64,000 nt of DNA from assembly GCF_000763375.1 (NCBI RefSeq), contig NZ_JPSY01000001.1, forward strand, positions 434,001 through 498,000. Direction: 5' to 3'. The position numbers and the translations under genes are program-made. This DNA is from Microbacterium profundi (GTDB lineage: Bacteria > Actinomycetota > Actinomycetes > Actinomycetales > Microbacteriaceae). Each line of letters starts with the position of its first letter. The stretch's first letter is position 1. Positions 1-64,000 of this stretch are shown piece by piece. The notes beneath the pieces were generated by a model. The model saw only the letters and a program-made list of their open reading frames with translations, searched no databases and was not told where the DNA came from.

Positions 1-1
1 C

Positions 2-1207
2 GAGCAGTTCCTCAGCTCACGCGGACTCCAATCGCGCGACCTCGGACTACAGAAGCTCGGCACCAAATTCGGTGCTGCATCAGGCGCTGCGCAGGCGGGC
101 TCTCAGATCGCGGAGCACTCCGGCCGGTGGATCAAGCTGACGAAGGACTCCGCGAAGGCACTGAACGACCTTCCTCCGATGAAGGGCTCGTCGTCTGAGG
201 TCGCTCGTGCCATCGTGACGAAGAATGGCAAGATCAGCGGCATCCTCGAATTCGTTCGCACCCCGGGCGCGATGCTCACGAACCCGGCGCTCCTCGCGGG
301 CGCCGCCGGAATCATGTCACAGATCGCCATGCAGCAGACCATGGACGAGATCACCGACTATCTTGCCGAGATCGACGCAAAGGTCGACGATGTGCTGCGC
401 GCTCAGAAGGATGCGGCGCTCGCCGACATGATCGGCGTCGAGTTCGTCGTCGAAGAGGCGATGACGATCCGTGAGCAGGTCGGATTCGTCTCTCAGACCA
501 CATGGTCGAAGGTACAAGCCACGACCTCAACCGTCGCACGCACACAGGCGTATGCACTGCGGCAACTCGATGCCATCGCTGAGAAGCTCGAGCGCACCGC
601 CAAGATGGGCGACCTCGCCGACAACACCAAAGACGCAGAAGGCGTCGTTCAGGAATGGCTCGCTGTGCTCGCCCGCTGCTTCCAACTGCAAGATGCCACC
701 GCGATTCTCGAACTCGATCGTGTACTCGACGATTCACCCGACGACCCCGGCGAGATCGAACGGCACCGCCGGGGGCTGCTCACGGCGCGCAAAAATCGGA
801 AGGCTCTCATCTCACGAACCACAGCCGGACTCATCGCACGTATGGACGCAGCCGCCACGCGCGCGAATACGAAGGTCCTACTCAATCCGCTTGCCTCACG
901 CGATGTCGTGAACGCCAGCAACCACGTCGCAAGCGACGTCATCGAGTTCCATGAGCACCTGGGAATCGAGAGCGACCGCAGCACCGTCGAAGTGAAGCGG
1001 TGGCGCGAGGCCGCCGGCGAGCTGGGCGAAGACGTTGTGGAGAACAGCACGGAGGCCGCAGAAGCCGTCGGTCGATTCGCAGGCGAGACGGTCGACAACC
1101 TCCGCAGTGGTACGGGCAAACTCCTGTCCGGACTCGGCGAGCGCCTGCTCCGCAAGGACGCCAAGCCGAACGACGGGCACGGAGACGAGTCAGAAACCGT
1201 TGTATAA
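2..1207 (+). CDS. Helical protein of unknown function (5' end outside window), next to type I restriction genes
   Basis: The reading frame is open from the first bases of the window through the TAA at 1205–1207, so the start codon lies to the left; at least 401 residues are present. An internal ATG at 179 is not needed to explain the frame. I do not recognise the family. The visible protein is mostly charged and helix-forming, with one Gly/Ala-rich hydrophobic stretch (coded near 266–335, around LLAGAAGIM) that could insert in a membrane. It contains a long Glu/Arg-rich middle part and a Lys/Asp-rich tail. The gene lies 42 bp before an ATPase gene, which lies 6 bp before hsdR, so all three may be one defence operon. 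Function is unknown; a role linked to restriction or abortive infection is inference from position only. Confidence 0.75.
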   Translation, partial: EQFLSSRGLQSRDLGLQKLGTKFGAASGAAQAGSQIAEHSGRWIKLTKDSAKALNDLPPMKGSSSEVARAIVTKNGKISGILEFVRTPGAMLTNPALLAGAAGIMSQIAMQQTMDEITDYLAEIDAKVDDVLRAQKDAALADMIGVEFVVEEAMTIREQVGFVSQTTWSKVQATTSTVARTQAYALRQLDAIAEKLERTAKMGDLADNTKDAEGVVQEWLAVLARCFQLQDATAILELDRVLDDSPDDPGEIERHRRGLLTARKNRKALISRTTAGLIARMDAAATRANTKVLLNPLASRDVVNASNHVASDVIEFHEHLGIESDRSTVEVKRWREAAGELGEDVVENSTEAAEAVGRFAGETVDNLRSGTGKLLSGLGERLLRKDAKPNDGHGDESETVV

Positions 1208-1250
1208 ACGTCTTCATCGAAGTATAAAGAAATATAAAGGAGTACAAACG
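1202..1250 (+). promoter_or_regulatory. A+T-rich phased repeat and ribosome binding site before the ATPase gene
   Basis: Four versions of a TATAAA/TACAAA motif begin at about 1203, 1223, 1233 and 1243, spaced 20, 10 and 10 bp. The last two surround the ribosome site AAAGGAG (1236–1242), seven bases before the GTG at 1250. The stretch is far richer in A+T than its surroundings. It could be a protein-binding or promoter element, or only a relaxed intergenic spacer. Confidence 0.45.
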
Positions 1251-2422
1251 TGGCTTACGTGAACGACAGTCCCTTCCGGGCAGGCTTCGGCAAGACTCCG
1301 CCGATGCTGGCAGGACGCGACTCCGTTCTCGACAGCTTCGCCGCGGCGCTTGCTGAAGGCACCTGGAGCACCGAGCGCACAATGCTCATCGAGGGCCTTC
1401 GGGGCGTCGGCAAGACCGTGCTCCTGAACGCACTAGAAGACATCGCACGCGAGCGCGGCTGGCTCGTGATCGCCGAGACCGCGACTCCCGGGTTCATGGA
1501 TCGCATCACGAACAGCCACTTACAACGCGCGATCGACGAGATCGATCCGCCTAAGGAACGGCACATCACCGGCGCCAGCGTCGCTGGAGCCAGCATCACG
1601 ACCCAGGTCGTTCCCCCGCCGCAGTATCCAGTGACGCTGCGCTCTCAATTGGAGAAGATCACAGAACTGGTCGCCCCTCGCGGAGTGCTGATCACTCTCG
1701 ATGAAATCAACACCCACTCCATTACCGAACTGGCAGAGTTCGCCGCAGAGCACCAGCACGCGATCCGCAGCGACCTGGAGGTTGCATTCGTCGGCGCTGG
1801 GCTGCGCAGCGCGATCAAGGAAGCGCTCAGCCACCGCAGCCTGACATTTCTGCGGCGATCGCTGCGGCCGCCTATCGACTTTCTCGAGTACGACGACGTG
1901 ATCGACGCGCTCCGCATCCCCATCGTCGACCGAGGACGCACCATCGGATCAGAGGCGCTCGACTACGCGGTCCGCGCGACCCAGGGGTATCCATTCCTTG
2001 CGCAACTGATCGGAGATCTCGCTTGGAAGGCATCCCCGAACAACGCCAGCATCTCGCTCGACGACGTCAAGTCCGCGTATCGCCGGGCACGGCGCACGAT
2101 GGGCCGCAACATCCATGAGCCGTCCCTGAGTGATCTCTCTCACACCGATCTGACCGTGCTGGCACATATGGCCGCGAACGACGGCCCGACAGCGGTGAGT
2201 GAGCTTCGAGCCGGGCTTGGAGTCAACCCGCAGTATCTCAACGTGTACCGCCAGCGGCTTATCGACGCGGGCATGATCATTCCCGCCGGCCATGGCAAGG
2301 TCGACATAGCGATGCCCTACCTGCGTGAGTATCTCCGTGACCACGTGGTCTCCGACGCCACTACGGACCGCGCACTTCAGCGCCCCAGTTTCCCCGCGCC
2401 GCCGGCGCTCGATGAGGAGTGA
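1250..2422 (+). CDS. AAA+ / ORC-like ATP-binding protein next to hsdR
   Basis: This 390-residue P-loop ATPase has a Walker A motif GLRGVGKT near residues 49–56 and a Walker B-type stretch VLITLDEIN near 145–153. A conserved region follows (residues ~200–270, with TQGYPFLAQLIGD), and the C-terminal part looks like a winged helix, as in Orc1/Cdc6-like or STAND-like ATPases. The GTG start at 1250 has a good ribosome site (AAAGGAG, spacing 7). It ends 6 bp before hsdR, so translation is probably coupled. It contains a rare TTA leucine codon at 1520–1522, unlike most genes in this window, which fits accessory DNA. The family is often annotated simply as ATP-binding protein; the substrate is unknown. 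A role as an ATP-dependent partner of the restriction system is inference. Confidence 0.8.
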   Translation: MAYVNDSPFRAGFGKTPPMLAGRDSVLDSFAAALAEGTWSTERTMLIEGLRGVGKTVLLNALEDIARERGWLVIAETATPGFMDRITNSHLQRAIDEIDPPKERHITGASVAGASITTQVVPPPQYPVTLRSQLEKITELVAPRGVLITLDEINTHSITELAEFAAEHQHAIRSDLEVAFVGAGLRSAIKEALSHRSLTFLRRSLRPPIDFLEYDDVIDALRIPIVDRGRTIGSEALDYAVRATQGYPFLAQLIGDLAWKASPNNASISLDDVKSAYRRARRTMGRNIHEPSLSDLSHTDLTVLAHMAANDGPTAVSELRAGLGVNPQYLNVYRQRLIDAGMIIPAGHGKVDIAMPYLREYLRDHVVSDATTDRALQRPSFPAPPALDEE

Positions 2423-2428
2423 GCAATC

Positions 2429-5400
2429 ATGACCACCATCTCCGAAGCCGTCTGGGAGCAGAGCGCCCAGAACACGCTCGCCGAACCCCTGGGCTGGCAT
2501 CCGTTGCACGGCGAGCAGATCTCCCCCGGCTCCGGCGAGCGCGACAGCTGGGACGAGCTGCTCATCCGTCCGCGCCTGCTCGAGGCGCTGCGCCGGCTGA
2601 ATCCCGGCGTTCCCGCTCACTATCTGAAGCAGGCGGTCGTCGAGATCGCCTCGCCGACCTCGCAGGATGCGATCACCGAGAATCACCGCATCCACCGATA
2701 CCTCACCAACGGCTACCCGCTCAGCTACATCGATCAGGACGGCATCGAGCAGAACCCCTCGCTGCGTCTGCTCAGCACTGATCCGGCGCAGAATGACTGG
2801 CTCACGGTGAACCAGGTCACCATCCGTCAGACGACACCCGGTCACGGAGAGGTGCATCGCCGCTTCGACGTCGTGCTCTACGTGAACGGCATGCCGATCA
2901 GCATCATCGAATTGAAGCGGGCCGGAGTCGGCGCAGCATCCGCTCACTCCCAGTTGCAGACCTACCTGCGCGAGTTCCCGATGGCCTTCCGATTCTGCGT
3001 CTTCACCCTCGCCAGCGACGGCCTCGAAGCCAAGTACGGCACGCCGTTCACTCCCCTCAACCATTTCTCGCCCTGGAACGTCGACGACGACGGCGTACCT
3101 CTGCAACAGCCGCGCATGGAGGGCGACGAAGACGTCCAAGCCCTCGACGACGCCCTCTCGGGCCTCTACAACCAAGAACGTTTCCTTCAGCTCACACGCA
3201 ACTTCACCGCATTCGATGAGGGCTCCGACGGACTCGTCAAGCGCATCGCCAAGCCGCACCAGTACTTCGCCGTCACCAAGGCCGTCGGCAAGACCGTGCA
3301 GGCGGTGGAGACCAACGGCAAGGCAGGCGTCGTCTGGCACACGCAGGGCTCGGGCAAGTCGATGGAGATGGAACTCTACGCCAACCTCGCCGCGCGCCAC
3401 CACAAGCTCAAGAACCCCACGATCGTCGTCATCACCGACCGCAACGAACTCGACGGGCAGCTGTTCCAGACGTTCGATCAGAGCCTGCTGCTGCCCGAGA
3501 AGCCCGTGCAGGTCGCCACTCGCAGCCAGCTCCGCGAAGAACTGCAGGCCCGCAACACCGGCGGCATCTACTTCACGACCCTGCAGAAGTTCGGCCTCAG
3601 CAAGGCCGAGAAAGATGCCGGAATCAAGCATCCGCTGCTCAGCGAACGCCGCAACATCATCGTCGTCGTCGATGAAGCGCACCGCAGCCACTACGACGAC
3701 CTCGACGGGTACGCGCACCACCTGCGCCGCGCGCTCCCCCACGCCACGCTGATCGCGTTCACCGGCACGCCGATCTCATTCGCCGAGCGGAACACGCAAG
3801 ACGTCTTCGGCGAATACATCGACATCTACGACCTCAGCCGGGCCGTCGACGACGGCGCCACGGTACCTGTCTACTTCGAACCGCGCCTCATCAAAGTCGC
3901 TTTCGCCGCAGACGTCTCGCCAGAGGAGATCGACGCCGCGGCCGATGAGTACACGGTCGGACTCGATGAGACCGAGCGCGCCCGGCTCGAAGCATCCGTC
4001 GCTGTCGTCAACGCCGTCTACGGCTCACCAGAGCGCATCGACGCCCTCGCAGACGACCTGCTCGACCACTGGGAGAAACGCCGCGCCGCTATGGCGCCGT
4101 TCGTCGAGGGTCCGGGCAAGGCTCTCATCGTCGGCGGCACGCGCGAGATCTGCGCCAAGTTGTACGCCGCGATCATCGAACGCCGCCCGGACTGGCACTC
4201 CGACGCGCTGGATGCCGGACGCATCAAGGTCGTCTACTCGGGCACCGCCAGCGATCAGCCGCCGATCAGCGATCACGTGCGTCGCGACTCTCAGAACGCG
4301 GTCATCAAGGATCGGTTGAAGGACGCTGAGGACGAACTCGAACTCGTGATCGTCAAAGACATGATGCTCACCGGCTTCGACGCGCCGCCATTGCACACGC
4401 TCTACCTCGATCGGCCGCTCAAGGGGGCACTGCTCATGCAGACCCTCGCCCGCGTGAACCGTACGTTCCGCGGAAAGCAGGACGGCCTGCTGGTCGCCTA
4501 TGCGCCGCTGGCAGACAACCTCTCCAAGGCACTGCAGGAATACACCGTCACCGACCAGGAGAACAAGCCGGTCGGACGCGACGTCGAAGAGGCGCAGGAA
4601 CTCGCCCTCGCCTACCTGGAGCAGATCCGCCCGTTGCTGGCCGGCCACGACTGGCGCAATGATCTGAAGGCGGGAGGGCCGCGCGCAGGCCTTCGGGCGG
4701 TGACGAGAGCCACCAGCTTCCTGCGCGAACCCGTCCGCAACCAACCGGACAGCGACGGAGACACCTCGGCGACGACGGCCGTGCGCTTCCGCAAGCTCAG
4801 CAGTCAACTCGCCCGCGTCTGGGCTCTCGCCTCCGGCGGAAGCACGCTCACAGACGTGCGCGATGAGATCGCCTTCTACGAAGAGGTGCGCATCTGGATG
4901 GCGAAGTTCGACGCGCAGGATCGTCAGGCGCGCGACGAACCGATTCCCGACGACATCCAGCGCCTGCTCGGCGTTCTCATCGCAGAGTCGACCGAGACGG
5001 GCGATGTCATCGACATCTACGAGGCCGCCGGGATGCCACGTCTCTCGCTCGACGACCTCACGCCGAAGTTCGTCGAAGAGGTGCAGCACGCCCGCAACCC
5101 CCAACTGGCGATCGAGGCGCTCCGCGCCGCACTCATCGATGAGAGCCTCGCCGTGTCGCGGGGCAACCTGGTACGCCAGCGCGCGTTCTCCGAGCGGATC
5201 GCCGAGATCATGTTCCGCTACACGAACCAGCAGCTGACCTCCGCCGAGGTCATCGCCGAACTGGTGGAGCTGGCGAAGGAGGTGGCAGCCGAAGCATCCC
5301 GGGGCCAGCACTTCACGCCGGCGCTGTCGAACGACGAACTCGCCTTCTACGATGCGGTCGCGACCAACGAATCGGCGGTCGACGTGCACGGAGAGGACAC

Positions 5401-5617
5401 CCTCGCGAAGATCGCGCGTGAACTCGTCGCGGTCATGCGCCGCGACGTGCGCACCGACTGGACCGTCCGCGACGACGTGCGGGCCAAGCTGCGCTCATCG
5501 ATCAAGCGACTGCTGGTGAAGTACAAGTACCCGCCGGACAAGCAGCCTGCCGCCATCGGGCTCGTGATGGACCAGATGGAGGCGATGGCACCGCGGTACG
5601 CAGCCGAACGCGGCTGA
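2429..5617 (+). CDS. hsdR: Type I restriction endonuclease, R (motor/nuclease) subunit
   Basis: This 1062-residue protein has the full HsdR layout. An N-terminal PD-(D/E)xK nuclease domain carries FDVVLYVNG near residue 147 and IELK near 161–164. The superfamily 2 translocase has Walker A (TQGSGKS, ~303–309), DEAH (~414–417), the TGTP motif (~444) and the helicase C-terminal motif near LMQTLARVNRTFRG. The C-terminal helical domain matches the type I R-protein C-terminal family (DUF3387-like). In the known family, R subunits pump DNA and cut it when HsdM and HsdS find an unmethylated site. No hsdM or hsdS is seen here, so they must be left of the window or elsewhere. The gene appears intact and ends 10 bp before the convergent MOSC gene, which marks the right edge of the defence region. 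Confidence 0.95.
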   Translation: MTTISEAVWEQSAQNTLAEPLGWHPLHGEQISPGSGERDSWDELLIRPRLLEALRRLNPGVPAHYLKQAVVEIASPTSQDAITENHRIHRYLTNGYPLSYIDQDGIEQNPSLRLLSTDPAQNDWLTVNQVTIRQTTPGHGEVHRRFDVVLYVNGMPISIIELKRAGVGAASAHSQLQTYLREFPMAFRFCVFTLASDGLEAKYGTPFTPLNHFSPWNVDDDGVPLQQPRMEGDEDVQALDDALSGLYNQERFLQLTRNFTAFDEGSDGLVKRIAKPHQYFAVTKAVGKTVQAVETNGKAGVVWHTQGSGKSMEMELYANLAARHHKLKNPTIVVITDRNELDGQLFQTFDQSLLLPEKPVQVATRSQLREELQARNTGGIYFTTLQKFGLSKAEKDAGIKHPLLSERRNIIVVVDEAHRSHYDDLDGYAHHLRRALPHATLIAFTGTPISFAERNTQDVFGEYIDIYDLSRAVDDGATVPVYFEPRLIKVAFAADVSPEEIDAAADEYTVGLDETERARLEASVAVVNAVYGSPERIDALADDLLDHWEKRRAAMAPFVEGPGKALIVGGTREICAKLYAAIIERRPDWHSDALDAGRIKVVYSGTASDQPPISDHVRRDSQNAVIKDRLKDAEDELELVIVKDMMLTGFDAPPLHTLYLDRPLKGALLMQTLARVNRTFRGKQDGLLVAYAPLADNLSKALQEYTVTDQENKPVGRDVEEAQELALAYLEQIRPLLAGHDWRNDLKAGGPRAGLRAVTRATSFLREPVRNQPDSDGDTSATTAVRFRKLSSQLARVWALASGGSTLTDVRDEIAFYEEVRIWMAKFDAQDRQARDEPIPDDIQRLLGVLIAESTETGDVIDIYEAAGMPRLSLDDLTPKFVEEVQHARNPQLAIEALRAALIDESLAVSRGNLVRQRAFSERIAEIMFRYTNQQLTSAEVIAELVELAKEVAAEASRGQHFTPALSNDELAFYDAVATNESAVDVHGEDTLAKIARELVAVMRRDVRTDWTVRDDVRAKLRSSIKRLLVKYKYPPDKQPAAIGLVMDQMEAMAPRYAAERG

Positions 5618-5627
5618 GCCGATCGGC

Positions 5628-6182
5628 CTATCCGGCCCGGTACACCTCGAGGATCGTCGGGGCGTCATCCGGTCGCTCGAGAACGATGATCTCGTCGCCG
5701 GCCTCGATGCGCCCGTTCTTGACGACGCGCAAATAGGGGCCGAGTCGTCCCGCGGCAGAGAAGCGCTTGACCCAGCCGCGCTCGTCGTCACCGCCTACCC
5801 AGCGCGCGAAAGTCTGGCAGGGTGTGCGTGGCATGGTCACTTCGACAACCACAGCCCCGCCGATCTGCCATTGCTCGCCGATGCGTGCCGCGTTCACGTC
5901 CAGACCCTCGACACGCAAGTTCTCACCGAACCATCCCGGCGGCAGCTCACGCCCGAGTTCGTTCGCCCAGTACGCGGCGTCCGCCTGCGAATACGCGTAC
6001 ACCGCTTTATCGAGACCACCGTGGTTCTTGCGGTCCGCCTGCACGTCGGCGTATACCCCGTACGCGCCGACACGGACCGGACCCGTCACCGGACGCTTGT
6101 CGATCGCCGTCGACCCGACGGCACCGGCGTCTGGTCGCAACTGGTGCACGGCACAGACAGCGACCAGGCTCGCACCGCTCAT
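5628..6182 (-). CDS. MOSC domain protein (YiiM-like)
   Basis: This 184-residue protein is a single MOSC domain, the C-terminal sulfur-carrying domain of molybdenum cofactor sulfurases. It has the family's conserved cysteine in PRTPCQTF near residue 120, a GPV-VG-YGVYADVQADRKNHGG core and a WFGENL motif. Stand-alone MOSC proteins of the YiiM type act in molybdenum-dependent reduction of N-hydroxylated compounds; that role is assumed from the family. Its ATG at 6182 overlaps the stop of the upstream membrane protein gene by 4 bp (ATGA), so the two are probably translationally coupled. No molybdenum cofactor gene is adjacent. Confidence 0.9.
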   Translation of the reverse strand: MSGASLVAVCAVHQLRPDAGAVGSTAIDKRPVTGPVRVGAYGVYADVQADRKNHGGLDKAVYAYSQADAAYWANELGRELPPGWFGENLRVEGLDVNAARIGEQWQIGGAVVVEVTMPRTPCQTFARWVGGDDERGWVKRFSAAGRLGPYLRVVKNGRIEAGDEIIVLERPDDAPTILEVYRAG

Positions 6183-6700
6183 CGACCCGACATCCCGTCG
6201 ACATAGGCCATGAAGGCAGGGTCACCCATCATCGGAATCATGATGCAGATCGACACGATCAGCATGGTCGCAGCGGCACCGACGAGCGGCACCCACCAAG
6301 TGAGCTTTCCGGTGCGCAGGCGGCGCAGCGAAAGCCATGCCGTGATCACCCAGCCCACGACAAGGAGGATCGCAGCGGTCGTGCCCCACAGCTTGCCCTG
6401 AGCGAAGTTCGTGAACTCGCCCTCGACGCCGAGGATCCGCATGCTCTCGTTCATCACGGTCGGCAGGTCGAGGTACGACAGACCCGTCATGACGACGTTG
6501 ACGAGGCCGTAGGCCAGCAGGGCGATCGTGACGATCCGGTCCCACGGGCGCGCCTTCGCGATCGAAGGAGCGGGCGCGGGCTGCGCCGGCTGCTCGATCG
6601 ATGGGGCGGCAGGCACAGCATCCGCCGGAGGAAGCCCCGCGAGGCGCCGTTGCTCGTCCGGAGTCGCATATTCGCCGTACTGGGGCCGCTGATCGGTCAT
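6179..6700 (-). CDS. DUF6264-like small membrane protein
   Basis: This 173-residue protein starts with a hydrophilic Pro/Ala-rich tail (residues 1–50, containing YGEYATPDEQRR) followed by three hydrophobic segments near residues 56–75, 108–128 and 138–158. The N-terminal motif and layout resemble Microbacterium proteins assigned to DUF6264, which I recall but cannot confirm here. Function is unknown. It is the first gene of a two-gene minus-strand unit with the MOSC protein. No obvious signal peptide is present beyond the first membrane segment. Confidence 0.75.
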   Translation of the reverse strand: MTDQRPQYGEYATPDEQRRLAGLPPADAVPAAPSIEQPAQPAPAPSIAKARPWDRIVTIALLAYGLVNVVMTGLSYLDLPTVMNESMRILGVEGEFTNFAQGKLWGTTAAILLVVGWVITAWLSLRRLRTGKLTWWVPLVGAAATMLIVSICIMIPMMGDPAFMAYVDGMSGR

Positions 6701-6790
6701 CCCGACATGCTAACCGGCTCATCGTTGAACGGATCGCAGAAACGGTTCCGCAGTCGCACGACGCAGAGAGACAGCCACAGAGATCTCGAC

Positions 6791-6822
6791 GGCCCCTGAG
6801 GAGTGGGGACTCCTCGGGGGCC
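6791..6822 (-). terminator. Hairpin terminator downstream of ispH
   Basis: A 14-bp stem (arms 6791–6804 and 6809–6822, one wobble pair) closes a GGGG loop. On the minus strand it lies about 140 bp past the ispH stop and before the next minus-strand gene. No T tract follows, as is common in high-GC actinobacteria. The rest of 6701–6961 shows nothing else I can support. Confidence 0.65.
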
Positions 6823-6961
6823 GCTGAAGCGGAACGCTGGGGACGCTCTCGCCTCAAGATGAAGCTGCGCTGGGGACGCACCCTCCATCTGCAGCACCGT
6901 GATACGTGTGCTGCACGACAAGCCTAAGACAACTGTGGCGACGAGCGCGCGGGGTTGTCGT

Positions 6962-8041
6962 TCAGGAGGTGGTCGAATCCGCTGTCGCGCGGCCACCGAG
7001 TGCACGCGCGTCGCGCTGCCCGGAGGAGTCCTGGCGCAGTTCCTTGGGAAGCGAGAAAATGAGATCTTCCTCGGCGGTGCGGACTTCCTCGACGTCGCCG
7101 TAGCCCGCCGCGGCGAGCGTCTCGAGGACTTCCCGCACGAGGACCTCGGGGACGGAAGCGCCGCTCGTCACGCCGACCGTCGCGACGCCGTCGAGCCACT
7201 CCTGCTTGATCTCTTCGGCGTAATCCACCCGGTACGCGGCCTTGGCGCCGTACTCCAGCGCCACCTCGACCAGACGAACGCTGTTGGACGAGTTCGACGA
7301 ACCGACGACGATCACGAGTTCAGCGTCGACGGCGACCTTCTTGATCGCGACCTGACGGTTCTGGGTGGCGTAGCAGATGTCGTCGGATGGCGGCGCCTGC
7401 AGATCGGGGAAGCGCAGACGCAGCCTGTTGACGGTCTCCATCGTCTCGTCGACCGAAAGCGTGGTCTGCGAGAGCCAGACGACCTTCGACGGGTCCTTGA
7501 CCACGACGGTGTCAGCCTCTTCCGGCGAGTTGACGATGGTCACTCGCTCCGGTGCGTGACCGGCCGTACCCTCGACCTCTTCGTGTCCCTCGTGGCCGAT
7601 GAGCAGGATCTCGAAATCGTCGCGCGCGAAACGCACGGCCTCACGGTGCACCTTGGTCACCAGAGGGCAGGTCGCGTCGATCGCGAGCAGGCCCCGATCG
7701 GATGCCGCCTCCACGACCGCAGGAGAGACACCGTGCGCGCTGAACACGACATGCGCGCCGGACGGCACCTCGTCGACCTCTTCGACGAAGATCGCGCCCT
7801 TCTCTTCGAGCTCGGTGACCACATGGATGTTGTGCACGATCTGCTTGCGCACGTAGACGGGTGCGCCGTAGCGCTCGAGCGCCTTCTCGACCGCGACGAC
7901 GGCACGATCGACGCCGGCGCAGTAACCACGGGGAGCGGCGAGCAGAACCCGCTTGTGTCCGTCCACCGGGTTATCCTGAAGCCGCGTCGCCCGCGATCGA
8001 GGGATGCGGGGAACGGGAAGATGTACGGTGGCCTGGCTCAC
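6962..8041 (-). CDS. ispH: 4-hydroxy-3-methylbut-2-enyl diphosphate reductase
   Basis: IspH (LytB) makes IPP and DMAPP from HMBPP in the last step of the non-mevalonate isoprenoid pathway, using a [4Fe-4S] cluster. The three cluster cysteines are visible: Cys41 in RGYCAGV, Cys124 in DATCPLVTK and Cys223 in ICYATQNRQ. The TCP, SNS and HGV motifs are in the expected places. At 359 residues it is slightly long because of about 30 non-conserved N-terminal residues, so a start further in is possible. It is divergent from xseA, with about 74 bp between the starts. The product feeds uppS, which lies 9 kb away. Confidence 0.95.
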
Positions 8042-8115
8042 CCTTCGATCCTACCTTCGAACGGTCGTGCCGGGCCTGGACGGGCACTCAGACGCATGAG
8101 CACGGAAGGGGCCAG

Positions 8116-9393
8116 ATGACGGTCTTCGAAGCGACACCGGCGAAGGGCGAGGCTCCCGCGGCGGATGCCGTGGCTCCGCGCGACTCGACCTCGGACACCC
8201 CGACGTCCGTCGCCCGGTTGAACGGCACGATCCGCGATTTCATCGCACGGTGGAACGTCGTGTGGGTCGAGGGCGAGATCACTTCCTGGAACGTGCGCGG
8301 CGGCAACGTGTTCGCCCGCCTCAAGGACACCCTCTCCGACGCGCAGATCTCGATCCGCATCTGGTCGAGCGTGCGTGGACGCATCCCCGCCGATCTCGGC
8401 ATCGGCGACCATGTCGTCGCGGCGGTCAAGGCAGACTACTTCGTCAAGGCCGGCGACTTCAGCTTCACCGTGTCATCCATGAAGCACGTCGGTCTCGGCG
8501 ACCAGCTCGAGCGCCTCGAGAAGCTGCGCGCACAGCTGCGCCAGGAGGGGCTGTTCGATCCGTCCCGCAAGAAACCTCTGCCCTTCCTCCCGCACGTGAT
8601 CGGTCTCATCACCGGCGAGCGCTCGGATGCCGAGAAGGATGTGCATCGCAACTCGGAGCTGCGCTGGCCGCAGGTGCGCTTCCGCACCGAGTACGCCGCT
8701 GTGCAGGGCGATCGCTGCGTGCCGGAGACCCTGGCCGCGCTGGCGACGCTCGACGCCGACCCGGACGTCGACGTGATCATCATCGCTCGCGGCGGCGGCG
8801 ACCCGCAGACCCTGCTCGGATTCAGCGACGAGCGCCTCGTGCGGGCGGTTGCCGCGGCATCCACCCCCGTCGTCTCCGCCATCGGACACGAGAACGACCA
8901 TCCTCTTCTCGACGACGTCGCCGACCTCCGCGCCTCGACGCCGACGGATGCCGCGAAACGTGTCGTCCCCGACGTCGGAGAGCAGCGCGCCCTCATCGGC
9001 CAGCTGCGCTCACGCGCCACGACGCGACTCACGCAGCGCATCTCGCACGACATCCAGCAGCTCGATCAGTTGCGCAGCCGACCGGTGCTGCGCTCACCCG
9101 ACCCGATCGTCGAAAGCCGCGCGCAGGAGATCTGGCTGCAGGTCTCGCGCGGACGCGACACCATCACCCGCCGGCTCGACACCGCCGCACGCAAGACGAC
9201 CGAATTGCGTGCTTCGCTGCGTGCCCTCTCGCCCGCCGCGACGCTGGCGCGGGGCTACGCGATCGCGCACCTCGACGGCGGTGTGATCCTGCGCGATGCG
9301 GCGGATGCTCCGGCCGGAGCATCGTTGACCATCACGGTCGACCGCGGATCGGTCGCCGCCCGCTCCGAGGGCGAGATCGCGGAAGCGGAGTGA
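8116..9393 (+). CDS. xseA: Exodeoxyribonuclease VII large subunit
   Basis: XseA is the catalytic subunit of exonuclease VII, which degrades single-stranded DNA to oligonucleotides. The protein (425 residues) has an N-terminal OB-fold ([22 protein letters not shown]), the catalytic domain with [11 protein letters not shown] and RGGGD-x-FSDE, and a coiled C-terminal part. The frame is open upstream to 7861, but the ATG at 8116 is preferred: it has a purine-rich ribosome site (GGAAGGGG, 8104–8111), and family similarity begins just after it. xseB follows 19 bp later, as usual in actinobacteria. Confidence 0.95.
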
Positions 9394-9421
9394 TGAGCGT
9401 GCTGGACGTAGGATGGAAACC

Positions 9422-9661
9422 GTGACTGCGCCGACCGACTCCCCTGTCGAGACCCTGTCGTTCGAGGCCGCTCGCGACGAACTCGTGCGCGTGGTCGCCG
9501 AACTCGAGCAGGGCGCCCCGACCCTCGAGCACTCCCTCGCTCTCTGGGAGCGTGGCGAGGCGCTCGCCGCACGCTGCGAGGAGTGGCTGCTGGGCGCGAA
9601 GCGCCGTCTCGATGAGGCCCGTGCCGCGGCATCCGATTCCCCCTCGAGGGAAGAATCGTGA
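9422..9661 (+). CDS. xseB: Exodeoxyribonuclease VII small subunit
   Basis: XseB binds the coiled part of XseA and is needed for a stable enzyme. The short acidic helical protein carries the family pattern [34 protein letters not shown] and a final [14 protein letters not shown]. I prefer GTG 9422 (79 residues), since AGGATGG lies five bases upstream; an in-frame ATG at 9413 would give 82 residues but has a poor ribosome site. The stop overlaps the next start (GTGA at 9658–9661), so DUF4245 is probably coupled to it. Confidence 0.9.
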
Positions 9662-10299
9662 GCAAGAACCCTCCGATCGTCGCCGAGCTCGGACGCCCCG
9701 AGACGCCGGAGGAGACCGCGGCCCGCAAGGCGGAGTTCAGCAAGAGCTACCGCGCGAGCCAGAACTTCCGCAACCTCGTCGCCGCACTCCTCATCACCCT
9801 TGCCGTGGTCGCGGTCGTCATCTTCGCGGTTCCGCGAGGAGAACGGGCGTCAGAGCCGACGGTGGACGTCGCCGCGATCGCCGCTGATGTCGAGACGACC
9901 ATGGGCAGCCCCGCCCTCGTGCCAGAGCCGGACGACTTCTGGCGGGTGAACGCGGCCGAGCTGCAGGGCGGCGCGACCGTCGTATGGAACATCACGCTGG
10001 CACCCGCCGCCGAGGACGAGCGCGGTTTCATCCGCGTGGCACAGGCGTTCGATGACGATTCCTCGTGGGCGCCTCAGATGCTGAGCGGCACCGCCGCCAC
10101 CGACACGACGCGGATCGGCGGGCTGGACTGGGACGTGTACGAACTCGGCGGCGACACCGACGACAACGTGTCGTACGCCATCGGCACCCAGGCCGGCGAC
10201 GACTACATCCTGCTGTACGGCTCGCGTTCGGCCGATTCGACGGCCGAGCTCGCGGAGTCGCTCATCCCCCAGATCAACGTCATCGCGGAGGCCTCATGA
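9658..10299 (+). CDS. DUF4245 membrane-anchored protein
   Basis: This 213-residue protein has one membrane segment near residues 38–58 ([19 protein letters not shown]) after a basic cytoplasmic stretch; the rest should lie outside the membrane. The extracytoplasmic part ([19 protein letters not shown] and later [18 protein letters not shown]) matches the actinobacterial DUF4245 family, whose function is unknown. It starts with GTG inside the xseB stop and ends inside the start of the carbonic anhydrase gene (ATGA), so it is in the middle of a tight operon. This placement between xseB and metabolic genes is common in actinobacteria. Confidence 0.85.
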
Positions 10300-10970
10300 C
10301 GACGCTCACCCCCACAGCAGCCTGGCAGCAGATGCTCGACGGCAACCGTCGATTCGTGAACGGTGAGCCGCGGCATCCGAATCAGGATGTCGAGCGACGT
10401 CACGACCTGGCCCATCAGCAGAATCCGGTCGCCACATTGTTCGGATGCTCGGACTCGCGCCTGGCTGCGGAGATCATCTTCGATCTCGGCCTCGGCGACC
10501 TGTTCGTGGTGCGCAACGCCGGACAGGTGATCGGCGAGTCGATCGTCGGGAGCCTCGAGTACGCCGTCGAGATCCTCAAGGTGCCGCTGATCGTCGTCCT
10601 CGCGCACGACGAGTGCGGTGCCGTGCGCGCAGCGATCGAGGGCACCGCGATCGACGCCGACCCGCTGCCGCCGCACATCTGGAAGCTCATCGCGCCGATC
10701 ATCCCCGCCGCCCGCAAGGTGCTGGCTCAGAACGGCGGCACATCTCCCGCCGACATCGATGCCGAGCGGGTCGGACGCGAGCACCTGCGCAACACGGTGG
10801 CGAACCTGCTGCAGTCGTCCGAGCTGATCAGCGACGCGGTCGCCGAGGGCCGGCTGGGCATCGTGGGCGCCAACTACCGTCTTGCCGAGGGCACGGCCGT
10901 GCCCGCCATCTCAGTAGGAATCAACACCGGGGTCGAGGACGTCCCCGCAACCAAGGAGGGATCGCAGTGA
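10296..10970 (+). CDS. Beta-class carbonic anhydrase
   Basis: This enzyme converts CO2 and bicarbonate using zinc. The beta-class ligands are all present: Cys51 and Asp53 in CSDSR, and His104 and Cys107 in HDECG. Length is 224 residues, normal for the class. The ATG at 10296 overlaps the DUF4245 stop by 4 bp. The same frame is open further upstream, but those residues do not belong to the family. It sits directly before fumC and shares a GTGA overlap with it. Bicarbonate supply for PEP carboxylase, encoded elsewhere in the window, is one plausible use. Confidence 0.93.
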
Positions 10971-12388
10971 CCGACACTCACCAGCGCAGCGGCGAAGAAT
11001 CGCAGGGCTACCGCATCGAGCACGACACCATGGGCGAGGTCCGTGTGCCAGTGAACGCACTGTACGGTGCGCAGACGCAGCGTGCAGTGGAGAACTTCCC
11101 GATCTCGGGCAAGGGCCTGGAGCCGGCGCAGATCGCCGCCCTCGCGCGCATCAAGAAGGCGGCGGCGCTCGCGAACAAGGAGCTCGGCACCCTCGACGGC
11201 GCCATCGCGGATGCCATCGCCGCTGCCGCCGACCGCGTGGCCTCTGGCGCGCACGACGACGAGTTCCCGGTCGACACCTACCAGACCGGTTCGGGCACCT
11301 CGTCGAACATGAACATGAACGAGGTGCTGGCGTCCATCGCCTCCAGCATCCTCGGCTCGGCTGTGCACCCGAACGACCACGTGAACGCGTCGCAGTCGTC
11401 GAACGATGTGTTCCCCACCTCCGTGCACATCGCCGTCACCCAGGCGCTCATCGACACGCTGATCCCGTCGCTGCACCACCTCGCCGTCGCCCTCGAGGCG
11501 AAGGCCGATCTGTGGAAGGATGCCGTGAAGTCGGGCCGCACGCACCTCATGGACGCGACGCCCGTCACCCTCGGCCAAGAGTTCGGCGGCTACGCCCGCC
11601 AGATCCGCCTCGGCATCGAGCGCGTGCAGTCCGCTCTCCCCCGCGTCGCCGAGGTGCCGCTTGGCGGAACGGCCGTCGGCACCGGCATCAACACGCCGCT
11701 CGGCTTCCCGCAGAAGGTCATCGCGCTGCTCGCGGAGGAGACCGAGCTGCCGATCACCGAGGCGAAGGACCACTTCGAGGCTCAGGCCAACCGCGACGGC
11801 CTGGTTGAGGCATCCGGCGCTCTTCGCACGATCGCGGTGTCGCTGACGAAGATCAACAACGACCTGCGCTGGATGGGCTCCGGCCCGAACACCGGCCTCG
11901 GCGAGATCCACATCCCGGATCTGCAGCCCGGCTCGTCGATCATGCCCGGCAAGGTCAACCCGGTCATCCCGGAGGCCGTGCTGATGGTCTGCGCCCGCGT
12001 GATCGGCAACGACGCGACCGTGGCATGGGCGGGAGCATCCGGAGCGTTCGAGCTGAACGTCGCGATCCCCGTCATGGGCACGGCGCTGCTGGAGTCGATC
12101 CGTCTGCTGTCCAACGCCTCACGCGTGCTGGCCGACAAGACGATCGACGGTTTGAAGGCGAACACCGAGCGTGCGGCCGCGTTCGCCGGGATGTCGCCGT
12201 CGATCGTGACGCCGTTGAACAAGCTCATCGGCTACGAGGCAGCGGCGAAGATCGCCAAGCACGCCGTCGCCCAGGGCGTCACGGTGCGCGATGCCGTGAT
12301 CGACCTCGGCTACGTCGAGCGCGGCGAGCTGACGCTGGAGCAGCTCGACGAGAAGCTCGACCTGCTCTCGATGACCCACCCGGGCTGA
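10967..12388 (+). CDS. fumC: Class II fumarate hydratase
   Basis: FumC interconverts fumarate and malate in the citric acid cycle without an iron–sulfur cluster. The superfamily signature [11 protein letters not shown] is at about residues 322–332, and [15 protein letters not shown] and [14 protein letters not shown] are intact. The GTG at 10967 overlaps the stop of the carbonic anhydrase gene, and AAGGAGGG (10953–10960) lies six bases before it, which decides this start. Length is 473 residues, normal for the family. Palindromic element A begins 12 bp after the stop and may also stop transcription. Confidence 0.95.
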
Positions 12389-12400
12389 GTCCGGGTCACC

Positions 12401-12487
12401 TGTTCCACCTGTCGGAGCCTGTTGCGCCCGTCGGAGGTTTTGTCGAAAATCCTCCGACACCTGCAACAGGCTCCGCCGTGTGTAACA
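12401..12487. repeat. 87-bp palindromic element, copy A
   Basis: Two 37-bp arms (12401–12437 and 12451–12487) pair at 29 of 37 positions around a 13-base centre. Each arm is two tandem copies of a 19-bp unit with consensus TGTTGCACCTGTCGGAG plus two bases. It lies between the fumC stop and the broken ASCH gene, and its right edge is exactly where ASCH coding sequence stops. It could act as a bidirectional terminator. Confidence 0.85.
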
Positions 12488-12675
12488 TCCCGGCATCCGT
12501 TATCGATCACGATCGCCCGGTCGCCGACGGCAGGCAGCGGCTCGCCCTCGCGCTCGTACCCTACGACGAGTGAGGTCGTTGACGTCTTCTCGCCGCTGAG
12601 GATCGCCCCGACGAGCTGGTCGCGAAGCGGGCCGGGAAATGCGTACTCGGATACCGGCAGGTCGGTTTCAGGCAT
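12488..12675 (-). pseudogene. Truncated ASCH-domain protein gene
   Basis: From the ATG at 12675 the first ~62 residues match the start of an ASCH domain, including SGEKTSTTSL and VGDRAIVID, the RNA-binding-type fold related to PUA. The family is usually about 130–170 residues. Here the coding sequence runs straight into palindromic element A, whose first bases (minus strand TGTTACA) directly follow the last recognisable codons. The frame continues through the element to about 12310 but reads only repeat sequence and antisense fumC. The C-terminal half of the domain is therefore missing and the gene is very likely dead. Confidence 0.75.
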
Positions 12676-12711
12676 CCGCTCAGCTTACCCACGGATGCTG
12701 GCCTCCACGCG

Positions 12712-12798
12712 TGTCGCGGCCGCCGGAGTGTGTTGCACTTGTCGGATCATTTCGGCCGATTCCTCCTACGGGTGTCACACTCTCCGACGCATGCAACG
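12712..12798. repeat. 87-bp palindromic element, copy B
   Basis: It has the same 37-13-37 layout as copy A (arms 12712–12748 and 12762–12798), with centre ATTTCGGCCGATT. The outer left unit is the most degenerate (12 of 19 bases match consensus). It lies between the divergent ASCH remnant and the DUF559 gene, 86 bp before the DUF559 start, so it could also serve as an operator. Nothing else is supported in 12676–12883. Confidence 0.75.
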
Positions 12799-12883
12799 CG
12801 CCCACTCTTCCTCCACATTCCGGTTCTCGTCGATCAACGGTGGATAGCCTCACCCAAGCGCTTGGACGCACCATCGTAGAAGC

Positions 12884-13717
12884 ATGCTCGATCCATCGCA
12901 GACCATCGAACGCCTTGGCGGTATCGCACGAGGCTCTCATCTACAGCGCCTCGGCCTCACCCGTACGCAATTGTCACGCGCTGTTCGCGCAGGAAAGGTT
13001 CAGCGAGTGCGCCCCGGCGTCTTCGCCACGCGCGACCTCAACGGCGACATTCGCACGGCCGCGACGCATGGCGGGGCGCTTACCTGCGCTTCCGCGCTGC
13101 GCGCTCATGAAGTCTGGGTGCTTCCCGATGACGACGGACTCCACGTCTGGATGGGACCGAGCGGTCGCGTGCACAACCATGCTGACTGCTCATGCACCAG
13201 CCACTTCTACACTGGTACGCCGCCATTCGGGTATGCCTCGATCGAGACGTCGCTGCTGCATCTGCGGCGTTGCGCCGGCGACGAGGCGTTCTTCGCCGCA
13301 TACGAATCCGCGCTTCGGCTGAAACTGCTGCGGAGGGCTGCTCGACAACGCCTAATTGCAGCACTGCCAGCATCCGCTCGTTGGCTCGTCGACATCGCCC
13401 GAACCAACGCCGACAGTGGTCTCGAATCTCTGCTGCGGCTGCGTCTGCATCTTCTCGGCATCCGACTCGACTGTCAGGTCGAGATCAGCGGTGTCGGGAT
13501 AGTCGACTTCGTCATCGGCGGACGTCTCATCTTGGAGGCCGACGGCAAGGTGAACCACGACGGCAAGATGCGCCACAAGGATCTGGTGCGGGATGCTGCC
13601 GCCTCCGCGCGCGGGTATGAGACTCTGCGATTCGACTACGCGCAAGTTCTGTACGACTGGCCCACTGTGCAAGCGGCCATCATCGGTGCGCTGCGCCGTC
13701 TGCGTGAATACGCCTGA
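12884..13717 (+). CDS. AbiEi-type HTH plus DUF559 nuclease-like protein
   Basis: This 277-residue protein joins two domains. Residues 1–55 form a winged-helix domain like that of AbiEi antitoxins (IERLGGIARGSHLQRLGLTRTQL). Residues ~180–277 form a DUF559 domain, related to Vsr and PD-(D/E)xK endonucleases, with candidate catalytic residues in VDFVI (Asp ~207) and LEADG (Glu ~217) and a following His. Such proteins are common and variable in actinobacteria, and their role is not established. It is flanked on both sides by 87-bp palindromic elements (B and C) and sits between housekeeping genes, which looks like a small acquired patch. No toxin gene lies beside it, so calling it an antitoxin would be unsafe. 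Confidence 0.85.
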   Translation: MLDPSQTIERLGGIARGSHLQRLGLTRTQLSRAVRAGKVQRVRPGVFATRDLNGDIRTAATHGGALTCASALRAHEVWVLPDDDGLHVWMGPSGRVHNHADCSCTSHFYTGTPPFGYASIETSLLHLRRCAGDEAFFAAYESALRLKLLRRAARQRLIAALPASARWLVDIARTNADSGLESLLRLRLHLLGIRLDCQVEISGVGIVDFVIGGRLILEADGKVNHDGKMRHKDLVRDAAASARGYETLRFDYAQVLYDWPTVQAAIIGALRRLREYA

Positions 13718-13730
13718 TGCGGCAATCCGC

Positions 13731-13817
13731 TGTTACATCTGAAGGAGACTGTCACACCTGTCGGACACTTTCGCCGGAAAGCTACGACAGGTGCAACACC
13801 CTCCGACAGGTGCAACA
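13731..13817. repeat. 87-bp palindromic element, copy C
   Basis: Arms 13731–13767 and 13781–13817 flank the 13-base centre CTTTCGCCGGAAA and pair at 26 of 37 positions. It begins 13 bp after the DUF559 stop and ends 18 bp before the end of the convergent PhoH gene, so a bidirectional terminator role is possible. Confidence 0.85.
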
Positions 13818-13835
13818 TGGCCCAACCATCGACTT

Positions 13836-15197
13836 TCAGTTGAGCTCCCCGCCCTCCAGCAGCTCCGTGACGAGCGCCGCGATGGCCGAGCGCTCCGAGC
13901 GCATCAGCGTCACGTGCGCGAACAGGTCGTGGCCCTTCAGCGTCTCGATCACCGAGGCGATGCCGTCGTGGCGGCCGACGCGCAGGTTGTCGCGCTGTCC
14001 GACGTCATGTGTGAGCACCACCCGGGAGTTCTGACCCATCCGGCTCAGCACCGTCAGCAGCACGTTGCGCTCCAGCGACTGCGCCTCGTCGACGATCACG
14101 AAGGCGTCGTGCAGCGAGCGGCCGCGGATGTGCGTGAGCGGGAGGACTTCGAGGATGCCGCGCTCGACGACCTCTTCCATGACGTTGCCCGAGACCACCG
14201 AGCCGAGGGTGTCGAAGACCGCCTGACCCCACGGGCCCATCTTCTCGCCCTGGTCGCCTGGCAGGTATCCGAGCTCCTGCCCGCCGACCGCGAACAGCGG
14301 GCGGAACACGATGATCTTCTTCTGCTGCTGCCGCTCGAGCACCGCTTCCAGCCCGGCGCACAGTGCCAGGGCCGACTTGCCCGTCCCTGCGCGACCTCCG
14401 AGCGAGACGATCCCCACATCGGGGTCGGTGAGCAGGTCGATCGCGATGCGCTGCTCAGCGGAGCGGCCGTGCATCCCGAACAGCTCGCGATCACCGCGCA
14501 CCAGCTTGTATTCGCCGTCGCCGCTGATGCGTCCCAGTGCCGATCCGCGCTCGGAGTGGATGATGAGACCCGTGTTGACCGGAAGCCCTCGGGCCGCCTC
14601 GCTGATGCCGACCTCGCTCTCGTACAGGTCGCTGATCTCGTCGCCTGAGAGGTCGAGGTTCGCGATACCGGTCCAGCCGGAGTCCACGGCCTGCTCGGCG
14701 AGATACTCCTCGGCCGAGATTCCGAGAGAGGCGGCCTTGACCCGCATCGGCAGGTCCTTGGAGACGATCGTGACTTCCTGCCCGTCGTCTGCCAGGTGCA
14801 TGGCCACCGCGAGGATGCGGCTGTCGTTGTCGCCGAGGCGGATGCCGCTGGGCAGCACCGATCCGTCGGTGTTGTTCAGCTCGACGCGCAGCGTGCCGCC
14901 TTCGCCGATGGGCACGGGGAAGTCGAGTCGTCCGTGCTCGATTCGCAGCTCATCCAGGTGCCGGAGCGCCTGCCGCGCGAAGTAGCCGATCTCCGGATCG
15001 TGACGTTTGCCCTCGAGCTCCGTGATCACGACGACCGGAAGAACGATCGAGTGCTCTGCGAAGCGGAAGAACGCCTGCGGATCCGACAGCAGCACCGAAG
15101 TGTCGAGCACATAGGTGCGAACGTCCTGATCCGACTTCCCTGAGGATGCCCGACGCGAGGACTGACGGGTGGACTGCTGTGCTGTACGTGTGGTCAC
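13836..15197 (-). CDS. PIN–PhoH family ATPase (PhoH2-like)
   Basis: This 453-residue fusion has an N-terminal PIN ribonuclease domain with acidic residues Asp32 (LDTSV), Glu60 (TELEGKR) and Asp123/Asp125 (GDNDSR). The C-terminal PhoH ATPase domain has Walker [10 protein letters not shown] (268–275) and Walker B VIVDEAQ (Asp370, Glu371). Characterised mycobacterial PhoH2 unwinds and cleaves RNA in an ATP-dependent way and is encoded after a small antitoxin (PhoAT). I see no such small gene just upstream here, where 15198–15380 is non-coding with no feature I can support. The gene is convergent with DUF559, separated by palindromic element C. Confidence 0.92.
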
Positions 15198-15380
15198 GAC
15201 CCACTCCCGACCCGGGATGTTTCCCGGCTATGCCACGAGTCGACCAGGGGGCCACGAGTCGCGATCCGAAGGCCGACCCGAACGGGCACCGTGCCCGATG
15301 CCTAGAACGTACGACCGGCCCGCCGACCCGCGTGCGCGACACGCCCGCGCGGCATATTAAGCGCAGGTGAACTCTCGCGC

Positions 15381-16490
15381 CTATGCCCCGAGAGTCCCGA
15401 TCGCGTCATCGAGCATGCGCAGCGTCTCATCGCCCGTACCCGCGTGCGCCGCGAGACGAACGGTCGTACCACGGGTCGTGGCGACGATCCCCGCGTTCGT
15501 GAGTGCAGCGGAGAGCGCGGCCGGCTCTTCGGGCGCGAGCGTGACGATACCGGCGCGCTTGCTCTTCGTGCGCGGTGTGAGCACTGGGATGCCGTGACGG
15601 TCGGCGATCTCGAATATGCGGTCGACGCATCCGCTGATCGCGTCGTCGATCGCTGCCACCCCGGCATCACGCACGTCGCGCAGGCCGATCGCCAGGCGGG
15701 CGACGGCGAGCTGATCGGGACTGTTGACCGCATACGCACGAGCGGATGCTGCGGGCGCCGGCAGTTCGTCGACGGGAAGCCCACCCTCCACGCCGGCGAA
15801 GCCCGACAGCACGGGGGCGATGCGCTCCCTCGCCTTTGCCGAGAACGAGGTGAAGCCGGTGCCGCGCGCGGCACGCAGCCACTTGTAGCCGTGCCCTGCC
15901 ACGACGTCGGCGACGGAGTAGTCGTCGTCCACGACGCCGAACGACTGCACGGCGTCGACGATCAGCAGGCGGTCCGGGCCGAGCACGTCGCGGAGTGCTG
16001 CGAGATCGACGCGGTAGCCGGTGCGGAAGTCGACGTGGCTGACCGCGAGCGCGGTCACGTCGTCGTCGAGCGCCTCGGCCACGGCATCCGGGGTCACGAA
16101 GGTGTGTTCGGGCTCGATCCAGCGCGGAGTGAGCTCGCCCGCCGATGCCTGCGCGGCCCGTTCGAGAGTCATGCTGATGCTCGGGAACTCCGCCGACGAG
16201 GCGATGACCGTGCCCTTGAGCCCGTAGAACGCGTGCATGAGGCCGTGGGTCGACGATGGCTGCAGCGTCACCGTCTCGGCGTCTGCGTCGAGCAGTTCGG
16301 CGGCGATCTCACGAGCCTCACCGAACCGCTCACTGACGAGTGCCAGCGATGACGGACGTCCGCTGCCCAGCAGATCGGCGTCCGCGAACACCTCGGCGCG
16401 CACGGTCGGCGAAATCGGCCCGAATGCCGCCCAGTTCAGATAGCCAGGGTCGCCGTCGAAGGTTGCGACGTGGTCGTCGAGAGTGCTCAC
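15381..16490 (-). CDS. Class V aminotransferase family PLP enzyme
   Basis: This 369-residue enzyme is a fold-type I PLP protein of the NifS/isopenicillin-epimerase group. The PLP lysine is Lys203 in GHGYKWL, and the cofactor-binding aspartate is Asp179 in IVDAVQSFG. A conserved SHVDFRTGYRVDL stretch precedes it. Members include cysteine desulfurases and epimerases. It lacks an obvious C-terminal Cys loop typical of desulfurases and has no Fe–S assembly genes nearby, so the substrate cannot be assigned. It is a single gene between phoH and the repeat array upstream of it. Confidence 0.85.
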   Translation of the reverse strand: MSTLDDHVATFDGDPGYLNWAAFGPISPTVRAEVFADADLLGSGRPSSLALVSERFGEAREIAAELLDADAETVTLQPSSTHGLMHAFYGLKGTVIASSAEFPSISMTLERAAQASAGELTPRWIEPEHTFVTPDAVAEALDDDVTALAVSHVDFRTGYRVDLAALRDVLGPDRLLIVDAVQSFGVVDDDYSVADVVAGHGYKWLRAARGTGFTSFSAKARERIAPVLSGFAGVEGGLPVDELPAPAASARAYAVNSPDQLAVARLAIGLRDVRDAGVAAIDDAISGCVDRIFEIADRHGIPVLTPRTKSKRAGIVTLAPEEPAALSAALTNAGIVATTRGTTVRLAAHAGTGDETLRMLDDAIGTLGA

Positions 16491-16516
16491 CAGAGGATTC
16501 TCCCACGTGGGCGACG

Positions 16517-16725
16517 CTTCGACAGGCTCAGCGAGCGAGACAAGCTCAGCGAGCGAGACAAGCTCAGCGAGCGAGACAGCTCAGCGAGCGAGACAGCTCA
16601 GCGAGCGCGACAGCTCAGCGAGAGCGACGGCTCAGCGAGCGAGACAAGCTCAGCGAGCGAGACAAGCTCAGCGAGCGAGACAAGCTCAGCGAGCGAGACA
16701 AGCTCAGCGAGCGCGACGCTCAGCG
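16517..16725. repeat. Tandem array of a 17/18-bp unit (12 copies)
   Basis: Twelve copies of a unit starting GCTCAGCGAGCGAGACA begin at 16526, 16544, 16562, 16579, 16596, 16613, 16630, 16648, 16666, 16684, 16702 and 16718. Spacings are 18, 18, 17, 17, 17, 17, 18, 18, 18, 18 and 16. The array starts as the dispersed repeat cttcgacaggctcag and its last copy contains the uppS stop codon (16720–16722). It fills nearly all the space between uppS and the aminotransferase start. Confidence 0.95.
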
Positions 16726-17502
16726 TCCGAAGCGCCGATCCCGGTCGACGTAGTCGCGGATAGCCCGCAGGAAGTCGACCTGGCGCAGGTCCGGTCCCAG
16801 TGCTTCCACGAAGTAGAACTCGCTGTGCGCGCTCTGCCAGAGCAGGAAGTCGCTGAGTCGCTGCTCGCCGCTCGTGCGGATGACGAGATCCGGATCGGGC
16901 TGGCCGCCGGTGTAGAGGTGCTCGCCGATCATCTCGGGCGTGAGGTGTGCTGCGAGATCCTCCATGGTTCCGCCTGACGCGTCGTGCTCGGCGATGATCG
17001 AGCGCACGGCGTCGACGATCTCGTTGCGCCCGCCGTAGCCCACTGCGAGGTTCACGTGCAGACCCGAATGCCCGGTGGTGCGCTCCTCCGCGTCGCGCAG
17101 CACGCGTGCCAGTTCGTCGGGAAGGATGTCGGAGCGGCCGACGTGCTTGACCCGCCAGTCGCCGTTCTGAGCGAGCGACTCCGCGAGCTCGGCGATGATC
17201 TCGATGAGATCGGCGATCTCCTTGGAGTCGCGCTTTCGCAGGTTGTCGCTGGAGAGCAGATACAGCGAGACGACGCGAACTCCGATGTCGTCGCACCAGC
17301 CGAGGAACTCCCGCATCTTGGCCGCGCCGGCGCGATGGCCGTCGGCGGGAGAATCGAGACCCAGTTGACGCGCCCAACGACGGTTGCCGTCGATCATCAT
17401 CGCGACGTGATGCGGGACGGATGCCGGATCCAGCTGTCGCCGGAGCCTCTTGCCGTACAGCCGGTACAGCGGCCCCCGGCCCTCGCTCGTGCGTGCATTC
17501 AC
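16720..17502 (-). CDS. uppS: Isoprenyl transferase (undecaprenyl diphosphate synthase type)
   Basis: This cis-prenyltransferase builds the C50–C55 lipid carrier for cell-wall synthesis from IPP. Of its 260 residues the key ones are visible: Asp38 in MIDGNRRWA (Mg/diphosphate site), LYLLSSDNLRKR, and VIRTSGEQRLSDFLLWQSAHSE with the IPP-binding Arg/Ser. The actinobacterial form may make decaprenyl or undecaprenyl chains; the sequence does not settle this. The stop codon lies inside the last copy of the downstream tandem repeat, so the repeat has grown right up to, or into, the 3' end of the gene. Divergent from the TrhA-like gene. Confidence 0.95.
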   Translation of the reverse strand: MNARTSEGRGPLYRLYGKRLRRQLDPASVPHHVAMMIDGNRRWARQLGLDSPADGHRAGAAKMREFLGWCDDIGVRVVSLYLLSSDNLRKRDSKEIADLIEIIAELAESLAQNGDWRVKHVGRSDILPDELARVLRDAEERTTGHSGLHVNLAVGYGGRNEIVDAVRSIIAEHDASGGTMEDLAAHLTPEMIGEHLYTGGQPDPDLVIRTSGEQRLSDFLLWQSAHSEFYFVEALGPDLRQVDFLRAIRDYVDRDRRFGR

Positions 17503-17597
17503 CTGCCTACGTTATCGCGTCGAGGCAACGATGCCCTGTGCGGCCGCGACGATCGCATGTACATCTGACGGCATGGACCGCGGCTTAGAGTGAGCAC

Positions 17598-18332
17598 GTG
17601 AGCACTTCAGACGCCGACGCGATACCGGTTCCAGAGCTTCCGCTGCTCGACGCTGCGAAGGCGGACGCGGATGTCGAGATCAAGCCGACCTGGCGCGGAT
17701 GGCTGCACGCCGCGACGTTCCCGGTGGCGATCGCCGCGGGCATCGTGCTGATCGTGCTGTCCGAAGGCGCGCCTGCGAAGTGGGCCGCCGCCGTCTTCAT
17801 GGCGAGCTCGCTGCTGCTGTTCGGCAACTCCGCCCTGTATCACCGCATCAATTGGGGCCCCAGGACCAAACTGATACTCAAGCGCATCGATCATGCCAAC
17901 ATCCTGCTGCTGATCGCGGGCACCTACACGCCGCTCGCGGTCAACGCGCTCGTGCCGGAGAAGGGCACGCTGCTGCTCATCCTGGTCTGGAGCGGCGCGG
18001 TCCTCGGGATCCTGTTCCGGGTGTTCTGGATCAACGCACCGCGCTGGCTGTACGTCGCCCTCTACCTCGTGCTCGGCTGGGCCGCTGTCATGTACATGGT
18101 CGACCTGCTGAACGCGAATGTCGCGATGATGGTGCTGGTCTGCGTGGGAGGGCTGCTCTACACCGGCGGCGCGATCGTCTACGCGTTGAAGAAGCCGAAC
18201 CCTTGGCCGGGCCACTTCGGATTCCACGAGATCTTCCACCTGTGCACCGTGCTCGCGTTCCTGTGCCACTGGACCGCGTGCCTGCTGATCTCGATGGCGC
18301 CGTACGCGCCGTCCCTCGGCCTGCCGGGCTGA
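17598..18332 (+). CDS. Hemolysin III / TrhA (PAQR) family membrane protein
   Basis: This 244-residue protein has seven predicted membrane helices and the PAQR-family conserved polar residues: a Ser and His in the first helices ([10 protein letters not shown]), Asp in KRIDHANI, and a late histidine pair in HFGFHEIFH. The family (TrhA, YqfA, hemolysin III) is linked to membrane fluidity homeostasis, not hemolysis. GTG at 17598 is the start. The gene is followed 39 bp later by the broken luxS gene. The upstream region 17503–17597 has a weak −10-like TAGAGT and no clear −35. Confidence 0.88.
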
Positions 18333-18371
18333 TAGTAGTAGAACGCACCCTGAACGACGAAGGAGATCCCC

Positions 18372-18739
18372 ATGGCCGATGTCGAGAGCTTCACCCTCGA
18401 TCACACCGCTGTCCGGGAGGGCTGCACACCATCGAGCACGTCCTCGCCGGCCTGCTGCGCGACCACCTCGAGGGCGTCATCGACATCTCCCCGTTCGGAT
18501 GCCGCACGGGCTTCCACCTGATCACCTGGGGCGAGCCGAGCGTCGCGGCGGTCGTGGCGGCCGTCCGCGTGGGGCTCACCGCGATCGCCGAGGACATCAC
18601 CTGGGACGACGTCCCCGGCGTCGACGCGATCAGCTGCGGCAACTACCGGGATCACAGCCTGCACAGCGCGCGGGAGTGGTCCAGGCACATCCTCGAACAG
18701 GGCATCAGCCTTGACGCTTTCGAGCGCGTGGGAGTGTGA
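18372..18739 (+). pseudogene. luxS: S-ribosylhomocysteine lyase (LuxS) gene with internal frameshifting deletion
   Basis: A ribosome site (AAGGAG) and ATG at 18372 begin [15 protein letters not shown], a good LuxS start. At about 18417 the frame changes and continues as [13 protein letters not shown] through to CGNYRDHS and a stop at 18737–18739. LuxS normally has roughly 35 more residues between these parts (the segment containing FDLR). The remnant is 368 bp, not a multiple of three, so start and end lie in different frames. The zinc residues (HTIEH and CGNYRDHS) and catalytic Cys (GCRTGF) remain, but no intact protein can be made. Loss of over 100 bp is too large for a base-calling error. 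Confidence 0.85.
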
Positions 18740-18751
18740 TGTTCGGCGAGC

Positions 18752-19054
18752 TCAGCGCCGTGGATCGTCCTTCTCGGATGCTTCGTCGCCGTTCTCGTGC
18801 GCAGGGGCGGCGGTGCCGGCATCCGGGGTCCGCGCTTCCCGGCCTGCGGCCTCTTCCGCATCGAGCTCCTCGCGCACCTCTTCTCGATAGCGCACACGGC
18901 GCACGCGACGGTTCATGTCCCAGATGAGCAGCACCACGGCGATCACGACGATCACGGTCACGAGGAATCCGGCGGGGCCCGGTGTGACGGCGTTCGGGTC
19001 GACGGTCATCGTCGGCGTCGGAATCGGGGTCTCAGTTCCGAACTGCACGAGCAT
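18752..19054 (-). CDS. Small single-pass membrane protein of unknown function
   Basis: This 100-residue protein has a short Pro/Thr-rich outer part, one strong membrane helix near residues 29–45 (FLVTVIVVIAVVLLIWD), then a basic stretch (NRRVRRVRYREEVREE) and an acidic low-complexity tail. This topology suggests a bitopic protein with its charged tail in the cytoplasm. I recognise it only as a conserved-looking actinobacterial hypothetical protein. It is convergent with the luxS remnant and divergent from the DUF4307 gene, 68 bp away. No function can be offered. Confidence 0.7.
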   Translation of the reverse strand: MLVQFGTETPIPTPTMTVDPNAVTPGPAGFLVTVIVVIAVVLLIWDMNRRVRRVRYREEVREELDAEEAAGREARTPDAGTAAPAHENGDEASEKDDPRR

Positions 19055-19122
19055 GTGTACGCCTTTCCTTCGCAGGTCGCATAACCTGGAACCACAAGCC
19101 TAACTATCGAAAGCACCTACCA

Positions 19123-19509
19123 GTGACGACTGCCCTCGAGCTCGATGAACGATATGGCCGCCGACGCCGCTCGCGCGCTTCGTGGATCATCGGCGGTGCG
19201 GTCGCCGTGGTGGTGATCATCATCGCCTCATGGGTGACAGTCTCGCAGTCGATCGACACGGTCGACGCCGACGACTTGAGCTTCGAACTCGTCGATGAGC
19301 GCACTGTCACGGTGCGCTTCCAGGTCACCACCCCTCAGGGTCGGGATATGGCCTGCGCGGTCGAGGCGCTCGATGAGGAGTTCGGCGTCGTCGGCTGGAA
19401 GATCGTCCAGATTCCCGCCGCAGACACTCCCATGCAGCAATTGACGGCGACCGTACCGACCGTCGCACAAGCCACGACAGGTTTGGTGAACTCCTGCTGG
19501 CCCTTATAG
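19123..19509 (+). CDS. DUF4307 membrane protein
   Basis: This 128-residue protein has a basic N-terminus (RYGRRRRSR), one membrane helix near residues 21–41 and an extracytoplasmic domain with VTTPQGRDMACAVEALDEEFGVVGWK, typical of the actinobacterial DUF4307 family, usually found beside greA. Two cysteines (in MACAV and NSCWP) could form a disulfide outside the cell. Function is unknown. GTG 19123 is used. A hairpin terminator follows before the greA leader, so greA is probably transcribed at least partly from its own promoter. Confidence 0.85.
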   Translation: MTTALELDERYGRRRRSRASWIIGGAVAVVVIIIASWVTVSQSIDTVDADDLSFELVDERTVTVRFQVTTPQGRDMACAVEALDEEFGVVGWKIVQIPAADTPMQQLTATVPTVAQATTGLVNSCWPL

Positions 19510-19526
19510 ACTCCCCTGATACGACC

Positions 19527-19553
19527 GACGCCCTGGCCACTTGCCGGGGCGTC
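19527..19553 (+). terminator. Hairpin after the DUF4307 gene
   Basis: An 11-bp stem (arms 19527–19537 and 19543–19553, one wobble pair) closes a CACTT loop. It begins 17 bp after the stop. No T tract follows. Confidence 0.6.
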
Positions 19554-19564
19554 TGGCATATCCC

Positions 19565-19614
19565 CACCGCCCTGACGGGCGTTCGACAACACCGCCCTGA
19601 AGGGCGTTCGACAA
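19565..19614 (+). repeat. Two tandem 25-bp stem-loop units before greA
   Basis: The 25-bp unit at 19565–19589 is repeated at 19590–19614 with one base changed. Each holds a CGCCC/GGGCG stem (19568–19581 and 19593–19606) with loop TGAC or TGAA; the single difference lies in the loop. The second unit runs into the greA ribosome site AAAGGAG (19613–19619), so an RNA-level control element is possible. Confidence 0.6.
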
Positions 19615-19625
19615 AGGAGCACGCT

Positions 19626-20117
19626 GTGTCCACAGACGCTCAGGTACCCTTCCTCACTCAAGAGGCATATGACCGGCTCGTCGCTGAGCTCGAGGCCCTG
19701 TCCACGACGGGTCGCGACGAGATCGCGAAGCGCATCGAAGCCGCCCGCGAAGAAGGCGACCTCAAGGAGAACGGCGGATATCACGCCGCGAAGGACGAGC
19801 AGGGCAAGCAGGAGGCGCGCATCCGCACGCTCGAACAGCTCCTGAAGACCGCGAAGGTCGGCGAGGCCGTGGTCAGCCGCGGCATCGTCGAGCCCGGCAC
19901 CGTCGTCACGGCACTCGTCGCCGGCGGCGAAGAGGTCTTCCTGCTCGGCAGCCGCGAGATCGCGGCATCCGGGAGCGACGTCGACGTCTACAGCGAGGCG
20001 AGCCCGCTCGGCCAGGCCATCCTCGGCCTGAAGGTCGGGGAGAAGACCTCGTACGAAGCGCCGAACGGCAAATCGATCTCGGTCGAGGTCACGAACGTCG
20101 AGACCTACGCCGGCTGA
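19626..20117 (+). CDS. greA: Transcription elongation factor GreA
   Basis: GreA enters the RNA polymerase secondary channel and triggers cleavage of backtracked RNA. This 163-residue protein has the N-terminal coiled coil with the acidic tip (TGRDEIAKRIEAAREEGDLKENGGYHAAKDEQG) and the C-terminal FKBP-like domain (SPLGQAILGLKVGEKTSYEAPNGK). The Asp/Glu pair at the tip is in place. GTG 19626 has AAAGGAG six bases upstream. It is preceded by two tandem stem-loops and followed by a strong hairpin shared with ilvA. Confidence 0.95.
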   Translation: MSTDAQVPFLTQEAYDRLVAELEALSTTGRDEIAKRIEAAREEGDLKENGGYHAAKDEQGKQEARIRTLEQLLKTAKVGEAVVSRGIVEPGTVVTALVAGGEEVFLLGSREIAASGSDVDVYSEASPLGQAILGLKVGEKTSYEAPNGKSISVEVTNVETYAG

Positions 20118-20135
20118 GTCCGACCCACAGACGCA

Positions 20136-20182
20136 GAACCGCGCCGGGACAGTGCAGCGATGCTGCTGTCTCGGCGCGGTTC
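20136..20182. terminator. Bidirectional terminator between greA and ilvA
   Basis: A 17-bp stem (20136–20152 with 20166–20182, 16 pairs plus one wobble) has an internal GCAGC/GCTGC extension and a small loop. It lies 19 bp after the greA stop and 14 bp before the ilvA end on the other strand. A T-rich run (TTCTTCCGTT) follows on the plus strand. Confidence 0.8.
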
Positions 20183-20195
20183 TTCCGTTCCGCGA

Positions 20196-21425
20196 TCAGT
20201 CGGGAACGACCATCGGGTCGTAGCCGGCCTGGCGGAGCGTGTCGAGTGTGAGCTCGGTGTGCTCCGCTCCCCTGGTCTCGATGCTCATCTGCAGGATGAC
20301 TTCGCTGATCTGCAGTCCCTGGCCGTGCCTGGTGTGCATGACCTCCATGACATTCGCGCCGGCCTGCGAGACGAGCTCGGAGACCCTGGCGAGCTGACCG
20401 GGGCGGTCGGGCAGCGGGATGCGGATGGTCAGATAGCGACCGGATGCCGCGAGCCCGTGCGACACGACGCGCTGGAGCAGCAGCGGGTCGATGTTGCCAC
20501 CGGAGAGCACGGCCATGGTCTTGCCGGTGCCGGACACCTTGCCTGCGAGGATGGCGGCCACGCCGACGGCGCCCGCGGGCTCGACGACGACCTTCGCCTG
20601 CTCGAGCAGGATGAGGATCGCACGAGCGATGTCGTCGTCCGTGACGGTGACGACCTCGTCGACCAGGTCCTTGATGATCTCGAAGGGCACGGCCCCGGGC
20701 TTCGCGACGAGGATGCCGTCTGCGATGGTCGGATGCGTCTCGATCTCGACAGGATGGCCCTCGGCCAGCGAAAGCGGCATAGCGGCGGCGTTCTCGGCCT
20801 GCACTCCGATCACCCGCACGGTGCGTCCGGCCCGTGCTGCCGCAGCCTTCGCGGCGGCGGCCACACCGGCGATGAGTCCTCCGCCGCCGATGCCGACGAG
20901 GATCGTGTCGACATCAGGAGCATCCGCGATCAGTTCGAGCCCGAGGGTTCCCTGACCGATCACCACGTCGCGGTGATCGAAGGGGTGGATCATCACCGCC
21001 CCTGTACGCTCCGCGAACTCCGCCGCGAGCCGCAGCGACGTCGCGACGGTCTCGCCTTCCAGCACGACCTCGGCTCCATACCCCCGGGTGGCGAGCAGCT
21101 TGGGCACAGGCACGCCGAGTGGCATGAAGATCGTCGCGGGGATGCCGAGCGCCTGCGCGGCGAGCGCGACGCCCTGCGCGTGGTTGCCCGCGGATGCCGC
21201 CACCACACCGCGCGCGCGCTCTTCGGCCGTGAGCTTCGACAGACGGTACGCGGCACCACGGATCTTGAACGAACCGGTGCGCTGCAGGTTCTCCATCTTC
21301 AGCACGACGGACTCACCGAGGATGTCGGACAGCGCCCTGGACGGCAGGGTCGGCGTGTGCGAGATCACTCGCTCCAGCCCCCGTGCGGCTTCCTCGAACT
21401 CGCCCAGACTGGGGACTGCACTCAT
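20196..21425 (-). CDS. ilvA: Threonine ammonia-lyase with ACT domain
   Basis: This PLP enzyme deaminates threonine to 2-oxobutanoate, the first step to isoleucine. The PLP lysine is Lys54 in TGSFKIRGA; the glycine-rich phosphate loop GIGGGGLIAG and serine motif SGGNID are present. Residues ~330–409 form one C-terminal ACT-like domain (LTIRIPLPDRPGQLARVSELV), so this is the shorter 409-residue form. Whether it is biosynthetic or degradative cannot be told from sequence alone. Its ATG overlaps the stop of the AI-2E-family permease gene by 4 bp. Confidence 0.92.
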   Translation of the reverse strand: MSAVPSLGEFEEAARGLERVISHTPTLPSRALSDILGESVVLKMENLQRTGSFKIRGAAYRLSKLTAEERARGVVAASAGNHAQGVALAAQALGIPATIFMPLGVPVPKLLATRGYGAEVVLEGETVATSLRLAAEFAERTGAVMIHPFDHRDVVIGQGTLGLELIADAPDVDTILVGIGGGGLIAGVAAAAKAAAARAGRTVRVIGVQAENAAAMPLSLAEGHPVEIETHPTIADGILVAKPGAVPFEIIKDLVDEVVTVTDDDIARAILILLEQAKVVVEPAGAVGVAAILAGKVSGTGKTMAVLSGGNIDPLLLQRVVSHGLAASGRYLTIRIPLPDRPGQLARVSELVSQAGANVMEVMHTRHGQGLQISEVILQMSIETRGAEHTELTLDTLRQAGYDPMVVPD

Positions 21426-22615
21426 GTATTCCTCCGACGCCGCTCGAGCGGCACTGTACTCCAGATCAGGTCACCAGTGGGCCTGCCGCCGGTCTTCCAC
21501 GAGCCGCTGCTGAGCGTCACCGCGACGACGTTCACGAAGGCTGCCAGCGGCACTGCGAACAGTGCACCGGGAATGCCGGCGATCATCGACCCACCGGCGA
21601 CCACCAGAACGACGGCGAGCGGATGCACCTTGACCGCGGATCCCATCAGGATCGGCTGCAGGATGTGGCCCTCGACCTGCTGGACACCGATCACGACGAC
21701 CAGCATCCAGAACGCGTTCAGCGGATCGTTGTACACAAGCGCGAGGAACACCGCCACGGCACCGGTGGCGACCGCACCGACGATCGGAATGAACGCACCG
21801 AGGAAGACGAGCACGGCGACCGGGATCGCGAGCGGGACACCGAGCAGGAAGGCGCCGATGCCGATGCCGATCGAGTCGATCGTCGCGACCAGCAACTGGG
21901 TCTTCGCGAAACTGACGACCGTTCGCCAGCCGTTGCGCGCCGCGGCGTCGACGGCGGGTCGCGCATCGCGAGGGAAGAGCATCGTCGTCCAGCGCCAGAT
22001 GCCGCCGCCGTCGGCGAGCAGGCAGATCAGGATGAAGACCGTCAGGAGCATGCCGACCACGACGTGGCCGGCCGTCGAACCGATGGCGAGGGCACCGGAC
22101 CACAGCAGTTGCGCCTGTTCCTGGATCAGCGCGAAGCCCTGATCGATGTAGTCCTGGATCTGCCCTGCGGACAGGTGCAGCGGGCCGTCCATCAGGTACT
22201 GCTGGAACTCGTCGAGCGCCTGCATCGTGCTCTTCTGCACCGATGGCCACTCGCGCGCGACCTGCCATCCGACGAGCCAGAGCAGGCCCGAGACGATCGC
22301 GAGCGTGCCGACGAGGGCGATCAGGATCGCGAGCCACCGCGGGAAGCGCTTGCGCAGCATCCATTCGAACACCGGCCAGAGCAGAGCCGTGATGAGGATG
22401 CCGATCAGCAGCGGGATGACGAGGAGCTTCAGCTGGATCACGATCCAGATGATGACGCCGGCGGCCGCGGCGATCAGCAGCATGCGCCAGGCGTAGCCGG
22501 CTGCGACACGCAATGACAGCGGCACTGCGTTGTCGGCCTCGGTCGTGACCGTGCGATCGGTCGGCATGCGACCCCACAGACGATCGCGCTTGCGGGGGCG
22601 CTGCTCATCCGTCAT
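21422..22615 (-). CDS. AI-2E family (PerM/YdiK-like) transporter
   Basis: This 397-residue membrane protein has two helices near residues 45–80, a third near 100, a soluble middle part (~125–165) and a C-terminal helix bundle with FLGAFIPIVGAVATGAVAV and GGSMIAGIPGALFAVPLAA, as in the AI-2E (TqsA/PerM) family. Some members export autoinducer-2, but many do other jobs, including sodium or amino-acid linked transport, so the name is not a function. The nearby luxS is broken, so AI-2 export is even less likely here. It is the first gene of a two-gene unit with ilvA. Confidence 0.87.
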   Translation of the reverse strand: MTDEQRPRKRDRLWGRMPTDRTVTTEADNAVPLSLRVAAGYAWRMLLIAAAAGVIIWIVIQLKLLVIPLLIGILITALLWPVFEWMLRKRFPRWLAILIALVGTLAIVSGLLWLVGWQVAREWPSVQKSTMQALDEFQQYLMDGPLHLSAGQIQDYIDQGFALIQEQAQLLWSGALAIGSTAGHVVVGMLLTVFILICLLADGGGIWRWTTMLFPRDARPAVDAAARNGWRTVVSFAKTQLLVATIDSIGIGIGAFLLGVPLAIPVAVLVFLGAFIPIVGAVATGAVAVFLALVYNDPLNAFWMLVVVIGVQQVEGHILQPILMGSAVKVHPLAVVLVVAGGSMIAGIPGALFAVPLAAFVNVVAVTLSSGSWKTGGRPTGDLIWSTVPLERRRRNT

Positions 22616-22699
22616 GTCGTAAGTCTAGTTCCGGTGTCGGAGGGATTCTGCGACGCGCGCTCCGACGACCATGTCGGAGGCGGACGATACGCTGACGAC

Positions 22700-23962
22700 G
22701 TGACCGAGACCCTCAGTGCCGCGCAGGCTCGCCGCACGGCCCTGGCCGCCCAGGGGTTCACCCGACGTCGCCCGACGGCCACCGTCTCCGCCCGCCACGT
22801 GCACGGCGCGATGCAGCGCCTGGGTGTGCTGCAGATCGATTCCGTGAACGTCTTCGCGCGCAGTCACTATCTGCCGCTCTTCTCCCGGCTGGGCTCCTAC
22901 GATCCGGCGCTGCTGGATCGAGTGTTCCTCTCGCGCACCACGCACTACGTGGAATACCTCGCGCACGAGGCCACGTTCGTGCCGGTCGAGGACTGGTCGC
23001 TGTGGCGCTTCCGCATGGAGGCGTTCCGCAAGCGCTGGGAGTCCGATCCGCAGTCGTGGCTGAGCCAGAACAGCCGCACGATCACATGGGTGAAGGACGA
23101 ACTGCGCACCCGGGGCCCCCTGCGCCCGGCACAGCTTCGGGCCGATGCGCCGCGCGAGCGCGGCACCTGGTGGGATTGGGACGACGTGAAGCTCGCCCTC
23201 GAGCATCTCTGGCGCACCGGCGATGTCGCCATCAGCGGTCGTCGTGGGTTCGAGAGGCACTATGCGCTGGAGGAGCAGGTGATCCCCGCCGAAGTCCGCG
23301 AGCGGGTCGTACCGCGTGAGCACGCCATCCGCGAGCTCGTCCGCCGCGCCGCCCGCTCCTCCGGCGTCGCGACCGAATCCGACCTCGCCGACTACTACCG
23401 CATCCGCGATCGCGCGAGCATCCGACAGGCGATCGAAGATCTGGTCGACGACGGAGATCTGCAGCCAGTAGAGGTGCGCGGCTGGGAGCGCGGCGGCCGC
23501 CCGGTGCCCGCCTGGCTGCATCGTGATGCGGTGCTCCCCCGCCGGATCGACACCGCTGCGATCCTCACCCCGTTCGACCCAGTGGTGTGGTTCCGGGAGC
23601 GCGCGCTTCGCGCGTTCGACCTCGACTACCGCATCGAGATATACGTCCCGGCGCACAAACGGCGCTACGGCTACTACTCGCTGCCCGTGCTGGTCGGAGA
23701 TCGCATCGTCGCGCGCGTCGATCTGAAGGCCGACAGGGCGACATCGACGCTTCAGGTGCAGTCCGCGTGGTGGGAACCGCAGTCGCGCGCAGAAGACGCA
23801 GAGGCGATCGCGCGCGAACTCGCACTCGCCGCGACCTGGCAGGGATTGGAGAACGTCTCGGTCTCGGGCTGGGGAGACGCCGCGGATGCCGTGGCGGGCG
23901 CCCTGCATGTCGAGCGCGGAGGCGTGCTGCGCCACGTGCATGCACGTCAGGAGTCGGCGTGA
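22700..23962 (+). CDS. YcaQ-like winged-helix protein (crosslink repair glycosylase family)
   Basis: This 420-residue protein belongs to the HTH_42/YcaQ family, whose characterised members (AlkX/YcaQ, AlkZ) unhook DNA interstrand crosslinks as glycosylases. Visible family features are LQIDSVNVFARSHYLPLFSRLGSY near residue 45, YLAHEATFVP, and the late FDPVVWFRERALRAFDLDYRIEIYVPAHKRRYGYYSLPVL stretch. The frame is open from 22634, but GTG 22700 is preferred because family similarity begins with the segment that follows. Function as a glycosylase is assumed from the family. It is divergent from the AI-2E-family gene. Confidence 0.85.
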   Translation: MTETLSAAQARRTALAAQGFTRRRPTATVSARHVHGAMQRLGVLQIDSVNVFARSHYLPLFSRLGSYDPALLDRVFLSRTTHYVEYLAHEATFVPVEDWSLWRFRMEAFRKRWESDPQSWLSQNSRTITWVKDELRTRGPLRPAQLRADAPRERGTWWDWDDVKLALEHLWRTGDVAISGRRGFERHYALEEQVIPAEVRERVVPREHAIRELVRRAARSSGVATESDLADYYRIRDRASIRQAIEDLVDDGDLQPVEVRGWERGGRPVPAWLHRDAVLPRRIDTAAILTPFDPVVWFRERALRAFDLDYRIEIYVPAHKRRYGYYSLPVLVGDRIVARVDLKADRATSTLQVQSAWWEPQSRAEDAEAIARELALAATWQGLENVSVSGWGDAADAVAGALHVERGGVLRHVHARQESA

Positions 23963-24065
23963 GGCGGCGCACATCTTGCGATGTGCTTCCCGGTCGCAGA
24001 GGCACCCGTCGTCCGCGGTGACGTGATCGTCGACGAAGACGACCTCGTGTTGCCGGTCTGGTGAG

Positions 24066-24632
24066 TCAGAACTGCACGCGTGGCGGCTCTGAGATCGCCG
24101 CGTTGTCGGCGACCTCGAAGAACTCCCGCTCCGTGAAGCCGAGTCCGCGGGCGAACAGGTTGTTCGGGAAGACCTTGATCTTCGTGTTCAGCTCGCGCAC
24201 ACCACCGTTGTAGAAGCGGCGGGCCGCCTGGATCTTGTCCTCGGTGTCGACGAGGGCATGCTGCACCTGAAGGAAGTTCTGGCTCGCCTGCAGCTGCGGG
24301 TACGCCTCAGCGACCGCGAACAGGCTCTTCAACGCCTGCTGCAGGTGGCCCTCGGCGATTCCGGCCTCACCGGGGCTCGTCGCGGAAAGCGTCTCAGCAC
24401 GGGCGCGGGTGACGTTCTCGAACACGGCCTTCTCATGCGACGCGTAGCCCTTGACCGTCTCGATGAGATTGGGAATCAGGTCGGCGCGTCTCTTGAGCTG
24501 CACGGTGATGCCGCTCCACGCCTCGTCGACGCGAACGTTCAATTGCACGAGGGAGTTGTAGGTCGCCCAGAAGTAGATGCCGATGAGCACCACCACAGCG
24601 ACGACGATCAGAACTGGAATGAGCCATTCCAT
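24066..24632 (-). CDS. LemA family protein
   Basis: This 188-residue protein has one N-terminal membrane helix (LIPVLIVVAVVVLIGIYFWATYN) followed by a coiled, all-helical domain with the LemA hallmarks VDEAWSGITVQLKRRADLIPNLIETVKGYASHE and ARRFYNGGVRELNTKI. LemA proteins are anchored in the membrane with the N-terminus outside; their function is poorly known. It is often next to a TPM-domain gene, but none is here. A strong RBS-like GGGGGT precedes ATG 24632, and a palindrome overlaps the likely transcription start. Confidence 0.93.
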   Translation of the reverse strand: MEWLIPVLIVVAVVVLIGIYFWATYNSLVQLNVRVDEAWSGITVQLKRRADLIPNLIETVKGYASHEKAVFENVTRARAETLSATSPGEAGIAEGHLQQALKSLFAVAEAYPQLQASQNFLQVQHALVDTEDKIQAARRFYNGGVRELNTKIKVFPNNLFARGLGFTEREFFEVADNAAISEPPRVQF

Positions 24633-24640
24633 GGCACATG

Positions 24641-24668
24641 ACCCCCTTCATGAGTTTTACTCATACTA
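24641..24668 (-). promoter_or_regulatory. Candidate −10 box and palindromic operator upstream of lemA
   Basis: A perfect palindrome ATGAGT-TTT-ACTCAT (24650–24664) sits between a −10-like TAGTAT (24663–24668, minus strand) and the ribosome site GGGGGT (24641–24646). The position suits an operator at the transcription start. No −35 box is obvious. Confidence 0.4.
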
Positions 24669-24701
24669 ACCACGGCGCCTGCGCGTGAACTGGGCGACCC
24701 G

Positions 24702-26015
24702 TCACTCTCCGAGCACTCGGTCAAGATGACGATTCGCGAACCGGCGGTCGGGATCCAGCCGGTCGCGCACCGCTCGGAAGTCGTCGAACCGCGGATAGCG
24801 CTCCCGCAGCTGCTGTGCGTTCAGAGTGTGGAGCTTGCCCCAGTGCGGGCGTCCCCCGTGTTCGAGGCAGATGCGTTCGACGGCCTCGAAGTAGGCCGTC
24901 GGATCGGCGCGCCAGTATCGATGCACGGCGATGTACCCGCTGGCACGGTCGTACGCCGTGGAGAGCCAGCGGTCATCCGCCGCAGCGAAGCGCACCTCGA
25001 CCGGGAACTCGATCTTCCAGCCCCGCGCGGTGATGAGCGCTCGAATCGCCTGGACGGCCGGTAGGACGTTCGCCGCCGGGAGTGCGTACTCCATCTCCCG
25101 GAACCGTACGTTGCGGCGCTGTGTGAGCACCCGATGCGACAGGTCGGTGTACTCGCGGTCTCCGGTGAGCTTCACGGCGAGGCGATTGAACGGCGGCGTG
25201 ATGGCCGGAAGCACCTGTCCTGCGGCGCACACCATCCGGTACACGCCGTTGGAGAGCAGGGTCTCGTCGATCCACCTGCCGACAGTCGGCAGCGGCTTGC
25301 GGGGAGTCGACTCCGGCAGCCTGGTCTGCCTCTTCGTGAGTGCCACGTCGGTGTGCGGGAACCAGTAGAACTCGAAATGGTCCGACGCTGAGACCCGCTC
25401 GTCGAGCGTATCCAGCACGTCATCGAGCGGCAGCGGCGCGTCGATGGCGTGCATGACGAAGGCGGGGACGCACTGCAGCGTGACGTCGACGAGGATGCCG
25501 AGTGCGCCGAGCCCCAGCGCGACGGCCGGCAGCATCTCGGTGTTCTCGGTGTCGCTCACCCGGAGGAATTCTCCCTGCGCGGTGATCAGGGTCACGCCGA
25601 CGACCTGCGCCGCGAGTCCGCCGAAACGCGCACCCGTCCCGTGGGTGCCGGAGGAGATCGCACCGGAGATCGATTGGCGGTCGATGTCGCCGAGGTTCTC
25701 CATGACGAGTCCGTGGGGAGCGAGCAGACGGGGGATGCGGTGCAGCCGGGTACCTGCGAGGAATGTCACTCGTGCGCGGTCTGGATCGACCGACACCAGC
25801 CCCTGCATGTCATCGAGTTCGAGAAGAACCCCGGGAGCCACCGCGATGCCGGTGAAGCTGTGACCGGCGCCGACGGCCTTGATCTGAAGGTTGTGGGCGG
25901 CAGCCGCCTGCACGGCGCGCTGCACGCCCTCCGGCGTGCGCGGTCGCTCGACGCTGGTCGGCCTCACGCTCGCCGAGCGCGCCCAGTTCTGCCACGTGCC
26001 GCCGGGACGCGTCAC
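24702..26015 (-). CDS. FAD-dependent D-arabinono-1,4-lactone oxidase family protein
   Basis: This 437-residue oxidoreductase has the VAO-type FAD domain: VGAGHSFTGIAVAPG (His52, the likely covalent FAD site) and ISGAISSGTHGTGA. The C-terminal aldonolactone oxidase domain ends with HWGKLHTLNAQQLRERYPRF and LDPDRRFANRHL. Family members oxidise aldonolactones or sugar alcohols such as xylitol. The frame stays open to 26135, but the start is GTG 26013–26015, overlapping the upstream stop (GTGA). It is coupled to the DSD1-like PLP enzyme, a pairing that may serve small-molecule catabolism. Confidence 0.88.
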   Translation of the reverse strand: MTRPGGTWQNWARSASVRPTSVERPRTPEGVQRAVQAAAAHNLQIKAVGAGHSFTGIAVAPGVLLELDDMQGLVSVDPDRARVTFLAGTRLHRIPRLLAPHGLVMENLGDIDRQSISGAISSGTHGTGARFGGLAAQVVGVTLITAQGEFLRVSDTENTEMLPAVALGLGALGILVDVTLQCVPAFVMHAIDAPLPLDDVLDTLDERVSASDHFEFYWFPHTDVALTKRQTRLPESTPRKPLPTVGRWIDETLLSNGVYRMVCAAGQVLPAITPPFNRLAVKLTGDREYTDLSHRVLTQRRNVRFREMEYALPAANVLPAVQAIRALITARGWKIEFPVEVRFAAADDRWLSTAYDRASGYIAVHRYWRADPTAYFEAVERICLEHGGRPHWGKLHTLNAQQLRERYPRFDDFRAVRDRLDPDRRFANRHLDRVLGE

Positions 26016-27247
26016 AGGAACGCCTTGCCCTCGCCGCGATACGTGGGCAGCTCGTCGATCACCTCGGTGCCGGCGACCAGGTGATACGCGTCGATGCGCT
26101 CGGCGGGCTCGCCGCTCTTCGCATGGCGGAACCACACCCGGTCGCCGATGTCGAGTGTCCGCGCCGCGTCGCCGTGCAACGGCGTCTGCACCTCACCGGC
26201 GGCTTCGCGCGGCATCGTTCGCAGCCCTTGTGGCCATACCGCACGGGGCTGACGCGAGCCGAGTGCTGGACCCGACGCGATCCATCCCCCACCGAGCACC
26301 GTGGCGATGTCATCCGCCGGCCGTCGCACGACATCGAAGGCGAACGCGCTGGCAGGTGCGGGGCGGAAGGAACGGTAGCCGTCGAACAGGTGCCCACCGA
26401 GCAGGCCACTGCCCGCCGATGCCTCGGTGACGGACTCGTCACTGCCGGTGAACTCCAGCGACCCGGTGCCTCCGCCGTTGAGGAACTCCAGCGGCGCGAC
26501 ATCGGTGAGAGCATCCGCGATCTCGGCGCGGCGCCCGCGCAGCTCGGCCCGCGACCGCGCCTGCACCATGCGGATCACCGGCGCGTCCGAGCCGTTGTCG
26601 CCCTGACCCGCGATCTGCGCCTCGTACATCTGCAGCCCGACCAGCCGGAACCCGGGTCGGCGCGTGATCGTACGCGCGAATCCGGCGACGTCGGCGGCCG
26701 TGAACAGCGGCGAACGGCGCACGCCGATGTGCCCGAGTGCTGCAGAGCGCCATGACGCGTCGGCATCGATGGCCACCCTGATCGTCTCGCGCCGATCGTG
26801 CGGCGCGACGGCGTCGATCAGGTCGAGATGAGCGATGTCGTCGACCATCAGGGTGATGCGGGATGCGGCGACCTCGTCGTGCACCAGCCGCTCGAGGCCT
26901 GCCCGGTCGACGGTCGGATAGCCGAGCACGATGTCGTCGTGCGTCTCGGCGAGCCAGAGCGCTTCGGCGAGCGAGAAGGAGAGGATGCCGCTGTAGCCGG
27001 GAATGCGCAGCACGGCATCGAGCACGGCCCGCACGCGCACCGATTTCGAGGCGACACGGATCGGGATGCCGCCGGCGCGCACCAGCAGATCCATCGCGTT
27101 GTGACGCAGCGCATCGACATCGATCACGGCGACGGGCGCCGCGAGGTGCGAGGTGGCATCCGACAAACGCGGCCACCAGAGCGCCGGGTTGTCCCAGTCG
27201 CGTGAGGGGGCGGCTGTACGGCTCAGGTCAGCGGTGAGGTCGAGCAC
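26012..27247 (-). CDS. DSD1-like PLP enzyme (amino acid deaminase/aldolase)
   Basis: This 411-residue fold-type III PLP protein resembles the alanine racemase N-terminal barrel. The PLP lysine is in IRVASKSVRVRAV near residue 68, followed by ILSFSLAEALWLAE and GGGTGSLEFTG, and a C-terminal beta domain with GDRVWFRHAKSGEPAERIDAYHLV. The DSD1 group includes D-serine dehydratases and D-threonine aldolases, which use a metal in the C-terminal domain; here a candidate His lies in FRHAKSGE. The substrate is not determined. It overlaps the lactone oxidase gene by 4 bp. Confidence 0.82.
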   Translation of the reverse strand: MLDLTADLSRTAAPSRDWDNPALWWPRLSDATSHLAAPVAVIDVDALRHNAMDLLVRAGGIPIRVASKSVRVRAVLDAVLRIPGYSGILSFSLAEALWLAETHDDIVLGYPTVDRAGLERLVHDEVAASRITLMVDDIAHLDLIDAVAPHDRRETIRVAIDADASWRSAALGHIGVRRSPLFTAADVAGFARTITRRPGFRLVGLQMYEAQIAGQGDNGSDAPVIRMVQARSRAELRGRRAEIADALTDVAPLEFLNGGGTGSLEFTGSDESVTEASAGSGLLGGHLFDGYRSFRPAPASAFAFDVVRRPADDIATVLGGGWIASGPALGSRQPRAVWPQGLRTMPREAAGEVQTPLHGDAARTLDIGDRVWFRHAKSGEPAERIDAYHLVAGTEVIDELPTYRGEGKAFL

Positions 27248-27304
27248 TCCCCCACCCTACGACGTCGGCTCGCCGACCACCGCGAAGCTAGGCTGTGAAT
27301 GCAC

Positions 27305-27377
27305 GCCCCCATAGCCCAATGGCAGAGGCAGGCGACTTAAAATCGCTTCAGTCTGGGTTCGAGTCCCAGTGGGGGCA
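27305..27377 (+). tRNA. tRNA-Leu (UAA anticodon), short variable loop
   Basis: A full cloverleaf is visible in 73 nt. The acceptor GCCCCCA (27305–27311) pairs with TGGGGGC (27370–27376), with discriminator A 27377 and no encoded CCA. The D stem GCC/GGC is short. The anticodon stem GGCGA/TCGCT has loop CTTAAAA with anticodon TAA at 27338–27340. The T stem is CTGGG/CCCAG with loop TTCGAGT. The variable loop is only five bases (TCAGT, 27348–27352), which is class I; bacterial leucine tRNAs usually have a long class II arm. The Leu call rests on the anticodon alone. Confidence 0.85.
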
Positions 27378-27440
27378 CTCTCAGCAGCTCAGGTCGCGAC
27401 ACCGCGCGTGCACGGTCGCCGCATCCTGGATGGAACGCGA

Positions 27441-27478
27441 CCGGCCCATGCCGCGGCGTGATGCGCGGCATGGGCCGG
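27441..27478. terminator. Hairpin between the tRNA and ndh
   Basis: A perfect 15-bp stem (27441–27455 with 27464–27478) closes an 8-base loop. It lies 22 bp beyond the ndh stop on the minus strand and 64 bp beyond the tRNA on the plus strand, so it can serve both. Confidence 0.75.
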
Positions 27479-27499
27479 TGATGAAGCGGGAGTCGACTG

Positions 27500-28960
27500 T
27501 TACTTCGCCGACGCCTTGGTCGCAGCGGGCTTCGCAGCAGCGGGCTTCGCAGCTGCGGGCTTCGCAGCAGCGGGCTTCGCAGCAGCGGGCTTCGCAGGCG
27601 CTGCAGCGGCAGCATCCGCTGCGGGACGCGGACGAGCGGCAAACTCCTCGAAGACGTAACGAGGGTTCTGAATGGCCTGCAGGTTCACGATGTCGCGACC
27701 GAGCCACAGGTTGTTCCACCAGTCCCAGAGCACGCGCCACTTGCGCTCCCACGTCGGCATCGCGAGCCCGTGGTAGCCACGGTGTGCGATCCACGCGACG
27801 AAGCCCTTGAGTGCAAGATCTCCGGACTGGAAGACGCCGTTGTAGAGGCCGAGCCCTGCGACGGCGCCGAGGTTCTTGTGGAAGTAGTCCTTGGTGCCCT
27901 CGCCACGGATCACTGCCACCAGGTTCTTCGCGAGCAGCTTCGCCTGACGCACCGCGTGCTGGGCGTTCGGCACGCAGTAGCCGCCGACGCCACCACCGGA
28001 GAGGTCGGGGACGGCCGAGACATCACCGGCGGCCCACGCACCTTCGACGAACTCCTCTGCCGTGCCGACGCGCAGGTCGGCGCGGGTCTGGATGCGACCG
28101 CGCTCCTCGACCGGCAGATCGCCGCCGCGCACGACGGTGGGGTTCGCCATGACACCCGCGGTCCAGACGATGAGGTCGGTGGGGATGACCTCACCGGTGG
28201 AGATCGCGACGTTGCCGTCGATGGCGCCCTGCACCTGCGTGTCGAGGTGCACGTTGGCCCCGCGCTTGGCGAGATCCTTCAGAACCCATTCGCTCGTCTT
28301 CAGCGAGACCTCGGGCATGATGCGGCCCATCGCCTCGATGAGGTGGAAGTGGGTGTCCTCGAAACGCAGCGGCGGGTACTTCGACAGCAGCGACGATGCC
28401 AGTGAGCGCAGCTCGGCGAACACCTCGATGCCGGCGAAGCCGCCGCCGACGACGACAGTGGTCAGCAGGCGGTCGCGCTCGGGGCCGGCCGGCAGCGAAG
28501 CGGCCTTGTCGAAGTTCGACATCAGCTTGTCGCGTACGGCGACGGCCTCTTCGATCGTCTTGAGCCCGATCGCATTGTCGGCGATGCCGGGGATCGGGAA
28601 CGTGCGCGAGACTGCGCCGGCGGTGACGACGATCTGGTCGTACTCGAGCTCGTACGGCTCCCCAACCGGAGGCGTGATGGTGGCGACCTTGTTCGCGTGA
28701 TTGATGCCGGTCACCTTCGCCGTGACGACATTCGTGCGCTTCAGGTGGCGACGATGCGCGACGACAACGTGCCGTGCCTCGATCGAACCGGCCGCGACCT
28801 CAGGGAGGAACGGCTGGTACGTCATGTACGGCAGCGGGTCGACCATGGTCACGTCGGCCTCGTGCTTTCGAAGGTGCTTCTCGAGCTTCCAGGCCGTGTA
28901 GAAGCCCGCGTAGCCGCCGCCGACGATCAGAATCTTGGGCACAGTGCTGTTCTCAGGCAC
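27500..28960 (-). CDS. ndh: Type II NADH dehydrogenase (NDH-2)
   Basis: This 486-residue FAD protein passes electrons from NADH to quinone without pumping protons. Two dinucleotide folds are visible: GGGYAGF (residues 14–20) for FAD and VGGGFAGIE (~171–179) for NADH. AAGDVSAVPDL is the second FAD contact, and the C-terminal region has hydrophobic membrane-contact helices (LKGFVAWIAHRGYHGLAMPTW). The last ~40 residues are an added Ala/Pro/Lys tail made of PAAAK repeats, not part of the catalytic fold. It lies 17 bp before the S8 protease gene's end, on the same strand. Confidence 0.93.
   Translation of the reverse strand: MPENSTVPKILIVGGGYAGFYTAWKLEKHLRKHEADVTMVDPLPYMTYQPFLPEVAAGSIEARHVVVAHRRHLKRTNVVTAKVTGINHANKVATITPPVGEPYELEYDQIVVTAGAVSRTFPIPGIADNAIGLKTIEEAVAVRDKLMSNFDKAASLPAGPERDRLLTTVVVGGGFAGIEVFAELRSLASSLLSKYPPLRFEDTHFHLIEAMGRIMPEVSLKTSEWVLKDLAKRGANVHLDTQVQGAIDGNVAISTGEVIPTDLIVWTAGVMANPTVVRGGDLPVEERGRIQTRADLRVGTAEEFVEGAWAAGDVSAVPDLSGGGVGGYCVPNAQHAVRQAKLLAKNLVAVIRGEGTKDYFHKNLGAVAGLGLYNGVFQSGDLALKGFVAWIAHRGYHGLAMPTWERKWRVLWDWWNNLWLGRDIVNLQAIQNPRYVFEEFAARPRPAADAAAAAPAKPAAAKPAAAKPAAAKPAAAKPAATKASAK
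27506..27605 (-). repeat. 15-bp tandem repeat coding the PAAAK tail of NDH-2
   Basis: Four to five copies of a 15-bp unit (plus strand gcagcgggcttcgca) encode PAAAK repeats at the C-terminus. Small base changes between copies keep the frame. Confidence 0.85.
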
Positions 28961-28977
28961 AGAGGGACAACTCCTAG

Positions 28978-30285
28978 TCAGGGTGCTGGCGTGCTTTGCT
29001 TGCGCGCCGATCGGATGCGCCGGGCAGCAGCGGTGACGCCTAGCGCGATAAGAATACCAGGCACAGTGAGTGCGATGAGCGGAAGCGTGCCGAAGCGCAG
29101 TGATTCCGCGCTCGGAAGCAGCGGAGAGCCGGGCTCGGACGGCGGATCTGCCGCGGGCAGCGGGTCGACCTGTACAGGCGTGACTTCGGGCTCCGGTGCG
29201 GGCTCAGCCTCCGCACGACGGTACAGGCGCACCCACTCCGCGAGATCGCCCATCGGATTCGCATCGACGGTCGGAACGGATGCCGTCACCGCCGCTGATG
29301 CGTTCAGAAGGCCGTATCCGTAGAGCGGATCGGGCAGATCGCTCACTCCAGGGACGGGAAGCGCGGTCTTGATGATGCGATTGATCACGTTCGCGGCATC
29401 CATATCCGGGAAGGCGGACCGGATCAGTGCCGCCACGCCCGCCACGATGGGCGATGCACCGCTGGTACCGCGCCACAGGCTCAGTTCGCCATCCGCCGAG
29501 ACCCCGAGCAATCCTTCACTCGGCGCCGAGATGCCGATCGTGATCCCCTGCGTGGATGCTTCCACGCTCGCCGTGCCGGTCTGGTCGACGCCTCCGACGG
29601 TGAGCACGCCGGGGATCGTCGCCGGTGCGCCGATGACGTCGGTGCCGCTGCCCCGGTTGCCCGCCGCGACGACGACGACGACATCGTGCTCGTACGCGTA
29701 CAGGAACGCGTCATCCCAGCTCTTGTCCCAGTCGAGCGTGTTCGTCGTGAACGACATGTTGATGATGTCGGCGCCCTGATCGACGGCCCAGCGGACGCCG
29801 TCGGCGACCTGCTCGACGAACGGCACGGCTGCGGCGGCGCCGAAGCCGACCGAGACCGACAGCAGCTTCGCCTCTGGCGCCACGCCGATCATGCCCGTGC
29901 CGTCGGCCTTGCCCCGACCGGCGGCAAGCGACGCCACCCACGAGCCGTGGTCGCCGTCGACGGCTCCGACGGGCGTGCGTCCGTCTGGCGTGCCGCTGCC
30001 CGAGACATCGGTGCCGTCGACGACGGCGTCGCCGAACACCGACGGCACCTTGCCGATGCCGGTGTCGATGATCGCGATCGTCACGCCTTCACCGCGCGTG
30101 GTCTTCCATGCGTCGCGGATGCCGGCACCGTCGAGCCAGTACTCCGATGCGCGCACCGGATCGGTCGGGTCGTCGGGGACGGGTCCTGGCGTCGGCGTCG
30201 GTGTGGTCGTGGCTCCGGTGAGCAGAACGGATGCCGCCACAGCCGCGACCGCGACGGTGCTGCGCAGCATCGCCTTCAGCCTCAT
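28978..30285 (-). CDS. Secreted, membrane-anchored S8 (subtilisin-like) serine protease
   Basis: This 435-residue mycosin-like protease has a signal peptide (residues 1–25), a Thr/Pro linker, then the catalytic triad Asp74 (IIDTGIG), His113 (GDHGSWVA) and Ser275 (GTSGASP), with Asn210 (AAGN) as oxyanion residue. A Pro/Glu-rich stalk (~350–395) leads to a C-terminal membrane helix followed by a basic tail. This is the layout of type VII secretion mycosins, but no ESX genes are nearby, so that link is not supported. ATG 30285 overlaps the DUF501 stop by 4 bp (ATGA), which decides the start although the frame is open to 30702. Confidence 0.9.
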   Translation of the reverse strand: MRLKAMLRSTVAVAAVAASVLLTGATTTPTPTPGPVPDDPTDPVRASEYWLDGAGIRDAWKTTRGEGVTIAIIDTGIGKVPSVFGDAVVDGTDVSGSGTPDGRTPVGAVDGDHGSWVASLAAGRGKADGTGMIGVAPEAKLLSVSVGFGAAAAVPFVEQVADGVRWAVDQGADIINMSFTTNTLDWDKSWDDAFLYAYEHDVVVVVAAGNRGSGTDVIGAPATIPGVLTVGGVDQTGTASVEASTQGITIGISAPSEGLLGVSADGELSLWRGTSGASPIVAGVAALIRSAFPDMDAANVINRIIKTALPVPGVSDLPDPLYGYGLLNASAAVTASVPTVDANPMGDLAEWVRLYRRAEAEPAPEPEVTPVQVDPLPAADPPSEPGSPLLPSAESLRFGTLPLIALTVPGILIALGVTAAARRIRSARKQSTPAP

Positions 30286-30803
30286 GCGGTCGCGGCTCCG
30301 GGCTTCTCGCATTCGCAGCGCTGCGGCGACCAGGACGATCGCGCGAGCGCGGCGTCGCCGATCGGATTGACTCCGGGTCCGGCGGCCAGCGCGTGACCGG
30401 CCAGCGCGTGCAGGCACTTCACTCGCGTCGGCATGCCGCCGGCGGAGATCCCGTCGATCTCGGTCACCTCGCCGAACAGCGTCCGGTCGGCGATGTACGC
30501 CTCGTGGGCTGCCTGATATGCCGCTGCAGCCGTTTCGTCCTCGACGAGGAGAGCAGCCAGCTCGGGCATCACCTGTGTGGCCTCGAGCGTCGACATCGCG
30601 GCGGTCGCCGCGGGATGCGTGAGGTAGTAGAACGTGGGGAACGGCGATCCGTCCGGCAGACGAGGACTGGTCGCCACGACGGTCGGATTCCCGCAGACGC
30701 ACCGCGCCGCGATGCCGACGACCCCGCGCGCCGAACGACCCAGCTGCGCGGACACGACGTCGATCTCGGCAGTGGTGGGCGGGGCGAAGGGCGGGGTCGT
30801 CAC
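30282..30803 (-). CDS. DUF501 domain protein
   Basis: This 173-residue protein matches the actinobacterial DUF501 family: RSARGVVGIAARCVCGNPTVV near residue 25, PFPTFYYLTHPAATAAMSTLEA near 75, and a final VKCLHALAGHALAAGPGVNPIGD. It carries paired cysteines (RCVCG, ECE near the end) that could bind metal. Function is unknown. It sits in the conserved order enolase–DivIC/FtsB–DUF501–protease and is coupled to the protease by an ATGA overlap. Confidence 0.9.
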   Translation of the reverse strand: MTTPPFAPPTTAEIDVVSAQLGRSARGVVGIAARCVCGNPTVVATSPRLPDGSPFPTFYYLTHPAATAAMSTLEATQVMPELAALLVEDETAAAAYQAAHEAYIADRTLFGEVTEIDGISAGGMPTRVKCLHALAGHALAAGPGVNPIGDAALARSSWSPQRCECEKPGAATA

Positions 30804-30850
30804 GCCTTCAGCTTAAGGCAGGGGATCCTGGGGAATCGCTCACTGCTGGC

Positions 30851-31417
30851 CTATCCGCCGGCGCTCGCGTTCTGGGCGAGCCCCGCTCCGGCGATGGTGC
30901 GCAGCAGCTGCGGCATCCAGTCGGCGGGCGTCTTCTTCAGCTCATCGCTCACGGGCGTCTGCTCCTGCGGGAGCGATGCGGGGTCGATGTCGTTGTCGAC
31001 GAGGTAGACGACCTCGCCCGGCTTGACGTAGTAGAGCCGCTCGCGAGCCTGCGTGGTGATGTAGGCCGGGTCTTCCCAGCGCTCCTGCTCCTGCTCGAGC
31101 GCCTCGATCTCGTCGGCGCTCACCTGCACCGACGCCTCGAGCGCGGCGATCTTCTGCCGCTGATCGATGAACGTGCCGAGGGTCGGCACCAGGACCCACG
31201 CGCCGAGCACGACGAGCGAGAGCATGATGACCATGAAACCGGAGAGCCGGATGCCGGATGCCCACTCCCGCACGTCGACCTCTCGGGTCGCGGCGCGGGA
31301 CGAGCGGGGCTTCGCAGCGCCGGGCTTCGCCGCGCCGGACGGCGCCGTCTTCGTCTTGCGTGGCGGAGCCTGTGCGCTCGGGTCGGATGCGGAAGGGGGA
31401 GTCGGACGTCTCGCCAT
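30851..31417 (-). CDS. Septum formation initiator family protein (FtsB/DivIC-like)
   Basis: This 188-residue bitopic protein has a long basic Pro/Ser/Ala-rich cytoplasmic part (1–50), one membrane helix (near 57–78, FMVIMLSLVVLGAWVLV) and an outer coiled coil (DQRQKIAALEASVQVSADEIEALEQEQERW). It then has the DivIC-type motif AYITTQARERLYYVKPGEVVYLV. FtsB/DivIC binds FtsL and FtsQ in the divisome. It follows enolase by 49 bp, the usual place of this gene in bacteria. Confidence 0.92.
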   Translation of the reverse strand: MARRPTPPSASDPSAQAPPRKTKTAPSGAAKPGAAKPRSSRAATREVDVREWASGIRLSGFMVIMLSLVVLGAWVLVPTLGTFIDQRQKIAALEASVQVSADEIEALEQEQERWEDPAYITTQARERLYYVKPGEVVYLVDNDIDPASLPQEQTPVSDELKKTPADWMPQLLRTIAGAGLAQNASAGG

Positions 31418-31466
31418 GACTCCCCCTTCCGTGATCCTGTCTCAGTCGCGCTCAGCCCTCAGGCGC

Positions 31467-32762
<1,296 letters not shown>

Positions 32763-32829
32763 TCAGGGAAAGGGTGTTGTGGTGGAGCGTCGTCGATCCA
32801 TGGTCAGTCTAGTGCGCGGCATCCGTCGT

Positions 32830-33504
32830 TCACATGCCGACGACGACGGCAACGGCGACGCCGTCCCAGCCCTTGATCCCGACGGTCTGCAGAGCCGTGG
32901 CGTCGAAGCGGGGATCCTCACCGAGCATCCGGAGAGCATCGCGCGTCCCGATCACTCGCGGGTCCGTGGTGTCGTCGCGGACGATCTCGCCTTCTCGGCC
33001 GATGTTGTCGAGCACGATCACCGTTCCAGGGCGGCCGAGCCGCGCGGCCCAGTCGAGGTAGATCGTGTTCGACTCCTTGTCCGCGTCGATGAACACGAGG
33101 TCGAAGGGGTCCGACCCCTCAAGCGTCGGCAGCACGTCGGCACCTCGTCCGATGCGGATCGCGACGCGCTCCCCCACGCCAGCGGCATCGATGCTCGCGC
33201 GGGCGATCGCGGCGTTGGCGGGCTCGGCCTCGATCGTCGTCACCGTGCCCTCCGCGCCGACCGCCCTGGCGAGCCAGATCGTGGAGTAGCCACCCAGTGT
33301 GCCGATCTCGAGCACTCGGCGTGCGCCGCTGATACGGGCGACGAGGTTCAGGAACTTGCCGCTGACCGGCGCCACTTCGATATCGGGCAGGCCGGCTGCG
33401 CGCTGAGCGGCGAGAGCCGCCTCGAGCGCCGGGTCGTGCCCGACGAGAGTGTCGGCGAGGTACTCGTCTGCGCGGCGCCAGTTGTCGGCGGTCGATTCAG
33501 CCAT
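32830..33504 (-). CDS. SAM-dependent O-methyltransferase
   Basis: This class I methyltransferase resembles the catechol/caffeoyl-CoA O-methyltransferase group. It has the SAM-binding loop VLEIGTLGGYSTIWLA, VTTIEAEP, the metal-binding FIDADKESN and VLDNIGREGEIV. The ATG at 33504 has AGGAG upstream and starts at the usual family position (224 residues). An alternative ATG at 33567 would add 21 unusual residues but overlaps the stop of the CPBP gene (ATGA), so it cannot be excluded. Substrate unknown. Confidence 0.88.
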   Translation of the reverse strand: MAESTADNWRRADEYLADTLVGHDPALEAALAAQRAAGLPDIEVAPVSGKFLNLVARISGARRVLEIGTLGGYSTIWLARAVGAEGTVTTIEAEPANAAIARASIDAAGVGERVAIRIGRGADVLPTLEGSDPFDLVFIDADKESNTIYLDWAARLGRPGTVIVLDNIGREGEIVRDDTTDPRVIGTRDALRMLGEDPRFDATALQTVGIKGWDGVAVAVVVGM

Positions 33505-33563
33505 GGCTCCACCCAACTCCTGTCCTGGGGCGGCGTCAATAGACGGATGGCGACCCGCGAGGG

Positions 33564-34514
33564 TCATTCACCGCGCTGACGTGGAGCCGACAGCATCCGT
33601 CCTACCGCACCGTCCAACTCCGGCTGCTTGCGGAACTGGCCGGTCAGCATCAGCACGACCACGACCAGCGCGCACGTGATCCACCCTGCCACGCCGAGCA
33701 TGCCAGCAAGCGCGGGATCGACGCTCGTCCCTGCCGCATAGAACCACAGGATCATCCCACCGGCGGCATTCATCGCCCCGTGCGCGAAGACCGCCGGCCA
33801 CAGCGAAGCCGAGCGCAGCCGCAGCCAGCCGAGCAGCACTCCCCACGCGATGCACCCAGCCGTCATCAGCAGCACACCGGTGATGTCGGTGACGCCGAAG
33901 TTGTAACCGAGCAGGATGAGGGGTGAATGCCACAGACCCCACACCCCTCCGCTGATCAGCAGCGCGGGCCAGGTGCCGTACTGACGCAGCGCCGGCACGA
34001 GGAATCCGCGCCAGCCGAGTTCCTCGCCGAAGGCCAGCAGTGCGTTGATCGTGGCCGCGGCGAACGGAATCGCGAGCAGCTGGGCGAGGATCACTGCGGT
34101 CGCAGGAGGGGCAGGCACCCCGGCGGGCAGACTGGCCGCCAATTGCTCGGCGAAACCGGAGAACCCGACGAGATCCAATCTCACCCAACCGAACAGCGCC
34201 GCCACGGCGACGGAGACCGCGATCACGACGATGGGCGCGAACAGACCGAGCACCATCATCCACACCACGCGCTTCGCGGGGCGCAGCGGCCAGATGCCGA
34301 GGAACCGGAGCCGGTCTCCTCTGGGCACCGGTCGCAACACGAGCATGACGATGAGCACGGCGAGCGCCGGCGTGAACATCATGACCGGGATGAGGATGCC
34401 GGCGAGTGGATTGGCCAACCCGCCGTCGAGCCACAGCGGCAGCGCGACGAGCCAGGCCGATCCGCAGGCGAGCAGGATGAATGCGACGGTGGCTGCGGGG
34501 CGGATGCGAATCAT
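33564..34514 (-). CDS. CPBP family intramembrane metalloprotease
   Basis: This 316-residue protein has about eight membrane helices and the CPBP (Abi/CAAX Rce1-like) motifs: EELGWRGF (Glu164, Glu165, Arg169), a following FxxxH-type motif with His196 (GLWHSPLI), and a third polar motif near NAAGG. Members cut membrane proteins or lipoproteins, and some give bacteriocin self-immunity. It is the last of three coupled genes (GntR regulator, small membrane protein, protease), each overlapping by 4 bp, under one autoregulated-looking promoter. Confidence 0.9.
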   Translation of the reverse strand: MIRIRPAATVAFILLACGSAWLVALPLWLDGGLANPLAGILIPVMMFTPALAVLIVMLVLRPVPRGDRLRFLGIWPLRPAKRVVWMMVLGLFAPIVVIAVSVAVAALFGWVRLDLVGFSGFAEQLAASLPAGVPAPPATAVILAQLLAIPFAAATINALLAFGEELGWRGFLVPALRQYGTWPALLISGGVWGLWHSPLILLGYNFGVTDITGVLLMTAGCIAWGVLLGWLRLRSASLWPAVFAHGAMNAAGGMILWFYAAGTSVDPALAGMLGVAGWITCALVVVVLMLTGQFRKQPELDGAVGRMLSAPRQRGE

Positions 34515-34822
34515 GAGTCGGTTCCCTTCATTGCGGAGGACAGAACGGATGCCGCGGTGCGAGCATCATCGATCGTGACGACGAACACGCGTCCGCTGCT
34601 GCGCGTGACCTGCAGCGCTTCACCGGTGCGGAAGACGAGAGTCATAGCGATGAGTGCGATCAGCAGCAGGGTGACGAGTGCGAGGATCCACGCGGAGCCG
34701 TCACCGAGCACGAACACCCAGACCGTGGTGGCGCACAGGATGAGCACGGAGACGGCGAGCCCGACGAGGAGGAACGCGCGACGAGCGCGACGGAGGTCTC
34801 GGGTACTGGCGACAGTGTTCAT
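34511..34822 (-). CDS. Small two-helix membrane protein in the GntR–CPBP operon
   Basis: This 103-residue protein has two membrane helices near residues 17–39 and 44–62, then a short soluble tail (VTRSSGRVFVVTIDDARTAASVL). I do not recognise a named family. It overlaps both neighbours by 4 bp, so it is tightly tied to the GntR regulator and the membrane protease. It could be a partner or substrate of the protease, but that is inference from position. Confidence 0.8.
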   Translation of the reverse strand: MNTVASTRDLRRARRAFLLVGLAVSVLILCATTVWVFVLGDGSAWILALVTLLLIALIAMTLVFRTGEALQVTRSSGRVFVVTIDDARTAASVLSSAMKGTDS

Positions 34823-35175
34823 GATTCGATCTCCGTGACGAGGGCGGCGAGGGTGACGGATGAGATTCCGAGAGAGGCGGCACGGTGCACGAGCGCTGCG
34901 ACATCGCTGGCGAGCTCGGCGAGCGGCGCGGCCGACGCCGACACCATCGCTCCCCGACCTCGGCGCAGGTCGATGAGCGCTTCATCACGCAGCTGCTGAT
35001 ATGCGCGCAGCACGGTGTGCAGGTTGATGTCGAGCGCCTCGGCGACGTCGCGAGCCGAAGGCAGCCGGTCGCCGGGGACGAGGCGCCCGGCGAGGATGTC
35101 CCCACGCACGGACGAAGCGACCTGCTCGAACAGCGGTCGCGAACTCTCCGCATCGATTCTGATCAGCACGTGCAC
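34819..35175 (-). CDS. GntR family regulator, YtrA subfamily
   Basis: This short (118-residue) regulator has the GntR winged helix at residues 9–75 (SSVRGDILAGRLVPGDRLPSARDVAEALDINLHTVLRAYQQL) and only a small C-terminal helical dimerisation region. That is the YtrA layout, usually found regulating ABC transporters or membrane proteins in the same operon. Here it leads an operon with a small membrane protein and a CPBP protease. Two perfect palindromes overlap its own promoter, which suggests negative autoregulation. Confidence 0.92.
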   Translation of the reverse strand: MHVLIRIDAESSRPLFEQVASSVRGDILAGRLVPGDRLPSARDVAEALDINLHTVLRAYQQLRDEALIDLRRGRGAMVSASAAPLAELASDVAALVHRAASLGISSVTLAALVTEIES

Positions 35176-35186
35176 CCTTTCGGTCC

Positions 35187-35226
35187 AATTACGGTAATTC
35201 TAGTTCAACTAGAACAGTCGTCGCAA
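35187..35226 (-). promoter_or_regulatory. Promoter and palindromic operators of the GntR operon
   Basis: On the minus strand a −35 box TTGCGA (35221–35226) and −10 box TAGAAT (35197–35202) are 18 bp apart. A perfect palindrome TTCTAGTT-C-AACTAGAA (35198–35214) covers the spacer and −10. A second perfect palindrome AATTAC-G-GTAATT (35187–35199) covers the start region. This is classical placement for a repressor, most simply the GntR protein itself. Confidence 0.7.
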
Positions 35227-35333
35227 CCTTCATGATGCATCAGCTCGGCAGCATCCGCGCGAGAACAAACGCGTGACAGCGGCGCGCCAGGCCTGAACCC
35301 CACCCGTTCACCATCGCGTGCCACGATGACCGG

Positions 35334-36560
35334 GTGGAACTCGCACGTCGCCTGACCCTCACCGATGCCGTAGCCATCGGCCTGGGATCGATGATCGGTG
35401 CCGGGGTGTTCTCCGTATGGGGACCCGCGATCGAGGTGGCCGGTTCCGGACTGCTGATCGCGCTCGCGATCGCCGCGGTCGTCGCGTTCTGCAACGCCAC
35501 CTCATCCGCACAGCTCGCGGCGGTGCATCCCGTCTCCGGCGGCACCTACGCCTACGCCAGGGCAGAGATCGGCCCGTGGTGGGGTTTCATCGCCGGCTGG
35601 TGCTTCGTGATCGGCAAGATCGCCAGCTGCGCCGCCATGGCGCTGACGTTCGCCGCATACGCCGCCCCCGAGGGCTGGCAGGTGCCGGTCGCGATACTGG
35701 CAGTCGCCGCCCTCGCCACCGTGAACTGCTTCGGAGTGACGCGGACAGCGGCGCTCACCCGCATCCTCGTCGTCGCCTCGCTGATCGGTCTCGCTGTGGT
35801 GGTCGCCGGAGGTTTCGCCGCGTCGGCATCCGTCGATCCTGCTCCCCTCCCCGACCTCACCGCATACGGCGTGCTACAGGGCGCCGGGCTTCTCTTCTTC
35901 GCGTTCGCCGGCTACGCGCGAATCGCCACGATGGGCGAAGAGGTCGTCGACCCCGCGCGCACCATCCCTCGGGCCATCGCGATCGCGCTCACAGGGGCGG
36001 TCGTCGTCTACGCGCTCATCGCCGTCGTCGTCATGCTCACCCTCGGGGCGGATGCCGGTTCCACGGCCGCGCCGCTCGCCGCGGTGGTCGATGCCGCCGG
36101 TTGGACGGCTCTCGCCCCGATCGTGCGCGTGGCCGCGGCCGCGGCATCCCTTGGCGCCCTGCTGGCGCTGATCACCGGAATCGGCCGCACGACTCTCGCG
36201 ATGGCCAGGGAATCCGATCTGCCGCGCTTCCTCGCCGTGGTGCATCCGCGGTGGCAGGTGCCGCAGCGCGCCGAGATCGCGATCGCCCTGATCGTGATCG
36301 TCATCGTGCTGTTCGCCGACCTGCGCAACGCGATCGGGTTCTCGTCGTTCGGCGTGCTGCTGTACTACCTGATCGCGAACGCCTCGGCGTTCCGGCAGTC
36401 GGGAGCTGCCCGGCGCTACCCGCGTGGCCTGCAGGTGATCGGAGTGCTCGGCTGCCTGGTGCTGGTGAACACCCTGCCCATCCTCGCGTCGCTGATCGGC
36501 ACGGGCGTCGTACTCATCGGCGTGGTGTATCGGATGCTGCGGCTGAGACTCGCCCGCTGA
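35334..36560 (+). CDS. APC superfamily amino acid permease
   Basis: This 408-residue permease has about twelve hydrophobic segments and the APC-family first helix motif GLGSMIGAGVFSVWGPA, followed by VSGGTYAYARAEIGPWWGFIAGW and FAGYARIATMGEEVVDPARTIPRAI. These glycine-rich and acidic motifs form the substrate pocket in AdiC-like transporters. It has no C-terminal soluble domain. GTG 35334 is used. The substrate is unknown. It is divergent from the GntR operon and convergent with the GDSL hydrolase. Confidence 0.9.
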   Translation: MELARRLTLTDAVAIGLGSMIGAGVFSVWGPAIEVAGSGLLIALAIAAVVAFCNATSSAQLAAVHPVSGGTYAYARAEIGPWWGFIAGWCFVIGKIASCAAMALTFAAYAAPEGWQVPVAILAVAALATVNCFGVTRTAALTRILVVASLIGLAVVVAGGFAASASVDPAPLPDLTAYGVLQGAGLLFFAFAGYARIATMGEEVVDPARTIPRAIAIALTGAVVVYALIAVVVMLTLGADAGSTAAPLAAVVDAAGWTALAPIVRVAAAAASLGALLALITGIGRTTLAMARESDLPRFLAVVHPRWQVPQRAEIAIALIVIVIVLFADLRNAIGFSSFGVLLYYLIANASAFRQSGAARRYPRGLQVIGVLGCLVLVNTLPILASLIGTGVVLIGVVYRMLRLRLAR

Positions 36561-36587
36561 GCGTGAGCGGCGCGTGTTCGGCGGAGG

Positions 36588-37397
36588 TCAGTGCGAATCA
36601 GCCAGAGGTGCGAGCTCGATGCGCGACTCGAGCGCCGTGACCACCGCCGGCAGCAGCGCGTCGGCTGTGGCCCGATAGCCCGCAGCGCTGGGGTGGAATC
36701 GGTCGAGGCTGAACATCTCCTCGGGCTGATCGTGAAATGTCGGGCCGAGCACCTGCCGCAGATCGACGGGTACGGCGCCGGTGCGCCACGCGACCTTGGT
36801 CTGCTCCAGCGCAAGGCGGCGCGACATCCTCGACAGCAGAGTCCGCAGTGGTTGCGGCACCGGCTGGAGCGTGCCGAGATCCGGGCAGGTGCCCACGACG
36901 ACGACGGTGCCCGCAGCCCTGAGTCGCAGTATCGCCTGCTCCAGTCGTTCGCCCGCAGCCGACGGAGAGATCGTATGCGTCACGTCGTTGCCACCCACCA
37001 CGATCACCGCTACGTCGGCACGGTAGTCCTCCGGGAGGGCGTCGAGCTGACCGGCGAGCGCGGATGATTCCGAGCCGACGACCGCGGCGGTACGCAGCCG
37101 CACCGGCGACTGCATCCGCTTCGCCAGGCCCTTGGCGATGCGGCCGCCGAGCGTCTCCTTGCGGTGCTCCGCGCCGAGGCCCGCCGCCAGCGAATCGCCC
37201 AGCAGCAGCAGCTCTATCGGTCTGCCGTCGAGTGCGCGCTTCCACACCCTGTCGGCGACCAGCGACTGCTCGCCGAGCGGCTTTCCGATGCGCCGCCGCG
37301 CGACTGCGGCCTGGTGGACGAGCAGCGACCGCCCGCCCAGCACGATCGCGGATGCCACCGCCGTCGCCACGGCGATCGCGGTGCGCACTCCGGCCAT
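36588..37397 (-). CDS. SGNH/GDSL family hydrolase
   Basis: This 269-residue protein has an N-terminal hydrophobic segment (signal or anchor, residues 6–22) and the SGNH blocks: Ser69 in LLLGDSLAAG, Gly in AVVGSES, Asn in VVGGNDVTH, and the Asp/His pair in LDRFHPSAAGY near residue 240. The family includes esterases and lipases, which here probably act at the membrane or outside. It is a single gene between the permease and hisS. Confidence 0.9.
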   Translation of the reverse strand: MAGVRTAIAVATAVASAIVLGGRSLLVHQAAVARRRIGKPLGEQSLVADRVWKRALDGRPIELLLLGDSLAAGLGAEHRKETLGGRIAKGLAKRMQSPVRLRTAAVVGSESSALAGQLDALPEDYRADVAVIVVGGNDVTHTISPSAAGERLEQAILRLRAAGTVVVVGTCPDLGTLQPVPQPLRTLLSRMSRRLALEQTKVAWRTGAVPVDLRQVLGPTFHDQPEEMFSLDRFHPSAAGYRATADALLPAVVTALESRIELAPLADSH

Positions 37398-37441
37398 GGC
37401 ACCATCACACCGCGCGGGAATGAACGAGGCGTGAACGTCAG

Positions 37442-37490
37442 CACACCTGTCAGTGGAAATCCGTGATCTGGACTGACAGGGGCTGGTGTG
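37442..37490 (-). terminator. Hairpin downstream of hisS
   Basis: CCTGTCAGT (37446–37454) pairs with ACTGACAGG (37472–37480), and an outer CACA/TGTG pairing adds to it across a bulge. On the minus strand it follows the hisS stop by about 33–45 bp. Confidence 0.55.
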
Positions 37491-37522
37491 CCGCGCGCGG
37501 CGCGTGTGCCGCGCGGACCAGC

Positions 37523-38827
37523 TCAGGACAGCGGCTTGAGCTCCAGCGAACCGACCTCGGCCCCGGTCGTGACCGTCGCGAAGGCGGTGTAGCCGTCGGC
37601 GGCCGATCGCTCGAGCAGCGCCTTGAAGTTCTTGACCCTGCGCTCCAGGCGCACGCGCGAACCCGAACGGATCAGCGCCGCCTTGTGCGCGACGAGCTCT
37701 GCCACCGGCACGTCGGGGTCGTGCACGAGCACGACGGCCTGCGCACCGGCATCCGCTGCGAGCTCGACGAGATCGACCAGCCGCTCGAAGCCGAGCGAGA
37801 ACCCGACCGCAGGCACCGGCTGACCGAGGAACCGACCGATCATGCCGTCGTAACGTCCACCACCGCCCAGGGAATACGGCACGGACGGGTGCGCGAGCTC
37901 GAAGATCGTGCCGGTGTAGTAGCCCATGCCGCGCACCAGGAACGGATCGAAGACGAGTGGGATGTCCCCCTCGGTGCCCCGTCCAGCCGCGACCGCCTCC
38001 CCGATGCCGACGAGGTGGTCGACGATCTCATCCGGAGCGTTCTCCGGGAGAGCCTTGCGGATCTGGCGTTCGCCGAACGGATTGAACTCCATCGTCTGCG
38101 GGCGACGCAGGAAAGCCTCGAAGGCGTCGACGGCCTCTTCATTCGGTCGCTGAGCCTGCCGAAGGGCCCGCTCTCGCAGCTCCCGGACGATCCCGTCAGG
38201 ACCGATCTTGTCGAGCTTGTCGATCGTGATCAGCACACCGGGGCGCTCGTCCGTGGTGAAGCCGAAGGCATCCAGCATCCAGTCGAGCACTCGACGATCG
38301 TTGATGCGCACGCTCGCACCGTCGAGTCCGAGAGCGTCCACGGCGTCCAGGGACGCGACCATGAGCTCGGCTTCGGCCCGCGAGGAGTCGTCACCCATGA
38401 TGTCGATGTCGCACTGCACGAACTGGCGGTAGCGGCCCTTCTGCGGTCGCTCAGCACGCCAGACGGGACCGATCTGGATCGCACGGAAGACACCGGGAAG
38501 CTGCCCGCGGTTGCTCGCGAAGAAACGCGCGAGCGGAACCGTGAGGTCATAGCGCAGGCCGAGATCACTCAGCGCAGCGGCGTCTTCCGCACCTTCACGG
38601 ATCGCCTCGGCATCCATCCCCCGGCGCAGCACGTTGTACGCGAGCTTCTCGTTGTCGCCGCCCATGCCCGAATGCAGACGCGAGTACTCCTCGAGCGCGG
38701 GCGTCTCGATCTCGTCGAACCCATGCGCCAGGTAGCGCTCGCGGATCACGGAGAGCACACGCTCACGGCGGGCCTTGTCGGCGGGGAGGATGTCGCGCAT
38801 GCCGCGCGGCGCGTTCACAGTAGCCAC
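37523..38827 (-). CDS. hisS: Histidyl-tRNA synthetase
   Basis: HisRS charges tRNA-His. The 434-residue class II enzyme has motif 1 region, motif 2 (GPVWRAERPQKGRYRQFVQCDID), the histidine-A motifs (RGMGYYTGTIFEL) and motif 3 (GFSLGFERL), then an anticodon domain (VPVAELVAHKAALIRSGSRV). Near residues 222–229 the stretch RALRQAQRPN is coded by a copy of the dispersed repeat (38145–38166), inserted in frame between conserved blocks. mazG lies upstream on the same strand, 47 bp away. Confidence 0.96.
   Translation of the reverse strand: MATVNAPRGMRDILPADKARRERVLSVIRERYLAHGFDEIETPALEEYSRLHSGMGGDNEKLAYNVLRRGMDAEAIREGAEDAAALSDLGLRYDLTVPLARFFASNRGQLPGVFRAIQIGPVWRAERPQKGRYRQFVQCDIDIMGDDSSRAEAELMVASLDAVDALGLDGASVRINDRRVLDWMLDAFGFTTDERPGVLITIDKLDKIGPDGIVRELRERALRQAQRPNEEAVDAFEAFLRRPQTMEFNPFGERQIRKALPENAPDEIVDHLVGIGEAVAAGRGTEGDIPLVFDPFLVRGMGYYTGTIFELAHPSVPYSLGGGGRYDGMIGRFLGQPVPAVGFSLGFERLVDLVELAADAGAQAVVLVHDPDVPVAELVAHKAALIRSGSRVRLERRVKNFKALLERSAADGYTAFATVTTGAEVGSLELKPLS
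38145..38166. repeat. Dispersed repeat copy inside hisS
   Basis: The 22-bp sequence ggtcgctgagcctgccgaag-gg matches, with one base changed, the reverse of the cttcgacaggctcag repeat seen at several sites in the window. It is translated in frame in hisS as part of LRQAQRP. Confidence 0.8.
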
Positions 38828-38874
38828 GAGTCCATCTTTCCAGGTCTGCAGGGCGATCTCGTCGAGGCGGTCTG

Positions 38875-39540
38875 TCAGGAGGTTTCGGCCGTGCGGACGT
38901 CGTCCTCGAGCAGGCGCAGACGCTCGCGCAGGGCGCGCTCGGCATCCCAGCCGTTCTGGCGGGCCGTGGCCGTGAGCATCAGCAGCAGGTCGCCGAGCTC
39001 CTCCTCGGATTCCGGTGCCGCCCCGACCTCGGCAGCATCGTGAGCGGCGAGCGCGACGTCGTCTCCGGCCCCGACCCGCGCGGCTCGACCGAGCACTTTC
39101 TGCGCGAGTGCGAGGGCCGGCATCCCGTGCGGTACGCCGTCGAGAACACTGGTGCGCGAGCGCTTCTCAGCGGCCTTCGCGGCGTTCCAGTGCACGAGCA
39201 CCTCTTCGGGTGTGTTCGCCACCTCGTCGGCGAAGACATGCGGATGCCGCCTGACCATCTTCTCCGTCAGCGTCTGCGCCACGTCGTCGATGTCGAACGG
39301 ATCGTCCGGATCCTGCGCGGCGATCGCCGCATGGAACAGCACCTGCCAGAGCAGATCGGCCAGCTCCTCGCGGAGGTCGGCGCGTGTGCCGTCCTCGACC
39401 GCGTCGATGACCTCATGGGACTCCTCGATCAGGTAAGGCACGAGGTCGCGATGCGTGATCTGCTGAGACCACGCGCACTTCTCGCGCACGGCGCGCATGG
39501 TCTCGGCAGCGGTGCGCAGCGGATCAGGATGCTCGGTCAT
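38875..39540 (-). CDS. mazG: MazG family nucleoside triphosphate pyrophosphohydrolase
   Basis: MazG hydrolyses NTPs to NMP and diphosphate, clearing abnormal nucleotides and affecting (p)ppGpp. The 221-residue protein has the EExxE-type metal motif in EESHEVIDAVEDG and LREELADLLWQVLFHAAIA (near residues 34–72), followed by VRRHPHVFAD. It is the single-domain form, with a second, partly degenerate helical repeat at the C-terminus (SEEELGDLLLMLTATARQNGWDAERALRE). It lies between nhaA and hisS on the same strand. Confidence 0.93.
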   Translation of the reverse strand: MTEHPDPLRTAAETMRAVREKCAWSQQITHRDLVPYLIEESHEVIDAVEDGTRADLREELADLLWQVLFHAAIAAQDPDDPFDIDDVAQTLTEKMVRRHPHVFADEVANTPEEVLVHWNAAKAAEKRSRTSVLDGVPHGMPALALAQKVLGRAARVGAGDDVALAAHDAAEVGAAPESEEELGDLLLMLTATARQNGWDAERALRERLRLLEDDVRTAETS

Positions 39541-39561
39541 TGTGTCCCCTCGTCGAAGCGG

Positions 39562-40737
39562 TCACGACACCGTCGTCGCGGAGCGGCGGTACCACGCGGC
39601 ACGCCATGAGACGACGACGCCCGACAGCACAAGGGCGACGAGCGAGCCCACGAGCACACCGAGGATCGCCTGATCGCGCACAGCGGGGTCGTCCGCGAAG
39701 GCGAGGTTCGCCAGCAGCAACGAGACCGTGAAGCCGATACCGCCGAGCGCCCCGGCGGCGAGGAGATCGGTGATCGTCAGGGCAGGAGCCTTGTCCTTCG
39801 GCCCGATCCGCATGGCGATCCAGCCGAAGACCGTGATGCCGATGATCTTGCCCACCGGCAGTGCGATCGCGATGCCGAAGAACGCCGGCGAGAGTTCGGA
39901 CGGCGACACAGCGGGGATCACGACGAATGCGGCGGCGAACGCGAAGATCGGCAGGATGGCACCGTTGACCCACGGCTCGAGCGCATGCCGTGTCGGCATC
40001 GCCGGGGACTGCGCGATGGCCAGCCCCAGCAGCACGCCGGCGATCGTGGCGTGGATGCCCGAGGACATCATGAGTCCCCAGACGACAACGCCGACGATCA
40101 CCATCGCTGCGACGACCAACCATGAATGCTTCGTCGGCAGCATCCGCGACAGCACGCCGAACACGACGACGCCCACGACGGCCAGCAGCAGGTAAAGCCA
40201 GTTGAGGTCGCGAGCGAAGAGCACCGCGATGAAGATGATGCCGATGATGTCGTCGAGTATCGCCAGTGCCAGCAGGAAGACGCGCACGGCAGAGGGAAGC
40301 CCCTTGCCGAACACGGCGAGCACGCCCAGCGCGAAGGCGATGTCGGTCGCAGTCGGGATCGGCCAGCCCGAGGAAGTCTGCTCTCCCCCGGCGATGATCA
40401 GATAGATGATGATCGGCACGAGTACGCCGCCGACGGCGGCGATCGAGGGTTGCAGAGCCTTTCGGAACGAGTTCAGCTCGCCGCGGGTGAGTTCGTATTG
40501 CAGCTCCATCGCGACCACGAAGAAGAAGATCGCGAGAAGTCCGCTCGAGATCCAGTGCGCGACCGAGAGGTCGATCGACGTGCCTGGCACAGCGATGTGG
40601 AACCCCAGCACGGCATCGATCGGGCCGAACGCCGGCGTGTTCGCGAGCACGAGTCCGAGCGCCGCCGCCAGGAGAAGGAGCACCGCGGGGAATTGCTGCG
40701 TGCGAAGAAGATTTCGGGAGTCAGACATCGCTCCCAT
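39562..40737 (-). CDS. nhaA: Na+/H+ antiporter NhaA
   Basis: NhaA exchanges cytoplasmic Na+ for two external protons. The protein has twelve membrane segments, the motif AIFFFVVAMELQYELTRGEL, PTATDIAFALGVL, the essential paired aspartates in ALAILDDIIGI, and GGIGFTVSLLLANLAF near the end. The frame extends to 40761. ATG 40737 is chosen; another ATG at 40728 (MSDSRNLL, with GGGAG just upstream) is equally possible. It is divergent from ppc. Confidence 0.93.
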   Translation of the reverse strand: MGAMSDSRNLLRTQQFPAVLLLLAAALGLVLANTPAFGPIDAVLGFHIAVPGTSIDLSVAHWISSGLLAIFFFVVAMELQYELTRGELNSFRKALQPSIAAVGGVLVPIIIYLIIAGGEQTSSGWPIPTATDIAFALGVLAVFGKGLPSAVRVFLLALAILDDIIGIIFIAVLFARDLNWLYLLLAVVGVVVFGVLSRMLPTKHSWLVVAAMVIVGVVVWGLMMSSGIHATIAGVLLGLAIAQSPAMPTRHALEPWVNGAILPIFAFAAAFVVIPAVSPSELSPAFFGIAIALPVGKIIGITVFGWIAMRIGPKDKAPALTITDLLAAGALGGIGFTVSLLLANLAFADDPAVRDQAILGVLVGSLVALVLSGVVVSWRAAWYRRSATTVS

Positions 40738-40808
40738 GCTATCCGCCACCCTCAGGTTCATCGGATGTCACCTGGTCACGTACGTCTCCTGCACGGCGAT
40801 AACCTCGG

Positions 40809-45024
<4,216 letters not shown>

Positions 45025-45034
45025 GCTGACAAGG

Positions 45035-45245
45035 CGCTTCGTCTCGCTGACGCTCGCTCAACGCGTTTCGTCTCGATCGCTGCGCTCCTCGCTCAACGAC
45101 CCGCAGCGACTACGCCCCCGCCAGGCGTCCGTGAGGGGCGTCCGTGAGGGGCGTCCGTGAGGGGCGTCCGAGGGGCGCGTCCGCGGGGCGTTGAGCGAGC
45201 GCAGCGAGACGAAACGGGTTGAGCGAGCGCAGCGAGTCGAAACCG
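45035..45245. repeat. Inverted and tandem repeats between gdhA and a gamma-carbonic anhydrase-like gene
   Basis: The 226-bp gap between convergent genes is almost all repeats. A cgtttcgtctcg…gctcaacg block (45064–45098) has an inverted partner at 45189–45216, with further copies at 45035–45060 and 45218–45241. Between them a 13-bp unit gcgtccgtgaggg is repeated three times (45125–45163) and then decays. The structure could terminate both genes. Confidence 0.85.
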
Positions 45246-45250
45246 ATCCC

Positions 45251-45847
45251 TCAGGCCGGCAGGTCGTCTCTGTGGCGCGCAAGCGACGAACCGTAACGCT
45301 CGGTGAGCTGCACCATGAGGTCCGGGGTGTCGCGATCTACGCCGAACACGTGACCGGGGAAGTCGAGTTCGGGTTGCGCAGCGGCGATCTCCTCAGCGCG
45401 ATCGGGCGAGAACAGCTGCACCGGATTCCCCACGGCGACCCAGCCGATCGGCACTACGGTCCCTTCCGGCAGCACGGCACGACGATGCACGATCGCGTTC
45501 ACTCGCACTTCGCAACGTTCTGCGATCCTCGCACCATTGAACACCCGAGCGCCTGAGGCGAGGAAGACCTCCTCTCCGATGCTCGCGCCGGCGACGCTGG
45601 CGAGGGTGCCGATCAGCGAGTGCGCGCCGATGTGCACGGCATCCGCCGCTGTCGCTCGCAGCAGGGCGTTCTCCATCACGATGACGTTCTCGCCGAGTGT
45701 GATCGGGCCGCCCTCCGCGGTGATCACGGCGCCGTGCAGCACTTGGCAGTCCGCACCGATCTCCACGTCGCCGGAGATGACGGCGGTGGGCGCGATGACG
45801 GCGGTGTCATGTATTCGGGGCCGAGCCCCAAGGTGCTCGTACAGCAT
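45251..45847 (-). CDS. Gamma-carbonic anhydrase family (hexapeptide repeat) protein
   Basis: This 198-residue left-handed beta-helix protein has repeated hexapeptide turns (PTAVISGDVEIGADCQVLHGAVI, LGENVIVMENALLRA, IGAHSLIGTLASVAGASIGEEVFLASGA). Two candidate zinc histidines lie in DAVHIGAHSLIG; the first histidine usual in active gamma enzymes (RxDxxxIxIG…H) is not clearly matched. It may therefore be a carnitine- or acyl-transferase-like relative and not an active anhydrase. Confidence 0.82.
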   Translation of the reverse strand: MLYEHLGARPRIHDTAVIAPTAVISGDVEIGADCQVLHGAVITAEGGPITLGENVIVMENALLRATAADAVHIGAHSLIGTLASVAGASIGEEVFLASGARVFNGARIAERCEVRVNAIVHRRAVLPEGTVVPIGWVAVGNPVQLFSPDRAEEIAAAQPELDFPGHVFGVDRDTPDLMVQLTERYGSSLARHRDDLPA

Positions 45848-45920
45848 GCGGCAAGACTAGCGCCGCGGAACATCCGGCGCACCCGCACCACTCAGGCAGG
45901 TCGTCGTGCTTCTCGGGCGA

Positions 45921-48900
45921 TCAGGATGCCGCAGGCGATGAGGCCGCGGCGACGGGCTCGGGGAACAGCGCGGTGAACAGCTGCGCGACCCACTCCAGCA
46001 GACCGGCATCCGTCGGCGGTTCGCCGCCGGGGCGCGGGAGCGGCACGACCAGTGCTTCTCCCCCACCGATGAGCTTCGCCGCAGGGTACAGTCGCTGCAG
46101 CCGCACCTTCATCGAGTCCTCGAGGCGCGCCGGCGCCACCCGAAGGTTCGACCCCATCGCGACGACGTCCGCGAGCCCGGCACGCGCCGCGCGGCGACGC
46201 AGACGCGCGATGGCGACGAGGCCCTCCACCTCTTCCGGCGGGGTGCCGTATCGGTCGGTGAGTTCCTCGATCACGAGGTCGATCGCATCGTCCTTCGCCG
46301 TCGCGGCGGCAGCGGCAGACAGCTTCTGATACGCCTCGAGGCGCAGGCGCTCGCTGTCGATGTAGGTCTCGGGGATGCGCGCGTCCACCGGCAGCTCCAT
46401 CCGTAGTTCATTGCCGGTCTCGACGTCTTCGCCGCGGAAGGTCGCCACGGCCTCGCCGACCATGCGCAGATACAGATCGAAGCCGACGCCGGCGATGTGC
46501 CCCGCCTGCTCGCCGCCGAGCATGTTGCCTGCGCCGCGCAGCTCGAGGTCCTTGAGCGCCACCTGCATGCCGCTGCCCAGATCGTTGTTCACCGCGATCG
46601 TCTGCAGGCGATCTGCAGCGGTCTCGGACAGCGGCTTAGAGTCGTCGTAGAGGAAGTACGCATACGCGCGCTCGCGCCCGCGGCCGACGCGTCCACGAAG
46701 TTGGTGCAACTGGCTGAGGCCGTACTTGTCTGCCTTGTCGATGATGATCGTGTTCGCGTTGGAGATGTCGAGGCCGGTCTCGACGATCGTCGTCGAGACG
46801 AGCACGTCGAACTTGCGCTCCCAGAAGTCGTCGACGACCTGCTCGAGCTGGTGCTCGCCCATCTGGCCGTGGGCGACGGCGATCCGCGCCTCCGGCACGA
46901 GCTCGGCGAGTTCCGAAGCCACGCGCTGGATCGACTGCACCCGGTTGTGCACGAAGAAGATCTGGCCCTCGCGCAGGATCTCGCGCCTGATCGCCGCGGC
47001 CATCTGCTTGTCGCTGCGCGGGCCGACGAACGAGAGGATCGGATGCCGATCCTCCGGCGGAGTGGCGAGAGTCGACATCTCACGGATGCCGGTGACCGCC
47101 ATCTCGAGCGTGCGCGGGATGGGTGTGGCGCTCATCGCGAGGATGTCGACGTTGGTCTTCAGCTTCTTCAGCTTCTCCTTGTGCTCGACACCGAAGCGCT
47201 GCTCCTCGTCGATGATGAGCAGCCCGAGATCTTTGAAGATGATCTGATCGGTGAGGATGCGGTGGGTGCCGATGACCATGTCGACCGAGCCGTCGAGGAG
47301 CCCCTCCAGGGTGAGTCGCGCATCCTTGTCGGTCTGGAAGCGCGACAGCGCCCTCACCTTCACAGGGAACCCGGCGAAGCGCTCGGCGAACGTCTCGAAG
47401 TGCTGCTTGACCAGCAGCGTGGTCGGCACGAGCATCGCGACCTGCTTGCCGTCCTGGATCGCCTTGAACGCGGCGCGCACAGCGACTTCGGTCTTGCCGA
47501 ATCCGACGTCGCCGCTCAGCAGCCGGTCCATCGGGATCGGTCGCTCCATGTCGGCCTTGATCTCGTCGATCGTCTGCAGCTGATCCGGCGTCTCAGCGAA
47601 CGGGAATGCCTCTTCCAGCTCGCGCTGCCACGGCGTGTCCGGCCCGAACGCGTGGCCCTTCGCCGACATCCGCGCCGAATACAGCTTCACGAGCTCGACG
47701 GCGATGTCGCGCACCGCACGGCGGGCCTTTCCCTTCGCCGCCGACCAGTCGCTGCCGCCCATCTTCGAGAGCGTGGGTGCCTCGCCGCCGACGTACTTCG
47801 AGAGCAGATCGAGCTGATCCGTCGGCACGTACAGCTTGTCGCCCGGGTAGCCGCGCTTGGATGGCGCGTACTCCAGCACCAGATAGTCGCGCGTGGTCTT
47901 GGTGGCGTTGCGTCCTCCGCTGGAGACCTCGCGCTGCGTCATCTCGATGAACTTCGCGATACCGTGCGTCGCGTGCACGACGAAGTCGCCGTTCTTGAGC
48001 TGCAGCGGATCGACGACATTCTTGCGGCGCGAGGCGAGCCGCTTGACGACACGCTGGTCGCCGCCGATGGTACGACCGTAGAACTCGTTGTCGGTGAGAA
48101 CCGCGAGTTTCGCCTCCGGCACCTGGAACCCCGACTCCAGCGCGCCGAGGACGAGCGTGGCGACGCCGGGTTCCGGGGCATCCGTGAGCGAATCGACCAC
48201 TCGCGCGGCGAGGCCACGGTCGGACAGCACGTCTCTGGCACGGTCGACGAGGCCTGTGCCGGATGCTGCGATCACGAGGCGCCACCCGTCGGCGAGCCTG
48301 CCGTCGACGAAGTCGATCGCACCGTCGACGTTGCCGTGGAACGACGGGATGATCGAGGCGTCGATGTTCGCCGCATCGTCGTCGTCGGTCGCGAACGGGC
48401 TGAACCGCCACCAGACGCCGTCGCGCTCACGCACGATCTCACGCAGCCGCGCGACGCTGACGAAGTCGCCGGCGCCGAGGTCGATGGGCGCGGAGGCGCC
48501 CGATGTCGCGGCGCTCCAGGCAGCATCGAGGAACTCTCGGTTCGTCTCGCCGAGGCTCTGTGCTCTGGCGCTCGATCGCTCGGGGTCGACGAGCGCGACG
48601 GCCGTTCCCTCGGGGAAGTACTCGGCGAGCGCCTTGAGCGGACCGGACACCGCGGGCAGCAGCGACTCCATCCCCTCGACCGGGATGCCCTCCGCCATCT
48701 TCTCCAGCATCCCGGCGATCGCAGGGAACCCCGAGATCAGCGAGCGCGCACGGTCGCGCACATCGGCGGTGAGCAGCAGTTCGCGGGTCGCCGGCAATTC
48801 GACTCGCTCGACGTCGCCGGGGAGCGAGCGCTGATCCGCCACCGAGAAGGCACGGATCTGGTCGATCTCGTCGCCGAAGAACTCGACGCGGTACGGATGC

Positions 48901-49484
48901 TCCGAGGTCGGAGGGAAGACATCGAGGATGCCGCCGCGCACGGCGAACTCGCCGCGGCGCGAGACCATGTCGACCCGCGAGTACGCGCGCTCTACGAGCT
49001 GCTCGATGGCATCGTCGAGCTCGAGTTCCCTGCCGCCGAGCACGAGGGACAGCGGTGCGGTGTCACCCAGGTTGGCGGCGATCGGCTGCAATGCTGCTCG
49101 CACCGAGGCGACCACGATGAGCGGGCGCTCACCCGACCAAGTGGTGATGCGACGAAGCGTCTCCAGCCGTCGCCCCACCGTGTCGGGACTCGGGCTCAGC
49201 CGCTCGTGCGGCAGGGTCTCCCATGCGGGGAAGCTCAGGATCTCAGCATCCGGCACGTAGGAGCCGAGGGCGGCCGCGAGCGATTCCGCGCGACGTCCTG
49301 TGGGCGCGACGACGAGCAGTGATGCCGGATGACCGGAGCTCGCTCGCTTGTCGAGCAGCCCCGCTATCGTCGGGGCATCGAGGCCGTCGACGAGTCCGAG
49401 ATCGGCATCGGTCTGCGCCCAAGTGAGGGCGTCGTGGTACAGAGAGGCCTCTTCCAAGGCGCGCAGAATCCCGGGAACAGTCAC
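45921..49484 (-). CDS. mfd: Transcription-repair coupling factor
   Basis: Mfd removes stalled RNA polymerase from damaged DNA and recruits UvrA. The 1187-residue protein has, in order, a UvrB-homology part (LLVVAPTGRRAESLAAAL, residues ~40–330), the CarD-like polymerase-interacting domain (PLQLKNGDFVVHATHGIAKF, ~500), the RecG-like motor with Walker A SGDVGFGKTEVA (~660), DEEQ (~757) and SATPIPRTL, and the C-terminal UvrA-binding TRCF domain. GTG 49484 is preferred over 49544, since family similarity (VPGILRAL) begins there. Confidence 0.96.
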   Translation of the reverse strand: MTVPGILRALEEASLYHDALTWAQTDADLGLVDGLDAPTIAGLLDKRASSGHPASLLVVAPTGRRAESLAAALGSYVPDAEILSFPAWETLPHERLSPSPDTVGRRLETLRRITTWSGERPLIVVASVRAALQPIAANLGDTAPLSLVLGGRELELDDAIEQLVERAYSRVDMVSRRGEFAVRGGILDVFPPTSEHPYRVEFFGDEIDQIRAFSVADQRSLPGDVERVELPATRELLLTADVRDRARSLISGFPAIAGMLEKMAEGIPVEGMESLLPAVSGPLKALAEYFPEGTAVALVDPERSSARAQSLGETNREFLDAAWSAATSGASAPIDLGAGDFVSVARLREIVRERDGVWWRFSPFATDDDDAANIDASIIPSFHGNVDGAIDFVDGRLADGWRLVIAASGTGLVDRARDVLSDRGLAARVVDSLTDAPEPGVATLVLGALESGFQVPEAKLAVLTDNEFYGRTIGGDQRVVKRLASRRKNVVDPLQLKNGDFVVHATHGIAKFIEMTQREVSSGGRNATKTTRDYLVLEYAPSKRGYPGDKLYVPTDQLDLLSKYVGGEAPTLSKMGGSDWSAAKGKARRAVRDIAVELVKLYSARMSAKGHAFGPDTPWQRELEEAFPFAETPDQLQTIDEIKADMERPIPMDRLLSGDVGFGKTEVAVRAAFKAIQDGKQVAMLVPTTLLVKQHFETFAERFAGFPVKVRALSRFQTDKDARLTLEGLLDGSVDMVIGTHRILTDQIIFKDLGLLIIDEEQRFGVEHKEKLKKLKTNVDILAMSATPIPRTLEMAVTGIREMSTLATPPEDRHPILSFVGPRSDKQMAAAIRREILREGQIFFVHNRVQSIQRVASELAELVPEARIAVAHGQMGEHQLEQVVDDFWERKFDVLVSTTIVETGLDISNANTIIIDKADKYGLSQLHQLRGRVGRGRERAYAYFLYDDSKPLSETAADRLQTIAVNNDLGSGMQVALKDLELRGAGNMLGGEQAGHIAGVGFDLYLRMVGEAVATFRGEDVETGNELRMELPVDARIPETYIDSERLRLEAYQKLSAAAAATAKDDAIDLVIEELTDRYGTPPEEVEGLVAIARLRRRAARAGLADVVAMGSNLRVAPARLEDSMKVRLQRLYPAAKLIGGGEALVVPLPRPGGEPPTDAGLLEWVAQLFTALFPEPVAAASSPAAS

Positions 49485-49560
49485 CTGACGAGTGTAATGC
49501 GCGCCTCGGACATTGAGCCGGGGCGTCTTCCGTGCGAACGGCACGCCATAGGATTCCGGG

Positions 49561-50127
49561 ATGGAACCCGTGACCCTTCACACCGACCGCCTCGTGCTCC
49601 GCGCGCCGACGCCAGCCGACATCGACGCGATCACGGCCGCGTGCCAGGACCCCGAGATCCCGCGTTGGACGACCGTTCCGAGTCCGTACACGCGTGAGCA
49701 CGGTGAAGGCTTCGTGAAGCTGGTCGCCGAGTGGTGGGAAGACGGCAGCCAGGCGGTCTGGGGCATCTTCCACGACGGCGTGCTCGTCGGAGTCGTGGGC
49801 CTGCATCACATCACGCCACACTCCAGCGGCGGGTCGACCGAGCTCGGCTACTGGGCGACCGCGCATGCCCGCGGGCAGGGATTCATGGTCGAGGCGTGTC
49901 GCGTGGTGATCGATTGGGCGTTCGCCGAGCTGGATCTCGCCCGCATCCGCTGGCAGGCCGTCGCCGGGAACGTGCCATCCGCCCGCACCGCGCGTGCTCT
50001 GGGCTTCCGCTACGAAGGGCTCCAGCGGCAAGCGCTCACGAGCCCGCGCGGCCGCGACGACGGCTGGGTCGCAGGGTTGCTTCCCACCGACGACCGCACC
50101 CCTGTCGAGTGGTCCGTTCTGGCGTGA
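49561..50127 (+). CDS. GNAT family N-acetyltransferase
   Basis: This 188-residue protein has the RimJ/RimL-type GNAT fold: the start LHTDRLVLRAPTPADIDAI, a beta-strand pair, the acetyl-CoA loop in ELGYWATAHARGQGFMVEACRVVIDWAF (residues ~98–125) and the C-terminal NVPSARTARALGFRYEGLQR. Many such proteins acetylate N-terminal amino groups or small amines, and the substrate cannot be read from sequence. ATG 49561 directly begins the family similarity. Divergent from mfd. Confidence 0.92.
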   Translation: MEPVTLHTDRLVLRAPTPADIDAITAACQDPEIPRWTTVPSPYTREHGEGFVKLVAEWWEDGSQAVWGIFHDGVLVGVVGLHHITPHSSGGSTELGYWATAHARGQGFMVEACRVVIDWAFAELDLARIRWQAVAGNVPSARTARALGFRYEGLQRQALTSPRGRDDGWVAGLLPTDDRTPVEWSVLA

Positions 50128-50181
50128 GGCGGATTCTCACCAGCTGCTGCGCGTGTCGGATGCGGGTGGCAGGATGGGCGC

Positions 50182-51045
50182 ATGCCGGAGATGCCTGAGG
50201 TGCAGGGGCTGGTCGCGTTTCTCGGCGAGCGCGCGGTCGGTCGAACGATCACGCGCACGAGCGTGGGCAACATCGCCGCATTGAAGACGTTCGATCCTCC
50301 GAACAACGCTCTGCACGGGGCCGAGATCACGGCATCCGCGCGCCACGGCAAGTTCATCGTCCTCTCCTGCGGTGACGACCTGCACCTCGTGTTCCATCTC
50401 GCGAAGGCCGGGTGGCTGCGATGGTACGAGATGCTTCCGACGACGCTCATCAAGCCGGGGAAGTCCCCGATCGCGCTGCGCGTCGCGTTGAACGACGACA
50501 GCGGCTTCGATCTCACGGAAGCCGGAACGAAGAAGTCGCTGGCGGTCTATGTGGTGCGCGATCCTGAAGAGGTGCCAGGCATCGCTCGGCTCGGACCCGA
50601 TCCGCTCGAGGATTCATTCGACCGCGCCGCGTTCGCCGCGCTGCTGGAAGGTCGGCGGATGCAGATCAAGGGGCTGCTGCGCGATCAATCCGTCATCGCC
50701 GGCATCGGTAATGCCTACTCCGACGAGATCCTGCACGCCGCACGCATGTCGCCGTATGCGATCGCCGGCAAACTCGACGAAGCCGAGGTCGATCGCCTGT
50801 TCACCGCGATGCGCACGACGTTGACGGATGCCGTGGCCGAAGCATCCGGAAAACCACCCGCCGACCTCAAAGACGCCAAACGCCGAGGGATGCAGGTGCA
50901 CGCGCGGCGAGGAGAACCCTGCCCGGTCTGCGGCGACACTGTGCGCAGCGTGTTCTTCGCCGACAGATCGATGGAGTACTGCCCCACCTGCCAGACCGGC
51001 GGCAAGCCGCTCGCCGATCGGCGGCTGTCGCGGCTGCTGAAATGA
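50182..51045 (+). CDS. Fpg/Nei family DNA glycosylase
   Basis: This 287-residue base-excision glycosylase begins MPEMPEV, so the mature N-terminal proline and Glu needed for beta/delta lyase chemistry are present. It has the helix-two-turn-helix (IKGLLRDQSVIAGIGNAYSDEILHAARM) and a C-terminal zinc finger with four cysteines (CPVC…CPTC, ~245–268), ending in the usual basic stretch. It may be a MutM (8-oxoguanine) or Nei-type paralogue. The FMN riboswitch and rib operon follow. Confidence 0.92.
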   Translation: MPEMPEVQGLVAFLGERAVGRTITRTSVGNIAALKTFDPPNNALHGAEITASARHGKFIVLSCGDDLHLVFHLAKAGWLRWYEMLPTTLIKPGKSPIALRVALNDDSGFDLTEAGTKKSLAVYVVRDPEEVPGIARLGPDPLEDSFDRAAFAALLEGRRMQIKGLLRDQSVIAGIGNAYSDEILHAARMSPYAIAGKLDEAEVDRLFTAMRTTLTDAVAEASGKPPADLKDAKRRGMQVHARRGEPCPVCGDTVRSVFFADRSMEYCPTCQTGGKPLADRRLSRLLK

Positions 51046-51046
51046 T

Positions 51047-51064
51047 CCTTCGACAGGCTCAGGA
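51047..51064. repeat. Dispersed repeat copy after the glycosylase gene
   Basis: ccttcgacaggctcagga begins one base after the stop codon. It is the same repeat found within hisS, ppc and ribE. Confidence 0.8.
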
Positions 51065-51122
51065 ATCGTAGGACCGTCACGGAATGAAATGCGTGTGAAT
51101 GCGTTGAGTACACTGGGCATAA

Positions 51123-51266
51123 ACGTGCTCCGGGGTCGGTGTGAATCCGAACCGGCGGTGACAGTCCGCGAGCGTCGAGGGAAACCGAGATGCCGATCCG
51201 GTGGAATTCCGGTACCGACGGTGATGTGAGAAAGACTTCTCACTAGTCCGGAAGGGAGGCAGCACG
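51123..51266 (+). ncRNA. FMN riboswitch (RFN element) controlling the riboflavin operon
   Basis: The conserved RFN blocks are visible: GGGGTCGGTGTGAATCC, GAACCGGCGGTGACAGTCC, GATCCGGTGGAATTCCGG and the ending GACGGTGATGTGAGAAAG. The closing P1 helix is CGTGCT (51124–51129) with AGCACG (51261–51266). Its 3' strand lies between the ribosome site GGGAGG (51254–51259) and the ribD ATG at 51267, so FMN binding should hide the start region. That implies control of translation, since no intrinsic terminator is seen in the leader. Confidence 0.95.
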
Positions 51267-52355
51267 ATGCGTGAGAGCGCGCCGTCTGTCATCCCCGGAG
51301 CGAGAGCAGAAGGACGACGGATGGCAGTGCACGAGGCGGAACGCCACGCGATGACGCGTGCGCTCGAACTCGCAGCACGCGGACCCCGAGGGGCCAACCC
51401 TCAGGTCGGCGCCGTGATCCTCTCCCCCGAAGGCGAGATCCTCGCAGAGGGCTGGCACCACGGAGCGGGCACCCCGCACGCCGAAGTCGATGCGTTGTCG
51501 AAGCTCCATGGCGACGCCGCCGGCGGCGCGACCGCCGTCGTCACCCTCGAGCCCTGCAACCACACCGGTCGCACCGGTCCTTGCGCCGTCGCACTCATCG
51601 ACGCCGGCATCTCACGTGTGATCTACGCCCTCGACGACCCGGGCGCCGCCTCCGGCGGCGGTGCCGAGCGACTGCGCGGCGCCGGTGTCGAGGTCGAGGC
51701 CGGCGAACAGGCCGACGACGCCAGGTCGCTGATATCCGACTGGCTGACCGCGCAGCGCCTCGGACGTCCGCACATCACCGTGAAGTGGGCGCAGAGCCTC
51801 GATGGCCGCGCTGCAGCGGCCGATGGCACGAGCCAGTGGATCACCGGGCCCGCCGCTCGTGCCGATGTGCATCGTCGTCGGTCCGCGGCCGACGCGATCA
51901 TCGTCGGCACCGGCACCGTGCTCGCGGACGACCCTGCACTCACCGCACGCGATGGAGACAGGCTGTACGAGCACCAGCCGATCCCCGTGGTGATCGGCTC
52001 ACGCGAGACGCCGGCGGATGCCGCGGTGCGCCGCCACCCGCACGAGGCGGTGTTCTACGGCACCCGTGACCTGCACGTCGTGGTTGCGGATCTGCACGAC
52101 CGCGGCATCCAGACCGCCTTCATCGAGGGCGGTCCGACACTCGCCAGCGCGTTCATCGCCGCCGGCCTCGCGGATCGGGTGCTCGCCTACGTCGCACCGG
52201 TGCTGCTGGGCGGCGACCGCGTCGCGCTCACAGACATCGGCGTGCCGACGATCGATGCCGCGCGTCGCCTGACCATCGAGGAATGGGTGCCGCTCGGTGC
52301 CGATCTGCTCGCCGTCGCGCATTTCACAGAATCGCAGAACGAGGGAGTCCGCTGA
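51267..52355 (+). CDS. ribD: Bifunctional riboflavin deaminase/reductase RibD
   Basis: RibD carries out steps two and three of riboflavin synthesis: deamination then NADPH reduction of the GTP-derived pyrimidine. The 362-residue protein has a zinc deaminase domain (residues ~15–160) with His/Glu in TPHAEVDAL and Cys residues in EPCNHTGRTGPC. The reductase domain (~165–360) has VKWAQSLDGRAAAADGTSQWITG and FIEGGPTLASAF. It is the first gene under the FMN riboswitch and shares one base with the ribE start (TGATG). Confidence 0.95.
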   Translation: MRESAPSVIPGARAEGRRMAVHEAERHAMTRALELAARGPRGANPQVGAVILSPEGEILAEGWHHGAGTPHAEVDALSKLHGDAAGGATAVVTLEPCNHTGRTGPCAVALIDAGISRVIYALDDPGAASGGGAERLRGAGVEVEAGEQADDARSLISDWLTAQRLGRPHITVKWAQSLDGRAAAADGTSQWITGPAARADVHRRRSAADAIIVGTGTVLADDPALTARDGDRLYEHQPIPVVIGSRETPADAAVRRHPHEAVFYGTRDLHVVVADLHDRGIQTAFIEGGPTLASAFIAAGLADRVLAYVAPVLLGGDRVALTDIGVPTIDAARRLTIEEWVPLGADLLAVAHFTESQNEGVR

Positions 52356-52999
52356 TGTTCACCGGAATCATCGAAGAGATCGGCGAGATCACCGCCATCA
52401 CGCCGGCCGGCGACGGATGGCGCCTGACCGTGCGTGCGCCCAAGGCCGCACTCGACGCCGTCCACGGCGAATCGATCGCCGTCTCTGGAGTCTGCCTTAC
52501 CGTGGTCGGCTCGACCCCTGACACGTTCGACGCCGATGTCATGAAGCAGACGCTCGACGTGTCGGCTCTTGCGACAGCATCCGTCGGCACGCGCGTCAAC
52601 ATCGAGAAGGCGATGCCCGTCGGTGCCCGGCTGGGCGGCCACATCGTGCAAGGGCACATCGACGGAGTCGGCGCGGTCGTCGACGTCCGTCCCGGTGACG
52701 CCTGGAGCGTACTGCGCATCGGCCTGCCAGCCGACCTCGCACCTCTCGTCGTCGACAAGGGCTCCATCTCCGTCGATGGCACCTCGTTGACGGTCAGCGC
52801 CGTGAGCGACCCTTCGACAGGCTCAGGGTCCGCCGCTGAGGCGTGGTTCGAGATCTCGCTCATCCCTGAGACTCTCGTCGCCACCACACTCGGCTCCCGT
52901 GCCGTCGGCGATCGCGTCAATCTTGAAACCGACATCCTCGCCCGGCATGTGGAGCGCCTGCTCGCGTTCCGGGCTTCATCGGAAGGAGGCTCGCGATGA
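52355..52999 (+). CDS. ribE: Riboflavin synthase alpha chain
   Basis: This enzyme dismutates two lumazine molecules into riboflavin. The 214-residue protein has the two internally repeated barrels: MFTGIIEEIGEI at the start and VNIEKAMPVGARLGGHIVQGHIDGVG opening the second. SVDGTSLTV and VNLETDILARHVERLL complete it. Between SLTVSAV and WFEISLIP a dispersed repeat copy is read in frame as DPSTGSGSAAEA (~residues 152–163), lengthening a loop. ATG 52355 overlaps the ribD stop, and the gene overlaps ribBA by 4 bp. Confidence 0.95.
   Translation: MFTGIIEEIGEITAITPAGDGWRLTVRAPKAALDAVHGESIAVSGVCLTVVGSTPDTFDADVMKQTLDVSALATASVGTRVNIEKAMPVGARLGGHIVQGHIDGVGAVVDVRPGDAWSVLRIGLPADLAPLVVDKGSISVDGTSLTVSAVSDPSTGSGSAAEAWFEISLIPETLVATTLGSRAVGDRVNLETDILARHVERLLAFRASSEGGSR
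52808..52830. repeat. Dispersed repeat copy inside ribE
   Basis: The 23-bp copy runs from gaccctt through cgacaggctca to gggtc, with GACCCT pairing AGGGTC at its ends. It is translated in frame as DPSTGSGS. Confidence 0.85.
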
Positions 53000-54270
53000 G
53001 CCTTGCCACCATCGAAGAAGCTCTCGAGTCGCTGCGCGCCGGCCGCCCGGTCATCGTCGCCGACGACGAGAACCGTGAGAACGAGGGCGACGTGATCCTC
53101 TCTGCGGAACTCGCGACCCCCGAATGGGTCGCGTGGACCGTGCGCTGGTCGTCCGGATTCATCTGCGCACCGATGCCGGCCGATCTCGCCGACAGCTTGA
53201 ACCTGCCGCCCATGGTGGAGGCCAACGAAGACGCCCGCTCGACCGCGTACACGGTCAGTGTGGATGCCGCAGAGGGCGTCACGACGGGAATCAGCGCGTC
53301 CGATCGCGCACGCACGCTCAACGTGCTCGCGGACCCGGCATCCACCTCCACGAGTGTCATCCGCCCCGGCCACGTGCTTCCGCTGCGCGCCGTCGACGGC
53401 GGTGTGCGAGAGCGCGGCGGACACACCGAAGCTGCCGTCGATCTGATGAAGCTCGCAGGGCTCCAGCCCGTCGGCGCGATCGCAGAGGTCGTCGCCGAAG
53501 ACGGCAGCATGATGCGCCTGCCAGGTCTGAAAGATCTCGGCGCGCGTGACGGTGTGCCGGTGATCACGATCGAGCAGCTGATCGCGCACCTCAACGAGAT
53601 CGACCCGCTGGACGGTCCGGTGCAGCCTTCGCGCGCCGGCAAACGTCGCGTGAGTCTGCGAGCGGACGCCACGGTGCCCACCGATCACGGCACCTTCCGC
53701 TTCCTCGCCTACAAGGACCGCGTGACGGGCACCGATCACATCGCGGTGGTCTCGGGTGAACTCGAAGAGACGGCTCTGGTGCGGGTACACTCCGAGTGCC
53801 TGACCGGCGAGGCGTTCGGATCGCTCAAGTGCGAATGCGGCCCGCAGCTCGACGCGGCTCTGGATGCGATCGAGAAGCAGGGCGGCGTCGTCATCTACAT
53901 GCGTGGTCACGAGGGTCGCGGCATCGGTCTCATCAACAAGCTGCGCGCCTACAGCCTGCAGGAGGAGGGGCTCGACACCGTCGACGCCAACCTGGCTCTC
54001 GGCCTGCCTGCAGATGCCCGCGAATACGCGGCTGCGGGCGGCATCCTGAGCGATCTCGGTGTCTCGAAGGTGCGTCTGCTGACCAACAACACCGACAAGG
54101 TGAAGCAGTTGCGCGAACTCGGTCTCGATGTCATCGAGCAGGTGCCGTTGATCGTCGGCGTCGGCCCGAACAACCACCAGTATCTGGAGACCAAGCGCGA
54201 CCGCATGGGCCACATCATCGGCGAAGCCGAGCTGGCCGAGGCACTCGCACACGGAAAGAACAAGGCATGA
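52996..54270 (+). CDS. ribBA: Bifunctional DHBP synthase / GTP cyclohydrolase II
   Basis: It provides both precursors of riboflavin. The N-terminal half (1–205) is 3,4-dihydroxy-2-butanone 4-phosphate synthase with DDENRENEGD, TGISASDRA and RGGHTEAAVDL. The C-terminal half (~220–424) is GTP cyclohydrolase II with zinc cysteines in HSECLTGEAFGSLKCECG, YMRGHEGRGIGL and LLTNN. Both sets of catalytic motifs look intact. It overlaps ribE and ribH by 4 bp each. Confidence 0.96.
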   Translation: MSLATIEEALESLRAGRPVIVADDENRENEGDVILSAELATPEWVAWTVRWSSGFICAPMPADLADSLNLPPMVEANEDARSTAYTVSVDAAEGVTTGISASDRARTLNVLADPASTSTSVIRPGHVLPLRAVDGGVRERGGHTEAAVDLMKLAGLQPVGAIAEVVAEDGSMMRLPGLKDLGARDGVPVITIEQLIAHLNEIDPLDGPVQPSRAGKRRVSLRADATVPTDHGTFRFLAYKDRVTGTDHIAVVSGELEETALVRVHSECLTGEAFGSLKCECGPQLDAALDAIEKQGGVVIYMRGHEGRGIGLINKLRAYSLQEEGLDTVDANLALGLPADAREYAAAGGILSDLGVSKVRLLTNNTDKVKQLRELGLDVIEQVPLIVGVGPNNHQYLETKRDRMGHIIGEAELAEALAHGKNKA

Positions 54271-54743
54271 GCGGCGCAGGGGCCCCCGCACCCGGCGAAC
54301 CGATCGACGCGACGGGGTTGGACGTCGTCATCATCGCCGGCACCTGGCACGAGGTGATCACGAACGGCATGATCGCCGGCGCCGAGCGCGTGCTCAACGC
54401 CGCGAACGCGACGCATCGGCTGGTGCGCGTGCCAGGGTCGTTCGAGCTGGCAGTGGCTGCGCAGGCCGCCTTCGCCGGCGGAGCGGATGCCGTGGTCGCT
54501 CTCGGCGTCATCATCCGCGGTGGCACTCCCCATTTCGAGTACGTGTCGTCTGCGACGACCGACGGTCTCACCCGGGTGGCACTGGATGCCGGCAAGCCCG
54601 TCGGTTTCGGAGTGCTCACGGTCGACGACGAGCAGCAGGGGCTGGATCGCGCCGGCATCGAGGGCTCCAAGGAGGACAAGGGCGCTGAGGCGGCGGATGC
54701 TGCGCTGCGCACAGCCCTGGTCATCCGTGCGCTGCGCGACTGA
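54267..54743 (+). CDS. ribH: 6,7-dimethyl-8-ribityllumazine synthase
   Basis: RibH condenses the DHBP and pyrimidine products of RibBA and RibD into lumazine, the RibE substrate, and often forms 60-subunit shells. The 158-residue protein has the substrate motifs PGSFELAVAAQ, ALGVIIRGGTPHFEYV (with the catalytic His) and GVLTVDDEQQGLDRAG with KGAEAADAAL. ATG 54267 overlaps the ribBA stop. It completes a full ribD–ribE–ribBA–ribH operon. Confidence 0.96.
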   Translation: MSGAGAPAPGEPIDATGLDVVIIAGTWHEVITNGMIAGAERVLNAANATHRLVRVPGSFELAVAAQAAFAGGADAVVALGVIIRGGTPHFEYVSSATTDGLTRVALDAGKPVGFGVLTVDDEQQGLDRAGIEGSKEDKGAEAADAALRTALVIRALRD

Positions 54744-54791
54744 GGCTCGCCTTCCTGGCGGCAGCGCACGCGCACGGCTAGCGTGTCGGGC

Positions 54792-55145
54792 ATGGAGACT
54801 CTGCGCCTGATCGTCGTTTTCATCCACCTCATCGGCTTCGCCGTGCTGTTCGGCGCGTGGGCGGTGCAGGCCTTCGGCGGAAAGCGGCAGGTCACCAGGA
54901 TCATGGACTGGGGCCTCGGCATCGCGGGCCTGGCGGGCCTCGCACTCGCCGCCCCGTGGGGCATCTCCTACGACCTCGACTACGTCAAGATCGGCGTGAA
55001 GCTCGTCGTGCTGCTCATCATCGGCGCGATGATCGGTATCGGATCCGCTCGGCAGAAGCGCGGTGAGGCTGTGCCTTCAGCGGTGTTCGGGCTGATCGGT
55101 CTGCTCACTCTCGCCAACGCCGGCATGGGCGTGCTCTGGCGCTGA
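54792..55145 (+). CDS. Small four-helix membrane protein
   Basis: This 117-residue protein consists of about four hydrophobic helices with short loops (METLRLIVVFIHLIGFAVLFGAW; GLGIAGLAGLALAA; YVKIGVKLVVLLIIGAMIGIG; FGLIGLLTLANAGMGVLW). I do not recognise a characterised family; the layout resembles small conserved Fe–S-free membrane proteins of actinobacteria. A GTG at 54783 would add three residues. It follows ribH by 48 bp and may be cotranscribed, which would hint at flavin transport, but nothing in the sequence shows that. Confidence 0.8.
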   Translation: METLRLIVVFIHLIGFAVLFGAWAVQAFGGKRQVTRIMDWGLGIAGLAGLALAAPWGISYDLDYVKIGVKLVVLLIIGAMIGIGSARQKRGEAVPSAVFGLIGLLTLANAGMGVLWR

Positions 55146-55152
55146 CACGCGC

Positions 55153-56208
55153 CTAGCGCGACACATGCGGAGGCGCGGTGCTCTCCCGTACGACGAGTTC
55201 GGTGCCGACCAGCGGGGTCTGAACGTGCTCTCCGCTGTCGAGCTCTGCGAGCAGAGCGTCCACGGCCAGTGCGCCGACCTTCTCCGGGTGCTGCTGCACG
55301 GTCGTCAACGGCGGCCACAGCTGCGCAGCATCCGGCAACCCGTCGAAGCCGACGACGCTGACGTCTGCGGGGATGTCCCGCCCGCTCTCGCGGAAGGCGC
55401 GAACCACTCCGATCGCCATCTGGTCGTTCGCGGCGAAGACCGCGGTGACCGACGCGATCGCGCGCAAGCGCACACCTGCCTGATATCCGGAGGCCGCTGA
55501 CCAGTCTCCCGAGATCACCTCCGGGATCTCCCTGCCGCGCGACTCGAGCGTCGCCCGCCACGATTCGCGTCGCCGTTCGGCTGAGTACGACTTCGCAGGT
55601 CCCGTGACGTGCCACACCGTCTCGTGGCCGAGATCGAGCAGGTGCTCGGTCGCCAGCCGCGCGCCCTGTGCCTGGTCGGTGTCGACGAACGGATGGCTCG
55701 TGCCGCGGTTCGAGTCGACGAACACCACCGGCAGCCCGTGCGGCATCTCGACCTCGGCCTCATCGAGCTGATGCGCCTCGATCACGATGATGATGCCGTC
55801 GACGGCGTGCTCCTCGATCCTGCGGAACGCACCGGCCACCGTCTCGCGCGCGCTCGACTCCACTGGGATCAGTGTCAGCGCGTATCCCATCGCCGCGGCC
55901 CTCACGGCGATCGCATCGAGTGTGCGCTGATTGCCGTATGAGCTGAACGAGAACATGATGACGCCGATGGCGCGGAACCGCCCGGAGCGCAGTGCCCTGG
56001 CGGCGCTGTTCGGACGATATCCGAGGCTCTGCATCGCCTGCTCGACACGCGTCCTCGTGTCGGCGCCGACGTATCCGCGCGCGTTGACGACTCGCGAGAC
56101 CGTCTGACCCGAGACACCCGCCTCACGCGCGACGTCCTCCATGGACGGCTCTCTCCGCCGTTGCGGTCCGGGTGATGACTCAGAGGACACGATGATCAAT
56201 CCGTTCAT
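55153..56208 (-). CDS. LacI family transcriptional repressor of a sugar-uptake operon
   Basis: This ~351-residue regulator has the LacI HTH (MEDVAREAGVSGQTVSRVVNARGYVGADTRTRVEQAM) with hinge helix SAARALRSG. The periplasmic-binding-protein-like sensor domain (IGVIMFSFSSYGNQRTLDAI … DIPADVSVVGFDGLPDA) binds the inducing sugar. ATG 56208 lies inside operator 1 and has no clear ribosome site, so the message may be leaderless, or translation may start at GTG 56190. It is divergent from the ABC transporter and GH35 genes, which it most likely controls along with itself. Confidence 0.92.
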   Translation of the reverse strand: MNGLIIVSSESSPGPQRRREPSMEDVAREAGVSGQTVSRVVNARGYVGADTRTRVEQAMQSLGYRPNSAARALRSGRFRAIGVIMFSFSSYGNQRTLDAIAVRAAAMGYALTLIPVESSARETVAGAFRRIEEHAVDGIIIVIEAHQLDEAEVEMPHGLPVVFVDSNRGTSHPFVDTDQAQGARLATEHLLDLGHETVWHVTGPAKSYSAERRRESWRATLESRGREIPEVISGDWSAASGYQAGVRLRAIASVTAVFAANDQMAIGVVRAFRESGRDIPADVSVVGFDGLPDAAQLWPPLTTVQQHPEKVGALAVDALLAELDSGEHVQTPLVGTELVVRESTAPPHVSR

Positions 56209-56282
56209 GTGTTGACGTTGACACACTAGCAGTCGATCGCATATGTTGACGTTGACACATCGCGCTGCATGCGCACTATCAA
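56207..56282 (+). promoter_or_regulatory. Twin LacI-type operators and promoter of the sugar operon
   Basis: Two near-identical sites share the core TGTTGACGTTGACACA: operator 1 at 56207–56226 and operator 2 at 56241–56260, centres 34 bp apart. Each has outer dyad arms around a central ACGT. TTGACA within operator 2 (56252–56257) can serve as −35, with a weak −10 TATCAA (56277–56282, spacer 19). A ribosome site AGAAGG (56283–56288) leads to ATG 56298. Confidence 0.75.
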
Positions 56283-56297
56283 GAGAAGGTCTCGTCG

Positions 56298-57215
56298 ATG
56301 ACGACTGATTTCACTGCGACGCTCGGAAGCACAGGCATCCGGCGCCGTGAGAAGCGCGACTGGAAGGGATGGGCCTTCGTCGGCCCGTTCATGGTCGTGT
56401 TCGCCCTCGTGTTCCTCACCCCGCTCGCCTACGCGATGTACTTGAGCTTCTTCCAGGAGAAGCTCATCGGCGGCACGGCGTTCGTGGGGCTCGACAACTA
56501 CGTCCGCGCCCTCACCGACTCGCAGTTCTGGGAAGCGTTCGGACGCGTCCTGATCTTCCTCGTCATCCAGGTGCCGATCATGCTCGTGCTCGCCCTCGGA
56601 GCAGCGCTCGCACTCGACAGCGCGAGGCTCCGCGGCGCCTCGTTCTTCCGCATCCTGATCTTCCTGCCGTATGCGGTTCCTGCCGTCGTCGCCGTGCTGA
56701 TGTGGGGGTACATCTACGGCGACCAGTTCGGGCTCACGGCGAATTTCAACGACTTCCTCGGGTTCGATGCGCTGACGCCGTTCGCGAAGGAATGGATGCT
56801 GGTCTCGATCGGCAACATCGTCACGTGGGAGTTCGTCGGCTACAACATGCTGATCTTCTACTCCTCGCTCAAGACCATCCCCACCGACATGTACGAGGCC
56901 GCCTCACTCGACGGCGCCGGCGCGTGGCGCACGATCTTCTCGATCAAGATCCCGTCCGTGCGCGGCGCTCTCGTGATCGCCAGCATCTTCTCGATCATCG
57001 GCAGCTTCCAGCTCTTCAACGAACCCAACATCCTGCGCCCTCTCGCCCCGAACGTGATCACCACGTATTTCACGCCCAACATGTACGCGTACAACCTGTC
57101 GTTCGCGGGCCAGCAGTTCAATTACGCCGCAACGATCGCGATCATCATGGGCATCATCACCGCCGTGATCGCCTACGTCGTGCAGCTGCGCGGCTCGAAG
57201 ACGGAGGTGCGCTGA
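56298..57215 (+). CDS. Sugar ABC transporter permease (MalF-type)
   Basis: This 305-residue permease has six predicted membrane helices and the ATPase-contact EAA loop EAASLDGAGAWRTIFSIKIP near residues 198–217. The N-terminus is cytoplasmic and basic (RRREKRDWKG). With the second permease and the binding lipoprotein it forms a CUT1-type importer. No ATPase gene is in the operon, so a shared MsiK-type ATPase encoded elsewhere is expected, as is common in actinobacteria. Confidence 0.93.
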   Translation: MTTDFTATLGSTGIRRREKRDWKGWAFVGPFMVVFALVFLTPLAYAMYLSFFQEKLIGGTAFVGLDNYVRALTDSQFWEAFGRVLIFLVIQVPIMLVLALGAALALDSARLRGASFFRILIFLPYAVPAVVAVLMWGYIYGDQFGLTANFNDFLGFDALTPFAKEWMLVSIGNIVTWEFVGYNMLIFYSSLKTIPTDMYEAASLDGAGAWRTIFSIKIPSVRGALVIASIFSIIGSFQLFNEPNILRPLAPNVITTYFTPNMYAYNLSFAGQQFNYAATIAIIMGIITAVIAYVVQLRGSKTEVR

Positions 57216-57216
57216 G

Positions 57217-58107
57217 ATGGCGCTCGCATTCAACCGTCAGGCGACCAAGCGCCACGACCCGATGAACCCGCGCAAGTCGAACACGTTGCTGATCGTCATG
57301 GTCATTTACGCCCTGTACACGCTGGTGCCCTTGGTCTGGTTGCTGTTCAGCTCGACCAAGACCCAGGCCGGCCTGTTCTCCTCCTTCGGCCTGTGGTTCT
57401 CCGACGACTTCGCGTTCTTCGACAACCTCGCGGCCACGTTCTCGTACCGCGACGGGATCTTCCTGCGCTGGCTCGGCAACACGCTGCTCTACGTCGTGGT
57501 CGGCGCGGGAGGCGCGACCCTGCTCGCGACGATGGCCGGATACGGACTCGCCAAGTATCGCTTCCCAGGTCGTCGTGCGGTCTTCGCCGTCGTCCTCGGA
57601 GCAGTGGCAGTGCCGGGCACCGCTCTCGCCGTGCCGACGTTCCTGCTCTTCAGCGAACTCGGCCTGACGAACACTCCGTGGGCGGTGATCATCCCCTCGC
57701 TCATCAGCCCCTTCGGCCTGTACCTCATCTGGGTGTTCGCGACGGAATCCGTGCCCACCGAACTGCTGGAAGCCGCCCGCATCGACGGCGCAGGCGAGTT
57801 CCGCACCTTCTTCACCATCTCGATGCGCCTGCTCGCCCCCGGCATCGTCACGGTCGCGCTGTTCACGGTCGTCGCGACGTGGAACAACTACTTCCTGCCG
57901 CTGATCATGCTCTCCGACCCGGACTGGTACCCGCTGACCGTCGGACTCAACCAGTGGAGCAACCAGGCCATCGGCGCGGGCTCTCAGCCCATCTACAACC
58001 TCGTGATCATGGGCTCGCTGCTCACGATCATCCCGATCGTGATCGCATTCCTGCTCCTGCAGCGCTTCTGGCAGTCCGGGCTCACCGCCGGAAGCGTCAA
58101 GCAGTAG
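57217..58107 (+). CDS. Sugar ABC transporter permease (MalG-type)
   Basis: This 296-residue permease starts one base after the first permease stop. It has six predicted helices and the EAA loop EAARIDGAGEFRTFFTISMRLLAPG near residues 186–210. The last helices read WNNYFLPLIML and LLTIIPIVIAFLLLQRFW. It pairs with the MalF-type permease to form the channel. Substrate identity is suggested by the downstream beta-galactosidase, probably a galactoside. Confidence 0.93.
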   Translation: MALAFNRQATKRHDPMNPRKSNTLLIVMVIYALYTLVPLVWLLFSSTKTQAGLFSSFGLWFSDDFAFFDNLAATFSYRDGIFLRWLGNTLLYVVVGAGGATLLATMAGYGLAKYRFPGRRAVFAVVLGAVAVPGTALAVPTFLLFSELGLTNTPWAVIIPSLISPFGLYLIWVFATESVPTELLEAARIDGAGEFRTFFTISMRLLAPGIVTVALFTVVATWNNYFLPLIMLSDPDWYPLTVGLNQWSNQAIGAGSQPIYNLVIMGSLLTIIPIVIAFLLLQRFWQSGLTAGSVKQ

Positions 58108-58171
58108 TGCTGATCCCCCACGCCCGCACCACCCAGAACATCACCAGCACCACCCCGAAAGGAACACAGCA

Positions 58172-59524
58172 ATGAAGCACATTCCCTCCGCTGCGACCCG
58201 CCGTGCACTCACGGCACTCGCAGCAGGAACAGTGGCCGCGATCGCACTGGCAGGCTGCGGCGCCGGCGCCGGCGGCTCGGACAGCACCGGCGACGGATCA
58301 TTCGACTCGATCGAAGCCGCCCTCGAAACCGGCGGCGAGATCACGTACTGGTCCTGGACCCCGTCGGCTGAGGCGCAGGTCGCCGCGTTCGAGAAGGCCT
58401 ATCCGAACGTGAAGGTCAACCTCGTCAACGCGGGCACCAACAACGAGGAGTACACCAAGCTGCAGAACGCCATCAAGGCGGGATCCGGCGCGCCGGATGT
58501 CGTGCAGGTCGAGTACTACGCCTTCCCGCAGTTCGCCCTCACCGATGCGTTCGTCGATCTCTCCCAGTACGGCTTCGGCGACTTCGAGGACGACTACACG
58601 GCATCCACCTGGAACTCCGTCACCGACGGCGACGCCATCTACGGCCTTCCGCAGGACTCCGGCCCCATGGCGCTGTTCTACAACAAGACCGTCTTCGACG
58701 CGGCCGGCGTCGCCGTGCCGACCACGTGGGACGAGTACTACGAGGCGGCCAAGGCCATCCACGCCGCAGACCCGAACGCGTACATCACCAACGACATCGG
58801 CGACGCCGGCTTCGCCACCAGCATGATCTGGCAGGCCGGCGGGCAGCCGTTCGCGACCTCCGGAACCGACGTCACGCTCGACCTTCAGGACGAGGGTTCG
58901 AAGAAGTGGGCCGACAACTGGAATCGGCTGGTCCAGGAGGACCTGCTCGCCCCGTACGGCAGCTGGAGCGATGAGTGGTTCCGCGGTCTCGGCGACGGCA
59001 GTCTCGCCACGCTCGTGATCGGCGCCTGGATGCCGGGCAACCTGATCTCCGGTGCGCCGGACGGCTCCGGCGACTGGCGCGTCGCGCCGATGCCGACCTA
59101 CGACGGCACCGCGGCGACTGCCGAGAACGGCGGCGGCGGACAGGCCGTCACGAAGCAGAGCGAGAACGCCGAGCTGGCAGCCGGCTTCCTGTGGTGGCTG
59201 AACAACAGCGACGAGAGCATCTCGACGTTCCTCGAGTCGGGTGGCTTCCCGTCGACGACGGCCGAGCTCTCGAGCGAGGAGTTCCTCAGCGACGCGCCGG
59301 AGTACTTCGGCGGACAGAAGATCAACGAAGTGCTCGCCGCCGCGGCGGACGACGTGGTCGAAGGCTGGAACTACCTGCCCTACCAGGTGTACGCGAACAG
59401 CATCTTCGGCGACACCGTCGGTCAGTCGTACCAGAACGGCACGGACCTCAATGAAGGTCTCACTGCCTGGCAGGACGCGCTGGCCGAGTACGGCGACAGC
59501 CAGGGCTTCAGCGTCAACAAGTGA
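58172..59524 (+). CDS. Sugar-binding lipoprotein of the ABC transporter
   Basis: This 450-residue extracellular solute-binding protein (family 1) has a lipoprotein signal peptide with lipobox ALAGC (Cys29), then a Gly/Ser linker. The bilobed binding domain has the usual ITYWSWTPSAEAQVAAFEKAYPNVKVNLV start and VYGLPQDSGPMALFYNKTVF-type middle. It would deliver the sugar to the two permeases. The gap before it (58108–58171) is short and ends in a GAAAGGAA ribosome site. Confidence 0.94.
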   Translation: MKHIPSAATRRALTALAAGTVAAIALAGCGAGAGGSDSTGDGSFDSIEAALETGGEITYWSWTPSAEAQVAAFEKAYPNVKVNLVNAGTNNEEYTKLQNAIKAGSGAPDVVQVEYYAFPQFALTDAFVDLSQYGFGDFEDDYTASTWNSVTDGDAIYGLPQDSGPMALFYNKTVFDAAGVAVPTTWDEYYEAAKAIHAADPNAYITNDIGDAGFATSMIWQAGGQPFATSGTDVTLDLQDEGSKKWADNWNRLVQEDLLAPYGSWSDEWFRGLGDGSLATLVIGAWMPGNLISGAPDGSGDWRVAPMPTYDGTAATAENGGGGQAVTKQSENAELAAGFLWWLNNSDESISTFLESGGFPSTTAELSSEEFLSDAPEYFGGQKINEVLAAAADDVVEGWNYLPYQVYANSIFGDTVGQSYQNGTDLNEGLTAWQDALAEYGDSQGFSVNK

Positions 59525-59583
59525 CCGCAATCGGGCCGGGCGGGCTCTATCCCGCCCGGCCCCATTCATCGAAAGCGCAGTAC

Positions 59584-61344
59584 GTGAGCACCTTCTCCAT
59601 CGGCGACACCGACTTCCTCCGTGACGGCCGGGCGCACCAGATCATCTCCGGAGCCATCCATTACTTCCGCGTGCATCCGGATCAGTGGCGCGACCGCATC
59701 CGCAAGGCCCGGCTGATGGGCCTGAACACGATCGAGACCTATGTCGCCTGGAACGCGCATGAACCGCGCCGTGGCGAGTGGAACGCCACGGGCTGGAACG
59801 ACCTCGGGCGCTTTCTCGACCTCGTGCGGGAAGAGGGCATGGATGCGATCGTCCGCCCTGGGCCGTACATATGCGCAGAATGGCATAACGGCGGACTTCC
59901 CACCTGGCTGGCGGCGGATGAGACCACGCTGCGCACCTCCGACCCCGACTACCTCGCCGACGTCACCGACTATCTCCGACGCGTGTATGAGATCGTCGCC
60001 CCTCGGCAGATCCAGCGCGGAGGCCCGGTCGTCCTCGTGCAGATCGAGAACGAGTACGGCGCATACGGATCCGACAAGGCGTACCTGGAAGAACTCGTTC
60101 GCGTCACGCAGAGCTCCGGCATCACCGTGCCCCTGACCACTGTCGACCAGCCGGTCGACCAGATGCTCGCAGACGGCAGCCTCGCAGGCCTCCACCGCAC
60201 CGGCTCCTTCGGCTCCCGCGTTCCCGAACGCCTCGCCACGCTCCGCCGGCATCAGGCGACCGGTCCGCTCATGTGCTCGGAGTTCTGGGACGGCTGGTTC
60301 GACTGGTGGGGCGGCATCCATCACACCACCGAGGTCGCCGCCAGCGCCGACGACCTCGACGCGCTGCTGAGCGCCGGGGCGTCCGTAAATATCTACATGT
60401 TCCACGGCGGCACGAACTTCGGCCTCACCAACGGCGCGAATCACAAGGGCCGCTACCTTCCTCTCGTGACGTCGTACGACTACGACGCCCCGCTGGACGA
60501 GGCCGGCAATCCGACAGAGAAGTACTACGCGCTGCGCGATGTGATCGCGAAGCACGCACCAGTGCCGGACGAGCTGCCGGAGGCGGGCTCTCCCGCGCCG
60601 TCGTTCACCGTGCCGCTGCAGCACGCCGGCCCCTGGTCGGATGCCGGCACCACCGCCGCGCCGTCCTCCTCCGCCGAGTGCCCGGCCACCTTCGACGAGC
60701 TCGGGCACCTGAGCGCGCTCGTGCGTTACGACGTCGAGCTGCCAGAGTTCCACGCACCGGCGATGCTGACCGTCGACGACATCCGCGACCTCGCCTGGGT
60801 GAGCGTGGACGGCCGGAGCGTCGGCACCCTCGCCCGCACGCGCCACGATCACGCCGTCTCGATCCCACCGGGGCGCACCCTCAGCATCCTCGTCGAGGAT
60901 CAGGGACGCGTGAACTACGGCGACCGTCTCGGGGAGGAGAAGGGCCTCATCGGCGTACCGCTTCTCGACGGCGAGCCGCTTCGCAATTGGCGCTCGATGC
61001 CCCTGGACGTCGCGGCGATCGCCGACACGGTCGCAGCCGGCGACACGGCGACGTCCACGGACTCGGATGCCGCCGAGGCTCCGTCCGCGTGGATCGGCGA
61101 CTTCGATCTGCGAGCCGAATCCGATCTGTTCCTCGACACCGCAGGCTGGGGCAAGGGGTACGCGTTCGTGAACGGGTTCTTCCTCGGCCGGTACTGGCGC
61201 AACGGACCGCAGCGCTCGCTCTACGTCCCTGCCCCCGTGACGCGCCGAGGAAGCAACCGGGTCGTCGTGCTCGAGCTCGAGCATCTGCTGACCGCTCACG
61301 CGCAGTTCCTCCCCGGCCTCGCACTCGGCGACCACGAAGAATGA
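59584..61344 (+). CDS. GH35 beta-galactosidase
   Basis: This 586-residue glycoside hydrolase family 35 enzyme has a TIM barrel with acid/base Glu157 in QIENEYGAYG and nucleophile Glu233 in MCSEFWDGWFDWWG, plus RPGPYICAEWHNGG and YMFHGGTNFGLTNGAN. Beta-sandwich domains follow, ending in GFFLGRYWRNGPQRSLYVP. There is no signal peptide, so it acts in the cytoplasm on imported galactosides. The frame is open to 59521, but GTG 59584 is preferred: it begins the conserved FSIGDTDFLRDG. Confidence 0.94.
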   Translation: MSTFSIGDTDFLRDGRAHQIISGAIHYFRVHPDQWRDRIRKARLMGLNTIETYVAWNAHEPRRGEWNATGWNDLGRFLDLVREEGMDAIVRPGPYICAEWHNGGLPTWLAADETTLRTSDPDYLADVTDYLRRVYEIVAPRQIQRGGPVVLVQIENEYGAYGSDKAYLEELVRVTQSSGITVPLTTVDQPVDQMLADGSLAGLHRTGSFGSRVPERLATLRRHQATGPLMCSEFWDGWFDWWGGIHHTTEVAASADDLDALLSAGASVNIYMFHGGTNFGLTNGANHKGRYLPLVTSYDYDAPLDEAGNPTEKYYALRDVIAKHAPVPDELPEAGSPAPSFTVPLQHAGPWSDAGTTAAPSSSAECPATFDELGHLSALVRYDVELPEFHAPAMLTVDDIRDLAWVSVDGRSVGTLARTRHDHAVSIPPGRTLSILVEDQGRVNYGDRLGEEKGLIGVPLLDGEPLRNWRSMPLDVAAIADTVAAGDTATSTDSDAAEAPSAWIGDFDLRAESDLFLDTAGWGKGYAFVNGFFLGRYWRNGPQRSLYVPAPVTRRGSNRVVVLELEHLLTAHAQFLPGLALGDHEE

Positions 61345-61437
61345 CGCGCTGCCTCGAGATCGCACAGCAGACGTTCAGGGAGGCGTAAACTCCCCCGGGT
61401 GCTCCTTCCCCACGAGCACGACGAACGCCAGGAGATC

Positions 61438-62820
61438 ATGAGTACCGTAGTGAAACCCGCCAACCCCCGCTCCCGGGTCATCCTCGCGAGCCTCGTCGGC
61501 ACGACCATCGAGTTCTACGACTTCTACGCGTACGCGACAGCCGCCGTCCTCGTCTTCCCGGTCCTGTTCTTCCCCAGTGACAACGCCACGGCGTCGCTGC
61601 TGGCATCATTCGCCGTCTTCGGCGCGGCGATGGTCGCGCGTCCGATCGGCGCGATGGTCTTCGGCCACTTCGGCGACAAGTACGGCCGTAAAGCGACGCT
61701 CGTGGCCTCGCTGCTCACGATGGGCATCGCGACGTTCGTGATCGGACTGCTGCCGACGTTCCAGCAGATCGGCTGGGTGGCGCCGCTGCTGCTGCTCATC
61801 CTGCGTCTCGCTCAGGGATTCGCTCTCGGTGGTGAGTGGTCCGGTGCCGCACTCGTCGCGACCGAGAACGCACCGAAGGGCAAGCGCGCCTGGTACGGCT
61901 CGTTCCCGCAGCTGGGCGCTCCACTCGGCTTCATCATCGCGAACTTCATCTTCCTCGGCATCAACTGGGCGCTCCCGCACGGCGAGAACCCGTCTCTGCA
62001 GTCCGAGGCCTTCCTCGCCTGGGGCTGGCGCATTCCGTTCCTGTTCTCGGCGGTGATGGTCATCATCGGCTTGTGGGTACGGCTCAAGCTCGTGGAATCC
62101 GACACGTTCAAGCGCGCCGAGCAGAAGGGCGTCATCCGCAAGATGCCGCTTGCCACCGTGTTCCGCCACCATTGGAAGCACCTCATCCTCGGCACGTTCA
62201 TCATGCTGGCCACGTACGTGCTGTTCTACCTGATGACGAACTTCACGCTCGCATACGGCACGGCCTCGACCGACGCCGATGTGCCGGGAGCGGGCTTCGG
62301 GTACACCGACTTCGTGCTCATGCAGATCGTCGGCGTCGTCTTCTTCGGTATCTTCACGCTGCTCTCCGGCCCTGTCGCCGACGCGATCGGACGCCGGAAG
62401 CTGCTGCTGTGGGTCACGGGAGCGATCATCGTCTTCGGTCTCACCTTCAACGTGTTCCTGATGCCGCAGCTCGATCCGCAGTTCACCGGTGCGCTCACAC
62501 AGGCGTTCCTGGTGTTCGGCTTCATGCTGATGGGGATCACGTTCGGGCCGATGGGTGCGATGCTGCCCGAGCTGTTCCCGACGAATGTGCGCTATTCCGG
62601 TTCCGCCATCGCCTACAACGTCTCCTCGATCCTCGGTGCAGCGATCGCGCCTCTCATCGCCCTGAAGCTCTGGGAGTTCGCGGCGGGCGAGCCGTGGCTC
62701 GTCGGACTGTACCTGTCGGCGATGGGCGTGCTCACCTTCGTCGCGTTGATCCTGACGAAGGAGACGAAGGACAACGACTACGACGACGACCTCGGGCTCG
62801 CTGCCGCCGTCGAACTGTAG
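61438..62820 (+). CDS. MHS family (metabolite:H+ symporter) MFS transporter
   Basis: This 460-residue transporter has twelve helices and the MHS-type motifs GTTIEFYDFYAYATAA (helix 1), GHFGDKYGRKATL (loop 2–3) and RLAQGFALGGEWSGAALVATENAPKGKRAW (helix 4). MHS members such as ShiA and ProP carry shikimate, proline/betaine or dicarboxylates; the substrate here is unknown. ATG 61438 has AGGAG just upstream, preferred over the frame start at 61399. It follows the GH35 gene but need not belong to the same operon. Confidence 0.92.
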   Translation: MSTVVKPANPRSRVILASLVGTTIEFYDFYAYATAAVLVFPVLFFPSDNATASLLASFAVFGAAMVARPIGAMVFGHFGDKYGRKATLVASLLTMGIATFVIGLLPTFQQIGWVAPLLLLILRLAQGFALGGEWSGAALVATENAPKGKRAWYGSFPQLGAPLGFIIANFIFLGINWALPHGENPSLQSEAFLAWGWRIPFLFSAVMVIIGLWVRLKLVESDTFKRAEQKGVIRKMPLATVFRHHWKHLILGTFIMLATYVLFYLMTNFTLAYGTASTDADVPGAGFGYTDFVLMQIVGVVFFGIFTLLSGPVADAIGRRKLLLWVTGAIIVFGLTFNVFLMPQLDPQFTGALTQAFLVFGFMLMGITFGPMGAMLPELFPTNVRYSGSAIAYNVSSILGAAIAPLIALKLWEFAAGEPWLVGLYLSAMGVLTFVALILTKETKDNDYDDDLGLAAAVEL

Positions 62821-62884
62821 CGTGATTTCGCCGGGCTCGACGTGGAGGTATTCGATCCTTTCGAGGAGGAATGAAAGGTCGTGA

Positions 62885-63913
62885 TCAGCGGTAGTCCGCG
62901 GTGACAGTGCGGCGGATGCCGTCGAGAACGAGGCGCCCGCCGTATGGCACGATCCACTGCGGGCGAGTGTGCCCGAAGGGCACGCCGACGCAGATCACGG
63001 CATCCGGGTTGTAACGCCCGACGGTCTCGATCACGACGTCGCGCTGGGCATCACGCAGCGCCTGCGCTTCCTCCGCCGAGGGGTGAAAGTCGAAGTCGCT
63101 CACCGGCGGCCGCGCGACGACCACGCCTGATATGGCGGCCAGGATGCCGCGCTCCCCCAGTCCGCGCAACCAGCGCGCGACCCAGCTCGCGGGAGGGCGT
63201 TCTTCGCTCGTCTCGAGGAGCAGTATTGCGCCGTCGAGATCGGATGCCGCGGGCAGACGATCCGCCATCGCAAGTCCGTCGATCACTTCGAGGCACCCGC
63301 CCCAGGTGCGCCCCTCGACACGGCGCTCGGGGCCGGCCCACGTCCAGGGCGTCGTCGGCACCCGATCGCCATACTCCGTGAGGGCGCGAGGATCCTCCCA
63401 CCGACGTCCGACGTCTTCGGACTCACCCGGCTCGGTCAGCGCGATCTCGCCGCCGTCCAGCAGCGCCGCGCGCAGTGAACGCAGGTGGATGTCGTCGACC
63501 ACGGGGCCAGGGCCGAGGTGCACTGCGGTCGAACCGCCGTAGTAGCCGGCGACGCCGTGCTGCCACAGCCAGTTCAGGATGTTCGTGTTGTCGCTGTAGC
63601 CGATGAACGGTTTGGGGTCGGCCTGCGCGAGCGCAGCATCCAGATGCGGGACGACGAGGATCTGATCGTCGCCGCCGATGGTCGCTAGGATCGCGCGGAT
63701 TCTTGGATCAGCGAAGGCCGCATTGACATCGGCTGCTCGTGCCTCTGGGGTCGCGTCAAGAAGGCGCGTCGTCGGGTACTCGACCGGGACGAGGCCAGTC
63801 AGGTCTGTGATCCTGCGCAGCGCCTGCTCGTGCAACACGGGAGCGACGGCAGGGGCGGCGAAGGACGGGGACAGGACGGCGACGTGGTCACCGGGGACGA
63901 GCTTCGAAGGCAT
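62885..63913 (-). CDS. S66 family peptidase (LD-carboxypeptidase / MccF-like)
   Basis: This 342-residue serine peptidase has the S66 nucleophile Ser107 in IGYSDNT, with the N-terminal motif LVPGDHVAVLSPS and IRAILATIGGDDQ. The catalytic Glu/His are expected in LLLETSEERP and CVGVPFGHTRPQWIVPYG. Members trim peptidoglycan tetrapeptides (LdcA) or cleave microcin C-like antibiotics (MccF). The presence of W- and P-rich inserts resembles the MccF group, but this is not decisive. ATG 63913 is preferred over 63952. Confidence 0.88.
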   Translation of the reverse strand: MPSKLVPGDHVAVLSPSFAAPAVAPVLHEQALRRITDLTGLVPVEYPTTRLLDATPEARAADVNAAFADPRIRAILATIGGDDQILVVPHLDAALAQADPKPFIGYSDNTNILNWLWQHGVAGYYGGSTAVHLGPGPVVDDIHLRSLRAALLDGGEIALTEPGESEDVGRRWEDPRALTEYGDRVPTTPWTWAGPERRVEGRTWGGCLEVIDGLAMADRLPAASDLDGAILLLETSEERPPASWVARWLRGLGERGILAAISGVVVARPPVSDFDFHPSAEEAQALRDAQRDVVIETVGRYNPDAVICVGVPFGHTRPQWIVPYGGRLVLDGIRRTVTADYR

Positions 63914-64000
63914 CCCACCATTGTGTCCGAAGCCCCGGTCGCAGCATCCCACAAGCGTCGATCGATGTTGACAGATACTCCTGGCAGGCGATCGCCAGCG

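Follow-up and report, generated by a model that had tools for sequence, protein, structure and literature searches.

Gene-specific palindromes flanking AbiEi_4-DUF559 genes in Microbacterium: probable REP-like sites with an unrelated, predicted Vsr-like nuclease

By its logic, the closest described relative of the locus reported here is the REP/RAYT system (TnpA-REP, 'REPtrons'). In the available text of PMC2817692 and PMC3733652, a nuclease gene stands between two palindromes of gene-specific sequence, gene and palindromes diverge in a correlated manner, dispersed copies are tied to the cognate gene, and orthologous genes keep their palindromes as the sequence shifts, and each of these features recurs here. 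A genome usually contains more than 100 REPs (PMC2817692, available part), which are palindromes of 20 to 40 bp, mostly tagged GTAG or CGTC (PMC3733652, available part). Repeat arrays are known from AbiE type IV toxin-antitoxin systems, where, in the accessible portion of PMC7319586, AbiEi binds two 23-bp inverted repeats and Rv2827c four, with 13-bp gaps inside pairs. The accessible part of PMC3943268 reports that the homing endonuclease I-Bth0305I forms a dimer on an exceptionally long target, close to 60 bp.

In the window, the 64-kb stretch of the Microbacterium profundi genome analysed here, three palindromes (A, B, and C) lie in the neighborhood of fumC, an ASCH-like open frame, and phoH, with a gene encoding an AbiEi_4-DUF559 protein between B and C (Table 1). 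We consider it probable, though well short of certain, that the palindromes are REP-like sites of this gene, in a system organized like REP/RAYT with an unrelated nuclease. Two defining properties set it apart from REP/RAYT as described in the available sources: the REP/RAYT enzyme is an HUH tyrosine transposase related to IS200/IS605 (Transposase_17), whereas the protein here is AbiEi_4-DUF559 with a predicted Vsr-like fold, and REPs are short, tagged stem-loops, whereas each window palindrome is 87 bp of four 19-bp units. We therefore treat it as a separate system, which further differs in its few copies (2 to 8 counted), its occurrence in actinobacteria, and the lack of arm covariation in the window family. 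It resembles AbiE, as far as the available text of that source goes, in repeat arrays beside the gene and in the AbiEi-like fold predicted for residues 1 to 173, but the module is fused to a nuclease, and its sites flank the gene and recur at scattered places elsewhere in the genome. An adjacent gene for an AbiEii nucleotidyltransferase toxin is a further mark of AbiE; the neighbors noted for the window gene are fumC, an ASCH-like frame, and phoH. The predicted nuclease fold is that of EDxHD/Vsr-like endonucleases and I-Bth0305I (PDB 3r3p, 3hrl, 1cw0); unlike I-Bth0305I, the gene lies outside introns, the DNA-binding part is AbiEi-like, and the palindromic target is putative. A targeted search of largely open-access literature found no description of an AbiEi_4-DUF559/palindrome system.

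Table 1. Features of the locus, in window coordinates.
Feature	Position	Strand	Remarks
ASCH-like open frame	12310..12675	-	Between A and B; its end passes through palindrome A into fumC; partial, sub-threshold match to the ASCH profile (E 0.0027)
Palindrome A	12401..12487		87 bp; 19-bp units at 12401 and 12420 (+) and at 12452 and 12471 (-)
Palindrome B	12712..12798		87 bp; stands upstream of the AbiEi_4-DUF559 gene, with its centre 129 bp ahead of the start
DnaA-box-like 9-mer TCCTCCACA	12809..12817	+	Of a kind overrepresented in the interval from upstream palindrome to start codon
AbiEi_4-DUF559 gene	12884..13717	+	277-aa protein; Pfam AbiEi_4 (PF13338), residues 8-48, and DUF559 (PF04480), residues 174-270
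Palindrome C	13731..13817		87 bp; stands downstream of the AbiEi_4-DUF559 gene, in the interval from that gene's stop to the stop of phoH

An earlier note on this DNA, made from the letters alone, had described three palindromes of identical 37-13-37 geometry with four 19-bp units each, and all three are present as described. Recounting arm pairing gave the same values for A (29/37) and C (26/37), and 23/37 for B; for one fixed centre and the base composition of the window (67% G+C), the chance of such pairing is 3e-10 for A, 1e-7 for C, and 1e-5 for B. The 13-bp centre also stands, while the TTTCGnCGAAA type attributed to it fits only loosely. Units of the form TGTTGCACCTGTCGGAG, with at most 4 mismatches in 17, occur 11 times inside the three palindromes and 5 times in the rest of the 64 kb, compared with 3, 1, and 0 matches in three mononucleotide shuffles. 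Palindrome A lies directly past fumC, within the 3' part of the ASCH-like frame, which is probably truncated, and scores 82.4 bits against covariance model R1. Elsewhere in the window, an 18-bp unit, GACAAGCTCAGCGAGCGA, is repeated 11.7 times at 16521-16725, by the 3' end of an ORF at 16720-17502 (-) that we take to resemble uppS.

The symmetry of the window family results from its four copies of one 19-bp unit. Across nine copies, unit identity was 0.67 for paired, 0.71 for tandem, and 0.69 for unpaired opposite units, and the arms did not covary (75.4% standard pairs vs. 74.6% after shuffling, with 151 of 500 shuffles at or above the observed value). The earlier proposal of selection on symmetry, for which covariation between arms had been named as support, is thus unsupported in this family, as is a hairpin selected for arm pairing; sites recognized as duplex DNA are likelier than hairpins. 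Paired units were more alike than unpaired opposite ones (0.73 vs. 0.54) in 60 palindromes flanking genes across the genus, a comparison biased by a sample picked by pairing.

Pfam matches to the 277-aa protein were confined to DUF559, entered there as a domain of unknown function, and AbiEi_4; homologs are named 'DUF559 domain-containing' or 'very-short-patch-repair endonuclease'. Structure prediction suggests an AbiEi-like antitoxin module at residues 1 to 173, for which overall TM-scores were low (0.30/0.38), followed at residues 178 to 275 by a Vsr/I-Bth0305I-like nuclease with conserved acidic and His residues, whose structural neighbors include a homing endonuclease. At E <= 1e-10, AbiEi_4-DUF559 matches occurred in 56 of 59 Microbacterium genomes, with five in the M. 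profundi genome. At E 1e-12, the window protein itself had matches in its own genome and one other out of 149 from the phylum; a Herbiconiux protein, searched at E 1e-15 against 198 genomes from the order, had matches in 53, representing 22 of 72 genera.

Palindromes accompany these genes across the genus. The first 80 genes listed from the 59-genome search were taken with about 10 kb around each (five loci were shorter) and scanned within 260 bp of the gene by a finder that uses self-complementarity alone, with 43-nt arms. At >= 66% pairing, a palindrome lay upstream of 30 genes, downstream of 30, and on both sides of 15, whereas control windows of equal size, shifted outward by 1, 2, 3, and 4 kb and counted where they lay wholly within the fetched DNA, held 2, 0, 2, and 1 on the upstream side (5/313) and 1, 0, 0, and 0 on the downstream side (1/312). 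At >= 62%, 48 of the 80 had a palindrome on either side and 32 had none, so the link between gene and palindrome is not universal at the sensitivity used. Upstream palindromes recurred at a similar position, 12 of 31 lying 139 to 144 bp ahead of the start. The arms of the 60 pooled palindromes showed a 19-nt period (identity 0.47 vs. 0.24 to 0.33 at other periods), and pairing reached background more than 43 nt from the centre, which, with 43-nt finder arms, means only that the arms are no longer than that; thus the geometry of the window palindromes is general while their sequence is not. Four equal units are not universal either, as tandem units were unlike each other (0.34) in 15 palindromes of one protein group (L146-L167, 43 to 52% identical to the window protein), compared with 0.63 and 0.61 in the two other groups. 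In an alignment of loci from two related genomes (G009 and G078; loci L184 and L195), two and three spaced palindromes, respectively, stand in a row after the gene, and no clean junction was seen for this difference.

Between upstream palindrome and start codon, 9-mers of the form YYNTNCACA, which resemble DnaA boxes, are strongly enriched. They occurred 58 times on the coding strand of 80 x 200 bp ahead of the starts and 6 times on the other strand, with at least one in 44 of the 80 loci; the control held 51 in 685,197 bp. The strict form TTNTNCACA was found 17 times upstream (never on the other strand), compared with twice over the two control strands together. A looser pattern gave box pairs at 23 loci, 21 of them spaced 27 to 28 bp (upstream regions of L117-L196). 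Ahead of the window gene no clear element besides the one in Table 1 was seen. At a Herbiconiux locus (L310), a box pair 27 bp apart precedes a gene beside which the finder saw no palindrome.

The two palindromes of a gene are alike. At 62% pairing, 21 loci had both sides (window palindrome B added by hand), with upstream and downstream copies 49 to 95% identical (median 74%), compared with a median of 37% between palindromes of different loci, and in 17 of the 21 the palindrome closest to the downstream copy, out of 68 others, was the upstream copy of that locus. Palindrome similarity tracked protein similarity over 46 loci (Mantel r 0.42, p 0.0005), with r of 0.34 to 0.42 for the separate protein parts; shared descent alone might yield part of this correlation, and co-adaptation is not separable from it. 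In the M. profundi genome, cognate solo copies exist for all five genes: 7, 8, and 2 at E < 0.003 for the genes at C4:246404, C1:654850, and C2:77490, three of them partial, and 6 found by the palindrome of the fifth gene, C1:593172. Dispersed copies were tied to the cognate gene in a comparison of six palindromes with six genomes, one gene each, in four of which 40 of 41 to 63 candidates were scored. All six palindromes found their flanking pair plus two to seven solo copies at home, G029 having four, one of which is a 34-bp piece. Among the 30 non-home combinations, 28 were empty, one gave a 31-bp match at E 0.0098, and one was filled because G065 has a gene related to that of G034 (proteins 71% identical, palindromes up to 89%). 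The families comprised at least two to eight counted copies each, and no end sequence common to the families compared was evident.

Copies of the window family are dispersed in the genome and the genus. A search of the 3.37-Mb genome with a covariance model derived from six copies, both strands of each being included, recovered at least nine strong matches spanning the full model, namely A, B, C, and six elsewhere, and at least four weaker places at E < 0.001 and three more at E about 0.02 among the 150 of 1532 candidates scored; two of the weaker places (C1:513562 and C1:1677705) better match the palindrome of another gene. With part of the first-look candidates scored, so that counts are lower bounds, at least 26 of 58 genomes matched at E <= 0.01, comprising 24 of 35 of the genus (M. 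profundi included) and 2 of 23 others. At 15 solo loci where ORFs were judged by codon-position G+C, eight copies lay clearly between ORFs, and five abutted or overlapped the end of an ORF or lay where its start was uncertain (L026, L028, L036, L233, L238); of the remainder, one weak match lies inside a 446-codon ORF (L032) and one position was not clear-cut (L034). At one place (G000:C1:1419063-1419217), a window-family palindrome lies about 30 bp from a 37-bp piece of a palindrome of the C1:654850 family; insertion sites may be common to different families.

At the orthologous sites compared, relatives lacked these copies. phoH matched in 79 genomes, of which 30 loci were fetched, and fumC could be placed beside it in nine, M. 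profundi included. One of these (G083) has a 68-bp gap with a hairpin only, and another (G064) reads palindrome-ASCH-palindrome with the gene absent, where M. profundi reads palindrome-ASCH-palindrome-gene-palindrome. The gene is present in the other seven; the finder detected one or more palindromes in six of these and none in G022, and the genes of several species are flanked by quite different palindromes. At the G022 locus (L209), a hairpin of about 50 to 60 bp stands on each side of a DUF559 gene whose orientation is opposite to that in the other species placed. Between tmk and holB, M. profundi has a C4:246404-family palindrome in a gap of 174 bp; no match to it was found anywhere in the locus of 29 relatives, and 25 of the 29 gaps were 28 to 118 bp. 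Between dppC and dppD, the M. profundi copy, E, was missing in six relatives, one of which (G065) carries at this site a palindrome from the family of its own gene. dppD is 324 and 313 codons long with a palindrome (M. profundi and G065, respectively) vs. 300 to 304 in four relatives without; its frame is open through the two unrelated palindromes at about the same place (L026 1467-2441 and L281). Neither a target-site duplication nor an exact insertion junction was recognized. Fixed length, at least six strong copies outside the window, and relatives without a copy at the sites tested support the earlier note's proposal of a REP-like mobile unit of defined structure and agree with two of its predictions; the reading had missed the cognate AbiEi_4-DUF559 nuclease gene between B and C.

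Of 22 loci beyond the genus, 9 had a palindrome at >= 66% no more than 330 bp from the matched protein region and 13 had none, counts taken without control windows; the latter may differ in geometry or lack palindromes. Look-alike upstream and downstream pairs, 72 to 95% identical, were found at five of the 22 (L354, L356, L358, L363, L369), spanning three other families of the order, with copies 344 to 465 bp away in two.

The four-unit array, resembling those of AbiEi and Rv2827c, and the non-covarying arms lead us to infer that the AbiEi part binds and the nuclease cuts. The AbiEi part would recognize the 19-bp units of its own family, two on each side of the 13-bp centre, and the DUF559 domain would cut at bound palindromes. 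Through cutting and repair, solo copies would most likely spread to new places, the flanking pair would stay similar, and now and then the gene itself would be copied between two palindromes. The palindrome sequence is particular to each gene and changes as the gene diverges, while the geometry is retained. The spread of solo copies could also be the work of another enzyme.

A repressor role accounts for part of the same evidence. The AbiEi part could repress its own gene through the upstream palindrome, with solo copies forming a regulon moved by ordinary recombination and the nuclease otherwise employed, e.g., in defense. According to the available part of PMC7319586, AbiEi and Rv2827c autoregulate through upstream 23-bp repeats; what the window family conserves is the unit and not the pairing of arms, and the often constant upstream distance (12 of 31) is as an operator would have it. 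This explains the upstream copy and not the downstream and scattered ones: downstream copies are as frequent as upstream copies (30 and 30 of 80), and while some solo copies precede genes (tmk-holB), several occupy places where a promoter would be unexpected (past fumC; at the dppD start, in frame). We regard it as rather unlikely, and it is compatible with mobilization by the same protein. That the gene is instead a homing-type selfish element, its nuclease cutting a solo palindrome and repair from a gene copy, with palindromes as homology, producing palindrome-gene-palindrome, seems improbable. The homing endonuclease among the structural neighbors and the gene-less arrangement in G064 beside the gene-bearing M. 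profundi locus suit such a cycle, but it explains gene spread and not the origin of new solo sites, and G064 is a single site, fitted equally by gene loss through recombination between palindromes.

Dispersal, fixed length, often intergenic position, and absence from the same sites in relatives would also be expected of MITEs of an unrelated transposase that lie beside DUF559 genes by chance. Chance would not be expected to leave many loci, in many genomes, with gene-specific sequence to either side of the gene, and the families compared have no evident common end sequence, making this very improbable. Least probable of all are transcription terminators or structured RNA: some palindromes do stand at gene ends and some neighboring sites have terminator-like hairpins, but covariation is lacking, copies also lie upstream of genes, and a T run is absent after A, B, and C on both strands. 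As to known RNA families, positions 12300-13900 gave nothing near the gathering score in Rfam (two matches, E 0.19 and 0.38).

Beyond the reading of the palindromes as REP-like sites of the enclosed gene, we tentatively propose, at somewhat less than even confidence, a new class of mobile repeat, independent of RAYT/REP and present in several families of the order, in which an antitoxin-derived module joined to a Vsr/homing-type nuclease is the dedicated mobilizer of four-unit palindromes. Gene and palindromes would change specificity together, several independent specificities would coexist in one genome, and the DnaA-box-like elements may couple the system to replication. If true, AbiEi-fused DUF559 proteins would acquire a role and a substrate, REP-like repeats would have evolved with an unrelated enzyme, and the family would offer many natural protein/site pairs in which to study how DNA specificity shifts in concert to either side of a gene.
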